Below, in pieces: positions 1 through 62,652 of a DNA stretch of 62,652 bases (positions within the stretch are counted from its first letter, which is position 1; each line of letters begins with the position of its first letter). Origin of the DNA: an uncultured Eubacteriales bacterium (lineage in GTDB: Bacteria; Bacillota; Clostridia; Peptostreptococcales; Anaerovoracaceae); NCBI GenBank assembly GCA_902779185.1, contig CACZAM010000007.1, positions 1 through 62,652 of the forward strand, given 5' to 3'. The position numbers were made by a program, and so were the translations under genes. Under the pieces are notes generated by a model that saw nothing but the letters and a program-made list of their open reading frames with translations, was not told the DNA's origin and searched no databases.

Positions 1-51
1 GCAGACTGTCGATGGCTGGATCACCCGATCCTGACGGAGACTGTCTGCTTT
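1..51 (+). terminator. possible terminator hairpin of an upstream gene
   Basis: The ends GCAGAC (1-6) and GTCTGC (43-48) can pair, with a smaller internal stem GGATC/GATCC at 18-31, and TTTT follows at 49-52. This could be the tail of a transcript that begins outside the window. The stem is interrupted, so the call is weak. Confidence 0.3.
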
Positions 52-60
52 TCCACGTTA

Positions 61-107
61 AGAGGCTGCCTCATTTTTATTCAAAATGCGACAGCCCCTC
101 TTTTTTT
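61..107 (+). terminator. rho-independent terminator
   Basis: The arms starting AGAGG at 61 and ending CCTCT at 101 pair around an inner perfect stem CATTTT/AAAATG (72-77 with 83-88) and are followed by seven T residues. It reads in the + direction and would end a transcript entering from the left. It also lies just beyond the stop codon of the small minus-strand ORF at 121-207. Confidence 0.7.
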
Positions 108-120
108 ACTGTTTTTTGGA

Positions 121-207
121 TTATCTCTTGTGGCTGTACTTTGAATAGTAATAGCACTTTCCTACGAATACTCCGATAAAGGATAATACTACGATTGCAT
201 TCATCAT
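121..207 (-). CDS. candidate 28-residue membrane peptide
   Basis: This short ORF starts ATG-ATG on the minus strand and has a good ribosome site (GGGAGGTG, 5 bases before the start). The peptide begins MMNAIVVLSFIGVFVG, a single hydrophobic segment of about 15 residues. It ends in a tyrosine- and lysine-rich tail (KCYYYSKYSHKR), as in known small single-pass membrane proteins. A plausible promoter lies upstream (TTTACT and TATAAT with a 16-base spacer, 300-327). I recognise no family and can give no function. The combination of promoter, ribosome site and a membrane-peptide shape makes translation plausible. A chance ORF cannot be excluded. Confidence 0.42.
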   Translation of the reverse strand: MMNAIVVLSFIGVFVGKCYYYSKYSHKR

Positions 208-299
208 GGCGGCACCTCCCATAAAAACCCTTTTGACCCCTGAAAGATTTTATTTTCCACAAATAAGGATTCATAAATCCTACCTTTGTTTTCAACTAC

Positions 300-327
300 A
301 TTATATTCCTTACTTACAATTAGTAAA
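300..327 (-). promoter_or_regulatory. predicted promoter for the 28-residue ORF
   Basis: Read on the minus strand, TTTACT (327-322) is followed after 16 bases by a perfect TATAAT (305-300). The implied start leaves a leader of about 85 bases before the small ORF. Confidence 0.45.
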
Positions 328-354
328 GTTAATAGTTTTTACGCACTTTTTCAG

Positions 355-374
355 TTGCACTTAATAAAATGCAA
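355..374. promoter_or_regulatory. operator-like inverted repeat upstream of the methyltransferase operon
   Basis: TTGCACTT, four bases (AATA), then AAATGCAA form an imperfect 8+4+8 palindrome about 110 bases before the -10 region of the methyl-transfer operon. Apart from this, the minus-strand promoter and the + strand -10 at 463, I see nothing else in the 208-510 stretch. No cobalamin riboswitch signature is visible. Confidence 0.3.
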
Positions 375-462
375 GATCTGATACGCCAGGCCATATAGCT
401 GTTGCCGATAATCACGCGGGCAAATATAAATCATATCAATAGTTGCGTTTTTGTTAGTGTTC

Positions 463-468
463 TATAAT
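463..468 (+). promoter_or_regulatory. -10 element for the corrinoid methyltransferase operon
   Basis: A perfect TATAAT lies 43 bases before the first methyltransferase start. TTGCGT at 443-448 is the best -35 candidate, but the spacer would be only 14 bases, so the promoter may depend on an activator. The ribosome site AGAGGA precedes the ATG at 511. Confidence 0.45.
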
Positions 469-510
469 TAATGGGTAAGGTGTAACTGGCGTTATCAAGA
501 GGACTTCAAC

Positions 511-1608
511 ATGACTTATGAAGAACTGAAAAAAGAAATGGAAAAGTATCCCGAGACTATGTCTGCGGGTGAAAGAATGCAGAAGTATGAGGCCATGGCC
601 AATATATTCGGCTATACGACTGCGCAGTGGAGAAATGATGTAAAAGTTCACATCGATGTGATCAAAAGAAGGCAGGAGGAGTTCAACATCGGCGGACTCG
701 CATCGGGCCTCAGACTGAGAACCATGGCGCAGGCTGTCGGTTCTGAAATATATTTTCCGGAAGTCGGTATCGACCGCGTGATCAAGCCTGTGCTTACAGA
801 CTACTCAATGCTTCCTGAGCTGATGAAGGACAATCCGAAGAAGAATCCGGTATTCCTCGCTGTTCTCCAGAGAGGAATCGACCTCAAGATGGCATTCCCT
901 GAGATGGGTATCGCGATGCCTGTTGCCGGTCCATTCACAAATGCTTCTCTGATAAGACCGGTTGAGATGATACTCAGGGATACGGTAAGAAACCCTGAAA
1001 AACTGAACGATCTTCTTAAGTGGACTGTTGATTATACAATAGCTTATGCGGAGATGTTCGCGGATGAATTCGGCGGCGGAGGATGCACCATCTGCGATCC
1101 TATCAGCTGCGCTGACATTCTGGGCAAGAGAAACTACAGGAAATTCTCACATCCATGGCTTGAGTATCTTGTTGAAGGCCTTACACAGACTCTGGGTAAA
1201 AAGCCTGGCATCCACATCTGCGGAAAGACATCACCGCTGTGGGATGACATGCTGAAACTCAAGGTGTCGAGCTTCAGCGTAGACAATATGGAAAACCTCG
1301 CTGACGCAAGAGATAAGATGGGTCCTGTATTCGGACTGGTAGGAAACGTTGCTCCTGTGGACGTAATGCTCAACGGAACTATCGATGATGTCATCGAGAC
1401 ATGCAAACAGTGCATTATCAATGGCTCTGAAGCTGAGAACGGATACACGCTGGGCACAGGCTGCCAGGTACCGATCGGAACTTCCCGCGAGAACTTCGAT
1501 GCGTTCATCTTTGCTGCACGCAAGTACGGCAGAGGAGCGCGTAAAGGAATGCTTCCGCTCGGCATAGTCGAAGAGGCCGCAAATGAAGTAGTAATGAATA
1601 AAGCCTGA
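511..1608 (+). CDS. UroD-fold corrinoid methyltransferase (MtaA/CmuA-like)
   Basis: This 365-residue protein belongs to the uroporphyrinogen decarboxylase-like methyltransferases, which move methyl groups to or from a corrinoid protein. The family zinc site H-x-C...C is intact: His235 and Cys237 in HICGKTS, and Cys318 in GTGCQVP. A family-typical segment GGLASGLRLRTMAQAVGSE lies near residues 61-80. It opens an operon with the corrinoid protein 35 bases downstream and the activator after that. The product at 9297-10403 is its closest relative here (shared LRTMAxAxGS-type block and the same C-terminal pattern). Family members include methanol/methylamine:CoM methyltransferases, chloromethane methyltransferase and O-demethylase methyltransferases of acetogens. 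The sequence does not reveal which substrate applies. Confidence 0.85.
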   Translation: MTYEELKKEMEKYPETMSAGERMQKYEAMANIFGYTTAQWRNDVKVHIDVIKRRQEEFNIGGLASGLRLRTMAQAVGSEIYFPEVGIDRVIKPVLTDYSMLPELMKDNPKKNPVFLAVLQRGIDLKMAFPEMGIAMPVAGPFTNASLIRPVEMILRDTVRNPEKLNDLLKWTVDYTIAYAEMFADEFGGGGCTICDPISCADILGKRNYRKFSHPWLEYLVEGLTQTLGKKPGIHICGKTSPLWDDMLKLKVSSFSVDNMENLADARDKMGPVFGLVGNVAPVDVMLNGTIDDVIETCKQCIINGSEAENGYTLGTGCQVPIGTSRENFDAFIFAARKYGRGARKGMLPLGIVEEAANEVVMNKA

Positions 1609-1643
1609 TAAACGGCTGATAACATAAAGGAGAATGTATTATA

Positions 1644-2297
1644 ATGGCTACTAAAGAAGAACTGCTGCAGAAGATGTCCGACATGGTATTCGAGATGGAG
1701 GACGAGGAGATCGCTGACGTATGTGAGGAGTATATCGAAGCCGGATACGACGCGCTCGATGGTATCCTTCACGGACTCGTTGACGGCATGAACCGAGCAA
1801 GCGAGATGTACGACCAGGAGGAGTATTTCGTAACTGACCTGCTTCTCTGCTCGGATGCTATGTATGCAGGCCTCGACGTGCTCCGCCCGCATCTTCCTGA
1901 AGACGCAAGTGTAGGTGAGGCTAAGAAGGCTGTTATCGGAGTAGTCGAGGGAGACACTCACGATATCGGAAAGAACCTCGTAAAGATCATGATGGAAACT
2001 GCAGGCTTTGAGATGTTCGACCTCGGAAGAGACGTGCCTCTCGACAGCTTCGTTGAGAAGGCTAAAGAGGTAGATGCAGACCTTATCATGATGTCAACAC
2101 TCATGACTACAACAATGCCTGGAATGAAAGAGGTCATCAACAAGCTCAAGGAGCAGGGCATCAGGGACAGCATCAAGGTCATGGTAGGCGGAAGCCCTAT
2201 TTCGCAGAAGTATGCTGACGACATCGGAGCTGACGGCTATTCCAGAAATGCTGTCGAAGCTGTGGAAGTCGCAAAGAGACTCTGCGGAGTAGAATAA
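1644..2297 (+). CDS. methyltransferase cognate corrinoid protein
   Basis: A 217-residue B12-binding protein of the MtaC/MtbC/MttC type. An N-terminal four-helix cap (about residues 1-85, typified by EEIADVCEEYIEAGYDALDG) precedes a Rossmann-like cobalamin domain. The signature D-x-H-x-x-G is present as DTHDIG at residues 104-109, and His106 should be the lower axial ligand to cobalt. The expected GG-containing nucleotide-loop segment VGGSPIS follows near the C-terminus. Length is normal for the family. As the only corrinoid protein in the window, it probably carries the methyl group between the neighbouring UroD-type enzymes. An AAAGGAG site precedes the ATG. Confidence 0.93.
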   Translation: MATKEELLQKMSDMVFEMEDEEIADVCEEYIEAGYDALDGILHGLVDGMNRASEMYDQEEYFVTDLLLCSDAMYAGLDVLRPHLPEDASVGEAKKAVIGVVEGDTHDIGKNLVKIMMETAGFEMFDLGRDVPLDSFVEKAKEVDADLIMMSTLMTTTMPGMKEVINKLKEQGIRDSIKVMVGGSPISQKYADDIGADGYSRNAVEAVEVAKRLCGVE

Positions 2298-2320
2298 AAA
2301 ACAAAAAGGAATCAAAAGTA

Positions 2321-4168
2321 ATGCCTATTTTGAATGTTATGCCGGAGGGAAAGCAATACGATTTTGCCTCCGGCAAAAATTTGATGGAAATAATGCTCGA
2401 AGCAGGCCTGTTTATAGACAATGCATGCGGAGGCAAAGGCCTGTGCGGAAAGTGCAGGGTAAAGATCACTGAAGGCGATGCAGGTGAAGCGGGGGAAACC
2501 GAGCGCGGTATTCTGAAAGCAGAAGAGCTCGAGCAGGGAGTGAGGCTCGCGTGTCTTGCTTACCCGGTTTCAGACATCACAATTGAGCTGCTTCAGAAAG
2601 AAAAGAAGCACGATGTGCTTGCCTCCGGGTATATGCCTGATTTTGAGTTCGAACCTGACATCGTGAAGGTGCCGGTCACGATACATAAGCCGACACTTGC
2701 GGATCAGACACCGTTCGAGAACCAGATAATAGATCAGGTGGGGGCAGCGTCCATCGTCGGACATGACGGGGCGACCGGATACCTTGGCTTTGATTACACA
2801 GCTCTGCGTGAGCATTCGATGCTGCCGGGGGAATATACCGCCGTGATCCATGATGGCAAGGTAATTGCTCTTGAACCCGGCGACACGACGGGATCGCTTT
2901 ACGGAGTCGTCATTGATATCGGAACGACTACAGTCGTGTGCTCTCTTGTTGACATGCTGACGGGCGAGGAACTCGGACATGCTTCAGAGATCAATGCGCA
3001 GAAGTTCTTCGGACTTGACGTTCTTACCAGGATCACTTATGAGATAGAAAACCCGGAGGACGGAAGAGAAAAGCTGCAGAAGGCCATCGTGGGCTCCATC
3101 AACAAGATGGTAAAGTCGGTATGTGACAAAAATGGCGTGACTCAGGATCAGATCTATGAAGTATCTGTCGGAGCCAACTGCACCATGATGCACATGCTGA
3201 TGGGAGTAGACGCAAGGCCTATTGGCAAAGCGCCGTTTGCTCCGGTTTTTGCGCGTGCAAAAGATGTAAAAGCTTCGGATATAGGGCTTAAAGCAGCTCC
3301 GGGGGCGAGACTCTACTGCCTGCCTTCGGTATCCGCATACATAGGAGCGGACATCGTTGCCGGCGCGTATGTGTGCGACCTCAGGAACCGTAAGGGCAAT
3401 GTCATGTTCATAGACATAGGAACAAACGGCGAGATAGTGCTTGCTGCTGACGGAAAGCTCATGTCATGTTCATGCGCTGCGGGACCGGCTCTTGAAGGCA
3501 TGAATATCAGCTCGGGAATGCGCGCAGCTGAAGGCGCTATCGAGGACATACACATAAACGAAGACGGGATCGATATCAAGGTGATCGGGGACTGTGAGCC
3601 GGCAGGCATCTGCGGAAGTGGCATACTTACGGTCACTAAGGAGCTCCTGAGGACCGGCATCGTAAGAAAGACCGGCGCTTTTGTCAAGGCAGACAAGTTC
3701 GATGCGGACGACTACAGGTCAAAGTATATAGCCGTCGATGAGGACGGAAAGAGATCGTTCAGGATGACGGAAGGCGGAGACGGCGCGGATCCACTCTATA
3801 TCACACAGGGAGACGTGCGTCAGGTCCAGCTTGCAAAGGGAGCGATCCTGTCAGGCTTTATGGCGCTTCTTAAAAAGGCCGGCATAGGCATGGCTGATCT
3901 CGACAAAGTTCTTATCGCCGGGCAGTTCGGAGCGCATCTGCCTGCTGAGAGCATCACGGGCACGGGGATACTGCCGTTCGAAGTCGAAGACCGCATAGAG
4001 TATGTAGGCAATACATCCAAGACCGGCGCTTACATGGCACTGATGTCGGGGAAGGTAAAGAGACAGATGGAAGCACTCGCTCACGACATGGATTATCTTG
4101 AGCTCGGTGCTACCGACAACTACGAGAGGCTCCTGTCCGAATGCCTGATATTCCCGGTTTTCAAATAG
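2321..4168 (+). CDS. RACo-type reductive activator of corrinoid protein (DUF4445/ASKHA)
   Basis: A 615-residue protein that reduces an inactivated Co(II) corrinoid back to Co(I) at the expense of ATP. An N-terminal [2Fe-2S] ferredoxin domain has ligands Cys36, Cys42, Cys45 and Cys78 (C-x5-C-x2-C...C). A linker follows, then the ASKHA-type ATPase domain with phosphate-binding turns DIGTTT at 199-204 and DIGTNGE from residue 365. Domain order and length match RACo proteins of acetogens and methylotrophic anaerobes. It lies 23 bases after the corrinoid protein, its expected client, and 13 bases before the next methyltransferase. This strongly indicates a working corrinoid methyl-transfer system rather than scattered relics. 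Confidence 0.92.
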   Translation: MPILNVMPEGKQYDFASGKNLMEIMLEAGLFIDNACGGKGLCGKCRVKITEGDAGEAGETERGILKAEELEQGVRLACLAYPVSDITIELLQKEKKHDVLASGYMPDFEFEPDIVKVPVTIHKPTLADQTPFENQIIDQVGAASIVGHDGATGYLGFDYTALREHSMLPGEYTAVIHDGKVIALEPGDTTGSLYGVVIDIGTTTVVCSLVDMLTGEELGHASEINAQKFFGLDVLTRITYEIENPEDGREKLQKAIVGSINKMVKSVCDKNGVTQDQIYEVSVGANCTMMHMLMGVDARPIGKAPFAPVFARAKDVKASDIGLKAAPGARLYCLPSVSAYIGADIVAGAYVCDLRNRKGNVMFIDIGTNGEIVLAADGKLMSCSCAAGPALEGMNISSGMRAAEGAIEDIHINEDGIDIKVIGDCEPAGICGSGILTVTKELLRTGIVRKTGAFVKADKFDADDYRSKYIAVDEDGKRSFRMTEGGDGADPLYITQGDVRQVQLAKGAILSGFMALLKKAGIGMADLDKVLIAGQFGAHLPAESITGTGILPFEVEDRIEYVGNTSKTGAYMALMSGKVKRQMEALAHDMDYLELGATDNYERLLSECLIFPVFK

Positions 4169-4181
4169 AAGAGGAAACAAA

Positions 4182-5201
4182 ATGACTACAGCTAATGAAA
4201 GACTTATAAAGATCCTTTCGGGCATGAAAGCTGACAGACCTGCCTGCATCTGCCCGGGCGGAATGATGAACATGGTCACAAAGGCCCTGCAGGACACCTG
4301 CGGAGTGTATCTGCCTGAGGCTCACACGGATGCAAGAATGATGGCGGATCTTGCCAAGGCCATATATGATAACGACTGCTTTGAGAATTACGGAGTGCCG
4401 TTCTGCATGACAGTCGAGGCCGAGGCTCTCGGCGCCAGCTGCACCATGGGCACGCAGCTTTTTGAGCCACATGTCACAGGATATGCCATCGACACGGTGG
4501 AGGACTATAAAAAGCTCAGGCCGATGGACCTGGAAGCCGGCAGGGCAAAGGTCACACTCGATGCGATCAGGCTTCTCAAAGCGGAGACGAAGGATGTCCC
4601 TATCATTGGAAACATCGTCGGACCTGTCAGCGTGGCCAGTTCGGTATGCGAGCCGACAAGATACTACAAGCAGATGAGGCAGAAGAGGGAGCTCACACAC
4701 GAGTACATGCAGTTCGTTACGGACGATCTCATAAGATTCGCTCTTGCCATGGTAGAAGCAGGCGCTGATGTCATAGCTCTGTCCGACCCGAGCGGTACGG
4801 GCGAGATACTCGGACCTAAGTTCTTTGACGAATACGCTGTCACCTACATCAATCAGGTGGTGGAAGCAGTCAAGGCTGCCGGCGCAAAGACCATAGTTCA
4901 TATCTGCGGACAGATGAAGTCCGTATATGACAAGGTCGCAAAGATCCACAGCGATGCTTTCAGCTTTGATGCCGTCGTATCACTCAGAGAGGCAAGAAAG
5001 AACCTGCCTGACAAGGTCATCATGGGCAATGTCAGTACCTTCGCGATAGAGATGCAGGAGGAGAAGACTGTGGATAAGCTGACGAGAGCCAGCTACGCGA
5101 ACGGTTCGGATATAATATCGCCTGCGTGCGGACTTGGAATGGGTTCACCGCTGAGCAACGTCCAGCAGGTGCTCAAGACCGTAAAAACCTTCGCGGAATA
5201 A
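4182..5201 (+). CDS. UroD-fold methyltransferase, MtaA/MtbA-like
   Basis: A 339-residue member of the UroD methyltransferase family, close in length to MtaA/MtbA, the corrinoid:coenzyme M methyltransferases of methanogens. Zinc-site residues are intact: His240 and Cys242 in HICGQM and Cys316 in SPACGLGM. The family block VEAEALG is near residue 81. Because bacteria of this kind normally lack coenzyme M, the acceptor is likely to be another thiol or a pterin, or the enzyme is another substrate-side methyltransferase; the sequence does not decide. It is translationally close to the activator upstream, and the LRR protein starts 3 bases after its stop. Confidence 0.85.
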   Translation: MTTANERLIKILSGMKADRPACICPGGMMNMVTKALQDTCGVYLPEAHTDARMMADLAKAIYDNDCFENYGVPFCMTVEAEALGASCTMGTQLFEPHVTGYAIDTVEDYKKLRPMDLEAGRAKVTLDAIRLLKAETKDVPIIGNIVGPVSVASSVCEPTRYYKQMRQKRELTHEYMQFVTDDLIRFALAMVEAGADVIALSDPSGTGEILGPKFFDEYAVTYINQVVEAVKAAGAKTIVHICGQMKSVYDKVAKIHSDAFSFDAVVSLREARKNLPDKVIMGNVSTFAIEMQEEKTVDKLTRASYANGSDIISPACGLGMGSPLSNVQQVLKTVKTFAE

Positions 5202-5204
5202 TCA

Positions 5205-5921
5205 ATGGCTGCTGTAAAGAGTGAAATCAGAATAGAAGACGGTATCGTGCAGGTAAATGAACTGGCTTTTGCAGGAGCTGACAGTCTCGAGAGGCTGCTG
5301 CTTCCGGATTCCGTGCGGGAAATCGGCAACTATGCTTTTATGAACTGTTATGCCCTGCGTGAGATCCGTATGCCTGAAAGTGTAGACCGGATAGGTGCAG
5401 GCCTTTTTCAGAACTGCTGGCAGCTGAGAAGCGTACGGATGCCTGAAGGCACAGTTTCGCTCGGTACGGATATGTTTGAGAACTGCCACGCTCTTGCGGA
5501 GCTGTGGCTGCCGCATTCGCTGAAAGAAGCGGCCAGGACTTCTCTCAGCGGCTGCAGGAGTCTGCGTGCAATACATATCAGTCCGCAGCAGATAGAGATC
5601 CTGCCGCCGTCAGCAAGATACACTGCCATACTTACCTATATGGAAGAGCATGCTGAGGAAAAATCTGATAATGAGGACTGCGCGGTGATAGAGCAGTATG
5701 TGAAAGACCGGCAGAAATCGTTCCTCGACCTTGCAATAAACAGGAAAAGCACTGATGCCGTGAGATATATGGTAATGCGCGGACTCATAGATGAAGAGGC
5801 TCTGAGGGAGTATCTCAATAAATCGGCAGCTACAGGCCGGGTAGAGATAACGGCCTTGATTCTGGACAGTCTCAGGCATACTAACGAAGACCACGCGTTG
5901 TCAGAGGATCCGTTTCAATAA
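5205..5921 (+). CDS. cytosolic leucine-rich-repeat (LRR_5/BspA-type) plus ankyrin-like protein
   Basis: A 238-residue protein with no signal peptide. About residues 22-130 form five tandem repeats of 23 residues, each of the pattern xFxxCxxLxxIxxPxSVxxIGxx (LRR_5, as in BspA surface proteins). The C-terminal part (about 165-228) has an ankyrin-like shape: FLDLAINRKSTDAVRYMVM, then a helix pair ending in EITALILDSLR. The start codon lies only 3 bases after the methyltransferase stop, and the next methyltransferase follows after 14 bases, so it is embedded in the operon. LRR_5 proteins are usually surface-exposed or of unknown role; here a cytosolic protein-protein scaffold is the simplest inference. 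Function unknown. Confidence 0.75.
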   Translation: MAAVKSEIRIEDGIVQVNELAFAGADSLERLLLPDSVREIGNYAFMNCYALREIRMPESVDRIGAGLFQNCWQLRSVRMPEGTVSLGTDMFENCHALAELWLPHSLKEAARTSLSGCRSLRAIHISPQQIEILPPSARYTAILTYMEEHAEEKSDNEDCAVIEQYVKDRQKSFLDLAINRKSTDAVRYMVMRGLIDEEALREYLNKSAATGRVEITALILDSLRHTNEDHALSEDPFQ

Positions 5922-5935
5922 AAAGGAAGAACAAA

Positions 5936-6805
5936 ATGGGTGAAATAAGAGAATACAAATGTACATATTCCAACTCGGTAGGTATAAGCGCCGAGGTGAC
6001 TTCGGGGCTTGGGCTGGGGTTTCCGGATGCGTACATGCACAGCGAAACCATGCAGGTGCTGGCTAAGGCAATAAAGGAGCATGACGGAGCGGACTTCTGC
6101 CTTCTGCCTTTCTGCCGCACGGTCGAAGCCGAGGCGATAGGCGCCATACTCAACTACGGCGACGCGAATACCGGACCGAGAGCAAAGGACCCTATCTGTA
6201 GCACCAGTGATGATGTTCTCGCGCTTCCTGATGTCGATGTGACTAAGGGAAGAATGGCGGAAGTGCTCGATGCATGCGCTAAAATGAAGGCGGAAGGAGA
6301 GACTGTGTGCCTTGAAGTGACAGGTCCGTTTACCATGCTCAATGCTCTGATGGAGCCGAGGAAGGTCTTCAAGGCTTACAGAAAAGACCATGACGGCATG
6401 GTAAAAGTCTTCGAAAAGCTGGGCGACTCACTGCTTGCATATATCGAGGCAGGTAAGAGGGCCGGGGTTGATGTTTTCATCTTCTCAGACTCTGCAGGGG
6501 CGCCGGAGCTCCTCGGACCTAAATTCATGACTCAGGCGGTAGAGGACTTCTATCATCCGTTCCTGAAAAAAGTTGAGGAGCTTATGGATGACAGCTGCAT
6601 ATTCCTCCTTTGCCCAAAGTTTACTTTTGCTGTAATAGATACCGGATTCGGCGAGTTCAGGGAGCATGAGCTTGAGCCGGGCACAGATTTTCTTGATGCC
6701 ATGCTTCAGATGAGAGGCAAGGCGAAAATCGGCGGTCAGGTCTGTATCAAGAATATAGGCGTAAAACTCGCAAACGGAAGATTCAGGGAGATCGTTCTCA
6801 AATAA
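5936..6805 (+). CDS. divergent UroD-fold methyltransferase paralog with altered metal site
   Basis: A 289-residue protein clearly homologous to the gene at 4182-5201 (for example PFCRTVEAEAIGA against PFCMTVEAEALGA, and ELLGPKF against EILGPKF). The zinc histidine is replaced: the expected H-x-C is LLC (Leu224, Cys226), while the C-terminal Cys270 (GGQVCIK) remains. Both ends are shorter than in its relative, and the last 20 residues diverge. The reading frame is intact with a good ribosome site (AAAGGAAG), so it is not a simple pseudogene. It may bind a different ligand, act as a non-catalytic partner, or use other residues for the metal. Confidence 0.75.
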   Translation: MGEIREYKCTYSNSVGISAEVTSGLGLGFPDAYMHSETMQVLAKAIKEHDGADFCLLPFCRTVEAEAIGAILNYGDANTGPRAKDPICSTSDDVLALPDVDVTKGRMAEVLDACAKMKAEGETVCLEVTGPFTMLNALMEPRKVFKAYRKDHDGMVKVFEKLGDSLLAYIEAGKRAGVDVFIFSDSAGAPELLGPKFMTQAVEDFYHPFLKKVEELMDDSCIFLLCPKFTFAVIDTGFGEFREHELEPGTDFLDAMLQMRGKAKIGGQVCIKNIGVKLANGRFREIVLK

Positions 6806-6817
6806 ACGATCCGGGCC

Positions 6818-7570
6818 ATGCAAAAGGAGAACAGTTTGGATCTGTCGGCATATAAAAAGAAGATACTTATAGCATGTTCGATGATCGAAGACGAGATAAA
6901 TGCCGCCTTCGATCGTTTTGAAATACACGACATTGAAATATGGTGGCAGGAGAGAGGCCATCACAATGATCCCGACAAGCTGCGCGAAGTGATACAGTCT
7001 GAGATCAGGAAGGCAGAGGATGCCGGAGCTGATCTTATAATGCTGGGATACGGCCTCTGCGGCAATGGAGCGGTAGGCTGGCATGCAGAAAAGGCGGTTC
7101 TTGTGATGCCACGCTTTGATGACTGCGTAAACATGATGCTCTGCACCGGAAAGAGGGAAAGACGAAATTACCTCAAAGCAGGCCATATGTATCTGACAGG
7201 CGGGTGGAGCAAAGACGATGGCGCTCTTCTCGACATGTTCGAAAGCTATCTGGCAAAATACGGAAAAAGAAAAGCAGACAAACTAATGAAGATGATGCTC
7301 GATTCCTATACGAGTGTCACCGTGATAGACACAGGCTGCTACGAAATGGAACCAGTGATCGCTTATGCTGATGAATGCGCGGAGCGCTTCTGTCTCGAAA
7401 GGGGGATAGTTCCGGGCGGCAATGAAGTCATGCAAAAGCTGATCACCGGAAACTGGGATGATGATATCATCGTAAAAAAGCCGGGATCTGCAGTAACAGA
7501 AGAAGAATTCAGTTTTGAGGGAGAAGCGGGAGCGGAGTACGGCCCGACTCGTCTGGGAGAAAAGAAGTAG
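6818..7570 (+). CDS. DUF1638 family protein
   Basis: A 250-residue protein matching the DUF1638 pattern: LIACSMIEDEI near the start, the conserved LIMLGYGLCGNG near residue 75, a tryptophan-rich YLTGGWSKDD segment, and VIDTGCYE near residue 170. The family has no assigned biochemistry but recurs beside corrinoid methyltransferase genes, which fits here. The ATG at 6818 has no ribosome site. The in-frame TTG at 6836 is preceded by AAAAGGAG 6 bases upstream, so the true start may be TTG at 6836 (244 residues). It is the last gene before the 281-base gap and appears to end the first operon. Confidence 0.75.
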   Translation: MQKENSLDLSAYKKKILIACSMIEDEINAAFDRFEIHDIEIWWQERGHHNDPDKLREVIQSEIRKAEDAGADLIMLGYGLCGNGAVGWHAEKAVLVMPRFDDCVNMMLCTGKRERRNYLKAGHMYLTGGWSKDDGALLDMFESYLAKYGKRKADKLMKMMLDSYTSVTVIDTGCYEMEPVIAYADECAERFCLERGIVPGGNEVMQKLITGNWDDDIIVKKPGSAVTEEEFSFEGEAGAEYGPTRLGEKK

Positions 7571-7743
7571 CAAATGACAGCGATAAACAATAGCAATGTA
7601 AGAAACGTGAATGCGGTATTTAGATAAACCGAATGTTTGAATCAGAATCGTGAAAAACAACAATACTATTAGTTATTAATTATATAAAAAGTACAATTAT
7701 TGATTTGATAAATAATTAACCAGAAAAAAGGAAAAAAAATAAT

Positions 7744-7771
7744 TTTACTTTGATAAAAAAAAGATTAAACT
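7744..7771 (+). promoter_or_regulatory. predicted promoter for the NhaC-type antiporter gene
   Basis: TTTACT (7744-7749) and TAAACT (7766-7771) are 16 bases apart at the end of a very AT-rich 150-base stretch that could act as an UP element. The start site would fall at the hairpin at 7774-7798, giving the mRNA a 5' stem-loop. Confidence 0.4.
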
Positions 7772-7773
7772 GT

Positions 7774-7798
7774 AAAAGCTGCCTGAAACGCAGCTTTT
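7774..7798 (+). terminator. hairpin AAAAGCTGC/GCAGCTTTT
   Basis: A perfect 9-base stem with a 7-base loop, ending in TTTT. It may terminate the upstream methyltransferase operon, or form a protective 5' stem-loop of the antiporter mRNA, because a promoter candidate lies just upstream. Confidence 0.5.
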
Positions 7799-7851
7799 AT
7801 GTTGTTTTCAATTAGAAAGAATATATCAAAAGAAAAAAGGAGTAAGTTATC

Positions 7852-9210
7852 ATGGAAAATCAGAAGAAGAGCAGCGGTCTGGCGCTCGTGCCATTCGCTG
7901 TATTCATCATCATCTACCTCGGTGCAGGAATCATTCTGCAGTCAAAAGGCGTAGAGATGGCATTCTATCAGTTCCCTGCAGTAGTAGCGATGTTCATCGC
8001 GGTACTCGTTGCATTCGCAATGAACTACAAGGCAGGAATCAACACTAATTTCTCGATCTTTGCAAAAGGCGCAGCTAACGAAGACGTTATGGCAATGCTC
8101 ATGATCTACCTGCTCGCAGGTGCTTTCTCTGCAGTTGCAAAGTCGATGGGCGGAGTTGACGCTACAGTTAACCTGGGTGTATCGATCATCCCTGCATCTC
8201 TGCTCACAGCAGGTCTTTTCATCATCGCATCCTTCCTTGCAACAGCTACAGGAACTTCTATGGGAACGATCGGAGCTCTCGTACCTATCGCTCTCGGCGT
8301 TGTTGACAAGGCAGGACTCAGCCTTCCGCTCGTTATGGCAGCAGTAGTTTCCGGCGCTATGTTCGGAGACAACCTGTCCATGATCTCGGATACAACTATC
8401 GCAGCTACAAGAACTCAGCATGTAGAACTCAAGGACAAGTTCAGAACTAACTTCTGGATCTCGTTCCCTGCAGCTATCGTTACGATCATTCTCCTCGTTA
8501 TCTTCGGAAGACCTGAAACAGCTCAGGCTCTCGAGGTAGGCGGATTCGACTTCGTAAAGGTCATCCCATATCTGCTCGTACTCGTTCTCGCTCTTATCGG
8601 AATGAACGTATTCCTGGTACTGACAATCGGTATCTTCGCAGCAGGCATCATCGGAATGGCTTATGGCGACATCACATTCATGGATTTCGCAGGCAACATC
8701 TGGGCAGGATTCCAGGGTATGATCGAAGTGTTCCTGCTGTCCATGCTCTGCGGCGGTATTGCGGAAATGGCTAAGCACTACGGCGGCCTCAACTGGCTCA
8801 TCGAGAAGCTGTCGAAAACATTCAAGGGCAAGAAGTCGGCTCAGGTCGGACTCAGCGCACTTGCTGCTCTGACAGACATGGCTACAGCCAACAACACTGT
8901 TGCCATCATCGTTGACGGTCCTATGGCAAGAGAAATCAGCGAGAAGTATGACATCGACCCTAGGAAGACTGCTTCCATCCTCGACATGTTCACATGCATC
9001 ATGCAGGGACTCATTCCTTACGGAGCTCAGTTCCTCGTAGTAGCAAGCATGTGCGAGGGAAGAGTAAGCCCGCTCGACATCATCCCGAACAACTGGTACC
9101 TCTTCCTGCTCGCGATATTCGCTATCATTTCTTACTTCGTTCCTTGGTATGAGAACATCACACTCAAGGGCAAGTGGGACTGGAAAGAGAACAAGGTCAT
9201 CAACAACTAA
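7852..9210 (+). CDS. NhaC-type Na+/H+ antiporter family membrane protein
   Basis: A 452-residue protein with about eleven hydrophobic segments. It belongs to the NhaC/IT superfamily, as shown by the conserved GDNLSMISDTTIAATRTQ beginning at Gly172 and a second re-entrant-like segment, ALTDMATANNTVAII. Family members exchange Na+ for protons, or malate for lactate. Its place between two UroD methyltransferase genes suggests transport linked to the methylated substrate or its ions, which is inference. Codon choice is strongly biased (almost only ATC for Ile, many CTC and GCA), which suggests high expression. Ribosome site AAAAGGAG precedes the ATG. Confidence 0.8.
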   Translation: MENQKKSSGLALVPFAVFIIIYLGAGIILQSKGVEMAFYQFPAVVAMFIAVLVAFAMNYKAGINTNFSIFAKGAANEDVMAMLMIYLLAGAFSAVAKSMGGVDATVNLGVSIIPASLLTAGLFIIASFLATATGTSMGTIGALVPIALGVVDKAGLSLPLVMAAVVSGAMFGDNLSMISDTTIAATRTQHVELKDKFRTNFWISFPAAIVTIILLVIFGRPETAQALEVGGFDFVKVIPYLLVLVLALIGMNVFLVLTIGIFAAGIIGMAYGDITFMDFAGNIWAGFQGMIEVFLLSMLCGGIAEMAKHYGGLNWLIEKLSKTFKGKKSAQVGLSALAALTDMATANNTVAIIVDGPMAREISEKYDIDPRKTASILDMFTCIMQGLIPYGAQFLVVASMCEGRVSPLDIIPNNWYLFLLAIFAIISYFVPWYENITLKGKWDWKENKVINN

Positions 9211-9238
9211 CAGTATCTCCATGAGAATCCATAAGCTT

Positions 9239-9272
9239 ATGCCGGGATCCCACTGAAACGGGTCTCCGGCAT
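9239..9272 (+). terminator. intercistronic hairpin, weak terminator
   Basis: ATGCCGG (9239-9245) pairs with CCGGCAT (9266-9272), with an inner CCC/GGG. Only a broken T-run (TGCTTGTT) follows. It may reduce read-through or mark mRNA processing between the antiporter and the following methyltransferase. Confidence 0.45.
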
Positions 9273-9296
9273 TGCTTGTTAAAAGAGGAAGAAAAA

Positions 9297-10403
9297 ATGG
9301 GTATAATCGAACAATACGGACACGGACTGGAAATACCGAAGGATGAGCTCACCGCAATCGAAAGGGACAGACTGCTGAGCGAGGGTAAGGAAGTCGACCG
9401 CATCATGTGCTGCATCGATACGGGCGAGACTCTTGCGCCTATGATCGGACTGAAAGTAAAGGACTATTACTTTTCGTCACAGAAGATGCTTGAGCTTGAG
9501 CAGTATATATACGACACCTTCCATTCGGATGGCGCAGGCCTGTCTACAACTCTTCGCGGAATGGCGGAAGCAATGGGCTCGAAGATCAGATATTTTGATC
9601 ACAACATAGCGCAGCTCGAGGAGCCTGCTCTCGCAAGCCTTGATGAGGTAGACAAAGCAAAACTGGTCGATGTTGACAAGGATGGCAGACTTCCTATTAT
9701 CCTTGAAGGCCTCAGAATGGTAAAAAAGGAGCTTGGTGATAAGGTCCCTGTCAGCGGAACTGTTACAGGCCCGTTCACCATCGCGGCAATGGTCGTCGGA
9801 ACAGAGAAACTTCTCATCGGCATGATAAAAAAGCCTGATAAGGTCAAGCAGCTGATGGAAGTGATCACAGAAAACAACGAGAGATATATTGCCCGCATGC
9901 TTGAGATGGGAGTTGGTGTAGGATTCGCTGACCCTGTCAGCACAACATCGCTTCTCAGAGTAAAGCAGTACAAGGAATTCTCGCTTCCTTATTTCCAGCA
10001 CAATGTAGACTTCATCAGGAAGAACGGCGGGGGCTGCGGTCTTCATATCTGCGGAGGAAGCCGCAAGCTCTGGGAGACTCTCAATGAGACGGGGATCGGA
10101 TGCTTCGGACTCGATAATATCGAAGATCTTGAGGAAGCAAAGGAAGTGCTCGGACCTCACATGGCAATCCAGGGCAATGTTCCTCCGGTAGATGTCATAA
10201 GACTCGGCACACCTCAGGACGTGCTGAGATCAGGTAAGGAGTGCATCAGAAAAGCATGGGATTCACCGAATGGATTCACCCTGACTTCAGGATGCCAGAC
10301 ACCTATGGATACGCCGGCAGAGAATCTGCAGGCGCTGATGGATGCGGCGCGCATATTCGGAAGGTATCCGATCGACACGGATCTTCTGAATGCCGATCTG
10401 TAA
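9297..10403 (+). CDS. UroD-fold corrinoid methyltransferase
   Basis: A 368-residue relative of the gene at 511-1608. It has HICGGSRKLWETL, with the zinc His/Cys pair near residues 249-251, and a C-terminal Cys in TLTSGCQTPMDTP. The block GLSTTLRGMAEAMGSK matches the equivalent block of its paralog. I place the start at ATG 9297, which has AAAGAGGAAG just upstream; the frame is also open from a TTG at 9276, but that lacks a ribosome site. It follows the antiporter gene and is separated from the next gene by a hairpin and a new promoter. Two related enzymes in one locus could act on different methyl donors through the same corrinoid protein; this is inference. Confidence 0.85.
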   Translation: MGIIEQYGHGLEIPKDELTAIERDRLLSEGKEVDRIMCCIDTGETLAPMIGLKVKDYYFSSQKMLELEQYIYDTFHSDGAGLSTTLRGMAEAMGSKIRYFDHNIAQLEEPALASLDEVDKAKLVDVDKDGRLPIILEGLRMVKKELGDKVPVSGTVTGPFTIAAMVVGTEKLLIGMIKKPDKVKQLMEVITENNERYIARMLEMGVGVGFADPVSTTSLLRVKQYKEFSLPYFQHNVDFIRKNGGGCGLHICGGSRKLWETLNETGIGCFGLDNIEDLEEAKEVLGPHMAIQGNVPPVDVIRLGTPQDVLRSGKECIRKAWDSPNGFTLTSGCQTPMDTPAENLQALMDAARIFGRYPIDTDLLNADL

Positions 10404-10418
10404 AACACATAATATAAA

Positions 10419-10451
10419 GGGGCAATTATAGATTTATTCTATAGTTGCCCC
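10419..10451 (+). terminator. hairpin ending the methyltransferase unit
   Basis: GGGGCAATTATAG pairs with CTATAGTTGCCCC through a 13-base stem (one G-T pair) around a 7-base loop. The T-run after it is poor. Its right arm overlaps the -35 box of the next promoter. Confidence 0.55.
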
Positions 10452-10471
10452 TGTTACTTTGCTCGTATAAT
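10444..10471 (+). promoter_or_regulatory. predicted promoter for the double-cubane reductase gene
   Basis: TTGCCC (10444-10449) and a perfect TATAAT (10466-10471) are separated by 16 bases. A short hairpin GCCGC/GCGGC (10484-10498) follows in the leader, so the downstream gene has its own start of transcription. Confidence 0.6.
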
Positions 10472-10531
10472 TAAAAGGTAGGGGCCGCTTACTGCGGCTG
10501 TTTAATCCAGAAAAGAAAGAGGGTTCAGTTT

Positions 10532-11683
10532 ATGGAAATCATTAAGGAACTGCCTGCGGTATTTGAAGAATTCGCAGAAGCAAGAAGAAACGCATTTATC
10601 AATGTCAAGAAGGTAAAGGATCAGGGGATCCCTGTAATCGGATCATACTGCACATATTTTCCGCAGGAGCTTGCCATAGCTGCGGGAGCTGCTACAGTAG
10701 GTCTCTGCTCAACATCCGGAGAGACTATTCCGGTTGCTGAAAAGGATCTTCCTGCAAACCTCTGCCCGCTGATCAAATCCAGCTATGGATTTGCTAAGGC
10801 AGACAAGTGCCCGTTCTTCTATTTCAGTGACATCGTCATCGGTGAGAATACCTGCGACGGAAAGAAGAAGATGTACGAGCTTATGAGTGAATTCAAGGAT
10901 GTATTCGTAATGGATCTTCCTAATTCCCAGAGTGAAAAGGGACTCGAGCTCTACAAGGCAGAACTCCTGAGACTCAAAGCATATGTAGAAGAGAAGTTCG
11001 GCATTACAATTACTGATGATGACATGCGCAAGGCTGTCAAGCTTGAGAACGAGATCAGAGTAGCTAAGAAGCAGCTCATCGACACAATGAAGAACGATCC
11101 ATGCCCTGTTTCCGGACTCGATATGTTCCATGTTCTCTATGGAAGCGGATTCAAATTCGACCACACCGTTATCCCTGGTGAAATGGCAGACGTCAAGGCA
11201 AAGATCGAGAAAGAGTTTGCAGAAGGCAAGAAACTCGACAAGAGACCTCGCATCGTTCTTACCGGCTGCCCGATCGGAGGAGTCACTGAGAAAGTCATCA
11301 AGGCTATCGAGGACAACGGCGGTGTAGTAGTAGCAATGGAGAACTGCGTTGGCGCCAAGCAGTACGACAGACTCGTTGACGAAGATGCTGAGGACATCTG
11401 GGAAGCAGTTGCATACAGATATCTGCAGATCGGATGCTCTGTAATGACACCGAACCCTAACAGATATGACCTGCTCGGCAGAACTATCGATGAGTACAAG
11501 GCTGACGGAGTACTTGAGATGACACTCCAGGCATGCCATACTTACAATGTAGAGCACAAGTCAATCGAGAGGTTCTGCACAGAGGAGAAGAAGGTGCCAT
11601 ACTTCATGGTTGAGACAGACTACTCTACAGCAGACGTTGCTCAGCTCAATACACGTATCGCAGCGTTTATAGAGATGCTGTAA
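10532..11683 (+). CDS. double-cubane-cluster protein / 2-hydroxyacyl-CoA dehydratase family reductase
   Basis: A 383-residue protein of the HgdB/BcrB-C/DCCP superfamily of Fe-S enzymes that perform ATP-driven low-potential reductions. N-terminal cysteines at 40 (SYCTYFP), 59, 78 (NLCPLIKSSY), 93 (DKCPFF) and 108 (ENTCDGKKKMYE), and later ones in TGCPIGG and ENCVGAKQYD, fit the single-polypeptide double-cubane type rather than a two-subunit dehydratase. Known DCCPs reduce small molecules such as acetylene in vitro; their physiological role is open. The normal partner is an ASKHA Fe-S activator (HgdC/DCCP-R), which is not adjacent. The only ASKHA protein nearby is the RACo at 2321. It has its own promoter and terminator, and strong codon bias suggests high expression. 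Confidence 0.82.
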   Translation: MEIIKELPAVFEEFAEARRNAFINVKKVKDQGIPVIGSYCTYFPQELAIAAGAATVGLCSTSGETIPVAEKDLPANLCPLIKSSYGFAKADKCPFFYFSDIVIGENTCDGKKKMYELMSEFKDVFVMDLPNSQSEKGLELYKAELLRLKAYVEEKFGITITDDDMRKAVKLENEIRVAKKQLIDTMKNDPCPVSGLDMFHVLYGSGFKFDHTVIPGEMADVKAKIEKEFAEGKKLDKRPRIVLTGCPIGGVTEKVIKAIEDNGGVVVAMENCVGAKQYDRLVDEDAEDIWEAVAYRYLQIGCSVMTPNPNRYDLLGRTIDEYKADGVLEMTLQACHTYNVEHKSIERFCTEEKKVPYFMVETDYSTADVAQLNTRIAAFIEML

Positions 11684-11707
11684 ACAGACTGATGATTATT
11701 ACAGAGG

Positions 11708-11731
11708 CGGGCGGAAGCCCGTTTTTGTTTT
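11708..11731 (+). terminator. rho-independent terminator
   Basis: A CGGGC/GCCCG stem closed by a GGAA tetraloop is followed by TTTTTGTTTT. It ends the double-cubane gene and isolates it from the arginine operon. Confidence 0.85.
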
Positions 11732-11739
11732 CATGTGTA

Positions 11740-11753
11740 TGCATAAAAATGCA
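11740..11753. promoter_or_regulatory. ARG-box-like operator 1
   Basis: TGCATAAAAATGCA is a perfect palindrome with the layout of ArgR/AhrC boxes (TGNAT-W4-ATNCA). It lies 45 bases (centre to centre) upstream of a second box, on the approach to a promoter that drives arginine genes. Confidence 0.65.
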
Positions 11754-11783
11754 CAAAAATGTAAAAAATATTCAATAATGGGG

Positions 11784-11812
11784 TTGAATAAAAATACAAT
11801 GAATAGTATAGT
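11784..11812 (+). promoter_or_regulatory. promoter of the arginine transport/biosynthesis operon with overlapping ARG box
   Basis: TTGAAT (11784-11789) and TATAGT (11807-11812) have an ideal 17-base spacer. TGAATAAAAATACA (11785-11798), a good ArgR/AhrC half-palindromic box, lies directly on the -35 box and spacer. A bound arginine repressor would block polymerase. A weaker box-like stretch lies near 11760-11776. Confidence 0.7.
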
Positions 11813-11856
11813 CTTGCGTGTAATCAATCAATAAACTGTATAAAGGAGAACAAATC

Positions 11857-12651
11857 ATGAAAAAGAAATCATTAGTACTCTTACTTGCACTTGCAATGAT
11901 ATTCACATTTGCACTCAGCGCATGCGGAGGCGGCGGAAGCGAAGAATCTGCAGAAGGCGGCGAAGAGACTGCTGTACTGAAGGTTGTTACGGAAGCTACG
12001 TTTGCTCCGTTTGAATCAACAGAGGACGGTGATGATACTATCATAGGTTTCGATCCTGACATGATGGCGGCCATCGCTGAAGACCAGGGCCTTGAACTGG
12101 AATGGGTCAACATGGAATTCGATTCGCTGATTCCTGCCCTTCAGTCAGATCAGGGCGACATCATCTGCGCAGGAATGAACAAGCTGGCAGGTGACCGTGC
12201 TGAAAAAGTTGACTTCGGTGATACTTACTTTGAAAGTGACCTCATGCTGCTTGTAACATCCGACAGTGAACTGACCGGCATCGATGCAGTTACATCAGAT
12301 ATGAAGCTTGCAAGCCAGATCGGTACTACAGGCGGAGACATGGTGCAGGAGATGCAGGACGATGGAAAGATCGCAGCGGGCGTTGTTCTCAACCAGTGGA
12401 CTGACTGCTATCTGCAGCTCCAGAACGGTGAGGTACAGGGCGTTATCGTCGATAAGCCGGTTGGAGAAGCTTACCTCAACAATCACGGAGACATCGCTAA
12501 ATTCGTTGGCGACTCATTCGGAGATCACGAAGAATTCGCGTTTGCCGTACAGAAGGGCAATACAGAACTCCTCGAGAAGCTGAATACCGGTCTTGCAAAC
12601 ATCAAGGCAAACGGTAAATATGATGAACTCGTCGATAAGTGGTTCAGCTAA
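11857..12651 (+). CDS. polar amino-acid ABC transporter substrate-binding lipoprotein (probably arginine)
   Basis: A 264-residue solute-binding protein of family 3. The N-terminus is a lipoprotein signal: MKKKS, a hydrophobic core, then the lipobox LSAC with Cys23 as the lipid-modified residue, and a Gly/Ser/Glu linker. Family features include FAPFES near residue 48, GFDPDMMAAIAE, and the closing KANGKYDELVDKWF typical of this family. It would hang outside the membrane on a lipid anchor and hand its ligand to the permease encoded next. The arginine (or ornithine/lysine) assignment rests on the ARG boxes upstream and the arginine biosynthesis genes downstream, not on visible specificity residues. 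Confidence 0.9.
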   Translation: MKKKSLVLLLALAMIFTFALSACGGGGSEESAEGGEETAVLKVVTEATFAPFESTEDGDDTIIGFDPDMMAAIAEDQGLELEWVNMEFDSLIPALQSDQGDIICAGMNKLAGDRAEKVDFGDTYFESDLMLLVTSDSELTGIDAVTSDMKLASQIGTTGGDMVQEMQDDGKIAAGVVLNQWTDCYLQLQNGEVQGVIVDKPVGEAYLNNHGDIAKFVGDSFGDHEEFAFAVQKGNTELLEKLNTGLANIKANGKYDELVDKWFS

Positions 12652-12726
12652 ACAATAGTAAATAAGATTAAAAGATAGCCAAAAGCAAAACGATAAAAAT
12701 CAAAACGGCGAAGGGAATTAAGCAAA

Positions 12727-13410
12727 ATGGGTGTATATCTTAAGGGATTTCTCATCGCCTGCAGAGGCATACCCGCCACAGTGGCGGTCAGTCTGATAGC
12801 AATAGTAATTGGAGCAGCCTTCGGACTGCTCCTTGCACTGTGTTCACAGACAAAAAGCAGGATCCTGCAGGTACTGGCAAAAGTATATATAGACGTTGTA
12901 AGGGGCACACCAATGCTGGTGCAGGCTCTCATTATGGCATATGGTATTCCATGGCTTCTGCAGTCCTGGGGCATCGGCTTCAAATGGGATAACTACGGTG
13001 GAATGGTAGTGCCGGCCGTAATAGTCTGCGGGTTCAATTCCGCTGCATACCTGTCTGAAGTAATAAGGTCAGGAATACAGGCGATAGACAAGGGTCAGAT
13101 GGAGGCAGCCAGATCGCTTGGCATGAGTCACGGAATGGCAATGAGACTGATCATCATACCGCAGGCTATCCGCATAATTCTCCCGGCTTTTGCCAATGAG
13201 TTTGTAACACTCATCAAAGAGACATCAGTTCTCGGTTATGTAGGAGTTGTAGAGATACTAAGGCGCGGGCAGCTGTGGAATTCATCGTCATTTGAAACCT
13301 TCCCTGCATACATCGGCGTAGCGCTGGCTTACATGATACTTACGATCCCGCTTTCAAAGATAATCAACGGTTATGAACGCAAAATGGCCAGAAAGGAGTC
13401 TGCAGCATGA
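12727..13410 (+). CDS. polar amino-acid ABC transporter permease
   Basis: A 227-residue inner-membrane permease of the His/Glu/Gln/Arg/opine family with about five transmembrane segments. The N-terminal family block [17 protein letters not shown] and VRGTPMLVQ are present, as is the cytoplasmic EAA loop that docks on the ATPase ([20 protein letters not shown], about residues 138-157). A single permease gene suggests a homodimeric channel. It overlaps the ATPase gene by 4 bases (ATGA), so the two are translationally coupled. Confidence 0.92.
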
Positions 13411-14132
13411 GCATGATAGAAATAAAAGGCCTCTGCAAGAGCTTCGGAGACCATGAAGTGCTGAAGGGGATCGACCAGAACGTTGAAGAAGGCGAAGTGC
13501 TCTGCATAGTAGGACCTTCGGGATCAGGAAAGTCGACTATGCTCCGCTGCATCAACAGACTCGAAGAGCCGACCGGCGGCGAGATCTATATCGACGGAGA
13601 ACTCGTTACTGAAAAAAACGTAGATGCCATGAGAACCAAGATGGGCATGGTATTCCAGTCCTTCAATCTTTTTCCGCATAAATCTGTGCTGGAGAACCTC
13701 ACTATCGGACCGGTCAACGTGAAAAAGGCAGATAAGAAAGAATCGGAAGAGAAAGGCCTGGCACTGCTTGAACGGGTCGGACTTGCAGAAAAGGCCAATG
13801 AGTATCCGAGAAACCTTTCCGGCGGACAGCAGCAACGTGTTGCGATAGCAAGGGCACTTGCAATGGATCCGGAAGTAATGCTCTTTGATGAGCCGACATC
13901 GGCTCTCGACCCTGAAATGGTAGGCGAGGTGCTCGATGTTATGAAGAGCCTTGCTAAAGAGGGTATGACGATGGTAGTCGTTACACATGAGATGGGATTC
14001 GCAAAAGAAGTTGCGGACAAGGTGATCTTTATGGATGGCGGATACATCGTTGAACAGGGTACTCCGGATGAGGTGCTCAATAATCCTCAGATGGACAGGA
14101 CAAAGGATTTCCTTTCCAAAGTACTTGTCTGA
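13407..14132 (+). CDS. polar amino-acid ABC transporter ATP-binding protein
   Basis: A 241-residue ATPase of the GlnQ/HisP/ArtP group. Walker A is GPSGSGKST (residues 36-44), the signature is LSGGQQQR, Walker B is [14 protein letters not shown], and the switch histidine lies in VVTHEMGFA. It powers import through the permease encoded upstream. Only 29 bases separate it from argC with no terminator, so transporter and biosynthesis genes are probably on one mRNA. Confidence 0.95.
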
Positions 14133-14161
14133 TATACCGGAATCTGAAAAAACGGAGAAAA

Positions 14162-15091
14162 ATGTACAAAGTATTCATAGACGGAGCCCATGGCACAACA
14201 GGGCTGAGAATAAACGAATATCTGGCGGGGAGGTCTGATATACAGATACTGGAAATCGACCCCGGGAAGCGCAAGGATACGGAGGCCAGGGTAAGCATGA
14301 TAAAGGAAGCTGATGTAAGCATCCTGTGCCTTCCGGATCAGGCTTCCAGAGAGATAGCAGCAGCCGCTCCTGCGGATTCAGTCATTATCGATACATCGAC
14401 TGCGCACCGCACTGATCCGTACTGGACCTACGGCATGCCGGAGCTGACAGCCGGCCAGAGAGATAAGATCCGCAGCAGCACAAGGATAGCCAACCCGGGC
14501 TGCCACGCCAGCGGATTCATACTTCTGGTAAGACCGCTCATCGAGGCAGGGCTCCTGGACAAAGATGCGCTTCTGACATGCTTCTGCATTACGGGTTACT
14601 CAGGCGGCGGAAAGAAGATGATCGCAGACTATGAGGACGCTGAAAGAGACGCAGATCTTGATTCCCCGGGACAGTACGCTCTTGGGCAGGCTCATAAGCA
14701 TCTGCCTGAGATGGTAAAGATGACGGGTATCGTGAACGCGCCATGCTTCAGCCCGGTAGTCGCGGATTTCTATAGCGGCATGGTGATGACAGTGCCGCTT
14801 CACACGTCAATGCTAAAGAACGGAGCTGGCATAGATGATGTAAAGAAAACTTTACATCAGAGATATGATAACGAGCCTCTCATCAAGGTAAATGATGAGG
14901 CGCCGGAATCGGGCAAGGTCTATTCAAATCCGATGGCCGGCAATAACGGTGTGGAAATGTATGTGACCGGTAATGAAGAGAGAATACTTCTGATCGCTTC
15001 GTACGACAATCTCGGTAAGGGAGCGTCGGGCGCGGCAGTACAGAATCTGAATATAGTACTCGGGACAGAAGAGACCGCCGGACTGATATAG
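14162..15091 (+). CDS. argC: N-acetyl-gamma-glutamyl-phosphate reductase, short type
   Basis: Third step of ornithine synthesis: NADPH-dependent reduction of N-acetylglutamyl-phosphate to the semialdehyde. At 309 residues this is the short (type 2) ArgC rather than the more common form of about 345. The nucleotide turn is FIDGAHGTTGLRI at the N-terminus, the catalytic Cys114 lies in ANPGCHASGF, and the catalytic-domain block HKHLPEM is present. A 22-base perfect palindrome containing GTAAAGAAAACTTTAC lies inside the coding sequence at 14838-14859 (see that entry). First biosynthetic gene after the transporter. Confidence 0.93.
   Translation: MYKVFIDGAHGTTGLRINEYLAGRSDIQILEIDPGKRKDTEARVSMIKEADVSILCLPDQASREIAAAAPADSVIIDTSTAHRTDPYWTYGMPELTAGQRDKIRSSTRIANPGCHASGFILLVRPLIEAGLLDKDALLTCFCITGYSGGGKKMIADYEDAERDADLDSPGQYALGQAHKHLPEMVKMTGIVNAPCFSPVVADFYSGMVMTVPLHTSMLKNGAGIDDVKKTLHQRYDNEPLIKVNDEAPESGKVYSNPMAGNNGVEMYVTGNEERILLIASYDNLGKGASGAAVQNLNIVLGTEETAGLI
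14838..14859. repeat. GTAAAG-N4-CTTTAC palindrome inside argC
   Basis: The core GTAAAGAAAACTTTAC, extended by GAT and ATC to 9+4+9 bases, is identical in its 16-base core to two of the four copies upstream of the GH2 gene at 52629. Here it is coding (residues VKKTL), so it may be chance, an internal regulatory site, or a hairpin in the mRNA. Confidence 0.55.
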
Positions 15092-15130
15092 AACCCGGCC
15101 GGATCTGCAAAGAGAATACAGGAGGGATTT

Positions 15131-16348
15131 ATGGTAAAAATGATCGAAGGCGGTGTTACTGCCGCTACAGGATTCAAAGCTGGAGGAATATACAGCGGAA
15201 TAAAAGCAAATTCGGAAAAACCTGATCTGGCGCTCATCGTCAGTGAGGTTCCGGGCAATGCCGCTGCGGTATATACAAAGAATAAGGTGAAAGCGGCTCA
15301 TATAGCCGTTACAAAAAAGCACCTAGCCAACGGTGTAGCCCAGGCTGTGCTGTGCAACAGCGGAAACGCCAATACATGCACTCCGGACGGAGAGGAAGTG
15401 GCGGAAAAAGCGACACAGATCGCTGCGGAATGCCTTGGGATAAAAGCAGATGATGTGCTGCCTGCCGCAACCGGAGTCATAGGAGTCCCGCTTCCTATAG
15501 AACCTTTTATGGAATCCATGCCGGAACTTGCAGGCAGCCTTTCAAGGACAGGGTCTGCTGATGCGGCGCTTGCTATACTGACGACTGATACATACATAAA
15601 GGAATGCGCCGTGCAGTTCGATGTGGGAGATACGGTATGTACCCTTGGCGGAATAGCAAAGGGCAGCGGAATGATACACATCAATATGGGCACCATGCTC
15701 AGCTTCATTTCGACAGACTGTGCCATCAGCCAGGAGCTTGTCAGCAAAGCGCTTCATGAAGAAATAGCTGACAGCTACAATCAGGTCAGCGTTGACGGAG
15801 ACACATCAACAAATGATACAGTCGTTGTGATTGCAAACGGTCTGGCAGGAAATTCTGAGATAACTGAAACAGGCGAAGCCTATGATGCATTCTGTGAAGC
15901 CCTCCATGTGGTAAGTGTTGAGCTTTCAAAGAAGATAGCCGGCGACGGAGAAGGCTGCACAAAACTGCTTGAGGCACATGTGACCGGCGCTCCTGATAAG
16001 GAGACCGCAAGACTTGTCAGCAAGAGCATCGTATGTTCATCGCTTTTCAAGGCAGCAGTATTTGCCTCCGATGCAAACTGGGGGCGCATACTTTGTGCCA
16101 TTGGCTATACGGACGCCGACTTTGATGCATCGAATATCGATGTAAGCGTAAGGTCTGAAGCAGGTGAGGTACTCGTGTGCAAAGGCTCTGCTTCGATACC
16201 GTTCGACGATGACTTCGCAACTGAGATCCTTTCAAAGGAGTGCGTAACGGTCGAGGCGGATCTGCATGATGGCGATGCTGAAGCATATGCCTGGGGATGT
16301 GATCTTACATATGATTATGTGAAGATAAACGGCTCGTACCGCTCATAA
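15131..16348 (+). CDS. argJ: glutamate N-acetyltransferase / amino-acid N-acetyltransferase (ArgJ)
   Basis: A 405-residue ArgJ that recycles the acetyl group from N-acetylornithine to glutamate; bifunctional forms also use acetyl-CoA. The precursor cleaves itself before a conserved threonine to give two chains. The motif here is KGSGMIHINMGTMLSF with nucleophile Thr188, so the usual Ala-Thr scissile pair is Gly-Thr. SDANWGRI in the C-terminal chain and the closing YVKINGSYRS are classical. With ArgJ present, the operon forms a cyclic acetyl pathway and needs no argE. Confidence 0.95.
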   Translation: MVKMIEGGVTAATGFKAGGIYSGIKANSEKPDLALIVSEVPGNAAAVYTKNKVKAAHIAVTKKHLANGVAQAVLCNSGNANTCTPDGEEVAEKATQIAAECLGIKADDVLPAATGVIGVPLPIEPFMESMPELAGSLSRTGSADAALAILTTDTYIKECAVQFDVGDTVCTLGGIAKGSGMIHINMGTMLSFISTDCAISQELVSKALHEEIADSYNQVSVDGDTSTNDTVVVIANGLAGNSEITETGEAYDAFCEALHVVSVELSKKIAGDGEGCTKLLEAHVTGAPDKETARLVSKSIVCSSLFKAAVFASDANWGRILCAIGYTDADFDASNIDVSVRSEAGEVLVCKGSASIPFDDDFATEILSKECVTVEADLHDGDAEAYAWGCDLTYDYVKINGSYRS

Positions 16349-16361
16349 AAAGAGGTATCAG

Positions 16362-17261
16362 ATGGTAAAAGAGAAATACATGGAGAAAGCCAATGTTCTT
16401 ATTGAGGCTCTCCCTTACATACAGCGTTTCAACCGCAAGATAATCGTCATAAAATATGGCGGCAGCGCCATGATAGATGAAGAATTGAAGATGCACGTGA
16501 TAGAGGACGCGGTACTGCTGAAGCTTGTCGGGTTCAAGCCGGTCATCGTGCACGGAGGAGGCAATGAAATAAGTGCCTGGATGAGAAAGACGGGCATTGA
16601 GCCTCAGTTCATCAACGGTCTGAGAGTCACAGACGCCGATACTCTTGAGATAGCCGAGATGGTTCTGGGCAAGGTAAACAGCGATCTTGTAACAATGGCC
16701 CAGCAGCTCGGAGTAAGGGCATGCGGCATCAGCGGCAAGGACGGAAGACTGCTCACAGTAAAAAGAGCAAAGCCCGGAATGAAAGACATAGGCTTTGTAG
16801 GTGAGGTCACAGAGGTAGACACAAAGATAATCACCGACCTTCTGAATGATGATTTCCTGCCTATCGTATATCCTATAGGAATGGATAAACACGGTCAGTC
16901 CTACAATATCAACGGAGACCATGCTGCGGCGGAGATCGCGAAAGCGCTCAAGGCAGACAAACTCGCGTATCTCACCGATACTTCGGGAGTCTGCACCGAC
17001 CCTGATGATCCTGAATCGTTCATATCCGAGCTCTTTGTAGAAGAAGCAGAAAAGCTGATAGATGAAGGCATCATAACAGGCGGAATGATCCCTAAGGTGC
17101 GCAACTGTTTCCGTTCAATAGAAGGGGGCGTCAACCGGGTGCATATCCTTAACGGCAGCATTCCTCACTGCCTGCTTCTTGAGATATTCACCGACAGAGG
17201 TGTCGGTACCGTGATAATGAAAGACGGAGTAAAGTATTACAACCGGGAGAGGAGTGAATGA
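16362..17261 (+). CDS. argB: acetylglutamate kinase
   Basis: A 299-residue NAGK of the amino-acid kinase family that phosphorylates N-acetylglutamate. IVIKYGGSAM near residue 27 and IVHGGGNEIS near 64 form the nucleotide and substrate loops. The N-terminal helix (EKANVLIEALPYIQRFNRK) is the kind found in arginine-inhibited hexameric NAGK, so feedback inhibition is likely from family knowledge. Its stop overlaps the argD start. Confidence 0.96.
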   Translation: MVKEKYMEKANVLIEALPYIQRFNRKIIVIKYGGSAMIDEELKMHVIEDAVLLKLVGFKPVIVHGGGNEISAWMRKTGIEPQFINGLRVTDADTLEIAEMVLGKVNSDLVTMAQQLGVRACGISGKDGRLLTVKRAKPGMKDIGFVGEVTEVDTKIITDLLNDDFLPIVYPIGMDKHGQSYNINGDHAAAEIAKALKADKLAYLTDTSGVCTDPDDPESFISELFVEEAEKLIDEGIITGGMIPKVRNCFRSIEGGVNRVHILNGSIPHCLLLEIFTDRGVGTVIMKDGVKYYNRERSE

Positions 17262-18433
17262 TGGACCGCAGCCATATCAAGGAACTGGACGCGCAGTATA
17301 TCGTCCATACATATAACCGTTACGATGTGGTCGTCGATCATGCCTGCGGCGCAGTAGTAACTGATGTCAATGGCAAGGAGTATGTGGACCTATGCAGCGG
17401 ATACGCTGCCAACTCGCTGGGATATCAGAATGAAGCCTGGCTTGACGCTGTGATAGGGCAGCTCAAAAAAGTGCAGCATACATCCAATCTGTACTATTCT
17501 GAGCCCGGCCCGCTTCTTGCCGAAAAGCTTGTGACCAGAAGCGGACTCTGCAAGGTGTGGTTCGCTAACTCCGGAGGAGAGGCAAACGAAGCCGCGATAA
17601 AGACCGCGAGAAAGTACGGCAATACTCTCGCTGACCACAAGAAAAACACTATAATCTCGCTGAAAAAGTCATTCCACGGAAGGACGCTGGCCACTGTAAC
17701 TGCGACTGGCCTTGCTGAAGCTCAGGAGGTGTTCGCGCCACTCGTTCCGGGCTTCGTGCATGCGGAAGTCGATGATGCGGAAGCCCTCGAAAAGCTGGTC
17801 AATCAGTATGATCCATGCGCTTTCCTGATGGAACTGGTACAGGGTGAGGGCGGAGTCCACGCTCTCGAAAAGGAGTTTGTGGAAAAAGCTGCGGAACTCT
17901 GTAAAAGCAGAGACATCCTCTTCATAGATGATGAGGTGCAGGTGGGCATCGGCAGGAGCGGAACACTGTTCGCGTTTGAGCAATACGGCATCAAGCCGGA
18001 TATCGTATCGTTTGCCAAGGGTATAGGAGCAGGCCTGCCAATAGGCGGCATCATCTGCGGCCCGAAGACCTGCGATGTGCTGGTACCGGGTGATCATGGA
18101 TCCACCTTCGGAATGAATCCGGTGGCATGCGCGGGAGCCTGCGTTGTGCTCGATACCATGGATGATGAATTCCTGGATTCAGTAAAAGCCAGGTCAGAAA
18201 TGATGCGGAATGAGCTGAAGAAGATGAAAAAAGTCACCGGATTGGACGGTCTGGGACTGATGATAGGCATCGACCTTGACGGGATGACAGGCGCCGAAGC
18301 CGTGAGCAAACTTATGGAAGAAGGGGTTCTTGCCATTCCGGCAGGAAAGAGACTGAGGCTTCTTCCTCCGCTGACCATAAGCGAAGATGAGATTAAAACT
18401 GCACTCGAAGCCATTCGGAAAGTGCTTGACTGA
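17258..18433 (+). CDS. argD: acetylornithine aminotransferase
   Basis: A 391-residue class III PLP aminotransferase that converts N-acetylglutamate semialdehyde to N-acetylornithine. Lys254 in SFAKGIGAGLPIGG should carry PLP; FANSGGEANEAAIKTAR and DDEVQVGIGRSG are the expected cofactor-binding blocks. The ATG at 17258 overlaps the argB stop (ATGATGG); a second in-frame ATG at 17261 is equally usable. The GAGAGGAG site lies inside argB, so translation is coupled. Confidence 0.94.
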   Translation: MMDRSHIKELDAQYIVHTYNRYDVVVDHACGAVVTDVNGKEYVDLCSGYAANSLGYQNEAWLDAVIGQLKKVQHTSNLYYSEPGPLLAEKLVTRSGLCKVWFANSGGEANEAAIKTARKYGNTLADHKKNTIISLKKSFHGRTLATVTATGLAEAQEVFAPLVPGFVHAEVDDAEALEKLVNQYDPCAFLMELVQGEGGVHALEKEFVEKAAELCKSRDILFIDDEVQVGIGRSGTLFAFEQYGIKPDIVSFAKGIGAGLPIGGIICGPKTCDVLVPGDHGSTFGMNPVACAGACVVLDTMDDEFLDSVKARSEMMRNELKKMKKVTGLDGLGLMIGIDLDGMTGAEAVSKLMEEGVLAIPAGKRLRLLPPLTISEDEIKTALEAIRKVLD

Positions 18434-18482
18434 TAAACGATAAAAAGTGTCTAAAGGCTGAACATAGAAAGGAGCTAGGAAA

Positions 18483-19739
18483 ATGGCAGTTAAAGGAATC
18501 AAAAAGATAGTATTGGCTTACTCGGGAGGGCTCGATACTTCAATAATAATACCGTGGCTGAAAGAGAACTACGATGATCCGGAAATCATCGCTGTCTGCG
18601 GAAATGTAGGACAGAATGACGAGCTCGATGGACTCGAGGAGAAGGCCATCAAGACCGGCGCGAGCAAGCTTATAGTCGCGGACCTCGTAGATGAAATGGT
18701 AGAAGATGTTATAATCCCATCGCTCAAGATGGACGCCACATATGAGGGGTACCTGCTGGGTACGGCATTTGCCCGCCCTATCATAGGAAAAAAGCTTGCG
18801 CAGATAGCTCTTGAAGAGGGCGCGGACGCTGTATGCCACGGCTGCACAGGTAAGGGCAACGATCAGGTAAGATTCGAGCTCGCAGTAAAAAGATGGGCTC
18901 CGGGCATGAAGGTCATCGCTCCGTGGAGAGAGTGGGACATCAAGTCGAGAGATCAGGAAATCGATTATGCCGAGGCGCATAATGTACCTCTTAAGATATC
19001 CAGAGAGACCAATTACTCAAAGGACAAAAACCTCTGGCATCTGAGCCATGAAGGTCTCGATCTTGAGGATCCGTCACTCGAGCCTCAGTATGAGAAGGAA
19101 GGCTTCCTCGAGATGGGAGTTTCGCCTCTGCAGGCACCGGACGAGCCTGAATACGTAACGATAGCATTCGAGGAAGGCGCTCCTGTATCCGTTAACGGCG
19201 AAAAGATGAAGGCCAGCAAGATAATCGAGAAGCTGAACGAGATCGGCGGAAAGAACGGCATCGGAATACTGAATCTTGTTGAGAACAGGCTCATCGGAAT
19301 GAAGAGCCACGGCGTTTACGAGACTCCGGGAGGATCGATACTCTACGCTGCTCATTTCCAGCTTGAGACGATAACCGTAGACAAAGACACCTTGCATCTT
19401 AAGCAGAAACTTGCGGTAGACTTCGCGGACATGCTGTATAATGGAAAGTGGTTCTCACCAATGCAGGAGGCTCTCACAGCGTTCGCAAATGTTGCAAACA
19501 AGAACGTAACAGGTGAAGTCAAGCTCAAACTGTACAAGGGGAACATAATACCTGCAGGCGTTACATCTCCGTATTCGCTCTACTCTGAGTCACTCGCTTC
19601 GTTCGGCGAAAGCGACTATGATCAGGGCCAGGCAGCAGGCTTCATCAACGCATGGGGCCTCCCGACCACGGTACTGGCGATGAGAGAGAAGACGATGCAT
19701 GATCCTGATGATATTTCACATCCGATAAAGAGAGACTGA
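18483..19739 (+). CDS. argG: argininosuccinate synthase
   Basis: A 418-residue enzyme that joins citrulline and aspartate with ATP. The PP-loop AYSGGLDTS is near residue 14 and [15 protein letters not shown] near residue 119; SREQN-type substrate residues appear as [19 protein letters not shown]. The 49-base gap after argD has no terminator and contains the site AAAGGAG, so it reads as part of the same operon. Confidence 0.96.
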
Positions 19740-19746
19740 TAAAACC

Positions 19747-21126
19747 ATGGAAAAACTTTGGGCAGGCAGAACTGCCGGTACAACCGCAAATCTGGTAGAC
19801 GAGATCAACTCATCCATAGGTGTTGACAAGAGACTGTATAAAAGAGACATTGCCGGAAGCATAGCGCACGCGAAGATGATGGCCAAGCAGGGCATCATCA
19901 CTCAGCAGGAGGCTGACGCTCTGGTAGAAGGCCTTGAGAGTATCGAAAAGGACATCACTTCAGGTGATCTGAAGATAGATCTGACGGCTGAAGATATTCA
20001 CATGTTCGTGGAGCAGGTGCTCACCGAGAGGATAGGTGACACCGGAAAGATGCTCCACACGGCCAGAAGCCGCAACGATCAGGTGGCACTCGACACCAAA
20101 CTGTACTGCATAGAGGAAGCTGAAAGCATCAGGGAGCTGATGTGCGATCTGCTCAGAGTGCTTGCCGACAAGGCCGAAAAGAGCACAGGCATAATCATGC
20201 CCGGATATACTCACATGCAGCATGCTCAGCCGGTGTCCTTCGGACAGCATCTTATGGCTTACGCCATGATGTTCGAAAGGGACATCAGCAGACTTGATGA
20301 CTGCAAAAAAAGGATGCTCGAAAGGTCTCCGATAGGAGCCTGCGCTCTTGCCGGCACCACATTTGACATCGACAGGGAGTATGAAGCGGGCCTGCTCGGC
20401 TTTACAGGCATAGCCATGAACAGCATGGATGCCGTATCAGACAGAGATCATTTCGTAGAGCTGATGTCGGATCTGGCTATCGTGATGATGCATGTATCCA
20501 GGCTTTCGGAAGAGATCATAATGTGGGCTACATCGGAATTCGGGTTTATACATCTGCCTGATGAATATACGACCGGATCTTCCATCATGCCGCAGAAGAA
20601 AAACCCTGATGTAGCAGAACTCTGCAGAGGCAAAACCGGCAGAGTCTATGGCAATCTGATGTCGCTGCTTACTACACTCAAGGGCATGCCACTCGCGTAC
20701 AACAAGGACATTCAGGAAGACAAGGAGCCTCTGTTCGATTCAGTGAAAACGGTAAAGCTCTGCGTCGAGGCTTTCATCGAGATAGTCGATGTGATGGAAG
20801 TCAATGAGGAAAATATGTATGAATCCGCAAAGAAGGGCTATATAAACGCGACCGACATGGCTGATTATCTGGTAGTGAAGGGCATGCCTTTCAGGGACGC
20901 ATATAATATATCCGGAAAGATAGTGTCATACTGCCTGGGAAGGGGCTGCGCTCTTGAAGAACTGCCGCTTGAAGAATTCAGGATGTTCTCGGATCTCATA
21001 GAAGATGACATATATCAGAGACTGGATCTCAGGACCTGCATGGAGAAACGAAACTCCGCCGGAGGCACAAGCCCTGACTCGGTAAGAAAGCAGATAGAAT
21101 ATATCAGGAATTTCATCGGAGAGTAA
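19747..21126 (+). CDS. argH: argininosuccinate lyase
   Basis: A 459-residue fumarase/aspartase-superfamily enzyme splitting argininosuccinate into arginine and fumarate. The signature loop is GSSIMPQKKNPD, with HTARSRNDQVALD and the catalytic His in GYTHMQHAQPV. It starts 7 bases after argG and is the last gene before a strong terminator. The fumarate it releases could feed the fumarase encoded next door on the other strand. Confidence 0.97.
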   Translation: MEKLWAGRTAGTTANLVDEINSSIGVDKRLYKRDIAGSIAHAKMMAKQGIITQQEADALVEGLESIEKDITSGDLKIDLTAEDIHMFVEQVLTERIGDTGKMLHTARSRNDQVALDTKLYCIEEAESIRELMCDLLRVLADKAEKSTGIIMPGYTHMQHAQPVSFGQHLMAYAMMFERDISRLDDCKKRMLERSPIGACALAGTTFDIDREYEAGLLGFTGIAMNSMDAVSDRDHFVELMSDLAIVMMHVSRLSEEIIMWATSEFGFIHLPDEYTTGSSIMPQKKNPDVAELCRGKTGRVYGNLMSLLTTLKGMPLAYNKDIQEDKEPLFDSVKTVKLCVEAFIEIVDVMEVNEENMYESAKKGYINATDMADYLVVKGMPFRDAYNISGKIVSYCLGRGCALEELPLEEFRMFSDLIEDDIYQRLDLRTCMEKRNSAGGTSPDSVRKQIEYIRNFIGE

Positions 21127-21133
21127 TATAAAA

Positions 21134-21172
21134 CCGGTATGACGCAGATGGCGCGTCATACCGGCGTTTTTT
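21134..21172 (+). terminator. strong rho-independent terminator of the arginine operon
   Basis: CCGGTATGACGC pairs perfectly with GCGTCATACCGG (12 bases, 7-base loop) and is followed by TTTTTT. It lies between convergent argH and fumarase beta, 11 bases from the latter's stop codon. Confidence 0.93.
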
Positions 21173-21182
21173 ATGAAACGGA

Positions 21183-21797
21183 TCACAGCAATCTGCTTAT
21201 CCTGCCCAGCTGTTCTTCCTTACGTACGGTGTATTCCTTCTTTTTCTCTTCAAACAGATTTCTTCCGCTGCTGTCTATCGAGACGATGAGAGGACCCAGG
21301 CACCTGACACTTATTCTCCAGAACGCTTCAGGCATGCCCAGATCGAGCCAGTCCACACCGTTTATTTCCTCGACACAGAGAGCGGTAACGACGGCGTTGC
21401 CCGCGGGCAGTACGCAGTGCACTGCTCCGAACTCACGGCACGCTGCTGCAGTGTGCTCTCCCATGCCGCCTTTGCCTATGATGAATCTTGCACCGGTCTT
21501 CCTGATAAAATCGTATTCCAGCTTCTCCATACGCATTGATGTTGTAGGGCCGATGGCTACCATCTGATATCCGTCTTCAGCAGAACCCTTTACTATCGGT
21601 CCGGCATGCATCAGCGCCTTGCCCCGGATGTCAGAAGGCAGATCCGTGCCTTCCTCTGTGACACGTATATGCACATCGTCACGGCCCGTGACAAGGTCTC
21701 CGCTTATATATACCGCATCCCCCACATGAAGAGCGCGTATGTCTTCTTCCGTGAAAGGTGTGGTAAGGATGGTCTTTCCATTGATTGTCTCTGTCAT
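21183..21797 (-). CDS. class I fumarase / tartrate dehydratase beta subunit
   Basis: A 204-residue beta subunit of the heteromeric Fe-S hydro-lyases (fumarase or L-tartrate dehydratase, FumA C-terminal half). Recognisable blocks are ALHVGDAVYISGDLVTGRD near residue 22, MHAGPIV, and the substrate-binding GPTTSMRMEK followed by GKGGMGEHT. It follows the alpha subunit by 22 bases. Fumarase and tartrate dehydratase cannot be separated by eye; fumarase fits the neighbouring malic enzyme. Confidence 0.9.
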   Translation of the reverse strand: MTETINGKTILTTPFTEEDIRALHVGDAVYISGDLVTGRDDVHIRVTEEGTDLPSDIRGKALMHAGPIVKGSAEDGYQMVAIGPTTSMRMEKLEYDFIRKTGARFIIGKGGMGEHTAAACREFGAVHCVLPAGNAVVTALCVEEINGVDWLDLGMPEAFWRISVRCLGPLIVSIDSSGRNLFEEKKKEYTVRKEEQLGRISRLL

Positions 21798-21819
21798 TTT
21801 TTACTGCCTCACCTTTCTT

Positions 21820-22725
21820 TTACTGTTCACATGTGAATCCGGAATGAGTGTCGGTGACAAATCCAAGATCGCTGTCAAAGACTATATGTCCCCTGCGATG
21901 GGTCCAGCATCCAAAACTCACCGCAACACCGATGGTTGCGGTATGCCTTACCGAATACTCAATATTGACTCCAAGAACAGAGCTGTTTCCGCCAAGACCC
22001 TGCGGACCGATTCCGATCGCGTTGATACCGTCTTCAAGAAGCTGCTCCATTGCAGCAGCTTTTTCATTTGGATTATGCGAACCCGCAGGTCTGAGAAGAG
22101 CCTGCTTTGACAGCAGTGCAGCGGTCTCTACCGAACCGGCTATCCCCACTCCTACAAGAAGAGGAGGGCAGGCGTTCAGACCATAAGATGTTATGCGTTC
22201 CATGACAAAGCGCATGACACCCTCATAACCGTCACCCGGCATCAGCACCATTGCATGCCCGGGCAGAGAACAGCCTCCTCCCGCGAGATACGTATATATA
22301 CCGCAGCTTTCACCGTCAGGTACTATATCCCAGAACAAAGCCGGAGCGCCCGTTCCGGTGTTGTTACCGGTATTGATCTCATCGAAAGGTTCTACAGCAT
22401 TCGGCCGGAGAGGTGTCTCCGCTGTTGCTTTTAAAACGGCATCCTGCAGTATGTCACCGAGCTGATGTATGAGAGGAAAGCGGCTCCCGCATTCTATTCT
22501 GAACTGCACAAGACCGGTATCCTGACACGATGGTCTTCCGAGCTCCGATGCAAGACGCATGTTTTCAAACATCATTTCATAGATGCTCAGCGCGGCAGGA
22601 TCTTCCTCCGCGTCCCTGAGCTCCTCCAGCTTCAGTACAATGTCATCAGGCAGATGGATTGCCGTATATCCTATGAATGAAGCCATTATATCTGTGAGTC
22701 TCTTTGTTTTTTCTTCAACGGTCAT
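21820..22725 (-). CDS. class I fumarase / tartrate dehydratase alpha subunit
   Basis: A 301-residue alpha subunit carrying the [4Fe-4S] cluster. Cluster cysteines are expected in RPSCQDTG (about residue 61), near AGGGCSLPGHA (about residue 169), and in the C-terminal FGCWTHRRG (about 271). The enzyme interconverts fumarate and malate and is oxygen-sensitive, in keeping with an anaerobe. GGGAGGA precedes the start. Its promoter is divergent from that of the malic enzyme. Confidence 0.9.
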   Translation of the reverse strand: MTVEEKTKRLTDIMASFIGYTAIHLPDDIVLKLEELRDAEEDPAALSIYEMMFENMRLASELGRPSCQDTGLVQFRIECGSRFPLIHQLGDILQDAVLKATAETPLRPNAVEPFDEINTGNNTGTGAPALFWDIVPDGESCGIYTYLAGGGCSLPGHAMVLMPGDGYEGVMRFVMERITSYGLNACPPLLVGVGIAGSVETAALLSKQALLRPAGSHNPNEKAAAMEQLLEDGINAIGIGPQGLGGNSSVLGVNIEYSVRHTATIGVAVSFGCWTHRRGHIVFDSDLGFVTDTHSGFTCEQ

Positions 22726-22749
22726 GTCAATTCCTCCCCGTTCCGGTCT

Positions 22750-22778
22750 AGTCTATTACATAACCGGACCGTTAGCAA
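22750..22778 (-). promoter_or_regulatory. predicted promoter of the fumarase operon
   Basis: Read on the minus strand, TTGCTA (22778-22773) and TAGACT (22755-22750) are 17 bases apart. The leader to the start codon would be very short. Confidence 0.5.
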
Positions 22779-22800
22779 GCGCTGCAAAGCCGTTTTGATG

Positions 22801-22829
22801 TTGAATAAAAAGACAAACAGTGCTAAAGT
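22801..22829 (+). promoter_or_regulatory. predicted promoter of the malic enzyme gene
   Basis: TTGAAT (22801-22806) and TAAAGT (22824-22829) are separated by 17 bases, 34 bases before the coding start. Confidence 0.5.
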
Positions 22830-22862
22830 CAAGCATATTCATAAAGATTCACAAGGGGAAAG

Positions 22863-24044
22863 ATGACGATGGATTACGCAGAAGAATCAAAAAAACTTCA
22901 CGAGATCTGGAAGGGGAAAATAGAGGTTGTATCAAGAGTGAGTGTGGACAGCACGGATGACCTTTCGACAGCGTATACTCCCGGGGTAGCGGAGCCCTGC
23001 CTGGAGATACAGAGAGACCCTGCCAGAAGTTACGATCTGACAAGAAGATGGAATATGTGCGCGGTCATAACTGACGGTTCCGCCGTTCTCGGCCTCGGCA
23101 ATATCGGCGCAGAAGCAGGCATGCCTGTCATGGAGGGTAAATGCGTACTTTTCAAGTCATTTGCTGACGTGGATGCTTTTCCTCTGTGCATAAAGTCACA
23201 GGATGTGGATACGATAGTTGAAACTGTATATCAGATTTCCGGATCGTTCGGAGGCATCAATCTTGAGGATATATCCGCTCCAAGATGCTTTGAAATAGAG
23301 CGAAGGCTCAAGGAAAGATGCGATATCCCGGTCTTTCACGACGATCAGCACGGGACAGCCGTGATCGTTCTTGCAGGTCTGATAAACGCGCTTAAGGTCG
23401 TTAATAAGAAAAAAGAAGAAGTAAAAATCGTTACTTCAGGTGCCGGTGCAGCGGCAATATCTGTTACAAAACTGCTGCTTTCATATGGGTTCACAAATAT
23501 AGTCATGACCGACAGAAAGGGGATCATTTATAAAGGCCGTTCAGACGGCATGAACTGGATCAAGGAAGAGATGGCTGAATGTACCAATACTGAGGGTAAA
23601 AAGGGAACCCTTGCTGATGCTCTCATGGGTGCAGATGTGTTCATAGGAGTATCAGCTCCGGGTCTTGTGACAACTGAGATGGTAAGTACAATGAATACGG
23701 ATCCTGTGATTTTTGCCTGCGCCAATCCGGTACCTGAAATATTCCCTGATGAAGCGAAGGCAGGCGGTGCTGCTGTAGTATCCAGCGGCCGTTCGGACTA
23801 TCCGAATCAGATAAACAATGTTCTTGCCTTTCCGGGTATATTCCGCGGTGCGTTCGACTGCAGAGCGAAGACCATAAACGAAGAGATGAAGCTTGCCGCA
23901 GCGGAGGCCCTTGCCGGCCTGGTATCTGAAGATGAACTGTCTGCAGACTATATTATTCCGAAAGCTTTTGACAGACGGGTAGGTCCTGCTGTTGCTGCCG
24001 CAGTGGTGGAAGCAGCAAGAAAAACGGGTGCTGCCCGAAAATGA
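22863..24044 (+). CDS. malic enzyme (malate dehydrogenase, decarboxylating)
   Basis: A 393-residue short-form malic enzyme converting malate to pyruvate and CO2 with NAD(P)+. Typical segments are STAYTPGVAEPCLEI, VLGLGNIGAEAGMPVMEGK, the metal-site FHDDQHGTA and VTSGAGAAAIS as the dinucleotide loop. Length matches the bacterial single-domain type without the PTA-like C-terminal extension. The start may be ATG 22863 or, with better spacing from AAGGGG, ATG 22869. Next to fumarase it gives a fumarate-malate-pyruvate route; coenzyme preference is not evident. Confidence 0.93.
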   Translation: MTMDYAEESKKLHEIWKGKIEVVSRVSVDSTDDLSTAYTPGVAEPCLEIQRDPARSYDLTRRWNMCAVITDGSAVLGLGNIGAEAGMPVMEGKCVLFKSFADVDAFPLCIKSQDVDTIVETVYQISGSFGGINLEDISAPRCFEIERRLKERCDIPVFHDDQHGTAVIVLAGLINALKVVNKKKEEVKIVTSGAGAAAISVTKLLLSYGFTNIVMTDRKGIIYKGRSDGMNWIKEEMAECTNTEGKKGTLADALMGADVFIGVSAPGLVTTEMVSTMNTDPVIFACANPVPEIFPDEAKAGGAAVVSSGRSDYPNQINNVLAFPGIFRGAFDCRAKTINEEMKLAAAEALAGLVSEDELSADYIIPKAFDRRVGPAVAAAVVEAARKTGAARK

Positions 24045-24149
24045 AAGTTCATTAAGTTTGACAAATTAGCCATGTGCCTAAATGTATAATAGTCGCGTAT
24101 TAATCTGCGGAAAATTGCTGAATTTTCAGCGGGGAGCGGAAGTTTAGGC

Positions 24150-25028
24150 ATGATAGTATTTAATAACGTAACAAAAAAGTATGGAGACAATGTCGGGCTG
24201 ATAAATGCCAGTGTGCATATAAACAGCGGCGACTTTGTTTTTCTTGTGGGGCCAAGCGGTGCCGGCAAGACGACATTCATCAAGCTCATCCTCAAAGAGA
24301 TAGAGCCTGACAGCGGCAGGATCCTTCTTGCCGGGAAGGATATAACAAAGATCAGGAAGCGTGAAGTGCCGGTTATCAGGCAGAAGATCGGCATGGTATT
24401 CCAGGATTTCAGACTTCTTGAGAAAAAGACTGTCTATGAGAATGTAGCTTTTGCGATGGAGGTCCTTCATAAGAGAAGAAAGGAGATAAGGGAGAGAGTA
24501 CCTTACGTGCTCGACCTTGTAGATATAGCTGACAAGGCCAACAGATATCCTGACGAACTGTCCGCGGGCGAGCAGCAGAGAGTCGGCATAGCAAGGGCGC
24601 TTGTCAACAAACCAAGAGTACTAATTTGTGATGAGCCTACAGGAAATCTCGATCCGATCACGGCAATGGATATAATGAGACTCCTCGAGCAGATCAATGT
24701 AAGAGGAACTACCATACTTATGGTTACCCATGCCAAAGATATCGTAGACAAGATGAACAAGAGAGTAGTGGCTATCGATCACGGAAGAATCGTACGTGAT
24801 GAAGAGGGCAGTTACGGATTCGAGCAGCAGATCGAGGAAGAGGATGACCTGTATGTTCCGGGCTTTACTACATTCCTTGACCCGAACGAGTTAAGGGCTG
24901 CTCAGGCTCAGATAAACAGAAACAAACAGAGCGCAATGAGAAGGACCGTAACGATACCAAACCCGGCAGGCTATGATGACAGCCTCGTAGACACATATCT
25001 GAATGGTGGGGAGGATGTTTATGAGTAG
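24150..25028 (+). CDS. ftsE: cell division ATP-binding protein FtsE with long C-terminal extension
   Basis: A 292-residue ABC ATPase of the divisome or elongasome complex FtsEX. Walker A GPSGAGKTT begins at residue 34; LSAGEQQRVGIARAL and VLICDEPTGNLDP follow. FtsE is usually 220-230 residues; here an extra tail of about 65 residues (from about 228, acidic, then rich in Gln, Asn and Arg) extends beyond the ATPase. FtsE does not move a solute but drives FtsX to activate a peptidoglycan hydrolase. It overlaps ftsX and opens a long run of close-packed genes. Confidence 0.92.
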   Translation: MIVFNNVTKKYGDNVGLINASVHINSGDFVFLVGPSGAGKTTFIKLILKEIEPDSGRILLAGKDITKIRKREVPVIRQKIGMVFQDFRLLEKKTVYENVAFAMEVLHKRRKEIRERVPYVLDLVDIADKANRYPDELSAGEQQRVGIARALVNKPRVLICDEPTGNLDPITAMDIMRLLEQINVRGTTILMVTHAKDIVDKMNKRVVAIDHGRIVRDEEGSYGFEQQIEEEDDLYVPGFTTFLDPNELRAAQAQINRNKQSAMRRTVTIPNPAGYDDSLVDTYLNGGEDVYE

Positions 25029-25911
25029 ATTAGGTTACAATGTCAAACAGGCCTTCTCCCAGATGGGACGCAACAAGGGCATGTACTTTACAGCAGTCCT
25101 TGCCATCACTGCGATGATGCTGATACTGGGACTGTTCTTCGTGTCTTTCGTGAATGTAAATTCCTTTGCCAAATCCATCGGCAAGGACTATAACGTGATC
25201 CAGATATACATGAAGGACAGCAATACGCAGGAGGTCAATGAAGCTGTCGGAGCTGCTCTCCGTAAAACCAAAGGCGTCGAAAAGGCCGAATTTGTTACTA
25301 AAGATGAAGCGCTTGTTACGCTCAAAGAGAGGTGGGGAGATAACGGATATCTTCTGGAAAACCTTCCGGAGAACCCGCTGCCTGACTCATATACAGTTCA
25401 CGTAAGCGATAAGGATGCCGCCAACAAGGTTGCAGCATCAGCACCGGAAATAGAGGGTGTGGATGATGTCGTTTATTATCGTGATACTATCGAAAAACTG
25501 GCACAACTCTCGCATTTCATTGAGATGGGATCGATTGTGGCCATGGCTTTCCTGGTAATAGTATCGATCATCATTGTTGCCAACACCATCAAGCTCACTG
25601 TATTCAACAGGGAGAAAGAGATTGGCATAATGAAATATCTCGGTGCTACAAACTGGTTCGTAAGAGCACCATTTATGTGGGGCGGCATAATAATAGGTGT
25701 GCTGTCTTCTGTCATTGCAACGGGACTTACCTATCTGATTTATACAAAGATAACGGGCATTATTGGCACGGATATCACCAGGATACTTTCGGTTTCGATC
25801 GTACCCGCAGAACAGCTTACACAGGTATTGCTGGCAATGTTCCTGTGTCTGGGCATCGGAATAGGCGTGGTCGGAAGCGCTATTTCCATCAGAAGATTCC
25901 TCAATGTATAG
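25021..25911 (+). CDS. ftsX: cell division protein FtsX
   Basis: A 296-residue membrane partner of FtsE. One transmembrane helix lies near residues 22-45, then an extracellular domain of about 120 residues, then three helices in the C-terminal FtsX domain (VAMAFLVIVSIIIVANTIKL and two later). I start it at ATG 25021 (MSRLGYNVKQ), which follows GGGGAGG by 6 bases and overlaps the ftsE stop by 8 bases. The frame is open upstream to 25003 but without a better site. Confidence 0.93.
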   Translation: MSRLGYNVKQAFSQMGRNKGMYFTAVLAITAMMLILGLFFVSFVNVNSFAKSIGKDYNVIQIYMKDSNTQEVNEAVGAALRKTKGVEKAEFVTKDEALVTLKERWGDNGYLLENLPENPLPDSYTVHVSDKDAANKVAASAPEIEGVDDVVYYRDTIEKLAQLSHFIEMGSIVAMAFLVIVSIIIVANTIKLTVFNREKEIGIMKYLGATNWFVRAPFMWGGIIIGVLSSVIATGLTYLIYTKITGIIGTDITRILSVSIVPAEQLTQVLLAMFLCLGIGIGVVGSAISIRRFLNV

Positions 25912-25927
25912 AGCGGGGCGGAGCAGG

Positions 25928-27151
25928 ATGAAGAACAAAAAGAAGTTAAGCTTAATACTGGTGCTCGCACTGATCGCTGCGATGATTGCTGCAACTTATA
26001 TGTCGTCGTTCGCGGAGAGCCAGCCGCAGACGGTGACCCAGGAAGAGTATGACAAGGCGCATGAGGAGGCCAAGGCCGCGCGTGAAGCTACTGAGGCAAA
26101 ACGCAAGGAGGCCAAGGCTGCGGCAAAGAAGGCGGCAGAGGCAGTTGCCAACTTTGAGGAAGCGGAGAAGCACCTTGAAGCGCTTGAAGGCGAAATCGAA
26201 AATAAAAAGGTCGAGATATCAAATACAGAGGCTCTGATAGATAATAAAATAGCCGAAATAGAAGCCAAAAAAGCCGAAATCAAAGCTAAAGAAGAAGAAA
26301 TCGAGGAGCAGAACACCGCTCTTAACAACCGGCTGACTGCTATGTACAAGAACGGCAATGCCGGAATGGTGGATGTACTGCTTAATTCGGAGAATATAGA
26401 GGACCTGCTGTCGAATGTCGGCATGGTGCACAGAATTCTTGACAGCGATGAGAAACTCCTGAAGAAGCTGCAGAAAGACTATAAGAAGCTGAATGAGCTC
26501 AAAAAAGAACTCGAGCAGGAGAAGAATGCGCTTGAAGCTGAGCGCGCGACGCTTGTGGATCAGCAGATAGGTCTTGAGGCAAAAGAGGTAGAAACTGAGG
26601 AGCTGAAAAAGAAATACAGGAAAGAAGCAGATGAGATGCATGCTCTGCAGGCCCAGAAAGAGGCAGAAGCGGCCGAGATGGCTGCTGAGGCTAAGCAGAA
26701 ACAGCTCGAAGCTGAACGTATGATAGTAGATGCCGGCGGAGATATAGATATTGCCCCGGGAGAATACGCGTGGCCGACGGCATCCAACTGGGAGCTTTCT
26801 GATAAGTATGGATGGAGAAGATGCCCGTTCCACGGAAGAGAGTTCCATAACGGTCTTGATATCGTACTGACGAGCGGCACAAGTGGTGCGCCTGTATACG
26901 CCATAGCTGACGGTTATGTAACCAAAGCGTCGTGGTACGGCGGATACGGCAACTGCATTCAGTATGCAGTCGGAAACGGATACAGTGTTCTCTACGGACA
27001 CCTTAGCGGTTATAATTGTAAAGCAGGGCAGTATGTCACAAAAGGCAGCGTACTGGGCTACATCGGAAGCACAGGCGCTTCGACAGGACCTCATCTGCAC
27101 TTTACCGTATTCCAGGACGGTGAACATATCAATCCGTTCTCACTTTACTGA
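25928..27151 (+). CDS. secreted coiled-coil M23 peptidoglycan hydrolase (EnvC/PcsB-like FtsEX effector)
   Basis: About 407 residues. A signal peptide (KNKKK, then a hydrophobic stretch ending near AESQPQ) leads to two long coiled coils (about residues 35-130 and 175-275, rich in Glu, Lys and Ala) around a short region EIEEQNTALNNRLTAMYKNG. A C-terminal LytM/M23 domain follows with all zinc ligands: His307 and Asp311 in HNGLDIV, and His391 in GPHLHF. Coiled coil plus M23 directly after ftsEX is the arrangement of EnvC and its Gram-positive counterparts, which FtsEX activates at the septum. The start at 25928 follows GGAGCAGG; the frame extends to 25904 without a clear site. Confidence 0.9.
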   Translation: MKNKKKLSLILVLALIAAMIAATYMSSFAESQPQTVTQEEYDKAHEEAKAAREATEAKRKEAKAAAKKAAEAVANFEEAEKHLEALEGEIENKKVEISNTEALIDNKIAEIEAKKAEIKAKEEEIEEQNTALNNRLTAMYKNGNAGMVDVLLNSENIEDLLSNVGMVHRILDSDEKLLKKLQKDYKKLNELKKELEQEKNALEAERATLVDQQIGLEAKEVETEELKKKYRKEADEMHALQAQKEAEAAEMAAEAKQKQLEAERMIVDAGGDIDIAPGEYAWPTASNWELSDKYGWRRCPFHGREFHNGLDIVLTSGTSGAPVYAIADGYVTKASWYGGYGNCIQYAVGNGYSVLYGHLSGYNCKAGQYVTKGSVLGYIGSTGASTGPHLHFTVFQDGEHINPFSLY

Positions 27152-27168
27152 TCGATGTAATACAGCAG

Positions 27169-28815
27169 ATGACTATTCATTCAAAAGTACTTGAAATAAT
27201 AAAATCACGCGGTATCGGAGAGGAGTTGTTTGAAGAGTTCTTCTCTCCGAAACCGAAACTGGCATATGATCCATTCCTGCTCGCAAACATGCGCGAAGGG
27301 GTGGATTCTTTGCTAAAAGCGGTCGATGAGGGCAGACGTATAGTAATATACGGAGACTATGATGTCGACGGCATCACTTCGACTGCTCTTTTAATGAAGG
27401 TAATCGGGTCACTTACATCCAACGTTACATATTACATACCGTCAAGACTCGATGAAGGCTACGGCCTGCACAGGGAATCCATAGACAGGATACGGGAAGA
27501 CGGCGGTGAGTTCATAGTGACAGTAGACTGCGGATCATCATCTGCCGAAGAGACGGCATATGCTCATTCACTCGGGATCGGTACTCTCGTCACCGATCAC
27601 CACAATATGAGTGATAGAAAGGCTGAAGGGCTTATCATCAATCCGAGGCTTGAAGAAGACAATTATCCGTTCAAGGGCCTTGCGGGAGTCGGCGTTGCAT
27701 ATAAGCTGGCTCTGGCCATTGCCAGGGAGAGAAGCGTTCCGGGGCCACTTATGGCTGAAATGCTGGAATTTGCGACAGTCGGCACAATAGCTGATATAAT
27801 GCCTATGACGGATGAGAACCGTACGATAGTCAAATGCGGTCTTCGCAGCATTCATCTGGGCTGCCGCAACAGAGGTCTGAGGGAGCTTATAGACAGATCT
27901 GCTCTTGATTACAAAACACTCAAAGCCGGTGACATATCATTCGGAATAGCACCTAAAATAAACGCTTCAGGCAGGCTTGGCGACGCGTCGCTTGGTGTAA
28001 GGCTTCTTCTGTCAGATGATGATCATGAGATCAGAGAATGCTGCACCGAACTTATAGAAGCCAACAGGGAGCGCAGGAGGCTTCAGGATGAAGCATATGA
28101 CAGGGGAAGCTCCATGCTCGACCGCGAATTCGAAAAAGGAGATTTCGTGATCGTTGAGATAAATGATTCTCATGAGGGTGTACTTGGAATAGTTGCGGGA
28201 AAGCTCAGGGAGAAAATCAACAGACCTGTTGTAGTCATATCCAAGAACGGCGAAATATATAAGGGTACGGGCAGATCGATCCCGGGCGTGAATCTTTATG
28301 AGATGCTCGACAAGTACAGAGATAAATTTATAAGCTTCGGCGGACACAGTGCTGCATGCGGCTTCACCATCGATGCATCATGCATGGATAAACTCAGAGA
28401 TGAGCTGAATAAAGATATTCAGAACAAACTTAAAGATGAGCCTGACCTTCTGGACGAAATACATTTCAGCGATGCGGAAATCTCAGCCGATGATATTGAT
28501 CTCAATCTGGCAGAGGCTCTTCAGCTGCTGGAACCATGCGGCAAGGACAATGAAGTCCCTGTCTTTGTGATCCGGAACGCCAGGGTAAGAGGCTGGAGAT
28601 TTCTTAAAGACGATGATAAAATGGCTAAGTTCTCGATTGTCACAAGTGATGGAAGGAGCATAGATTCCGTCATTTTCAGGAATGCTGCCGAAGCATACGA
28701 GGCCGTGACTGAGGGTAGTGTAGACATTTACTGCAATATCGAGATAAATACGTGGAGAGATGTGAGAAAGGCGCAGGTCATCGCCAAAGAGATATTGCCT
28801 GCGGGGACTGAATGA
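27169..28815 (+). CDS. recJ: single-stranded-DNA-specific exonuclease RecJ
   Basis: A 548-residue 5'-3' exonuclease of the DHH superfamily. It has YGDYDVDGITSTA near residue 59 (motif I), VTDHHNMS near residue 141 (motif III, DHH), and the DHHA1 motif FGGHSAACGFTI near residue 389, then an OB-like C-terminal domain. It works in recombination and base-excision repair. No strong ribosome site precedes the ATG, which sits 17 bases after the peptidase gene. Confidence 0.94.
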   Translation: MTIHSKVLEIIKSRGIGEELFEEFFSPKPKLAYDPFLLANMREGVDSLLKAVDEGRRIVIYGDYDVDGITSTALLMKVIGSLTSNVTYYIPSRLDEGYGLHRESIDRIREDGGEFIVTVDCGSSSAEETAYAHSLGIGTLVTDHHNMSDRKAEGLIINPRLEEDNYPFKGLAGVGVAYKLALAIARERSVPGPLMAEMLEFATVGTIADIMPMTDENRTIVKCGLRSIHLGCRNRGLRELIDRSALDYKTLKAGDISFGIAPKINASGRLGDASLGVRLLLSDDDHEIRECCTELIEANRERRRLQDEAYDRGSSMLDREFEKGDFVIVEINDSHEGVLGIVAGKLREKINRPVVVISKNGEIYKGTGRSIPGVNLYEMLDKYRDKFISFGGHSAACGFTIDASCMDKLRDELNKDIQNKLKDEPDLLDEIHFSDAEISADDIDLNLAEALQLLEPCGKDNEVPVFVIRNARVRGWRFLKDDDKMAKFSIVTSDGRSIDSVIFRNAAEAYEAVTEGSVDIYCNIEINTWRDVRKAQVIAKEILPAGTE

Positions 28816-30107
28816 TGCACGAAGACCTGATCAGGGAAATAAATGAAGATAAAAAGATGGGACTGGAGCTGTCGGACACTGCTTACTATAACGTGGATGA
28901 CGGAGTTACAGATGAGCCGCTTTTTGATGAGGTAACAGAAACTGTGGAAGACGGCAGCAAGCCGAAAAAGACGCTTGCCATGATCGCGTCTTTTCTGTTT
29001 GGCATTATCACATGCCTTGCTGTAATAATGCTTTGTACGCTGGTGTTTAAAGCAGGCCATTTCGTCAGGAACGACACCTATGATTATTACAGAGAACTTG
29101 ATGAGTCATACGGTAAGTATTATGAGATAATGAAGATGATTGGCGAGGATCCTATCGCACAGACTGAACCTGAAGATATAAGTGACGAGCAGCTCAAGGA
29201 GATAGTCAGCAGCATAGGCGATCCTTATGCTGAGTATTACACCGCGTCCGAATATGCAGAGCTCGAAAAGAGATATATGGGCGATTATGTCGGTGTTGGA
29301 ATAGGCGTTGTACAGGACGGCGACAATGTTGTGATAATGACAGTATTTGAGGATACACCTGCGGCAAAGGCCGGAATCAAGGCGGAAGACATCATAGTAA
29401 ATATCGACGGCAAAAGGCCGAAGACTGTGGATGATGCAGTCGGAATGATCACCGGTGAAGCAGGGACAAAAGTGAAGATAACTGTTAAAAGAGGTGAGGA
29501 AACACTTGATTTCGACCTTAACAGACAGAAGATAGATACTGATTCTGTCGCGTACGATGTGCTGGACGGGTACCCGGATATCGGCTATATCCGCATATCT
29601 TCATTCATTATAGGCACGGATGATGAATTCAAGATGGCTGTAAAGGATCTTAAGGCAAAGGGCTGCACCAGGTTCATACTTGATCTGAGAAACAATGGCG
29701 GCGGAATTACGGACTCCAGCATCGAAATAGCGGATTATCTGCTGCCGGCCTGCAAGATCATGAGTGAGAATACAAAAGACGGATCAGAAACGGTATACAA
29801 ATCAGATGCGAGCTCGGCTGATCTCGAAATGGTCATACTCGTTAATGAGAGTACTGCAAGCGCGTCGGAGATCCTGACAGCCGCGCTCCAGGATAACAAG
29901 GCCGGAGTTGTGATAGGAACAAAAACTTTCGGAAAAGGCGTCACACAGATCATGCACAAGTTCAGTGACGGAACAGCTGTCAAACTTACCGTGACAGAGT
30001 ACTTCAGACCTAACGGGGATACTGTTAACGGCGTAGGCATCACACCTGATATAGAAGCGGAAGGCGAAGAGGTTCTGGAAGAAGCAATTAAGGAACTCAC
30101 ACAGTGA
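28812..30107 (+). CDS. S41 carboxyl-terminal processing protease (CtpA-type)
   Basis: A 431-residue membrane-anchored serine protease. A cytosolic N-terminus of about 56 residues precedes one transmembrane helix (about 57-80), a short helical region, a PDZ domain (about 145-230, with DYVGVGIGV and GIKAEDIIVNIDG) and the S41 catalytic domain. The Ser/Lys dyad is Ser350 in TASASEIL and Lys375 in TFGKG. Members trim C-termini of extracytoplasmic proteins. The start overlaps the recJ stop (ATGATG), with an in-frame ATG at 28815. Its placement after the FtsEX-hydrolase genes suggests envelope processing. Confidence 0.92.
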   Translation: MMHEDLIREINEDKKMGLELSDTAYYNVDDGVTDEPLFDEVTETVEDGSKPKKTLAMIASFLFGIITCLAVIMLCTLVFKAGHFVRNDTYDYYRELDESYGKYYEIMKMIGEDPIAQTEPEDISDEQLKEIVSSIGDPYAEYYTASEYAELEKRYMGDYVGVGIGVVQDGDNVVIMTVFEDTPAAKAGIKAEDIIVNIDGKRPKTVDDAVGMITGEAGTKVKITVKRGEETLDFDLNRQKIDTDSVAYDVLDGYPDIGYIRISSFIIGTDDEFKMAVKDLKAKGCTRFILDLRNNGGGITDSSIEIADYLLPACKIMSENTKDGSETVYKSDASSADLEMVILVNESTASASEILTAALQDNKAGVVIGTKTFGKGVTQIMHKFSDGTAVKLTVTEYFRPNGDTVNGVGITPDIEAEGEEVLEEAIKELTQ

Positions 30108-30682
30108 TCATATATTATACCGATAAATATACCGGCGGCAGGGGAGAAAGCCACCGGCTGCTCGAAAAAGCTTTTGCAGTCCATACAGGAGATGAAGAGC
30201 GGGCAAAGACGCTGACCGGAGCATTAAAGAAAGGAGAACACGGCAAGCCGTATATTGAAGGCTTCAGCTGTTTCTCCATTTCTCATACCGGAAGCATCTG
30301 GGCTGTTCTTGTTGCGGACAGGGAATGCGGTCTTGACGTTCAGCTCGGAAGAAAGTGCAGCTACAGATCGATCGCTGAAAGATGGTTCGCTCCGGAGGAC
30401 GCAGCGGCATTAGCTGAAACAGATCCATCCGGGAGTATGAGTGCCGCGGACATGTTTTTCCGCATATGGACCAGACGCGAGGCGCTTACCAAAGCCCTCG
30501 GCAGCACAGTCTATGATCCTGATCTGCCCGGTGTTCTGAGCGGACATGCTGAAGTAAACGGGAAATGGTATTCGATTACAGATATTGAACTGACAGAAAA
30601 CATGCAAGTATATGCGGCGCTTTGTGTTGAAGGCAGGTCATCCGGTTTCATTTCAGAGATCAAAGATCTGGAAGCATTTTAG
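30104..30682 (+). CDS. Sfp-type 4'-phosphopantetheinyl transferase
   Basis: A 192-residue enzyme that would activate carrier proteins by attaching phosphopantetheine. The family motifs are present: HGKPYIEG, FSISHTG, CGLDVQ (Mg-binding Asp) and IWTRREALTKALG (W-x-x-x-E-x-x-x-K). It starts with GTG overlapping the protease stop. No polyketide or peptide synthetase lies in the window, so it may serve fatty-acid acyl carrier protein; that target is inference. Confidence 0.87.
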   Translation: MIIYYTDKYTGGRGESHRLLEKAFAVHTGDEERAKTLTGALKKGEHGKPYIEGFSCFSISHTGSIWAVLVADRECGLDVQLGRKCSYRSIAERWFAPEDAAALAETDPSGSMSAADMFFRIWTRREALTKALGSTVYDPDLPGVLSGHAEVNGKWYSITDIELTENMQVYAALCVEGRSSGFISEIKDLEAF

Positions 30683-30705
30683 AAAAGGCAGTGAATTGCT
30701 AAATA

Positions 30706-31242
30706 ATGAATGATACTGATAAAGAAAAAAAGAATAAGAAGACTGCTGTCGAGGCTGCTTATGCTTTTCTTGCAAGCAGGATGCGTACGACCGCAGAGGT
30801 CAGGAGGCATCTTGAAAGCAAGGGGTATGGTGAGAACGAGATAACTGATGCAATCAACGAACTTATAGGCATGAGATATCTGGATGACTATCTTTATGCA
30901 CTAAGGTATTATGAGTATAATCATGAGAAAAAGCGCGGTGTACTCAGAGCCGAGCGTGAGCTGATGGAAAAGGGCATTGACAGGGAGTCTGTATGTAACG
31001 CTAAGGAGGACTTCCTGTATGAGCATAAAATCAATGAGTTTGAGGATGCCCTCGATATAGCGCTCAGGGAAGTGTTTATACAATCAGATATTTACGGTGA
31101 GCCGCCTGTAATGAAGACGGTCGATGACAGGCTGACCGCGAAGATCGCGCGCAAGCTTGAAGGGAAAGGCTTTTCAAAAGGGGACATTTTCAGGGTGCTG
31201 GACAGTATAAGGAGAGAGGCTGCGGAATATGGGGATGAATGA
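30706..31242 (+). CDS. recX: RecX family regulatory protein
   Basis: A 178-residue helical protein built of three-helix RecX repeats: AYAFLASRMRTTAEVRRHLESKGY and IDAINELIGMRYLDD-type blocks, then GVLRAERELMEKGI, and a final KLEGKGFSKGDIFRVLDSI. RecX modulates RecA filaments; recA is not in the window but another recombination gene, recJ, is close by. It overlaps tcdA by 14 bases. Confidence 0.87.
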   Translation: MNDTDKEKKNKKTAVEAAYAFLASRMRTTAEVRRHLESKGYGENEITDAINELIGMRYLDDYLYALRYYEYNHEKKRGVLRAERELMEKGIDRESVCNAKEDFLYEHKINEFEDALDIALREVFIQSDIYGEPPVMKTVDDRLTAKIARKLEGKGFSKGDIFRVLDSIRREAAEYGDE

Positions 31243-31909
31243 CAGGGACTCGAGGACAATAAAACTTATAGGAGAAGAGGGACTTGCCCGGCTGAAAGAT
31301 TCTTCGGTATTGATAATAGGCAACGGAGGCGTAGGTTCATATGCTGCAGAAGCGGTCGCACGCGCGGGAGTCGGCAGAATCACGCTTATGGACGGTGACA
31401 GCGTGCAGCCAAGCAATCTTAACAGGCAGCTCGTAGCCTTGACATCGACGCTTGGCAGAAATAAGGCTGAGGTGATGGCTGAGAGAATCAGAGACATCAA
31501 CCCGGATGCTGATGTAACAGCTCTCGCAAGGTTTTATAAAGAAGATGATACGCTTGATCTTACTGCCTATGACTGGATCATCGACGCAATAGACAGTGTC
31601 ATTGCAAAAACAGCGCTCATAAAGAACGCTGTAGAAAAAGATGTCAATATCGTCTCTGCAATGGGAGCAGCAGGCAAATTCGATACACAGTTCAAGGTCG
31701 CAGATATATCAAATACCTCGACGTGCCCGCTTGCAAAAGTGATGCGCAAGAGACTCAGGGATATAGGCATAGAACATCTTCCGGTAGTTTACTCAGAAGA
31801 AAAACCTGTGCCGCGTGATGGAGATCTGGGCACCCTCAGTTACGTGCCGGGATCAGCAGGACTGTGCCTGGCCGGCTATGTGATCAGATCGATCGCTGTT
31901 CAGAAGTAA
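31229..31909 (+). CDS. tcdA: tRNA threonylcarbamoyladenosine dehydratase (TcdA, ThiF/E1-like)
   Basis: A 226-residue E1-like ATP-dependent enzyme that cyclises t6A37 in tRNA. The adenylation core is VLIIGNGGVGSYAAEA (near residue 26), DGDSVQPSNLNRQ with the conserved Arg/Asp pair, DAIDSVIAK, and VSAMGAAGKFDT. Length fits the single-domain TcdA form. ATG 31229 and ATG 31235 are both possible; both lie within recX. Confidence 0.9.
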   Translation: MGMNDRDSRTIKLIGEEGLARLKDSSVLIIGNGGVGSYAAEAVARAGVGRITLMDGDSVQPSNLNRQLVALTSTLGRNKAEVMAERIRDINPDADVTALARFYKEDDTLDLTAYDWIIDAIDSVIAKTALIKNAVEKDVNIVSAMGAAGKFDTQFKVADISNTSTCPLAKVMRKRLRDIGIEHLPVVYSEEKPVPRDGDLGTLSYVPGSAGLCLAGYVIRSIAVQK

Positions 31910-31931
31910 AGTAAGCAAGGGAGGAAAGACG

Positions 31932-32648
31932 GTGAAGATTTTTGCTGTTGCAGATCTGCATCTGTCATTCAATGAGAATATAGATAAACCCATGAACAAG
32001 TTCGGGCCGGGATGGGAAGATCATCCCGGAAGACTGAAAGACAACTGGGAGAGGCTTGTGACTGATGAAGACATAGTGCTGATCCCGGGCGATATCTCAT
32101 GGGCTCTGAGGATCGAGGAAGCTATAGACGATTTTGACTGGATACATGCTTTGCCCGGGAAAAAGCTGATCTCAAAAGGCAATCACGATCTTTGGTGGTC
32201 AAGGATACGGTACCTTAATTCGCTCTATGATGATATAATATTTCTTCAGAACGAATGCTATGTCGTTGAAAGTGAAAACATAGTGATCACTGCTTCAAGA
32301 GGCTGGCCTTATCCGGGTTCGGATGAATATACCGAGCATGACGAGAAAATCTACGCGAGAGAGCTCGGCAGGATGAAACTGGGGCTTGATGCTGCAAAAA
32401 AAGAAGCTCCGGATTCACGCATAATCGTATGTCTGCACTATCCGCCGGCAGGTCCGGCCGGAAGAGCGACGGAGTTCACAAAGCTATTGGAAGAATACGG
32501 CGTCTGGAAATGTGTATACGGACATCTTCACGGCATGCCTGCTTACGGCACGGGCATACGGGGCAATTTCAGAGGTGTGGAATACATACTCGCATCATAT
32601 GACTATATCGGCGGTGTGCCGAAAGTCATTTATGACAGCGGGAAGTGA
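31932..32648 (+). CDS. calcineurin-like metallophosphoesterase
   Basis: A 238-residue two-metal phosphoesterase. Motifs: ADLHLS (D-x-H), PGDISWAL (GD), KGNHDLWW (GNHD), LHYPP and YGHLHGMPAY (GH-x-H). It begins with GTG 11 bases after GGGAGG. The substrate is not evident; related proteins include putative serine/threonine phosphatases and nucleases. It overlaps the carboxypeptidase gene by 4 bases. Confidence 0.88.
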   Translation: MKIFAVADLHLSFNENIDKPMNKFGPGWEDHPGRLKDNWERLVTDEDIVLIPGDISWALRIEEAIDDFDWIHALPGKKLISKGNHDLWWSRIRYLNSLYDDIIFLQNECYVVESENIVITASRGWPYPGSDEYTEHDEKIYARELGRMKLGLDAAKKEAPDSRIIVCLHYPPAGPAGRATEFTKLLEEYGVWKCVYGHLHGMPAYGTGIRGNFRGVEYILASYDYIGGVPKVIYDSGK

Positions 32649-34018
32649 AAAGGATATATAAAGTGGCAGAGGAAACGGGAAAGAGATACAGCAAAAGCAA
32701 AAAGAAGGTAAGAATAAAATACGGAAAAGCAGCCCGTGCACTGGCGCTGCTTATTATTGTGCTTACGGTCGTGCTGTCATATCTCCCCGTAGCTCTTGGC
32801 AGAGGGATGTCATATGACCGCGATCTCATAAGACCCTGCGGGGAACTCGGATCCAAAGCGCCGGGAATCAGGGCACAGGCAGCGGAAATGTATTCGACAG
32901 ACCTTGAAATACCGGTCTATGAGAAAAACGCTGATCAGCGAATGGAACCGTACAGCATAACCAAGATCCTTACATGCTATCTAGTTCTTGAGAATCTTGA
33001 TCCGGACACGGAGGTGACTGCCTCGGCAAATGCCTGCAGAGAGCTTCCGGACGGCATGGAACTGGAGCTGTCACCGGGTGAAAAGTCCAGGGCGCTTGAT
33101 CTTGTATATGCAGCGATGATGATGTCTGCCAACGATGCGACGATCGCTCTTGGCGAGGCTGTTTCAGGCAGCGAGAAAGACTTCGTTGAGCTGATGAATA
33201 AAACGATACAAAAGTGGGGATGCAAAGACACTAATTTCGTCAACACCAACGGCTGGCAGCACAGAAACCATTACACTACTGCCCACGACATGGCGATCAT
33301 AACAAAGCATTGCTTTGAGAACGAGCAGCTGAGAGAGATAGCCCTCACAAAAGAATACACCATGCCGGCCACCAACATGAGCGGCAAACTTAAAATGGAA
33401 AACGCCTTGCTGAAGGCTACCAATAATCTTGAAGGACTGACTTTCGGAAAGACAGGCAGCTGGTCTGAAAGCCAGTGTACTATCACTTTAGGATTTAAGG
33501 AAAGCGGACTCAGCGCCATCATAGTTCTTCTCGGTGATACCGCGAAGGGAAGGGCGGGAGATCCCCGCATTCTTATAAAGGCTGCTCATGATCTGACACC
33601 GGGCTTTATTGTTACGGACAGTGATAAGAACGTCTGTAATACGTGGGTAAGGCATGGAGTCAAGCCTAAGGTTTCGCTCGATACAAAAGGCCTCAGATAC
33701 GCTTACCCTAAAAACCAGAGGGCAGGCGGAGTCAAAGTCAAAACTGAGATGGATATACTGGAGGCTCCGGTCAAAAAGGGCGAAAAGGTCGGAAAGATAT
33801 ATATATATGCCAACAAAGAGGAAGTCGGGGAAGGCTACCTCTATGCAGGTGAAGATATAGAGGCGGGCTGGCTGCCGTCATACCTGTATATATCCAACCG
33901 TACAACATTGGTTGTAGGGATAATCCTGGTGCTGATCCTGCTTCTGGGATTTGTTCTTGATAAGAGAGATAAAATGCGCAGATCCGGGAGAAATAAAGCG
34001 CCTGCAAAGCCTGTATAA
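32645..34018 (+). CDS. D-alanyl-D-alanine carboxypeptidase, DacF/PBP5-like (S11), active-site motifs intact
   Basis: A 457-residue penicillin-binding protein that trims D-Ala from peptidoglycan pentapeptides. A single N-terminal transmembrane segment (about residues 33-53) acts as anchor or signal. The catalytic motifs are complete: Ser104-x-x-Lys107 (SITK), Ser161-Ala-Asn163 and Lys269-Thr-Gly. A C-terminal PBP5-like beta domain and a second transmembrane helix (LVVGIILVLILLLGFVL) with a basic tail follow. GTG start overlapping the phosphoesterase. It contrasts with the degenerate homolog at 58684. Confidence 0.92.
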   Translation: MKRIYKVAEETGKRYSKSKKKVRIKYGKAARALALLIIVLTVVLSYLPVALGRGMSYDRDLIRPCGELGSKAPGIRAQAAEMYSTDLEIPVYEKNADQRMEPYSITKILTCYLVLENLDPDTEVTASANACRELPDGMELELSPGEKSRALDLVYAAMMMSANDATIALGEAVSGSEKDFVELMNKTIQKWGCKDTNFVNTNGWQHRNHYTTAHDMAIITKHCFENEQLREIALTKEYTMPATNMSGKLKMENALLKATNNLEGLTFGKTGSWSESQCTITLGFKESGLSAIIVLLGDTAKGRAGDPRILIKAAHDLTPGFIVTDSDKNVCNTWVRHGVKPKVSLDTKGLRYAYPKNQRAGGVKVKTEMDILEAPVKKGEKVGKIYIYANKEEVGEGYLYAGEDIEAGWLPSYLYISNRTTLVVGIILVLILLLGFVLDKRDKMRRSGRNKAPAKPV

Positions 34019-34032
34019 GCATTTTTTTACTA

Positions 34033-34061
34033 TTGTGTAAGCGTTGCGAGTATGTTAGAAT
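34033..34061 (+). promoter_or_regulatory. promoter of tRNA-Ser
   Basis: TTGTGT (34033-34038) and TAGAAT (34056-34061) are 17 bases apart, and the tRNA begins 13 bases after the -10 box. Confidence 0.6.
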
Positions 34062-34073
34062 AACACTCGCTGT

Positions 34074-34165
34074 GGAGAGGTACCCAAGTGGCTGAAGGGT
34101 CTGGCTTCGAATACCAGTAGGTCGGTAGTACCGGCGCGAGGGTTCAAATCCCTCTCTCTCCGCCA
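34074..34165 (+). tRNA. tRNA-Ser(CGA)
   Basis: A class II tRNA with a long variable arm. The acceptor stem GGAGAGG pairs with TCTCTCC (one G-T pair), followed by discriminator G and an encoded CCA (34163-34165). The anticodon loop TTCGAAT between CTGGC-type stem arms gives anticodon CGA, which reads UCG. The T arm is GAGGG-TTCAAAT-CCCTC. Confidence 0.96.
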
Positions 34166-34168
34166 ATC

Positions 34169-34203
34169 AGAGTCTTGAAACTTCAATGTTTCAAGGCTCT
34201 TTT
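34169..34203 (+). terminator. terminator after tRNA-Ser
   Basis: AGAG-T-CTTGAAAC pairs with GTTTCAAG-G-CTCT around a 6-base loop and runs into TTTT. It ends the tRNA transcript 4 bases past the CCA. Confidence 0.85.
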
Positions 34204-34241
34204 ACTTTGCTCTGTAAGCGGCTTAGCTATGATGGATGGTT

Positions 34242-35633
34242 TCAGGCTTCAGAGATTTTTCTTTTGTCACGCGCAAGCGAGAAAAAAAGTCCTGCTATAC
34301 ACATTATCGCAAATACAATAAATGCTGTATCCATCATCCTGATGATATCGGAGTGAGGTGATGTGCCAAGCGAACCCTTGCCGAGCGTAACAGATGTAAT
34401 GATGCTTAGTATAGCCATTGCAAGTGACTGGCCGTAAGTGCGCATGGTGGCAACTATAGAGTTTGCGACACCGTAATCCGCGGGAGAAACACACCCAAGG
34501 ATCGCGTTTGTATTTGGAGAAGAGAAAAGAGCAAAACCAAGACCGGTAAGACAAAGCGCGAAAATGACATAGACGACAGGGGTATCAGTATTTATGCGAC
34601 TGAACAGAAACAGCGTAAATGAACATATTCCCATTCCCGTACTTGCAAGGACAGACGGTCTTATGCGGTCTGACAGAGTACCCATCAAAGGTGAAAATAA
34701 AGCCTGCATACCCGGCATGACTACCAGCAGGATACCGGCCTTTCCGGACGGCATTCCTTTGATCACCTGAAGATATATGCTTATGGTATAACTGATCGCA
34801 AACGTAGCGGCATAGTTCAGGAGAGCTGCAAGGTTGGAGAAGGTGAAAGTGCGGCTCGAAGTGAACATGCTCACTTTCATGACAGGGTCCGGATAGCGGT
34901 TTTCGTGCCATATAAACATAACAAGCGCCGCGATACCGAATATGAGAATCAACGCTGAACCCGGCCCTTTATCCATATTGGTCATGCCATAAAGGCTGGC
35001 AGCGATCGCTGTCACATAGAGCACTGCGCCTGTTGTGTCAAAACCGTGAGTTTTGTTATCTGATATGGAACCTGTATCTGCAGTACTGCCGGATGGGGCA
35101 TGGACAGCTGCAGCAAGAGCCAGTGCCGCGACCGCTGCTGAGACTGCGAAAACCGACCGCCAACCAAAGGTGCTGTTCAGGATACCGCCAATGACCGGTC
35201 CTGCGGTAAGACCTGTATAGGTAGCGGCTACAGAGTATCCGAGCACGCGCCCTCTCATACCGGACGGATAGGTGCTTATCAGTATCGCATTATTAGTTGC
35301 GAATATCATAGCTCCGCAGCAGCCGGCAAGAGCGCGCAATGCTATCAGTACACCAATATGCGACGCAAATATGCATGCGAGACTGCATAGTCCGAATCCG
35401 GTAATACCGGTAATGAAAATCCGCCTTCTGTCAGTGATATCTGCGACTTTACCCATTGGTAGGCTGGCAGCGGCAATAGTTATTGTATAGGCACTGACGA
35501 TCCAGCTTACCAGAACCGCGCTTATACCAAAATAGCTCTCGAGTGCAGGAATCGACAGATTGAGTGAACTCGACATAAAGGTGGTCATGAATGATGTTAT
35601 CATTGCTGCAGCCAGAACCCTTTTGTTATTCAT
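34242..35633 (-). CDS. MFS drug:H+ antiporter, DHA2 type
   Basis: A 463-residue major facilitator with about 14 hydrophobic segments. The N-terminal half shows LNLSIPALESYFG, WIVSAYTI, GKVADITDRRRIF (the loop 2-3 motif A, here GKxADxxxRRR) and GPVIGGIL (motif C of antiporters). It is most like the EmrB/QacA-type efflux group; substrates are unknown. It is the last gene of a minus-strand trio, starting 2 bases after the ThrE-type subunit gene, which points to a joint export function. Confidence 0.88.
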   Translation of the reverse strand: MNNKRVLAAAMITSFMTTFMSSSLNLSIPALESYFGISAVLVSWIVSAYTITIAAASLPMGKVADITDRRRIFITGITGFGLCSLACIFASHIGVLIALRALAGCCGAMIFATNNAILISTYPSGMRGRVLGYSVAATYTGLTAGPVIGGILNSTFGWRSVFAVSAAVAALALAAAVHAPSGSTADTGSISDNKTHGFDTTGAVLYVTAIAASLYGMTNMDKGPGSALILIFGIAALVMFIWHENRYPDPVMKVSMFTSSRTFTFSNLAALLNYAATFAISYTISIYLQVIKGMPSGKAGILLVVMPGMQALFSPLMGTLSDRIRPSVLASTGMGICSFTLFLFSRINTDTPVVYVIFALCLTGLGFALFSSPNTNAILGCVSPADYGVANSIVATMRTYGQSLAMAILSIITSVTLGKGSLGTSPHSDIIRMMDTAFIVFAIMCIAGLFFSLARDKRKISEA

Positions 35634-35634
35634 G

Positions 35635-36117
35635 TCAGAGGCGGTCTCCTTTCAAAGCTTTGAAAAGAAGTCTGATTATGTACTTGTTAATATATTTATT
35701 CAGGATCTCAATGACTATGAAGCCAAGAGCGATCCCGAGACAGGTGACAAGAAGAGTGATTGCTTCTGAAACTGCCATTTTATGCTCTTCCATTACAATG
35801 CAGTACATCATGTAATACAGATTTGGCCCCGGCACGAGAGGAAAGACGCATACTGTCTGGAATATGGTAGCAGGAGCTTTGTTTACTCTTGCCATTATCT
35901 GGGCGTATGCGGCAACAAATATGGAACCCACAAGTGTCGCCGTGAAATTGCTGTATCCGGCGTTGTACAGCAGAGCGTATGCAAGCCAGGTGAAAAAGGC
36001 GCCTATGCCTGCGTACATGACCTGTATTCCTTTTACATTGAACCAATAAGCAAAACCAACGCAGGCTGCTGTACATGAAACGAGCTGGACCGCGAGACTA
36101 GGAGAAAGCTCCATCAT
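35635..36117 (-). CDS. threonine/serine exporter small subunit (ThrE_2, DUF3815)
   Basis: A 160-residue membrane protein with about five hydrophobic segments, matching the ThrE_2/DUF3815 C-terminal half of ThrE. Characteristic text: ASVGFAYWFNVKG-type segment near residue 17, AAYAQIMARVNKAPATIF and the extracytoplasmic turn PLVPGPNLYYMMYCIV. It starts one base after the stop of the large subunit gene; the two halves together should form a complete exporter. Confidence 0.86.
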   Translation of the reverse strand: MMELSPSLAVQLVSCTAACVGFAYWFNVKGIQVMYAGIGAFFTWLAYALLYNAGYSNFTATLVGSIFVAAYAQIMARVNKAPATIFQTVCVFPLVPGPNLYYMMYCIVMEEHKMAVSEAITLLVTCLGIALGFIVIEILNKYINKYIIRLLFKALKGDRL

Positions 36118-36118
36118 G

Positions 36119-36877
36119 CTACATCACCCCCTTCATAAGCAGGATAGGGAGTGCTATCCCTATTGCGATACCTGTTGCACCGAGGACGGCCTTGGATATA
36201 TTGATGATCCCGGACAAAGTGTCTCTGTGGAGCAGATCGCTGATACCGTTGGTGAACCCGATTCCCGATATCAGCAGCATCACTACACCTACTGTGATAT
36301 TGCCGGAGTGATGCCCGAATCCAAGGCTGACTGACAAAAGAATGAATATTTCTACGATGAATGAAATAATGGCATTGAAAATCAGAGGGTTGGTTTCGAT
36401 CTTGCCGAGAACATCCCCAAGTGCAACTATCAGTAAGGATGCAAGCATTGCAACAATGCTGTCCACCGGGTCGCAGTTGAAAAATATGGCAAATCCCGTA
36501 CCGCCGAGAACTCCTGCCAGATAGTGGAGCCATTTTGGCTGTGCCGGCCTTGCCAGGACTTCATCGAGTCTCCGTCTCAGATCCGGAGCATCAGGCGTTT
36601 CCCTGCATACTTTGCGGGACAGGCTGTTGAGATAGTCAAGCCTGTCAAAATTCATCTCACCGCCGGGTACATGGCGTATCTGAGTGAAGATATCGCCATC
36701 AGGCGTTTCTACTGTCGCCTGAATGTTTGATGAGATGACCCAGCAGTTTACTCTGATGAATCCGTAGCTGCGGCACAGCCTGTACATGCTGTCCTCAACA
36801 CGTCCGATCTCAGCTCCGCTGTTGATCATCTGCTCTCCTATATCCAGTATCACTTTTAGAATCTGTTTGTAGTCCAC
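36119..36877 (-). CDS. threonine/serine exporter large subunit (ThrE, DUF1212)
   Basis: A 252-residue protein with a soluble N-terminal domain (DIGEQMINSGAEIGRVEDSMYR, a DUF1212 hallmark with the conserved GAE) and about five C-terminal transmembrane helices. In Corynebacterium ThrE the two domains are one polypeptide exporting threonine and serine; many Firmicutes split them as here. First gene of the three-gene minus-strand unit. Confidence 0.88.
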   Translation of the reverse strand: MDYKQILKVILDIGEQMINSGAEIGRVEDSMYRLCRSYGFIRVNCWVISSNIQATVETPDGDIFTQIRHVPGGEMNFDRLDYLNSLSRKVCRETPDAPDLRRRLDEVLARPAQPKWLHYLAGVLGGTGFAIFFNCDPVDSIVAMLASLLIVALGDVLGKIETNPLIFNAIISFIVEIFILLSVSLGFGHHSGNITVGVVMLLISGIGFTNGISDLLHRDTLSGIINISKAVLGATGIAIGIALPILLMKGVM

Positions 36878-37043
36878 TGTTCTCCCTCGCTAAAACACAT
36901 AGAATGAACGGCAGATAGGCTATCACAAAGATTTATTGCTTTCAATATCTGATAAATAATAAACGGCGTCTTTTTTTATGATATGATTAAATCAACTTAG
37001 GAGAAAGTATAGCCTGGCGATACCGGTTAAAAGGAGGTTAAGT

Positions 37044-38639
37044 ATGAAAGGCATAATGACAGAAAAAAACCGCCTGCGTCATAAAGTGTTTACTGAGGTT
37101 GCAAGATTTGCCTATGAAGGAGGCGGACCGGAGCAGCTCGATGAGCTGCCGTACAAAATGGTCAATGCCGACGATGATCCATACAGACACTCGGTGTTCC
37201 TGGAAAGAGCTATCATCGGAGAACGGATCAGGGTTGCAATGGGAATGGCTATAAGGCCGGTAAATGAACATACACCAACCTCAAAAGGCGTTGATGAAAG
37301 CATGATAGAAGAGAAGTACTATGAACCGCCTCTGATCGATATCATTCGTTTCGCGTGCCACTGCTGCCCGGAGAAAAGGGTATATATCACTGATGGATGC
37401 CAGAATTGTCTCGAACATCCATGCATGGAAGTATGCCCTAAAAAATGTATTTCATATGACAGGGATCTGCGCCGCAACACCATAGATACTGAAAAATGCA
37501 TAAAATGCGGACTGTGCATGAAAGCCTGCCAGTACAGTGCAATAATAAAACAGGAAAGGCCTTGTGTAGCAGCATGCGGCCTTGGCGCTATCGGAGAGGA
37601 TGAGTATGGTCACGCGATGATAAATCAGGATAAATGCGTATCCTGCGGAATGTGTCTCAACAGCTGCCCGTTTGCGGCTATTGTAGACAAAGGCCAGATA
37701 TATCAGACGATCAAAGCCATACAGTCAGATACTCCCGTTTATGCAATCGTAGCTCCTGCGATAGCCGGACAGTTCGGCAAAGGGCTTACGGATAAGAAAA
37801 TGAGAGCTGCCTTCGGCAAGCTTGGATTCAAGGACGTGTTTGAAGTAGCTATCGGCGCGGATCTGTGCACGATCGAAGAGGCGGACCATTTCCTGAGGGA
37901 AGTACCGTCAGAGCTTCCGTTCATGTGCACAAGCTGCTGCCCTGCATGGTCAATAATGGCAAAAACGGAATTTCCTGAGTATGCGGAAACTGTCTCCATG
38001 GCAATGACTCCGATGGTGTTGACTGCAAGACTTGTAAAGAAAATGCATCCTGACTGCAAGATAGCCTTCATCGGACCGTGTCTGTCAAAGAAAAACGAAG
38101 CGAGCAGACGGACGGTCAAGAGCTATGTGGACTTTGTCCTGACTTTTGAAGAGCTCGCAGGAATGTTTGATGCTATGGATGTCGTTTTCGAGGATCTCGA
38201 AGAGGGAGATACACTCAGGCGAGCCAGCAGTGACGGCTTCGGCTTCGCGATAAGCGGAGGTGTCGCTCAGGCTGTAGTTAATCACATAAAACGTGTCGAT
38301 CCGGAGCGCGAAGTCAAAATAGTAAAAGCTGAAGGCCTGGATGAATGCAAAAAAATGATGAAGAAGGCTGCTGCAGGCGAATATAATGGCTATCTGCTGG
38401 AAGGAATGGCATGTCCGGGCGGATGCATAGCCGGCGCAGGAACACTCCAGCCTGTCAACAAGGCGACCTTCTCAATAGGTGTCGCCATGAAGGAGGCACC
38501 TGTAGAAAACGCGATAGACAGCCAGTACGCGGATCTTCTTCCGCATCTTGAGCGCATACAGGAGGAGCTTGCTCAGTCTAAAGAAGAAGACTACGAACCG
38601 GTCAACAGAGCAAAGATAAGCTTGCTTACCTACAAATAA
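37044..38639 (+). CDS. monomeric [FeFe]-hydrogenase with N-terminal ferredoxin-like clusters
   Basis: A 531-residue enzyme evolving or taking up H2 in the cytosol. Residues about 105-225 carry several [4Fe-4S] sites (C-x2-C-x4-C-x3-C in the DGCQNC region, then EKCIKCGLCMKAC and DKCVSCGMCLNSCPF). The H-cluster domain has L1 TSCCPAW (Cys298, Cys299), L2 with Cys346 in GPCLSKKNE, and L3 MACPGGCIAG (Cys457, Cys461). All cluster cysteines are present; L2 has GPC where well-studied enzymes have MPC, which suggests a distinct subgroup. AAGGAGG precedes the start. HydE/F/G maturases are not in the window. Confidence 0.9.
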   Translation: MKGIMTEKNRLRHKVFTEVARFAYEGGGPEQLDELPYKMVNADDDPYRHSVFLERAIIGERIRVAMGMAIRPVNEHTPTSKGVDESMIEEKYYEPPLIDIIRFACHCCPEKRVYITDGCQNCLEHPCMEVCPKKCISYDRDLRRNTIDTEKCIKCGLCMKACQYSAIIKQERPCVAACGLGAIGEDEYGHAMINQDKCVSCGMCLNSCPFAAIVDKGQIYQTIKAIQSDTPVYAIVAPAIAGQFGKGLTDKKMRAAFGKLGFKDVFEVAIGADLCTIEEADHFLREVPSELPFMCTSCCPAWSIMAKTEFPEYAETVSMAMTPMVLTARLVKKMHPDCKIAFIGPCLSKKNEASRRTVKSYVDFVLTFEELAGMFDAMDVVFEDLEEGDTLRRASSDGFGFAISGGVAQAVVNHIKRVDPEREVKIVKAEGLDECKKMMKKAAAGEYNGYLLEGMACPGGCIAGAGTLQPVNKATFSIGVAMKEAPVENAIDSQYADLLPHLERIQEELAQSKEEDYEPVNRAKISLLTYK

Positions 38640-38763
38640 TCGGGAGCAGGACGTCCGCTGCAGGTCACTGAAAAGAAAAATTGCTTTTGATGATGAATGG
38701 GGATCTCTCTCCTTGACTGCGCCTCTGCAGAGTATGAAAAATTGAAGAAAATGCTCAGAATAT

Positions 38764-38792
38764 TTGATGAAATACTGTGAGGATGTTAAAAT
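38764..38792 (+). promoter_or_regulatory. predicted promoter of the transketolase/transaldolase operon
   Basis: TTGATG (38764-38769) and TAAAAT (38787-38792) are 17 bases apart. The 262-base gap between the hydrogenase and transketolase genes otherwise shows no gene; the leader of about 100 bases has no structure I recognise. Confidence 0.55.
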
Positions 38793-38901
38793 ATTATAGT
38801 AAACAACAGGCTTTGAGGTATTCATGCCGGTGCGCCTGCCTGCAAAGTCTGAAGAAATTTACTTTTTATAAGTAGACCTGGTGACCGGATAAGGAGATAT
38901 T

Positions 38902-39747
38902 ATGACAGAAGCAGAAAAAAAGGAATTGATGAAAATTGCCTGCAAGGTGAGGATGGGCATAATTGAAGGAACCCATTCCGCTAAATCAGGCCATCCGGGC
39001 GGAAGCCTGTCAGCCGCAGATATGTACACATATCTTTATTTCAAGGAAATGAATGTAGATCCGGAAAAACCTGATGATCCTGACAGAGACAGATTTGTGC
39101 TGTCAAAGGGACATACCGCTCCTGGCCTGTATTCCGTACTTGCTCAGAGAGGTTTTTTTCCTGAAGAAGAGTTAAAGACTTTAAGAAAGATCGGAAGCCG
39201 CCTTCAGGGTCATCCGAACATGAACATGACTCCTGGAGTGGATATGTCTACAGGTTCCCTCGGGCAGGGTGTTTCTGCCGCCGCAGGTATGGCTCTGGCA
39301 GCAAAGAAGCAGGGCAAGGACCTCAGGGTCTATACACTGCTTGGAGACGGCGAGATCGAAGAAGGTCAGGTCTGGGAAGCAATGATGTTTGCCCATCACT
39401 ATGGACTCGACAATCTCTGCGTTATCGTTGATAACAACGATCTTCAGATCGACGGAAGGATCGCGGACGTAATCGATCCGTATCCTATCCCTGACAAATT
39501 CAAGGCGTTCGGACTCCACGTCGAGGAAATCGACGGCCATGATTTTGACCAGATAGAAGCAGCTCTTGAAAGCGCAAAGAAGACAAAAGATGTTCCGACT
39601 GCAATAGTAATGAAAACGCTCAAGGGCAAGGGCGTGAGCTTCATGGAAGACCAGGCCGGATGGCACGGCAAAGCGCCTAACGATGAGCAGTATGAACAGG
39701 CGATGGCAGAACTCGGAAAACAGCTCGAAGAAGTGGAGGCGATGTAA
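38902..39747 (+). CDS. transketolase, N-terminal (TPP-binding) subunit
   Basis: A 281-residue subunit carrying the thiamine-diphosphate pyrophosphate domain. Features: SAKSGHPGGSLSAADM (substrate/TPP loop), DRFVLSKGHTAPGLYS, GSLGQGVSAAAGMALA and GDGEIEEGQVWEA leading to NNDLQ (the GDG-x-N metal motif). Split transketolases of this kind are common in Clostridia. The C-terminal half begins one base after its stop, so the two are made together. Confidence 0.95.
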   Translation: MTEAEKKELMKIACKVRMGIIEGTHSAKSGHPGGSLSAADMYTYLYFKEMNVDPEKPDDPDRDRFVLSKGHTAPGLYSVLAQRGFFPEEELKTLRKIGSRLQGHPNMNMTPGVDMSTGSLGQGVSAAAGMALAAKKQGKDLRVYTLLGDGEIEEGQVWEAMMFAHHYGLDNLCVIVDNNDLQIDGRIADVIDPYPIPDKFKAFGLHVEEIDGHDFDQIEAALESAKKTKDVPTAIVMKTLKGKGVSFMEDQAGWHGKAPNDEQYEQAMAELGKQLEEVEAM

Positions 39748-39748
39748 T

Positions 39749-40684
39749 ATGGCAGATATCAAGAAAATCGCAACAAGAGAAAGTTACGGCAACGCCCTTG
39801 CAGAACTTGGACGTGAGCATGCGGATGTGGTTGTTCTTGACGCTGACCTTGCAGGAGCTACCAAGACGAGCACATTTAAAAAGGAATTCCCGGACAGGCA
39901 TTTTGACTGCGGCATCGCAGAAGGAAACATGATGGCTGTTGCAGCAGGAATAGCATCCATGGGAATGGTACCGTTCGCGTCCACATTCGCCATGTTCGCA
40001 GCCGGAAGAGCATTCGAACAGGTGCGCAATTCGATCGGATATCCGCATCTGAACGTTAAGATCGGTGCTACTCACGGCGGTATTTCAGTAGGCGAGGACG
40101 GAGCATCCCACCAGTGCTGCGAGGACTTCGCTCTTATGCGCAGCATTCCGGGAATGACAATAATCTGCCCTGCAGATGATGTTGAGGCACGCGCTGCAGT
40201 TAAGGCAGCCTATGAGTTTGAAGGCCCGGTATATCTGAGATTCGGACGTTCCGGAGTCCCTGTTTTCCATGATGAGGATTTCAAATTTGAGATCGGTAAG
40301 GGTGAAGTGCTGCAGGACGGCAATGACGTAGCTATCATCGCTACAGGAATCATGGTCGGAGAAGCAATCAAAGCAGGAGAAGATCTCCGCAGCGAGGGCA
40401 TCAATGCCAGAGTGATCAATCTGAGCACGATCAAGCCGCTTGATGAAGAACTTATCCTGAAAGCAGCAAGTGAATGCGGAAAGATTGTCACATGCGAAGA
40501 GCATTCGATCATCGGAGGACTCGGAGAAGCTGTCGGCTCACTGCTCAGTGAGAAGCTGCCTGTTCCGGTACGCCGCATAGGTGTCAATGATGAGTTCGGA
40601 CATTCGGGACCTGCAGCTGAGCTGCTCAAGGATTTTGGCCTTTCAGCTGAAAATATTGTTGATACAGTAAAAACCTGGCTCTGA
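39749..40684 (+). CDS. transketolase, C-terminal (Pyr) subunit
   Basis: A 311-residue pyrimidine-binding plus C-terminal domain subunit. [27 protein letters not shown] starts the Pyr domain; the conserved catalytic Glu is in [17 protein letters not shown]. The start is ATG 39749, 8 bases after GGAGG; the frame is also open farther upstream but that stretch only reads through the end of the first subunit. Together the halves move two-carbon units in the non-oxidative pentose phosphate pathway. Confidence 0.95.
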
Positions 40685-40713
40685 CAGCCGGTAAAAACCA
40701 AGGAGGAGTTGCA

Positions 40714-41367
40714 ATGAGATTTTTCATTGATACAGCAAAGGTTGAGGACATAAGAAAAGCAAATGACATGGGGATCATTTGCGGTGTAACTACCAATCCG
40801 TCGCTGATCGCTAAAGAGGGCAGGGACTTTAAAGAAGTTATAAAGGAAATAACGGAAATAGTTGATGGGCCGATAAGCGGAGAAGTCAAGGCAACAACTA
40901 CGGATGCTGAGGGAATGATCGCGGAAGGACGCGAGATAGCAGCGATCCACCCTAACATGGTCGTCAAGATCCCTATGACAGCAGAAGGACTGAAGGCGGT
41001 CAAGGTGCTGTCAGCGGAGGGCGTCAAGACCAATGTAACGCTGATTTTCACTGCCAATCAGGCACTGCTTGCTGCAAGAGCGGGAGCGACATACGTTTCG
41101 CCTTTCCTCGGAAGACTCGATGACATTTCAGTAAGGGGTGTCGATCTGATCAGAGAGATCGCAGACATATTCAGCATTGCTGACATCGATACACAGATCA
41201 TCTGCGCGAGCGTCAGGAATCCGATGCATGTAACTGACTGTGCTCTTGCCGGCGGAGATATCGCAACGGTACCTTACGGAGTGCTTGAGAAGATGATCAA
41301 TCATCCGCTGACTGACATCGGAATAAAGAAGTTCCAGGCCGATTACAAGGCGGTATTCGGAGAGTAA
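40714..41367 (+). CDS. small-type transaldolase (TalC/fructose-6-phosphate aldolase-like)
   Basis: A 217-residue class I aldolase. [16 protein letters not shown] and GVTTNPSLI are diagnostic; the Schiff-base lysine is in MVVKIPMT (about residue 89), and [26 protein letters not shown] follows. With the transketolase pair it completes an interconversion of pentose and hexose phosphates. Transaldolase and fructose-6-phosphate aldolase are hard to separate by eye. AAGGAGG precedes the start and a terminator follows. Confidence 0.92.
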
Positions 41368-41386
41368 GAAGAATAAATAACTGAGA

Positions 41387-41422
41387 AAGGCGCCCTCAAA
41401 TGAAAGGGCGTCTTCTTTATTT
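41387..41422 (+). terminator. terminator of the transketolase/transaldolase operon
   Basis: AAGGCGCCCT pairs with AGGGCGTCTT (one G-T pair, 8-base loop) and is followed by CTTTATTTA. Confidence 0.8.
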
Positions 41423-41475
41423 ATGTTATGAATCATATATACGGCACAAAATGTTGTATATAATGTTACGGAGAG

Positions 41476-41504
41476 TTCTATACACAGTAAATCTGTGATA
41501 TAAT
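41476..41504 (+). promoter_or_regulatory. -10 box with inverted repeat in front of the ABC/acidic-protein cluster
   Basis: A perfect TATAAT (41499-41504) has only a poor -35 (TTCTAT, 17 bases upstream). The spacer carries the inverted repeat CACAG-TAAAT-CTGTG (41483-41497). A second inverted repeat ATATAC/GTATAT lies at 41437-41461. Such a layout suggests control by a regulator bound in the promoter. Confidence 0.45.
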
Positions 41505-41540
41505 TAACAACCAAGCTGTTTCTTTTATGAGGTCGCCCGA

Positions 41541-43793
41541 ATGGGAATGATAAGACTGAAAAACGTTTCTAAATATTACTATAGCAAGGGCATCATAGCC
41601 AGCGGCATATCCAGGGTCAACCTTGATTTTGACGCCGGTGAGTTTGTGGTGATTACAGGGGAATCCGGCAGCGGCAAGTCGACTCTTCTGAATGTTATCT
41701 CGGGCCTTGATACTTATGAAGAGGGCGAGATGTACATCGAGGGAAAGGAAACGAGCCACTATACCATTTCGGATTTTGAAGAATACAGACAGAAATACAT
41801 CTCATGCATTTTCCAGAGCTTCAATCTGGTGTCAAGCTATACGGTATATCAGAATGTCGCGCTCGCGATGCAGATAGACGGATGTGATCCGGCTGAGATC
41901 AGGCAGAAAGTGACTGAGATCATAAAAAAGGTAGGTCTTCACGAGTACAGGAACCGTAAGGTTTCAAAACTGTCAGGAGGTCAGAAGCAGCGCGTGGCGA
42001 TCGCCCGTGCTCTGGCAAAGGATACGAAGATCCTGGTCGCTGACGAACCTACCGGAAATCTTGACAGCGTATCCGCTGACGGTATCGTTGAGCTTCTTAC
42101 GGATATTGCGGCGGATAAACTGGTCATAGTTGTCACGCACAACTACGATCAGTTCAGGGACCACGCTACGCGCGTCATCAAGATGCATGACGGCAAGATA
42201 GTGGAAGATACCGGTGCTGACCGTAATGGAAATGGGGCAGCATCTGTGCGCGGACACAGAAGTTCCAGAACTGATCACAGTGAAAAGAAAAAAGGAATCA
42301 CTTATGGCACACAGCTGAAGCTGGGAATACGCAATACTTTCAATCTTCCTGCAAAGTTCCTGCTGCTTCTTCTGGTGTTCCTTTTTGTGGTCGGATCTGT
42401 AAGCGCTCAGTATGTATCAGTCAAGAAGCAGAAGGATACTGTTTCCGAGGAAGGCTGGAACAACTACTTCAGCAATTACGATCCAAAACGTATCGTTGTA
42501 GAAAAGCAGGATCACAGTCCGTTCACCAAAGCGGATTATGAAGCGATTGAGAATGCTCCGCATGTCGAGAAGCTGATACGCGAAGACATAATGTACGATA
42601 CTTCGGTCTTCATAGAAAATGATGAGTTTTCTTTCTATGGATATGTGCTGAATATAAGCAATCTGGATAAAGAACTCAGCATAGGAAAAATGCCGGAAAA
42701 GGACAATGAGGTCATACTTGAAGGCTATGATGACGGCTGGACGTTTGGAGAAAAACCTGAAGATCTCATCGGCAAAACATTTACTGTGGCAACAGACGGA
42801 GGATTTGAGCAGAAAGTCAAGGTTGCGGGAATCATTTTCACCGGGGCCGAAGATGATGAACTCGCCATGTTCTCGGATACCAGCAGGATATATTTCCCGG
42901 ACTCAGTAATTAATGAAGTGCGGAAAGGCCTGTACGCTTCAAACAGCACCACGACCATGCGTATAAACGGGAATGAAGAAACCCTTTATGTAGGTGAAGG
43001 CGGTCTTATGGTCAACGACATGGTACCGGAAGGATATATTCTTCTGCCTACAAGCTATGATTCAATGTTCAGGAAAGGATATGCCGCAGGGAATGAGATA
43101 GAGCTGCGAGCAAAAGCCTTGTACTATGATGAGAGCCTGTCGCTGATGATCATGGGTACATACGGTGAGAAGACTTTCGAAAAGAAGACCGGATACAAAA
43201 ACCTTGCGGAACATGACGGAGAAATATACATCAATCCAATGGATTTCCGAAGGCTCTATGAGAAAGGGAGCTTCCAGGCATCGGTTTTCGTTGATGACAC
43301 AAAAAACATCGAAGGCATGAAAGACATGCTTGAAAGAGGCGGATATCATGTCCTGGTGCTGAGAGATCACATCAACAATTTCATGAATGAAGAAATAGTG
43401 AGCATTATGCAGCTGCCGATTTCAATAATAATATGTCTGGCTGTGTTCTTCGTGGCATACTTCGTGATACGGCTTATCCTGAAGTCCAGGGGAGTATATT
43501 TTGCTACTCTGAGAATGCTGGGTATGGGCAAAAAACCTGCGTGCCGCATCATGAGAGTAGAGCTGGTCCTGGTATGCCTGATATCGTACGCTCTTTTCAT
43601 AATTTTCACATGCCTGAGCCGGAGCGGTATAATTAATTCCGAACAGCTCGAGAGCTATATTACATACCTTACACTGAGAGATTACATAATACTGGCGGTC
43701 ATCCTGATTTTCATGTCGGTATTGATCTCCGGCCGTTTCATGCGTTCCATCTTCAGAAGCTCGGCCATGGGCACATACAGAGAGGAGGCATAG
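41541..43793 (+). CDS. ABC transporter, fused ATPase and FtsX-like permease (1)
   Basis: A 750-residue fusion. Residues 1-225 are a MacB/LolD-type ATPase: [38 protein letters not shown] polar linker follows, then a first transmembrane helix (about 273-293), a large extracytoplasmic domain of some 320 residues, and three C-terminal helices in FtsX style (PISIIICLAVFFVAYFVI and two later). The ribosome site is weak (GAGGT), and ATG 41547 is an alternative start. MacB-like proteins act mechanically on substrates outside the membrane. It pairs with the second fusion 3 bases downstream, probably as a heterodimer. No two-component system is adjacent. Confidence 0.85.
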   Translation: MGMIRLKNVSKYYYSKGIIASGISRVNLDFDAGEFVVITGESGSGKSTLLNVISGLDTYEEGEMYIEGKETSHYTISDFEEYRQKYISCIFQSFNLVSSYTVYQNVALAMQIDGCDPAEIRQKVTEIIKKVGLHEYRNRKVSKLSGGQKQRVAIARALAKDTKILVADEPTGNLDSVSADGIVELLTDIAADKLVIVVTHNYDQFRDHATRVIKMHDGKIVEDTGADRNGNGAASVRGHRSSRTDHSEKKKGITYGTQLKLGIRNTFNLPAKFLLLLLVFLFVVGSVSAQYVSVKKQKDTVSEEGWNNYFSNYDPKRIVVEKQDHSPFTKADYEAIENAPHVEKLIREDIMYDTSVFIENDEFSFYGYVLNISNLDKELSIGKMPEKDNEVILEGYDDGWTFGEKPEDLIGKTFTVATDGGFEQKVKVAGIIFTGAEDDELAMFSDTSRIYFPDSVINEVRKGLYASNSTTTMRINGNEETLYVGEGGLMVNDMVPEGYILLPTSYDSMFRKGYAAGNEIELRAKALYYDESLSLMIMGTYGEKTFEKKTGYKNLAEHDGEIYINPMDFRRLYEKGSFQASVFVDDTKNIEGMKDMLERGGYHVLVLRDHINNFMNEEIVSIMQLPISIIICLAVFFVAYFVIRLILKSRGVYFATLRMLGMGKKPACRIMRVELVLVCLISYALFIIFTCLSRSGIINSEQLESYITYLTLRDYIILAVILIFMSVLISGRFMRSIFRSSAMGTYREEA

Positions 43794-43796
43794 AGA

Positions 43797-46301
43797 ATGG
43801 TCACACTGCAGAATGTAGATAAATACTTTTACCGCAGAAAGTCAAACCAGATCCATGTGATCAATAATACCTCCCTCGAACTGGGAGACACAGGTCTGAC
43901 CGCTCTTCTGGGGCCTTCAGGCTGCGGAAAGACGACGCTGCTGAACGTTATAGGCGGTCTTGATAAAGCGGACAAGGGTAAAATATATATCAACGGACAG
44001 AAGATCACCGGCAGAACAGCCAGAACGGTCGACAAGATCCGTAATCTTAATATTGGATATATTTTCCAGAACTACAATCTCATCAACACCATGACGGTAT
44101 TTGATAATGTTGCCATGGTGCTGAAGATGGTCGGCATAAAAGATGAGAAAGAGATCAGGGAAAAGGTCGAGTATGCGCTCGAACTTGTCGGGATGTATCG
44201 CTACAGAAAGCGTTATGCTGACATGCTTTCCGGTGGTGAACGCCAGCGTGTCGGTATTGCGCGCGCCATAGTCAAGAATCCGGCCATAATCATAGCAGAC
44301 GAACCGACCGGAAACCTCGACAGTGCCAATACTCTGGAGGTTATGAATATTATCAAATCCATCTCGCGCGAAAAGCTGGTCATACTCGTGACACATGAGG
44401 AAAACCTGGCGAATTTTTACGCGGACAGGATCATACGCCTCCGGGACGGGCTGGTAATTTCCGACGAGATCAACAAAAATGCTGAAGGACTCGACTACAG
44501 GATAGAAAACAGGATATATCTCAGGGACATCAGGGACCAGCGCACTTTCGGCGATGAAGATCATAAAATCAGGGTCTTCAACGAAAGCGGAGAAAAGATG
44601 GATATAGATATAGTGATCAGCCGCGGCAACCTTTTCATTCAGACGCGCGATGCGGGAAGCCGGATGGAGATAGTTGATGAGAATTCTAGTATCGAGCTTG
44701 TGGATGATCATTACAGGGCTTTGACGGCGGAGGAGGCTGAAGCCCGCAGATTCCATGCGGATCGCTTCGTTTCTTCGAGACCGCTGCGCCATTCATCTAT
44801 TTTCAATATCTTTACCATGCTGGCAGCGGGATTCCGCACTGTGGGAAAGTATCACATATTGAAGAAAGTACTTCTTGTCGGATTTCTGATATCTGCGATG
44901 TTTATTACTTACGCGGTGTCAAATATTGCGGGAATACTCAATATGCCTGATGAAAAGTTCATACAGGACAATAAGGACTATGTCGGGGTGGTACAGAAAA
45001 AGATCCCTGTCAGCGATTATCTGGAGATTGAATCCGACCCGTCTGTCGAATATGCTTTGCCGGGTTCAGGCCAGATCAACATGCAGATGAAATATGATGA
45101 ATACTGGCAGACATCATGGGGCGGGACCATGTTTAAAGGATCCCTCAGTGCGGCAGAGGACCTTACAGATGAGGATATCAAATTTGGAAGGCTCCCTGAA
45201 AAAAGATACGAGGTCGCAGTAGATGCTCTGCTTCTGACGCGCGCCAAAGAGGAAAATCCGGATATAGTAAATGCCGGATATAAGGATCCTGAAGAGCTGC
45301 TGGGACGGCATCTGACACTGAAGGAACTTCCTGAGTTCACTATTGTCGGAATCACAGACAAAACGAGCCCGTGCATATATGCTTCAAAGTCCATGTTCAT
45401 CAATATGCTGGCCAATAACAATGAAAGCGAATACTACGAAGAAAATTATGAGTATGATTACGATGAAGATTTCGAAATGGAAGAGTACGATGAAGAAGGA
45501 AACTTAAGCGCGTCTGCTCCGGAAGCTTCAAAACTGATAGATTACAGTATTCACAAGAAAGAGCTGCAGCTGACTGACGAAAGCAGATGGCCGGAAAACG
45601 ATTATGAGGTAATCATAGATAAGGATTACTCAAAGTCCATGAAGCTTGACAGCAAAATCAAGACAAAAGTCAACGGGCATAAACTTAAGGTGGTAGGTTA
45701 CTATACCAGCGATCTGGTCAAGGGAAACTTTTATGTCAATAACAATATGATCAAATACAGGCTCATTGGCGAACTGGATAACATGACTGTAAAAGCAGCC
45801 GGCAATAAGGAAGAAACGGTTGAAGCAATCAATGCATACGGCGTCAAGGCAAGAGATCTGTACAAATATCAAAGAAATAAATACAGGAAGAGCCAGCTGA
45901 CAATGGTTCGTTCATTCCTGCTTGTGGGCGGAATTATCATTATTATCTCATTGATAGAAGTATTTCTGATGATGAGGGCATCATTCCTGTCCCGTATTAA
46001 GGAAGTAGGCATACTCCGTGCTATAGGAGTAAAAAAGTCTGACATCTACAGAATGTTTACCGGAGAGATAATTGCCATAACCACAATGGCATCTTTACCG
46101 GGATGGCTGCTGATGAACTATGTAAGCAGTAAACTGCAGAATGTTTCCTATCTTTCGAACATGTTTGTCTGCAACCTGCAGACTGTGCTTGTTTCGCTTG
46201 CATTGGTGTTCGCGTTCAATCTGCTGTTCGGCCTGCTGCCTGTGATCCATACGCTTATAAAACGTCCGGCTGAGATACTTGCGCGCACAGACGTGAACTG
46301 A
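43797..46301 (+). CDS. ABC transporter, fused ATPase and FtsX-like permease (2)
   Basis: An 834-residue partner of the previous protein. The ATPase domain (1-225) has GPSGCGKTT, MLSGGERQRVGIARAI and IIIADEPTGNLDS. A cytosolic linker of about 120 residues precedes the first helix (about 360-380). The extracytoplasmic domain contains an unusually acidic stretch near residues 542-570 (YYEENYEYDYDEDFEMEEYD and following). Three C-terminal helices include SFLLVGGIIIIISLIEVFLM. GAGGAGG gives strong translation. The acidic insert and the acidic repeat protein encoded 18 bases downstream may be functionally related. Confidence 0.85.
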   Translation: MVTLQNVDKYFYRRKSNQIHVINNTSLELGDTGLTALLGPSGCGKTTLLNVIGGLDKADKGKIYINGQKITGRTARTVDKIRNLNIGYIFQNYNLINTMTVFDNVAMVLKMVGIKDEKEIREKVEYALELVGMYRYRKRYADMLSGGERQRVGIARAIVKNPAIIIADEPTGNLDSANTLEVMNIIKSISREKLVILVTHEENLANFYADRIIRLRDGLVISDEINKNAEGLDYRIENRIYLRDIRDQRTFGDEDHKIRVFNESGEKMDIDIVISRGNLFIQTRDAGSRMEIVDENSSIELVDDHYRALTAEEAEARRFHADRFVSSRPLRHSSIFNIFTMLAAGFRTVGKYHILKKVLLVGFLISAMFITYAVSNIAGILNMPDEKFIQDNKDYVGVVQKKIPVSDYLEIESDPSVEYALPGSGQINMQMKYDEYWQTSWGGTMFKGSLSAAEDLTDEDIKFGRLPEKRYEVAVDALLLTRAKEENPDIVNAGYKDPEELLGRHLTLKELPEFTIVGITDKTSPCIYASKSMFINMLANNNESEYYEENYEYDYDEDFEMEEYDEEGNLSASAPEASKLIDYSIHKKELQLTDESRWPENDYEVIIDKDYSKSMKLDSKIKTKVNGHKLKVVGYYTSDLVKGNFYVNNNMIKYRLIGELDNMTVKAAGNKEETVEAINAYGVKARDLYKYQRNKYRKSQLTMVRSFLLVGGIIIIISLIEVFLMMRASFLSRIKEVGILRAIGVKKSDIYRMFTGEIIAITTMASLPGWLLMNYVSSKLQNVSYLSNMFVCNLQTVLVSLALVFAFNLLFGLLPVIHTLIKRPAEILARTDVN

Positions 46302-46319
46302 CGGATGAGAGGTACTGAT

Positions 46320-47561
46320 ATGATAAAAAATAATAACATTTACCGTAGAAAAAGTGCTGTTTTAAGGATTGCATCTATGCTGCTGACCATGTTGTTTGTT
46401 TTGATGCTGGCAGCACCTGATTTTGCATACGCGGCAGAGAAAAAAACTCAGGACCCGCCGATCCGCGAAGCTCATCAGGTCGGAGTAGGCAACACGTTCT
46501 ACTGCTTTTTCGTTACTCACAATGTAGTTCTTACGCCTGAGCAGGTGGCCAAGATGACAGATGAGGAACTGACAGCCTATATATTGGATAAGGCCGGTCT
46601 TTATATGAAAAAATCCAACTGCAAAAAGCTTAAAAACAATAAAATTATATCAGTAAAAGACTGGACTAAAAGGAACGGGGCTTTTTATCTTAGTGAACCT
46701 GATCTTAACAGCATTCGCGCGGCAGAGCCTGCTGACGGATATCCCATAAAATTCCATATGGATCTCATAGTATGTGAAGACGTGGGAGATAAGGAAAAAG
46801 AGGAAAGCGGCAAAAAAGAAAAAAACACGGAAAGTGAAGAGGCTAAGGAAGCTGAAGAAAGCGGGGAAGATAAAGCAACAGAAGAGGGCGAGGAAGACAA
46901 GACTGCTGAAGAAGGCGATGCAGATAAGGCAGCCGAAGAAGGCGATGCAGATAAGGCTGCAGAAGAAGGCGATGCAGATAAGGCTGCTGAAGAAGGCGAT
47001 GCAGATAAGGCAGCCGAAGAAGGCGATGCAGATAAGGCAGCCGAAGAAGGCGATGCAGATAAAGCTGCCGAGGAAAGCGGGGAAGATAACGCCTCTGAAG
47101 AAGCTGAAGAAACTGACGAAGCTGACGACATTCCGCTTTATTCGACTTTCAAAAGAAACGAACCCGAACTGATCTTCGCAGTGGTATCAACCAAGTCGGA
47201 TGCCGCAGCTGGCGAAGATATGTGCAAGGAAGACAAGTCAAAGGCCGGCAAAAATAAGACGCCGACATTGCCGGATATGGATGATTCTGAGGATGCAGAG
47301 GATGAAATGCTTCCTGAATACAGGACCATAACCATGGTAGACCGGTCCGGGAAACCTATAGAGGCCACGCTTGAGGACGGCGATCCTGTCAAACTTGAGT
47401 GGGTTGAGCAGAAAAACAATAGCGGAAACGAGGAAGGTGCATCCTTCATTGACCGCATACCGGGAGGAGTCACAGGCCTTGTTATCATATGTGCAGCAGC
47501 TGCTGCAGCTGTAATAGCTGCTGTTGTTATGGCCGGAAAGAAAAAGCGGGCAGACCTGTAG
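46320..47561 (+). CDS. secreted, membrane-anchored acidic repeat protein of unknown function
   Basis: About 413 residues. A signal peptide (hydrophobic LRIASMLLTMLFVLMLAAP ending at AYAAEKK) leads to a globular domain of about 110 residues (GVGNTFYCFFVTHNVVLTP, DEELTAYILDKAG). A long Glu/Asp/Lys/Ala region follows, containing six near-identical copies of EEGDADKAA. A second small region (IPLYSTFKRNEPELIFAVVS and beyond) and a C-terminal hydrophobic helix with basic tail (GGVTGLVIICAAAAAAVIAA...GKKKR) end it. There is no LPXTG motif, so it is held by the helix. I start at ATG 46320 (GAGAGGT upstream). It probably works with the two ABC fusions. I recognise no family. Confidence 0.72.
   Translation: MIKNNNIYRRKSAVLRIASMLLTMLFVLMLAAPDFAYAAEKKTQDPPIREAHQVGVGNTFYCFFVTHNVVLTPEQVAKMTDEELTAYILDKAGLYMKKSNCKKLKNNKIISVKDWTKRNGAFYLSEPDLNSIRAAEPADGYPIKFHMDLIVCEDVGDKEKEESGKKEKNTESEEAKEAEESGEDKATEEGEEDKTAEEGDADKAAEEGDADKAAEEGDADKAAEEGDADKAAEEGDADKAAEEGDADKAAEESGEDNASEEAEETDEADDIPLYSTFKRNEPELIFAVVSTKSDAAAGEDMCKEDKSKAGKNKTPTLPDMDDSEDAEDEMLPEYRTITMVDRSGKPIEATLEDGDPVKLEWVEQKNNSGNEEGASFIDRIPGGVTGLVIICAAAAAAVIAAVVMAGKKKRADL
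46908..47069 (+). repeat. six tandem 27-bp coding repeats
   Basis: Six in-frame copies of 27 bases encode EEGDADKAA. Differences are limited to third positions near the end of the unit (GCAGCC, GCTGCA, GCTGCT and so on). Such high DNA identity points to recent expansion by slippage or unequal exchange. It is not a CRISPR, since the units abut with no spacers. Confidence 0.95.
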
Positions 47562-47575
47562 AAGGGAGTCGTTTG

Positions 47576-50557
47576 ATGATATACAGGATAAACAAGACGA
47601 ACTATTGCGATTTCAATGTTTTCGAAGATAACAAGCTGGCTCCCAGGAGCTACTTCATCCCTTATCCCGACAGGGCGTCAGCTGACGAAGTATCGGGCAG
47701 GGAAAAGAGATACAGTTCCCCTAAGGTCATCTGCCTGAACGGGGACTGGGATTTCAGATTCTATCCAAAGCCATCGCAGCTTCCTGACCAGCTGGATACC
47801 GATATAACAAAATTCGATAAGATAGATGTGCCTTCGTGCTGGCAGTTCCGCGGCTACGACAGGCCTTTTTATGTGAACCTGCGGTATCAGTTCCCATATG
47901 ATCCTCCTAAGATCCCTGAACTTGATAAAGCCGGCAGGGTATTCAGCCTGCAGGGCTCTGACTATGGCCTCGGACCGAGGTGGAAGGATCCGGGTGAGGA
48001 ATACAACTTTGTCGGAGTGTACCGCACTTTCTTCAATACCGACGGACCGGATGCTCCGGAAAGACGCTATGTGCTTTCATTTCTTGGAATAGCCAGCTGC
48101 GCAGACGTTTATATGAACGGACACTATGTCGGCTATACAGAGGGTTCGCATAATACAGCTGAGTTCGATGTCACTCCGTATCTTCACGACTGGAAAAATG
48201 AGATCGTCGTGGTGGTCCGCAGATGGTGCAACGGAACATATCTTGAAGATCAGGACATGTTCAGGAACAACGGGATTTTCCGTGATGTGCTGCTCAGAAT
48301 ATCCGAGGGAAACGATTTCTCAGATGTTGACCTCATCACCAGAAAGGTCAGCGGAATGTGGTTCGCGACTGCGAGGGCTGAATTGCTTGAAGATGGTGAA
48401 GTAACGTTTACCCTGGAAGGACGCGGTGTGCTGGAGAGAAAGACCGTCAGGTCTGAAGGCAAAAGGGCGGAATTCACATTCCGGAATCTATCGCCTGTAG
48501 AGTGGAGCGATGAGACTCCTGAGCTCTATAACATGTACTATGAGATAGAAGGCAGCTGTGTTAAGCAGCGTGTAGGATTCAGAACAGTCGAGATCAGAGG
48601 CGATAAGCTCTTTGTTAACGGAAGTCTCATAAAATTCCACGGAGTGAATCATCATGATACCTCGCCGTTAAACGGATATACTCTGACTCCTGAAGAGCTG
48701 GAGCGTGACATGAAGCTCTGCAGGGAATACAACATCGATACAGTAAGGACATCACATTACCCGCCGGATCCTTATATGCTTGAACTTTGTGATGAGCTTG
48801 GAATCTATGTGGTGGATGAGGCGGATATAGAGACTCACGGCACCTATGTACACAAGCTTCCGCCAAGCTACAACCGCATAAGCGATGATCCGGAATGGGA
48901 GGCTCATTATGTTGACCGTGTCGCCAGGATGTACCAGAGAGACAAGATGCATCCGTCTATAGTGATGTGGAGCCTTGGAAATGAAGCGGGAGGTACGCAC
49001 AATACAGACGCGGAATATGACTATCTGAAGAGATACTCGACTCTTCCGGTGCACTATGAAAGCGCGGTGCATACCAGAAGGAAGGCTTACGACGTGGCCA
49101 GCGAGATGTATCCGCCTTCAGAGCGTGTGCATGAAATAGGAGAAAAGAAATATAAAATAAAGCAGATGTGCGACAGGCCTTACTTCCTTTGCGAGTATGC
49201 GCATGCCATGGGCGTTGGCCCGGGAGGCATGGAGGATTACTGGAAAGAAATATACTCGTATGACAGCCTTACCGGAGGATGCGTATGGGAGATGGCCGAT
49301 CACGCTGTGTACCACGAAGACGGTAGTTATACGTATGGCGGAGATCACGGCGAGTGGGAGCACGATAAAAACTTCTGCGTGGACGGCATGTTCTATCCTG
49401 ACCGCAGCCCGTCGACCGGCGCAAAGATCACAAAATTCATCTATCGGCCGATTCGTGTCAGCTGGCTGGGCGGCGACGATTTTGAGATCTTTAATACCAA
49501 AGCGTTCACGCGGGGCTTCAGGTATGAGCTGAAATGCAGATGGAGCGATGGCGCCGAATTCTCTCTGATCCCTGAATGCGATCCATTGGAGAGAGTAAGA
49601 ATAAAGATCGATACTGCTGAGCATATCAGGGCTGCTGAGGAGTCAGGGACAGACTGCCTGCTTACGGTCACCGCGTTTGACAGAAAGACAAAGTCTGAGG
49701 TATCGCGCGAGCAGCTGGTATTAAAGGAGAATATTGCAGGCAGACCGGACGGCGCCGGCAAATACCCGATCGGTGATATCACAGACGATGATTCGGACAA
49801 GGTGTCGTTCGTGATAGGCGGCATGGTCATCACACCTGCGGATCCTGCAACCATAGTCTTCCGCGCTCCGACCGACAATGACTTCATATTCTTCGGAGTG
49901 GGTGATGCCATGAAAGACTTTGTTGATCAAAGGACTGAAGTGGTCTCGATCGAAAAAACAGAAAACGTGCTTACTGTGGTATCGAGGATCATCTGCAAAA
50001 GGAATGAGTTCGAGTGCACTGATACATATGAAAAGACAGACGAAGAGGGGTCAGTACTCGTCACCAGCAGGCTTCACTGCACAAAGGGGAAGGGTACTGT
50101 GCCGAGATTCGGAAAGTCTTTCAGATTTGACGCTTCTTTCGATGATGTTGAGTACTATGGCAGAAGCGGTGAATCCTACGCGGACATGAAAGATCAGTTC
50201 CCGATAGAACAGGTCAGATGCAAAGTCACAGATATGACTGAGCCTAACATAAAGCCGCAGGAGAGCGGAAGCCGTTTTGACACAAGATGGGCGAGCGTGA
50301 GCGATGGCAGTACGACTGTAAGATTCAGCGCTGTTGACAGGGCGTTTGAGCTCGGCATCAAACCGTACAGCGACATTGAGCTTCTCGGCATGACACACCG
50401 TGAAGACGAGAAGCGCACCGGAACATATGTTACCATCTCGGCCTTCCAGCAGGGCATAGGAACAGGTATATGCGGACCGCAGACAAAGGATGAGTACAAA
50501 TACCCTGTAAAGAATGATTATGAGCTGAAATTTGTCATTTCATGCAGTAAGAAATAA
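47576..50557 (+). CDS. GH2 beta-galactosidase, LacZ-like
   Basis: A 993-residue cytosolic glycosidase with the LacZ layout: sugar-binding jelly-roll (FNGDWDF-like LNGDWDFRFYPKP near the start), Ig-like domain, TIM barrel and a C-terminal beta-sandwich (Bgal small chain, APTDND near residue 763). The acid/base is Glu470 in SLGNEAGG and the nucleophile Glu540 in FLCEYAHAMG. No signal peptide. I start at ATG 47576 (GGGAG upstream); a longer open frame to 47489 reads a cysteine-rich stretch antiparallel in sense to the previous gene's end and is not credible. It follows the acidic protein by 14 bases. Confidence 0.93.
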   Translation: MIYRINKTNYCDFNVFEDNKLAPRSYFIPYPDRASADEVSGREKRYSSPKVICLNGDWDFRFYPKPSQLPDQLDTDITKFDKIDVPSCWQFRGYDRPFYVNLRYQFPYDPPKIPELDKAGRVFSLQGSDYGLGPRWKDPGEEYNFVGVYRTFFNTDGPDAPERRYVLSFLGIASCADVYMNGHYVGYTEGSHNTAEFDVTPYLHDWKNEIVVVVRRWCNGTYLEDQDMFRNNGIFRDVLLRISEGNDFSDVDLITRKVSGMWFATARAELLEDGEVTFTLEGRGVLERKTVRSEGKRAEFTFRNLSPVEWSDETPELYNMYYEIEGSCVKQRVGFRTVEIRGDKLFVNGSLIKFHGVNHHDTSPLNGYTLTPEELERDMKLCREYNIDTVRTSHYPPDPYMLELCDELGIYVVDEADIETHGTYVHKLPPSYNRISDDPEWEAHYVDRVARMYQRDKMHPSIVMWSLGNEAGGTHNTDAEYDYLKRYSTLPVHYESAVHTRRKAYDVASEMYPPSERVHEIGEKKYKIKQMCDRPYFLCEYAHAMGVGPGGMEDYWKEIYSYDSLTGGCVWEMADHAVYHEDGSYTYGGDHGEWEHDKNFCVDGMFYPDRSPSTGAKITKFIYRPIRVSWLGGDDFEIFNTKAFTRGFRYELKCRWSDGAEFSLIPECDPLERVRIKIDTAEHIRAAEESGTDCLLTVTAFDRKTKSEVSREQLVLKENIAGRPDGAGKYPIGDITDDDSDKVSFVIGGMVITPADPATIVFRAPTDNDFIFFGVGDAMKDFVDQRTEVVSIEKTENVLTVVSRIICKRNEFECTDTYEKTDEEGSVLVTSRLHCTKGKGTVPRFGKSFRFDASFDDVEYYGRSGESYADMKDQFPIEQVRCKVTDMTEPNIKPQESGSRFDTRWASVSDGSTTVRFSAVDRAFELGIKPYSDIELLGMTHREDEKRTGTYVTISAFQQGIGTGICGPQTKDEYKYPVKNDYELKFVISCSKK

Positions 50558-50565
50558 TAATAAAT

Positions 50566-50599
50566 GCAGCTGCCCGTAAAGAGCAGCTGCGTATTTTTT
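50566..50599. terminator. terminator between convergent genes
   Basis: A perfect GCAGCTGC stem (50566-50573 with 50583-50590, 9-base loop) is followed by GTATTTTTTG on the + strand, 8 bases after the beta-galactosidase stop. Confidence 0.88.
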
Positions 50600-50614
50600 G
50601 TGTTCAGGAATATT

Positions 50615-51424
50615 TTAGAGCCCGCACTTTGCAACGTATGTGACGTCAGCAGGGAGACCGAGATCACGGTCTGTAACAGGCTCGAAGCTCCATCTTGGAG
50701 CGGTTGGCCTGACGGCCCACATTACAGCATAGAAGTTGAACATAACAATGCCGTAATTGAGAAGCCTGTCCGCTTCGGATGTCATGTCATCAGGCAAACC
50801 TATAAGCGATATCTGGTCGTTATCGACTATGATCCTGTAAGGCTGCAGATTCTGGAAGGACTGGGCGTGAGCAATTGCTCTTAAACCGTCTTCGAGCGTA
50901 CCATACCAGTGATCGATATCGATGTCCTGACCGAATCTGAAACCGTCTGTCATCTCATCCAGGGATTTTTTAGGAGCTTTCTTTTCGTTGTTATCAGGAT
51001 CCCTGTATCCGAACGCTACTACGCAGGCAACTGCCTTGTCAGTTTCTTCTCCGAGAGCCTTTTTAGCTTCATCAGCGTCATTTATGGTCTGCCAGCAAGC
51101 AGCAAGTCCAAGCTCGGTCATCTTAAGAGTGAGACCCTGAGCAATGTAACCGGCATTCTCGAGATAGTGATCTGCCACATCAGAGTAGATGACCATGTAT
51201 GCAGGAGCCTTGATGCAGAAACCATTGTATCCGACACTTTTCTTGAGCTCGTTCCAGACTGTTCCGACATAAAATTTCAGCTCAGTCTCGATCTCGTCTA
51301 CGAGATCGCTCTCGTCCTCTTCGTAATATTTAAGCAACTCAGTAAGCACATCGTCGTCGACCTTCTTATCGGCAAAGCCTCTGCAGGAGTTTCTCTTTTT
51401 TACTATAGTCTCATAGTATTCCAT
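50615..51424 (-). CDS. nitroreductase family protein (TM1586-like)
   Basis: A 269-residue FMN-dependent oxidoreductase fold. The N-terminus YYETIVKKRNSCRGFADKKV is the nitroreductase signature (RxSxRxF-like), and a second half-barrel ends with NYGIVMFNFYAVMW. Length and the double-domain look fit the putative TM nitroreductase group rather than the classical dimer of about 200 residues. Substrate unknown. It is alone on the minus strand between terminators. Confidence 0.8.
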   Translation of the reverse strand: MEYYETIVKKRNSCRGFADKKVDDDVLTELLKYYEEDESDLVDEIETELKFYVGTVWNELKKSVGYNGFCIKAPAYMVIYSDVADHYLENAGYIAQGLTLKMTELGLAACWQTINDADEAKKALGEETDKAVACVVAFGYRDPDNNEKKAPKKSLDEMTDGFRFGQDIDIDHWYGTLEDGLRAIAHAQSFQNLQPYRIIVDNDQISLIGLPDDMTSEADRLLNYGIVMFNFYAVMWAVRPTAPRWSFEPVTDRDLGLPADVTYVAKCGL

Positions 51425-51599
51425 CTATTTCACCTCAACTGTATCAGGAATAATTTATCAAAAATATCCAAAAAAGATTGTACCATTCATATAGCTGATT
51501 TTCAATCCATACTATATTTATGTATCAGAGCAAGTGTGCTACAATATATATTGATAGAATACGATTGTATTATCGAAATCATAGAGCGGGAGGATAGAA

Positions 51600-52505
51600 A
51601 TGCTTAAGAATTTCAAAGAGATGGCTGAACTTGTTAAGGCAAACCCTGTAAAGAAGAGAATAGTTCTCTGCTGCGCTCATGACGAGCACTCACTGGACGC
51701 AGTCTATGAGGCTTTCAAAGAGGGCATCGTTGAGCCTGTATTCGTAGGTAAAGAGGACGAGATCAAGGCGATCTGTGCTGAACAGGGATTTGACTTCGGC
51801 GATGTTGCTATCTACAACGAAGATGACGATGTAGAGGCTGCGAAGAAGGCGGTCGCGCTCATCCGTGAAGGCAAGGGCGACTTCCTGATGAAGGGCCGCA
51901 TGCAGACCGCAGACCTCCTCAGACAGGTCGTAAATAAGGAGACCGGCCTTCAGGTAGGAAAGATCATGTCGCATGTAGGACTTTTCCAGGTGCCGAATTA
52001 TCATAAGGTAGTAGTTCTGACAGACGGCGGCATGCTGCTCCAGCCGGATCTCGAGCAGAAGGTGAAGATAATCAACAACGCGGTTGATGTGCTTCACGCT
52101 CTTGGTTATGAAGATCCGAAGGTTGGCGTTATGTGCGGAGCTGAGGTCCTTAACAAAAAGGCGCAGGAGTCGGTAGACGCGGCAGCTCTCAAGGAGATGA
52201 ACCAGAACGGCGAGATCACAGGCTGCACAGTTGAGGGACCTATCTCCTACGATATAGCTCTCAGCAAGGAGATCGCGGAGTTCAAGAAGTTCGACAGCCC
52301 TGTTGCAGGCGAGGTCGATGCCATGATCATGCCGTCAATGGCTACAGGAAACATGGTAGGAAAATCCTGGACTGTAAGCAGCAATGGGATGATGGCCGGC
52401 ATCATCGTAGGAGCAAAAGCGCCTATCGTTCTTACATCGAGAGGATCCAGCGCTGAAGAGAAATTCTATTCGATCGTACTTGCAGCAGCGGCTTCCGCTA
52501 ACTAA
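51600..52505 (+). CDS. ptb: phosphate butyryltransferase / phosphate acyltransferase
   Basis: A 301-residue enzyme of the PTA/PTB family exchanging CoA for phosphate on acyl-CoA. Typical text: DFLMKGRMQTADLLR, LTDGGMLLQPDLEQKVKIINNA, GPISYDIALSKEIA and the closing IIVGAKAPIVLTSRGSSAEEK. This length and the VLTSRGSS ending are usual for butyrate (branched-chain) rather than acetate enzymes, but a phosphate acetyltransferase of the same family cannot be excluded. No butyrate kinase gene is adjacent. Strong site GGGAGGA. Confidence 0.85.
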   Translation: MLKNFKEMAELVKANPVKKRIVLCCAHDEHSLDAVYEAFKEGIVEPVFVGKEDEIKAICAEQGFDFGDVAIYNEDDDVEAAKKAVALIREGKGDFLMKGRMQTADLLRQVVNKETGLQVGKIMSHVGLFQVPNYHKVVVLTDGGMLLQPDLEQKVKIINNAVDVLHALGYEDPKVGVMCGAEVLNKKAQESVDAAALKEMNQNGEITGCTVEGPISYDIALSKEIAEFKKFDSPVAGEVDAMIMPSMATGNMVGKSWTVSSNGMMAGIIVGAKAPIVLTSRGSSAEEKFYSIVLAAAASAN

Positions 52506-52508
52506 AAA

Positions 52509-52613
52509 GTAAAGGATACTTTACATTCTGTGCGATACGTAAAGAAAACTTTACGTATCGTATGTAAAGAAAACTTTACATAGAGTATTGGGATAACGTA
52601 AAGAATACTTTAC
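52509..52613. repeat. array of four GTAAAG-N4-CTTTAC palindromes
   Basis: Cores lie at 52509-52524 (N4 GATA), 52539-52554 (AAAA), 52564-52579 (AAAA) and 52598-52613 (AATA); centres are 30, 25 and 34 bases apart. Copy 2 extends to a perfect 12+4+12 palindrome (52533-52560) and copy 3 to 9+4+9 (52561-52582). The array fills the gap between ptb and the GH2 gene and ends 15 bases before the latter's ATG. It may be a multi-site operator or a string of RNA hairpins. No standard -10/-35 pair is clear within it. Confidence 0.9.
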
Positions 52614-52628
52614 ATAAGGTGCTTTGAT

Positions 52629-54281
52629 ATGACGAAATGGAAAGATGTATATCCAAGGCCTCAGCTGGTTAGAGAGAAATGGCTGAGTCTTGACGGTGAA
52701 TGGACATTAAGTATCAAAAAAATTAATGAAGCAGGCCTTCCGCCAAAGCCGAAAAAAATCAATGTGCCTTTCTGTCCTGAAAGCATGCTGTCAGGACTCA
52801 ACAGGATCACACGTCCGGACGAGCTTCTGCTTTATGGACGGGGATTTTCGATTCCGGAAGAATGGAAGGGAATGAGGCTGATCCTTCATCTGGGGGCCGT
52901 CGACCAGACCGCAAAGGTGTATGTTGACGGAAAATACGCGGGTTCACATGAAGGAGGATATCTGCCTTTCAGCTTTGATATCACGGAGCTGCTGAATGAT
53001 GGTGATGATGCTTCTGTCCACAGTGTGATAGTGGAAGCGCGTGACAACCTTGATCACAAGTATCCATGGGGCAAGCAGAAGGTCAGAAACGGCGGCATGT
53101 GGTACACTCCTGTGTCAGGAATCTGGCAGAGCGTCTGGCTTGAGCCTGTACCTGAGAAACACATTGAGTCTCTTACCATAGACACCGGACTGGACTGGGC
53201 TGAGATCAGGGCATATGGGGTCACAGAGGGTACTCTTGAGCTTTGCGGTAAAGCATATGAGCTCACTGAAGTGACAGACAGCGGGGTACCGTGCGCTTCA
53301 GTCCGTATAGAAATAGACGAACCTGAGCTCTGGACGCCTGAAGATCCTCATCTCTACGAGTTCAGTATCACGAGCGGTGATGACAGTGTCAGATCGTACT
53401 TTGCCCTCCGGACTCTCACCATAGAAAACAAGGGGGGATGCACCAGACTCTGCCTTAACGGATTGCCGTATTTCTTTAACGGTGTACTTGATCAGGGTTA
53501 CTGGCACGACGGCATCTATACACCATCTTCGCCTGACAAATATGCTGAAGACATACGTGCCATGAAGTCTCTCGGCTACAACACTCTGCGAAAGCATATA
53601 AAGATTGAGCCCGAAATATTCTATTACGAGTGCGACAGACTTGGAATGGCTGTGTTCCAGGATATGGTGAACAACTCGGATTATTCATTCATAATGGATT
53701 CAGTGCTCCCGATGATGGGAAGGAACAAAATTGACGATAAGGATTTACACGACGATCCTGAAAGCAGGATGATATTCCTTGAATCCATGGAGGGAACGGT
53801 AAGAACTCTATACAATCATCCGTCGATCTGTTACTGGACCATCTTCAATGAAGGCTGGGGACAGTTCGAAGCTGATGCGGCTTACGACAGACTGAAGGAT
53901 CTTGACAGTTCGAGATTCATCGACAGCACATCAGGCTGGTTCTGGCAGAACAAGAGTGATGTAGACAGCTATCATGTATACTTCAGGAAAATCGACCTTA
54001 AGCCTGGCAGCAGACCGCTGGTCATCAGCGAATTCGGAGGGTATGCGTGTAAGCTTCCGGGATATTACTACGGCGGCAGGAGAGACTACGGATACAGAAA
54101 ATGCGCGGACAGGGCGGCTTTGCAAAAAGATATCACCCGGCTGTATGAGGAGGAAATAAAACCTCTGGTGGCAAGGGGCCTGAGCGCCGCCATATATACT
54201 CAGCTATCTGACGTTGAAGATGAAACCAACGGGCTGCTCACTTATGACCGCGAGATTATGAAGGTGGATTCAATCTTCTAA
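52629..54281 (+). CDS. GH2 family glycoside hydrolase (beta-galactosidase/glucuronidase-like)
   Basis: A 550-residue cytosolic GH2 enzyme, much shorter than LacZ. It has the sugar-binding domain (WLSLDGEWTL, YGRGFSIPEEW, DQTAKVYVDGKYAGSHEGGY, SGIWQSVWLE), the Ig-like domain (ELWTPEDPHLYE) and a TIM barrel with acid/base Glu408 (IFNEGWGQ) and nucleophile Glu468 (VISEFGGYA). The domain order matches a GH2 subgroup often annotated as sugar-binding domain-containing protein. The substrate cannot be read from sequence. The four-palindrome array just upstream probably controls it. Site AAGGTG. Confidence 0.88.
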   Translation: MTKWKDVYPRPQLVREKWLSLDGEWTLSIKKINEAGLPPKPKKINVPFCPESMLSGLNRITRPDELLLYGRGFSIPEEWKGMRLILHLGAVDQTAKVYVDGKYAGSHEGGYLPFSFDITELLNDGDDASVHSVIVEARDNLDHKYPWGKQKVRNGGMWYTPVSGIWQSVWLEPVPEKHIESLTIDTGLDWAEIRAYGVTEGTLELCGKAYELTEVTDSGVPCASVRIEIDEPELWTPEDPHLYEFSITSGDDSVRSYFALRTLTIENKGGCTRLCLNGLPYFFNGVLDQGYWHDGIYTPSSPDKYAEDIRAMKSLGYNTLRKHIKIEPEIFYYECDRLGMAVFQDMVNNSDYSFIMDSVLPMMGRNKIDDKDLHDDPESRMIFLESMEGTVRTLYNHPSICYWTIFNEGWGQFEADAAYDRLKDLDSSRFIDSTSGWFWQNKSDVDSYHVYFRKIDLKPGSRPLVISEFGGYACKLPGYYYGGRRDYGYRKCADRAALQKDITRLYEEEIKPLVARGLSAAIYTQLSDVEDETNGLLTYDREIMKVDSIF

Positions 54282-54300
54282 AGAGTATTTTAAGAGCATG

Positions 54301-54344
54301 AAAAAAATGGTTGATGCCCTGGAGCACCAACCGTTTTTTGTTTT
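54301..54344. terminator. bidirectional terminator between convergent genes
   Basis: A7 (54301-54307), then GGTTG-A-TGC pairing with GCA-C-CAACC (one mismatch), then GTTTTTTG. The A-run and T-run on the two sides allow use by both the GH2 gene and serA. Confidence 0.82.
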
Positions 54345-54363
54345 GTCTTGATATGTTAAGTTT

Positions 54364-55500
54364 TTACAGAACTCTTGCCTTGATTACGCAGTCGCAGCTG
54401 AATGGCTCTGTACCTGCTGCAACGTCAGCGATGAAATAACCGAAGTCGTTAGCTCTGTTCTTTGTACCTGCGAATCCTGCGAGCTTGTCGCCGTAGAACG
54501 CCTCCATCTTAGCCTTGATCTCGTCTGCTGTCTTATCACTCTTTACAACGAAGCAGTGTCTCTCAGCGCCTTTTCTCTCCATGGAAACTCTTGGGAAGTT
54601 GACCGAGTTGATGATGTTTCCGTTCTCAAGGTAGTCCATGAGCTGATCTGTAGCCATGATAGCGCAGTTCTCTTCAGCCTCAGCTGTGGAAGCTCCGAGG
54701 TGAGGTGTAGCGACGATACCCTTCTTGCCGATGTACTCAGGCTCGAGGAGGTCTGTCATGTACTTTCTCATCTTACCGGACTCAAGAGCCTCAACTACGT
54801 CGTCAACAACGATGAGGTCAGGCCTTGCGTAGTTCATGAAGATGACTCCGTCTTTCATCTTTGCGATGAGGTCCTTGTTTACCATACCCTTTGTTGTAGG
54901 CAGGGAAGGAACGTGGATGGTGATGAAGTCGCACTCAGGAACCATCTCTTCTGTGCTGTCCTTGAGCTCTACAGGAGCTGTCAGGCAAGGATGCGGTGTG
55001 AATGCTTCATAGCCGACTACATTCATGCCGAGAGCATAAGCTGCGTTTGCGATCTTTGCTCCGATGGCGCCGAGGCCGATGACTCCGAGAGTCTTGCCTG
55101 CGATCTCTGTGCCTGCGAACTGTTTTTTGCCTTTTTCAACGTTAGTTGCTACATCGCCTTCGAGTGTCTGACCCCATGCGATACCCTCATAAATATTACG
55201 GGCACCCATGATCATGCCTGCTACTGCGAGCTCCTTAACTGCGTTTGAGTTAGCGCCAGGAGTGTTGAATACAACGATGCCTTTCTCAGCGCATTTGTCG
55301 AGAGGAATGTTGTTTACGCCGGCTCCGGCTCTTCCGACTGCAAGAAGGTTGTCGGAAAGTTCCATGTCGTGCATCTTGAAGGATCTTAAGATGATGCCGT
55401 TAGCTTTATCTACGTCGTCTGTAAGTTCAAACTTGTCAGTAAGTCTGCACAGACCCTTCTGGGAAATGTTGTTAAGAGTACCGATGAAATACTTGTCCAT
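54364..55500 (-). CDS. serA: D-3-phosphoglycerate dehydrogenase
   Basis: A 378-residue 2-hydroxyacid dehydrogenase starting serine synthesis. The NAD turn is GVIGLGAIGAKIANAA (about residues 139-154), and the catalytic His is in TPHLGASTAEAEENC. GRAGAGVNNIP and the C-terminal block GNIINSVNFPRV are characteristic of SerA. A C-terminal domain of about 65 residues follows, perhaps a reduced ACT-like domain. GGAGGA precedes the start. With serC 2 kb away, two of the three serine genes are here; serB is not seen. Confidence 0.92.
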   Translation of the reverse strand: MDKYFIGTLNNISQKGLCRLTDKFELTDDVDKANGIILRSFKMHDMELSDNLLAVGRAGAGVNNIPLDKCAEKGIVVFNTPGANSNAVKELAVAGMIMGARNIYEGIAWGQTLEGDVATNVEKGKKQFAGTEIAGKTLGVIGLGAIGAKIANAAYALGMNVVGYEAFTPHPCLTAPVELKDSTEEMVPECDFITIHVPSLPTTKGMVNKDLIAKMKDGVIFMNYARPDLIVVDDVVEALESGKMRKYMTDLLEPEYIGKKGIVATPHLGASTAEAEENCAIMATDQLMDYLENGNIINSVNFPRVSMERKGAERHCFVVKSDKTADEIKAKMEAFYGDKLAGFAGTKNRANDFGYFIADVAAGTEPFSCDCVIKARVL

Positions 55501-55667
55501 TATGTCCTCCGCTTTAATGAATAAAAGATTTTTATATAAGCACTTAATTTTCTACAGGCATAGTAACGCTTTATGAGCGGCTGCCCATACACATTTAGTA
55601 TAACACCACGGCAGGTTTACATCAACATCGTAGAGCGCGGACAATACGACAAATACAAGTTGAAACA

Positions 55668-55696
55668 TTGACATGAAATGCATAATATTATATTGA
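55668..55696 (+). promoter_or_regulatory. promoter region of pckA
   Basis: A perfect -35 TTGACA (55668-55673) is followed by overlapping -10 candidates TATATT (55689-55694, spacer 15) and TATTGA (55691-55696, spacer 17). The 254-base serA/pckA gap contains no gene. Confidence 0.55.
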
Positions 55697-55754
55697 GAAA
55701 AAATTGGGTTTTCACAAAAATCATAATTGTAAACAATAAACAGGAGGTATCTAA

Positions 55755-57368
55755 ATGGCAAAAGTTGATCTGACAAAGTATGGGATCACCGGTACTACGG
55801 AGCTGGTCTACAATCCATCATTCGAATTCCTTTTCGAAGAGGAAATGAAGCCTGAACTCGAAGGCTATGACAAGGGACAGCTTACAGAGCTTGACGCGGT
55901 AAACGTAATGACCGGAATCTATACAGGACGTTCGCCTAAAGACAAATATATCGTAATGGATGAAAACTCCAAGGATACAGTTTGGTGGACAACTGAAGGT
56001 TATAAGAACGACAACCACCCGATGTCAGAGGAAGTATGGGCGGAGGTCAAGAATATCGCTATAAACGAACTCTGCAACAAGAGACTGTTCGTTGTAGACG
56101 GATTCTGCGGCACAAACCCTGATACACGCATGGCTATCCGTTTCATCATGGAAGTTGCGTGGCAGGCACACTTCGTAAAGAACATGTTCATCATCCCTAC
56201 AGATGAAGAGCTTGAAAACTTCGAGCCTGATTTCGTAATATACAATGCTTCCAAAGCTAAGATCGAGAACTACAAGGAACTCGGCCTTAACAGTGAGACA
56301 TGCGCTGCATTCAACATCACAAGCCGTGAGCAGGTCATCATCAACACATGGTACGGCGGCGAGATGAAGAAGGGCATGTTCTCGATGATGAACTACTATC
56401 TCCCTCTCAAGGGCATCGCTTCCATGCACTGCTCCGCAAATACAGATATGGAGGGAAAGAACACAGCGATCTTCTTCGGACTCTCCGGAACAGGCAAGAC
56501 CACACTCTCAACAGATCCTAAGAGACTCCTCATCGGAGACGATGAGCACGGCTGGGATGATGAGGGCGTATTCAACTTCGAGGGCGGCTGCTATGCAAAG
56601 GTAATCAACCTCGACAAGGAATCTGAGCCTGATATCTACAACGCTATCAAGCGAGATGCTCTCCTCGAGAACGTAACTGTTGATGCAGACGGCAAGATCG
56701 ACTTCGCTGACAAGAGCGTAACAGAGAATACACGTGTATCGTATCCTATCGAGCACATCCAGAACATTGCAAAGAAGGTAAACGGCAAGTCCGCAGGCCC
56801 TCAGGCTGATAATGTTATCTTCCTCTCTGCAGACGCTTTCGGAGTACTGCCTCCTGTATCGATCCTGACACCGGAGCAGACACAGTACTACTTCCTCAGC
56901 GGATTTACTGCTAAGCTGGCCGGAACAGAGAGAGGCATCACAGAGCCTACACCTACATTCTCCGCCTGCTTCGGACAGGCATTCCTCGAGCTGCATCCTA
57001 CAAAGTACGCAGAGGAGCTCGTAAAGAGAATGGAAAAGAGCGGCGCTAAGGCTTATCTCGTCAACACAGGCTGGAACGGCACAGGCAAGCGTATCTCCAT
57101 CAAGGATACAAGAGGCATCATCGACGCCATCCTCAACGGCGACGTACTCAAGGCTCCTACAAAGAAGATCCCTTACTTCGACTTCGAAGTGCCGACAGAG
57201 CTTCCTGGCGTAGACCCTGGAATCCTCGATCCGAGAGACACATATGCTGACCCGGCAGAGTGGGAAGAGAAGGCAAAGGATCTTGCCGGAAGATTCATCA
57301 AGAACTTCGACAAGTACACTTCCAATGATGCAGGCAAGGCTCTCGTAGCAGCAGGCCCGGCTCTGTAA
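55755..57368 (+). CDS. pckA: phosphoenolpyruvate carboxykinase (ATP)
   Basis: A 537-residue enzyme interconverting oxaloacetate and PEP with ATP. The kinase-1a loop [12 protein letters not shown] begins at Gly242 (Lys248), and [14 protein letters not shown] (kinase-2/Mg site) follows. [16 protein letters not shown] near residue 52 is the substrate-binding block. Strongly biased codons (ATC, CTC, GGC) indicate high expression. In fermenting anaerobes it often runs toward oxaloacetate and ATP. With fumarase and malic enzyme it forms part of a C4 network. Confidence 0.97.
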
Positions 57369-57404
57369 TAATTCATAACTGATATCACGATTCTGCCTAT
57401 AAAT

Positions 57405-57426
57405 CTTCACACAAGTGAAGTATAAT
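57405..57426 (+). promoter_or_regulatory. -10 box preceded by inverted repeat, serC leader
   Basis: CTTCAC-ACAA-GTGAAG (57405-57420) abuts a perfect TATAAT (57421-57426). A transcript starting about 57433 would run straight into the hairpin at 57442-57486. This could be a regulated or attenuated serC promoter. Confidence 0.4.
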
Positions 57427-57441
57427 AAATAAGGCAAAAAT

Positions 57442-57486
57442 GACCGCTGGAGCCGGAAAGTGCTCTGGCTGTCAGCGGTCCTTTTT
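57442..57486 (+). terminator. terminator between pckA and serC (or serC attenuator)
   Basis: GACCGCTG pairs with CAGCGGTC (57473-57480) and an inner AGCC/GGCT stem, followed by CTTTTT. It ends pckA transcripts. Because a -10 box lies just before it, it could also attenuate serC. Confidence 0.8.
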
Positions 57487-57531
57487 CAATAACCCTTTTT
57501 ACTACAAACAATTTTACGGAGGTACAGACCA

Positions 57532-58623
57532 ATGGCTGATGATTATCGCGTATATAACTTTTCCGCAGGTCCATCCACACTGCCTGTAGAGGTGCTTAAA
57601 AAGTGTGCTGATGAGATGCTCAACTATGAGGGAACAGGCGAGTCTGTAATGGAAATGAGCCACAGATCCCCTGAGTTCCAGAAGATCATCGATGACGCGG
57701 AAGCTAATCTGCGCAAGCTCATGAACATTCCTGATGATTACTATGTTCTCTTCCTTCAGGGCGGAGCTACACTCCAGTTCTCAATGATTCCTATCAACCT
57801 TATGACAGGAACAGGCAAGGCTGATTACATCGTAGCAGGCCAGTGGGGCAAGAAGGCATGGGAAGAAGCCCGCAAGTTCGGTGACGCCCGCTGCGTAGCT
57901 TCATCCGAAGAGGCTAAATACACATATATTCCAAAGGTAAGCAAGGAAGACATCAGAGATGATGTTGACTACGTATACATCTGCTACAACAACACAGTAT
58001 TCGGAACTCACTATAATGAGCTTCCTGACTTTGGCGATCATCTGCTCGTTGCTGACATGTCGTCCTGCATCCTTTCCGAGGAAGTTGACGTAACAAAGTT
58101 CGGTGTTATCTATGCCGGCGCTCAGAAGAACGTTGCTCCTGCTGGTATGACAATCGTTATTATCAGAAAGGATCTCGTAGGCAAGGCTCCTGCTAACACT
58201 CCGATCTACCTCGACTATAAGACACATGCTGATAAGGGATCGATGTACAACACTCCTCCTTGCTACACGATCTATGTAGCTGGCGAAGTATTCAAGTATC
58301 TGCTTGCAAACGGCGGAATCCCTGCAATGCATGAGAAGGACGTACGCAAGGCTCAGAAGATCTACGATTACCTTGATTCTTCAGAACTCTTCAGAGGAAC
58401 TGTTGCCAAGGAAGACAGATCCCTCATGAACATCCCGTTTGTTACAGGCGATCCTGATCTCGACAAGGAGTTCATCGCCGGAGCAAAGGAGAGAAACATG
58501 ATCAACCTCAAGGGACACAGAATCGCCGGAGGAATGAGAGCTTCCGTTTACAATGCATTCCCTGAAGAAGGCGTTGACGCACTCATCGAATACATGAAGG
58601 AATTTGAGGCTGCACATAAGTAA
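57532..58623 (+). CDS. serC: phosphoserine aminotransferase
   Basis: A 363-residue class V PLP aminotransferase, the second step of serine synthesis (and of pyridoxal phosphate synthesis in some bacteria). YNFSAGPSTLPVEVL starts it; LFLQGGATLQFSMIP is the PLP-phosphate loop, and the PLP lysine is in GVIYAGAQKNVAPAG. The C-terminal GHRIAGGMRASVYNAFP is diagnostic. GGAGG precedes the start. Biased codons suggest high expression. Confidence 0.97.
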   Translation: MADDYRVYNFSAGPSTLPVEVLKKCADEMLNYEGTGESVMEMSHRSPEFQKIIDDAEANLRKLMNIPDDYYVLFLQGGATLQFSMIPINLMTGTGKADYIVAGQWGKKAWEEARKFGDARCVASSEEAKYTYIPKVSKEDIRDDVDYVYICYNNTVFGTHYNELPDFGDHLLVADMSSCILSEEVDVTKFGVIYAGAQKNVAPAGMTIVIIRKDLVGKAPANTPIYLDYKTHADKGSMYNTPPCYTIYVAGEVFKYLLANGGIPAMHEKDVRKAQKIYDYLDSSELFRGTVAKEDRSLMNIPFVTGDPDLDKEFIAGAKERNMINLKGHRIAGGMRASVYNAFPEEGVDALIEYMKEFEAAHK

Positions 58624-58683
58624 GGCTTTCATGATCCGGGGGGAGGATCCCTCCGAAAGAATCATTTTGCGGAGAAGTTAAAA

Positions 58684-60183
58684 GTGTTGAAAAACTGCAA
58701 CACAACACGCATAAGAAAACAGATGGTGGCCATCATATCGGTGTTCCTGATACTGGTGACCACCATCGGTTATATTGCTCATTTTGAGGTCTACGCTGAA
58801 GGCGAGAACAAAGTTGTGCCTAAGAAGGCACCTGCCGTAAGCGCGAGTTCGTACATGGTCATGTCCGGATCCACAAGTGAAAAAGTGGCATCCAAGCATG
58901 CCGACCGCAAGATGCAGCCGGGCAAGATCACCATGCTCATGACGGCGATGGTAGCTCTTGACAACATGTACAACGAGAAGGAGTTAAAAAATACCGTAGA
59001 GACAGGCGATGTAATCGCCAAATACGGGGATACTTTCAAACAGGGTGAGTCCGTGAGCGTCGGAGATCTGCTGAACGCCATGCTGGTGGGCGGAGATGTT
59101 CAGGCAGCGGAACTGCTCGCAAAATACAGCGCGTCATCCAGAGACATTTTCGTTAGGGAAATGAACTCCAAGTGCATGGAACTTGGGCTCATGGATACGC
59201 TGTTTACAAATGCCGCCGGACGTTATGATATAAAAGCATATTCTACTGCTGCGGATCTGGCGGTAATTACGCAGGCCGCTTACAGATATCAGCCGGTCAA
59301 GGATGCGCTGGCAAAGAGAAGCGTGACAATTGCGGCAGTTGAAAAGAAAAACAAGAAACCGAGAGAGATAGAATTCAAGAGTACTGATCCGTTCTTCACA
59401 GGTAATGAAAACACGGAATATGAATACATCAGAGGCGGTATCCTGGGTCTTGTGGATGAGACAGTAAATTCCGCTCAGTTTGCCGCAATCGCAACCAAGG
59501 ACGACATGCAGATGATCGTGGTCCTGATGGATTCGTCTAAAGAGAACACTCTGAGAGAAGCAACATCACTGTTCGAATACGCGGATGCTATAGTAACGAA
59601 GAATACGATCGTTAAAAAGGGCAAAATGGTTGGGCATGCAAGAGTCAGGGGAGGAGCTGTCACGAGAGTTCCGGCATACACCGAAACAAAGGGTTTTGCC
59701 TATGTACCTCCTGAAGGCAGTGACTCTCTTATAGAGACACAGGTAGCGATGTACGACGACCTTAACGCGCCGCTGAGCAAAGGCGACAAAGTCGGGGAAT
59801 TCAGGATATATGTGGCTGATGAACTGAAGGGGACTGTAGATCTTATAATAAAAGAGGATGTGCCTACAGGCTGGTATCTGTCCAGATTCTATATCTCAAA
59901 CATAGCGACTATAGTTTTAGGCGCCATGCTGTTCATGCTCCTGGTATTTCTTCTCAGAGTGGGACATGTCAGACGCCGCCGTGCGAAAAGGCGCGAAGCG
60001 ATCCGCAGAGCCAGGATACGCGAGCTCGCCAGAAAACAGCTTGAAATAGATGAAGACAGAAAGCGCCGCGAGTGGGATGCGAGCGGTTATGAAGAGATGC
60101 CTCCGCGCACCACTGACATACGCAAAGAAGCAGTAGACGAAGAAACTGACAGAAGAGGTAAAAAATCACAGCGGAAAAGGTAG
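58684..60183 (+). CDS. catalytically dead S11 D-Ala-D-Ala carboxypeptidase homolog, membrane anchored
   Basis: A 499-residue protein aligning over its length with the DacF/PBP5 family, including the active DacF-like protein at 32645. All three active-site motifs are lost: S-x-x-K is Lys81-Ile-Thr-Met84 (PGKITMLMT), S-x-N is Gly136-Gly-Asp138 and K-T-G is Leu254-Gly-Leu256. The frame is intact. An N-terminal transmembrane segment (about 14-34), the beta domain and a second helix (IATIVLGAMLFMLLVFLL) lead to a cytosolic tail of about 75 residues very rich in Arg, Lys and Glu. GTG start after GGAGAAG. A binding or scaffolding role at the envelope is inferred. Confidence 0.82.
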   Translation: MLKNCNTTRIRKQMVAIISVFLILVTTIGYIAHFEVYAEGENKVVPKKAPAVSASSYMVMSGSTSEKVASKHADRKMQPGKITMLMTAMVALDNMYNEKELKNTVETGDVIAKYGDTFKQGESVSVGDLLNAMLVGGDVQAAELLAKYSASSRDIFVREMNSKCMELGLMDTLFTNAAGRYDIKAYSTAADLAVITQAAYRYQPVKDALAKRSVTIAAVEKKNKKPREIEFKSTDPFFTGNENTEYEYIRGGILGLVDETVNSAQFAAIATKDDMQMIVVLMDSSKENTLREATSLFEYADAIVTKNTIVKKGKMVGHARVRGGAVTRVPAYTETKGFAYVPPEGSDSLIETQVAMYDDLNAPLSKGDKVGEFRIYVADELKGTVDLIIKEDVPTGWYLSRFYISNIATIVLGAMLFMLLVFLLRVGHVRRRRAKRREAIRRARIRELARKQLEIDEDRKRREWDASGYEEMPPRTTDIRKEAVDEETDRRGKKSQRKR

Positions 60184-60186
60184 AGC

Positions 60187-62121
60187 ATGTTCGATATCAG
60201 TGAAGAACTGAAAAAACTGCCGAAAACTCCCGGCGTGTATATGCATAAGGACAGCCTGGGCGAAGTAATATATGTGGGAAAGGCGATAAACCTCAGAAAC
60301 CGCGTAAGCAGCTACTTCAGAAAAACTTCCCAGGCAGATCCCAAGGTGAGAGCGATGGTCTCCAATATAGCAGAGTTCGAGTACATCAGCTGTGCTACGG
60401 AGATGGAAGCTCTCCTTTTGGAATGCAATCTTATAAAGAAATATATGCCGCGATACAACATCCTTCTTAAGGATGACAAATCGTATCCTTTTATTGAAGT
60501 GACTACTAACGAGGAATTCCCGAGAGTCATAAGCACCCGCAGGCTCAGGCGCGATGGGAACCGCTATTTCGGGCCTTACACGGACGCCGGGGCGGTCAGA
60601 CGTATTCTCGGAATGATCGATGAGATGTATCAGTTCAAAAAATGCCGTCAGCAGGAGTTCCGGAAAGGTGTGAGACCGTGTCTCAATTACTTCATTGGAA
60701 AGTGCCCCGGTGTGTGCACCGGAGAAGCCGATAAGTCCGCTTACAGGGAGAAAATCGATGAAGTGGTAGAAATCCTTTCGGGAAGGGATTCAGCTGTTAC
60801 AGCCAGATTAAAAGCCGAAATGGAGAAGGCCTCTGAAGAACTGCGCTATGAGGACGCAGCCAGATTCAGGGACTACATACGGTCGCTGAAATCGCTGGGA
60901 GAGACACAGCGCGCGACGATGATAAGAGAAAGAGACGCGGACGTGCTCATACCTGTGATCACGCAGAAGACCGGAGTCGTAGCAAGATACAAGGTCGAGG
61001 GCGGCAGAATGAGCGGACGCGAGATCACATATATCAGGAGCGACCATGCCGGCGCGGCCATGCCTGATTCCGAAAAGGAGAAAAAGACGCTCGGCGCAGA
61101 AATGATAGCTTCATTTATCAAGCAGTATTATCCTGAACTTTCAATACTGCCGAGGGAGATCATCCTTCCTTTGCATATCGAAGATGAAGCGCTTCTGGAG
61201 GAGTTCCTTGACAATATAAACGCAGCAAATGCCGAAGGCAGGACTGATGTTATGCACAAGACCCGCTTCATAGTACCTGAGAGGGGCGAAAAGAGGGCAG
61301 TGCTGAAAATGGCGATGGAGGATGCGGTAAAGCTGGCCGGTACACTCGACGAGAAGGCGGAGAGGGAGGCCGAAAGAAGAGATGCTCTGAGAAAAGAGAT
61401 AGCTGCTCTAATAGAATACGCTTCATCGATAAGCGGCAATGCTCCGATCCTCATACCGGAAGATGATGACAGAGAGTACCGTGTGGAGGCATACGATATT
61501 TCAAACTTCAACGGTTTGGATACGGTCGGCGGAATGGTCGTGTATGAGGGCAGAAAGCCAATAAAGAACGACTACAGAAAATTCAAAGTGAGGACTGCCG
61601 AGGGTGATGATTACGGCAGTCTGCGTGAAGTTATATACAGAAGACTCAAGCGTGCGCGGAAGGGCGACGAGGGATTCAGCACTTATCCGGACATCATGTT
61701 CATAGACGGAGGTCTGGGACAGGTGCATGCAGTGAAGGCCGTCGTCGATGCGTTCCGCATCGCGATCCCGGTCGTCGGGCTCGCGAAAGACGATGCGCAC
61801 AGGACGCGTGCCATCGTCTTTGACGACGGCCATGAGATAGATCTTCGTGACAACCGCCTGCTCTTCAGCTACTGCGGCAACATACAGGAGGAGGTCCACC
61901 GCTTCGCGATCACGTACATGTCAGGAGTGAAGGGCAAAAAGATGATCAGATCCGCTCTTGAGGACATTCCGGGCATAGGACCAAAGAGGAGAGGCGAGCT
62001 CCTGAACAGATTCGGAAGCATCAAGGCGATCAAAAATGCCACATACGAAGAACTCATGGAAGTCGACGGAATGAACAGCAAGGCAGCAGAGAGCGTTTTG
62101 GAATTTTTTGCAAATGAATAG
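60187..62121 (+). CDS. uvrC: excinuclease ABC subunit C
   Basis: A 644-residue nuclease subunit of nucleotide excision repair. The GIY-YIG domain is PGVYMHKDSLGEVIYVGKA at the N-terminus, and the UvrB-binding (UVR) motif is near residues 195-230 (EMEKASEELRYEDAARFRDYI). An RNase H-like nuclease domain (YDISNFNGLDTVGGMVV, MFIDGGLGQVHA) and C-terminal helix-hairpin-helix repeats (IPGIGPKRRGELL) follow. Begins 3 bases after the dead S11 gene, so they probably share a transcript. Confidence 0.97.
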   Translation: MFDISEELKKLPKTPGVYMHKDSLGEVIYVGKAINLRNRVSSYFRKTSQADPKVRAMVSNIAEFEYISCATEMEALLLECNLIKKYMPRYNILLKDDKSYPFIEVTTNEEFPRVISTRRLRRDGNRYFGPYTDAGAVRRILGMIDEMYQFKKCRQQEFRKGVRPCLNYFIGKCPGVCTGEADKSAYREKIDEVVEILSGRDSAVTARLKAEMEKASEELRYEDAARFRDYIRSLKSLGETQRATMIRERDADVLIPVITQKTGVVARYKVEGGRMSGREITYIRSDHAGAAMPDSEKEKKTLGAEMIASFIKQYYPELSILPREIILPLHIEDEALLEEFLDNINAANAEGRTDVMHKTRFIVPERGEKRAVLKMAMEDAVKLAGTLDEKAEREAERRDALRKEIAALIEYASSISGNAPILIPEDDDREYRVEAYDISNFNGLDTVGGMVVYEGRKPIKNDYRKFKVRTAEGDDYGSLREVIYRRLKRARKGDEGFSTYPDIMFIDGGLGQVHAVKAVVDAFRIAIPVVGLAKDDAHRTRAIVFDDGHEIDLRDNRLLFSYCGNIQEEVHRFAITYMSGVKGKKMIRSALEDIPGIGPKRRGELLNRFGSIKAIKNATYEELMEVDGMNSKAAESVLEFFANE

Positions 62122-62152
62122 AATTAGCGGCTGTTTGACCGATTATATCCAC

Positions 62153-62181
62153 TTGCTAAAAATAACGCCTCGTGTTATATT
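62153..62181 (+). promoter_or_regulatory. predicted promoter of the DUF1292 gene
   Basis: TTGCTA (62153-62158) and TATATT (62176-62181) are 17 bases apart, 32 bases before the coding start. Confidence 0.55.
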
Positions 62182-62213
62182 GATATAGCATTTCAGGAAA
62201 GGAGAATTGCGTT

Positions 62214-62492
62214 ATGGCAGAAGATATCAAGAACGTAAACGTCGAAGAAGAGGAAGATATCATCACTCTGGAATTTGATGACGACACTGCAGTTGACTGC
62301 TATGTACTGGGCACATTCGAACTGAATGATAAGGAGTATATCGCTCTTGAACCTGAAGACGGCACTGACGATGTTTACATCTACGGATATAAGCAGATCA
62401 GCGATGACGAATTCGAGATCATCGAGATCGAATCCGAAGAGGAATTCGATGCCGCTGCTGCTGAGTTCGATGCCATCATGGCAGAAGAATAA
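62214..62492 (+). CDS. DUF1292 family small acidic protein
   Basis: A 92-residue, very acidic protein. The core DIITLEFDDDTAVDCYVLGTFELNDKEYIAL is the DUF1292 (YrzB-like) pattern, usually encoded beside alaS-ruvX genes in Firmicutes; here it stands alone between uvrC and a tRNA. Function unknown. Own promoter and AAAGGAG site. Confidence 0.88.
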   Translation: MAEDIKNVNVEEEEDIITLEFDDDTAVDCYVLGTFELNDKEYIALEPEDGTDDVYIYGYKQISDDEFEIIEIESEEEFDAAAAEFDAIMAEE

Positions 62493-62508
62493 AAATCAAA
62501 ATTTGTTC

Positions 62509-62537
62509 TCGACAAGTAATTTAAGATAGTGTATACT
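62509..62537 (+). promoter_or_regulatory. promoter of tRNA-Leu
   Basis: TCGACA (62509-62514, five of six consensus bases) and TATACT (62532-62537) have a 17-base spacer. The tRNA starts 33 bases after the -10. Confidence 0.65.
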
Positions 62538-62569
62538 ATGTGGCGTGCCGCGGGGTACGCCATACATAT

Positions 62570-62652
62570 GCGGATGTGGCGGAATTGGCAGACGCGCACG
62601 GTTCAGGTCCGTGTGAGTAACATCGTGAAGGTTCGAATCCTTTCATCCGCAC
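62570..62652 (+). tRNA. tRNA-Leu(CAG), 3' end cut by window
   Basis: A class II tRNA with a long variable arm. Acceptor stem GCGGATG pairs with CATCCGC (62644-62650), then discriminator A and the first C of CCA at the window edge. The anticodon loop TTCAGGT between CACGG and CCGTG gives CAG, reading CUG. Confidence 0.95.

Follow-up and report, generated by a model that had tools for sequence, protein, structure and literature searches.

What can a corrinoid-dependent methyl-transfer locus do when every methyltransferase in it has the UroD fold? Such a locus lies near the start of the window, the whole stretch of DNA analysed here (62,652 nucleotides from an uncultured Eubacteriales bacterium). 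A sequence-only reading had called four UroD-fold genes, one corrinoid protein, one RACo activator, a DUF1638 gene and an NhaC-type gene, and all were recovered at those positions on the plus strand, each above its Pfam cut-off. Its claim that more familiar partners are missing also held: neither MttB nor MtrH was detected at E ≤ 0.001 in the bacterium's whole genome (79% complete), none was found when we looked upstream of the window, and the MtaB family PF12176 was absent among the 20 window proteins run against Pfam. The features are:

511..1608, plus strand: UroD-A (PF01208, 145.9 bits, cut-off 23.9), with HICG...GC
1644..2297, plus strand: corrinoid protein, CorC (PF02607 and PF02310), with DTHDIG at residue 104
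2321..4168, plus strand: RACo/Ram ATP-dependent reductive activase (PF14574, PF17651, Fer2)
4182..5201, plus strand: UroD-B, Mlp3 (PF01208, 248.2 bits, cut-off 23.9), zinc ligands H240, C242 and C316
5205..5921, plus strand: BspA-like LRR_5 protein, within the operon (PF13306)
5936..6805, plus strand: UroD-C, Mlp1 in a short form (PF01208, 70.4 bits, cut-off 23.9)
6818..7570, plus strand: DUF1638 protein (PF07796, 131.8 bits)
7529..7583, plus strand: deletion scar, the DUF1638 end joined to the last part of a lost ClMlp2-type gene
7852..9210, plus strand: NhaC-family transporter (PF03553)
9297..10403, plus strand: UroD-D, Mlp2 clade (PF01208, 244.7 bits, cut-off 23.9); start possibly TTG at 9276
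10532..11683, plus strand: double-cubane-cluster-containing anaerobic reductase, DCCP (NF040772, 502.2 bits, cut-off 350)

Judged by homology and published cluster criteria, the locus is a type 1 mlp gene cluster (MGC), as described by Kountz and Balskus in 2023 (PMC10418091, preprint), the only paper on type 1 MGCs that our literature search found. This is a published and widespread cluster type, which the sequence-only reading did not mention, and not a new type of system; it is a known but poorly understood B12-dependent set that probably demethylates compounds containing selenium or sulfur. Identity to the C. ljungdahlii cluster (ClMGC) is 69% for the corrinoid protein, 60% for RACo/Ram, 58% for UroD-B to ClMlp3, 45% for UroD-C to ClMlp1 and 30% for UroD-D to ClMlp2. 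In a first tree, UroD-B grouped with ClMlp3 and UroD-C with ClMlp1 (SH-aLRT 95 each), and UroD-A, UroD-D and ClMlp2 formed one 21-row clade (SH-aLRT 99). The input was 300 HMM hits (290 of 240–480 amino acids; 264 distinct). Dropping rows below 250 amino acids, three frames that were partial duplicates, and any row with 62% or higher identity to one that had been chosen left 80 rows, which include the window's four proteins, the three Mlps of C. ljungdahlii and MtaA. A second tree of 42 hand-picked rows placed UroD-A and UroD-D in a 15-row clade (support 100/99), with the wider group at 92/94.

The layout agrees with the published type: genes across 511–11683 are all on the plus strand with no divergent gene between, and the largest distance from UroD-A to UroD-C is 734 bp (UroD-B to UroD-C), within the 2-kb MGC limit, although UroD-D, 2.49 kb past UroD-C, would exceed that limit if taken alone. 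Mlp3 is represented by UroD-B and Mlp2 by UroD-A and UroD-D, according to the Mlp2 clade of our own tree, the one-to-one ClMlp2 orthologue having been deleted. No folate methylase lies within 20 kb, with zero matches to both PF00809 and PF02007 in the bacterium's own genome. The window thus resembles ClMGC in its orthologous Mlp1, Mlp3, corrinoid protein and Ram, its Mlp2-clade genes and the lack of any folate methylase found. It differs in having lost the ClMlp2 orthologue and in carrying two other Mlp2-clade genes (A and D), an LRR_5 gene in the operon, a cobalamin biosynthesis region directly upstream, and DUF1638 and NhaC genes, neither of which was seen in the C. ljungdahlii locus. The window begins at a contig end, and the upstream contig (C13) was identified by collinearity with a relative. 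Apart from two tRNAs, the window had no Rfam match at gathering score, riboswitches included, and neither did the loci of seven relatives (L050 left out).

The His-Cys-Cys zinc site of sulfur- and selenium-methyltransferases, a hallmark of MGC proteins from which several Mlp1 are excepted, is kept in the aligned ligand columns of UroD-A, UroD-B and UroD-D. In UroD-C, where the ligand alignment is uncertain close to the truncated C-terminus, the zinc His is replaced by Leu (LCC), as in ClMlp1 and the two others of its four-row group; the call of four UroD-fold genes stands as to family, but the gene at 5936 is a short form (289 amino acids) without the zinc His. UroD-A, which belongs to the Mlp2 clade and is restricted to the genus, is read as a fast-evolving duplicate of UroD-D. 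The ClMlp2 orthologue is deleted in the bacterium's own genome, and the last 9 residues of the DUF1638 protein derive from the deleted gene. A tblastn search of the window gaps for MetNIQ or UroE remnants returned a 9-residue UroE end at 7541–7567 (E 0.014), all other MetNIQ or UroE matches lying at E 0.28 or more. The lost gene is the orthologue of ClMlp2, the protein assayed with selenide, and UroD-D is so distant from ClMlp2 that its own substrate may differ.

Local alignments to M. mazei MtaA gave identities of 25.5, 30.9, 26.4 and 28.4% for UroD-A, -B, -C and -D (196, 317, 197 and 313 residues, respectively), and UroD-B scored 391.3 bits against the MtaA-type subfamily model PRK06252 (cut-off 244). 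UroD-B is thus MtaA-like (31% identity, HCC zinc site) but, unlike the soluble CoM methyltransferases MtaA and MtbA, falls below both equivalog cut-offs (209.7 versus 400 bits and 205.5 versus 600 bits, respectively) and has no methanogen context here.

Our best reading, with a probability of about 0.65, is a system that would demethylate methyl selenides or methyl sulfides and pass the methyl group to a thiol, not to folate. RACo, perhaps with the DUF1638 protein, would draw on ATP and reducing power to convert the corrinoid protein to its Co(I) state; the DUF1638 protein, for which no solved-structure relative was found at E ≤ 1, may be a corrinoid-reactivation partner by analogy with a passage in PMC5764234. 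A methylated compound of selenium or sulfur, brought in by the NhaC-type protein, would bind at the His-Cys-Cys zinc of the Mlp2-type proteins UroD-D and UroD-A, which would hand its methyl group on to the corrinoid protein. UroD-B (Mlp3), by identity the closest of the four to the CoM methyltransferase MtaA, would take the methyl group off the corrinoid and give it to an acceptor other than folate, namely a thiol (homocysteine or sulfide, for example), and UroD-C (Mlp1), without the zinc His, would be an accessory subunit or use another metal site. The assignment of donor and acceptor roles to individual Mlps is inferred; the cluster would serve to recover selenium, sulfur or both along with the methyl group, and not to support methylotrophic growth. 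The sequence-only reading had suggested that UroD-fold enzymes fill both donor and acceptor roles, which seems to be so, either in the manner of O-demethylases or with a thiol acceptor; the thiol option is the better supported, while the likeness to O-demethylases is not supported, given the His-Cys-Cys ligands of A, B and D and a tree that covered CdmB and other A. dehalogenans UroD-fold proteins.

Calling the donor unknown proved too strong a statement, since in vitro methylation of selenide has been shown for ClMlp2, an Mlp2 of this cluster type, and loss of dimethylselenide use was reported for an M. voltae strain mutated in an Mlp2 gene (PMC10418091). Transcripts of an sdm-like operon in M. 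maripaludis rose by 5.6–7.8 log2 upon selenium depletion, according to a passage in PMC11097638. SdmABC of M. voltae and M. maripaludis likewise combine UroD-fold methyltransferases with a corrinoid protein and have a published role with dimethylselenide (passages in PMC11097638 and PMC10418091); the likeness is drawn from published descriptions, and the Sdm systems differ in belonging to methanogens and in that the consulted passages of PMC11097638 mention no NhaC/DUF1638/DCCP arrangement.

The rival that survives best, though still unlikely, holds that the cluster demethylates methyl-sulfur compounds only, in methionine salvage or methanethiol use, and that selenium is uninvolved. It draws on methionine-transporter-like genes inserted in relatives' clusters: MetN-, MetI- and MetQ-like genes in that of G022, where the MetQ- and MetI-like proteins fall under NCBIfam cut-offs, and in that of G024 a gene for a MetQ-type lipoprotein (PF03180, above cut-off). 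These insertions count for the main reading as well. The window's NhaC-family protein is probably a substrate transporter, its substrate perhaps methionine-like, and an NhaC-type gene shares a cluster with UroD-D-type genes in G039, G241 and G319; the earlier NhaC-type label stands as to family (PF03553), but the NhaC equivalog model TIGR00931 gave 106.5 bits, under its cut-off of 370. A MetT-type methionine transporter is plausible by analogy, NhaC-family members of this kind being described as probable in passages of PMC2940859 and PMC3228920. Also favouring sulfur are a linked homocysteine methyltransferase locus (below) and the nitrogenase-like PF00148 family, of which MarHDK is tied to the non-selenium class of cluster (PMC10418091). 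PF00148 matches occur in all 20 genus genomes searched, however, whether or not these carry the cluster (the match in G030 is below the family cut-off), and MarHDK therefore failed as a discriminator.

Set against the sulfur-only alternative is the genus's capacity to make selenophosphate with a Sec-containing SelD, whereas organisms of the non-selenium class were reported without selenium traits (PMC10418091). SelD with an in-frame TGA is encoded in 19 of the 20 genus genomes searched, the bacterium's own among them (18 of 19 without it). The five members without UroD-A (G003, G004, G015, G023 and G026, of which G004 shows a UroD-D-like match) all have SelD too; carriers of the cluster are thus not set apart by selenium use, which failed as a discriminator within the genus. 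The DCCP gene, present in many MGCs and provisionally linked to selenium (PMC10418091), also argues against sulfur alone; it adjoins the cluster here, but no more than 3 of the 10 genus loci, the window included, have it.

The bacterium seems to be without the familiar routes of methyl transfer to folate. No PF00809 (pterin-binding) protein, a domain that we take to be common to MetH, AcsE and dihydropteroate synthase, was found in the 15 genus genomes searched (of 16 bearing UroD-A), and neither MtrH nor the MetE-type catalytic domain PF01717 was found in any of 20 genomes. These absences of PF00809 and MtrH weigh on an acetogen-type catabolic MT1/MT2 pair, in which one UroD-fold protein takes the methyl group and MtaA-like UroD-B delivers it to tetrahydrofolate. 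The PRK06252 score of UroD-B and the analogy to acetogen systems speak for such a pair, and one Mlp could be an undiscovered folate methyltransferase according to PMC10418091, with which our data are compatible. The full thiol-type HCC site of UroD-B speaks against it, as do the cluster-bearing C. sporogenes and H. thermocellum, which lack any folate methylases (PMC10418091), and we regard it as improbable.

An aromatic O-demethylase or halomethane dehalogenase with an MtvB/OdmB/CdmB-like MT1 is more improbable still. CdmB (a 419-residue frame matching PDB 9rui at E 1.8e-289) gave weak matches to UroD-A (E 1.3e-4) and UroD-D (E 3e-6). In the tree placement proposed earlier, run here with CdmB and unnamed A. 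dehalogenans paralogues, the four window proteins grouped with Mlps 1, 2 and 3, and CdmB and the other A. dehalogenans UroD-fold proteins, which we take to be O-demethylase types, fell in other clades. The aligned ligand columns read SQF in CdmB and HST or HSC in the others (L200, L193, L189), not HCC, and a CdmB-type MT1 was rejected on tree placement and metal-position residues. CdmBCA, OdmB, VdmB and MtvB do share with the window a UroD-fold MT1 and a corrinoid protein, and the Cdm system has an MT2 (CdmA) of which no relative was detected here (passages in PMC13222342). Haem-type uroporphyrinogen decarboxylases, which share the fold and Pfam family, have a negligible chance: the hemE model TIGR01464 (cut-off 303) gave 41.5, 79.4 and 78.1 bits for A, B and D and no match at E ≤ 0.001 for UroD-C, corrinoid and RACo genes adjoin, and the tree and ligands agree, all four proteins grouping with MGC Mlps and not with haem-type UroD, the placement that the sequence-only reading had named as counting against it.

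To return to demethylation with a thiol acceptor, a locus about 33 kb upstream, on contig C13, encodes a UroD–corrinoid fusion and a homocysteine methyltransferase (PF02574; 8490–9707 in the stretch L204), which suggests methionine as the methyl sink. More tentatively, and we lean against it on balance, the window may be one end of a corrinoid island of about 47 kb, in which methyl groups from methyl-selenium or methyl-sulfur compounds (this cluster) and from another donor (the upstream fusion protein) would pass through corrinoid proteins to homocysteine by way of the PF02574 enzyme, giving methionine without a methyl-folate step. If true, this would be a further folate-independent route to methionine, unrelated to the MesA-D synthases, which carry MetE-type PF01717 where the upstream gene is PF02574, and would answer where mlp-cluster methyl groups go, a point left open in PMC10418091. 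The genus combines the cluster and a homocysteine methyltransferase beside a UroD–corrinoid fusion with no detectable MetH, MetE, MtrH or other pterin methyltransferase, which makes the MGC methyl-acceptor question testable.

Several observations count against the island. In 3 of the 11 fusion/methyltransferase loci read (G035, G007 and G009) the stretch contained no cobalamin gene of the kinds sought, which means that physical linkage to cobalamin genes is not a general feature. In 6 of the 11 the fusion and methyltransferase genes are divergently arranged and do not form one operon, and cluster-bearing G008 (86% complete) has no PF02574 match. Within this one genus MGC anatomy shifts, with canonical Mlp2 lost, a fast-evolving duplicate gained and methionine-transporter-like genes inserted. 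Gene-order strings from a greedy ORF picker, which missed some genes, were kept out of all counts; the BspA-like LRR_5 gene lies inside the operon in all 10 genus loci read through, the window included.

The cluster in the window belongs to the type 1 mlp gene clusters (MGCs), a known type published by Kountz and Balskus (PMC10418091) with the reference gene order Mlp1-Mlp2-corrinoid protein-Mlp3-Ram, in which Mlp1 to Mlp3 are types of UroD-fold methyltransferase and Ram is a RACo-type activase. We regard this assignment as well supported (probability about 0.93). ORF positions and family scans confirmed the gene coordinates and family names that the sequence-only reading had given for a corrinoid methyl-transfer locus at 511-10403. 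The features discussed here are as follows.

511-11683, all + strand: the cluster, in the order UroD-A, corrinoid protein, RACo, UroD-B, LRR_5 protein, UroD-C, DUF1638, NhaC-type transporter, UroD-D, double-cubane-cluster protein (DCCP)
7529-7583, + strand: in-frame deletion scar, from comparison with the related genome G013, where the DUF1638 end meets the terminal codons of a gene of the Mlp2 type of Clostridium ljungdahlii (ClMlp2) that is otherwise lost
L204 8490-11537 (contig C13 of the same genome), approximately 33 kb upstream of the window cluster: fused UroD-corrinoid protein and PF02574 homocysteine methyltransferase

By gene coordinates, the first seven cluster genes are spaced by 3-35 bp, and a gap of 281 bp separates DUF1638 from the NhaC-type transporter gene. 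Downstream of 11683 lie an amino-acid ABC transporter, whose genes were recognized by eye from ORFs, and then arginine biosynthesis genes. In 10/10 genus loci read, a BspA-like LRR_5 gene (5205-5921 in the window) separates Mlp3 from Mlp1 inside the methyltransferase operon.

As a reference we chose locus L202 of C. ljungdahlii because the published gene order is present there, and by that order we take it to be the published cluster. Identities to its proteins were 69% for the corrinoid protein, 60% for RACo (versus Ram), 58% for UroD-B (versus ClMlp3) and 45% for UroD-C (versus ClMlp1), with UroD-D at 30% to ClMlp2. The closest protein to ClMlp2 was UroE (45%), which the window lacks but relatives including G013 and G009 carry. 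Counterparts of Mlp1, Mlp3, the corrinoid protein and Ram are common to both clusters.

We placed these proteins in an 80-row tree of representatives from the 264 distinct UroD-fold proteins of the fetched loci, with MtaA included. UroD-B grouped with ClMlp3 (seven rows) and UroD-C with ClMlp1 (four rows), each with an SH-aLRT of 95, and one 21-row clade held UroD-D, UroD-A and ClMlp2 (SH-aLRT 99), with a long branch for UroD-A. Outside the clades of the window proteins lay A. dehalogenans UroD-fold proteins, which, apart from the MT1 protein CdmB, we take to be O-demethylase types. CdmB was identified in L185 by its match to PDB 9rui (E = 1.8e-289). In a second, 42-row tree with UroD-A orthologues added, UroD-A and UroD-D fell in a 15-row clade (support 100/99), the nearest neighbor of UroD-A was a genus-restricted paralogue (99/96) and support for the wider Mlp2 group was just 92/94. 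UroD-A appears to have arisen by duplication within the UroD-D line and to evolve fast.

Comparison with G013 indicates that the canonical Mlp2 gene was lost from the window by in-frame deletion. The window DNA is collinear with G013 to the DUF1638 end and then skips to a 49-base stretch around the UroE end, and the DUF1638 protein of the window ends in nine residues that come from UroE. The converse, an insertion in G013, is unlikely because UroE, as the orthologue of ClMlp2, occurs in other genera too.

Alignment revealed a His-Cys-Cys ligand set in UroD-A, -B and -D, which is the S/Se-type zinc ligand set (PMC10418091). All three ligands were invariant in an alignment of the window's UroD-B with 19 orthologues from other genomes (20 sequences in all). 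Leu replaces the zinc His in UroD-C, ClMlp1 and the two remaining members of their four-row group; among 17 Mlp1 rows we counted 11 HCC, 4 LCC, 1 QCC and 1 with a gap at the last ligand, a position that these proteins, short at the C-terminus, leave uncertain. We infer the cluster chemistry from the ClMlp2 assay (PMC10418091) and from work on M. voltae and M. maripaludis; donor and acceptor roles among the Mlps are a guess. A reactivation role for DUF1638 would fit, because B12-dependent methionine synthesis in Phaeobacter needs both DUF1638 and a RamA-like protein, according to excerpts of PMC5764234. SelD with one in-frame TGA, found in 19/20 genus genomes including this one, shows selenium use by the genus, and its presence did not separate cluster carriers from non-carriers. 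This genome also encodes a nitrogenase-like PF00148 protein pair (G000:C9:10254-12520, L216); PF00148 matches occurred in 20/20 genus genomes searched, one below cut-off.

UroD-A is carried by 16/36 genus genomes, including this one. PF00809, a domain found in MetH, AcsE and dihydropteroate synthase, had no match in the 15 UroD-A-bearing genus genomes searched, which are partly incomplete (three, G022, G029 and G035, are 95% complete; this genome, 2.25 Mb in 81 contigs with the window an entire contig, is 79% complete), and was present in 5/5 genomes outside the genus. MtrH was found in 0/20 genomes and MetE-type PF01717 in 0/20 genus genomes, again partly incomplete. MttB occurred in 2/20; in both of these (G024 and G025) it sits apart from the contigs bearing the cluster genes.

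The PF02574 locus lies on contig C13, where gene names were assigned from resemblance to relatives. C13 and the window are almost surely neighboring contigs, because the low end of C13 and window base 121 map 79 bases apart on G013; the locus is on the same strand as the cluster. The absence of an MttB- or MtrH-type partner, noted from the sequence alone, held throughout this 79% complete genome, with no match anywhere, including C13 upstream of the window start. In six genomes, locus and cluster share a single contig, 24-33 kb apart with cobalamin biosynthesis genes between. A long-type PF02574 protein (open frames of 406-445 aa) was present in 14/15 UroD-A-bearing genus genomes (missing from G008) and in 0/5 without UroD-A, among which G026 has only a 332-aa-frame type (Fisher p = 0.0004, a test that ignores kinship and physical linkage). 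The UroD-corrinoid fusion lay beside the long-type gene in 11/11 loci read, either adjacent or one small ORF away (same strand in 5, divergent in 6), and was absent from both short-type loci read. CbiK- or CbiP/CobY-like cobalamin genes appeared in 8/11 long-type loci, with none of these kinds seen in the stretches read of G035, G007 and G009. The fusion carries the motif IHHAD, and its UroD portion shares 39% identity with a protein of A. dehalogenans that we take to be of the O-demethylase type. NCSTG and GGCCG, which in this family hold the zinc cysteines, are retained in the methyltransferase. The pair is a candidate folate-free methionine synthase in a genus without detected MetE, MetH or PF00809 protein. 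It is not among the MetE-like families MesA-D, the folate-independent methionine synthases described in excerpts of PMC7857596. Excerpts of PMC5764234 and PMC12478193 describe a split MetH of marine bacteria, comprising a PF02574 part together with a shared corrinoid protein; P. inhibens has a pterin part, and none was found here. Literature searches on folate-independent methionine synthesis and follow-ups of the mlp work found nothing closer within the set of papers covered.

Ten loci of the genus entered the conservation counts: the window's own and nine others read to either side. The order UroD-A, corrinoid protein, RACo, UroD-B, LRR_5 was fixed in 10/10, and UroD-D was present in 10/10 (on a separate contig in G029), NhaC in 9/10, UroD-C in 8/10, DUF1638 in 7/10 (one a fragment) and DCCP in 3/10. 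The G022 cluster contains MetN-, MetI- and MetQ-like genes (MetQ and MetI below NCBIfam cut-offs, MetN from BLAST only), and that of G024 a MetQ-type lipoprotein gene. UroD-B relatives (E <= 1e-50) occurred in 21/391 genomes drawn from the class, Clostridia, this one counted. Members of other families in this class have a UroD-D-type gene with an NhaC-type gene immediately after it (G039 and G319) or in one cluster with NhaC and DCCP genes (G241). In two relatives, a Uma2-family putative endonuclease gene lies between an extra Mlp2-type gene and NhaC (L031 7033-7890; L042 11352-12347), perhaps a sign of insertion at that spot. G039 (L050 4969-6756) has a CobW-like GTPase domain fused to an Mlp1-like protein, and in G044 (L049 4633-6431) such a domain adjoins one; the match is to a 'CobW-related selenoprotein' model, with a score below its cut-off. 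VWA-like (DUF2201) and AAA-type ATPase genes, those of L217 named by likeness to relatives, separate the cluster from the cobalamin genes (L041 9651-12523; L217 113-3110).
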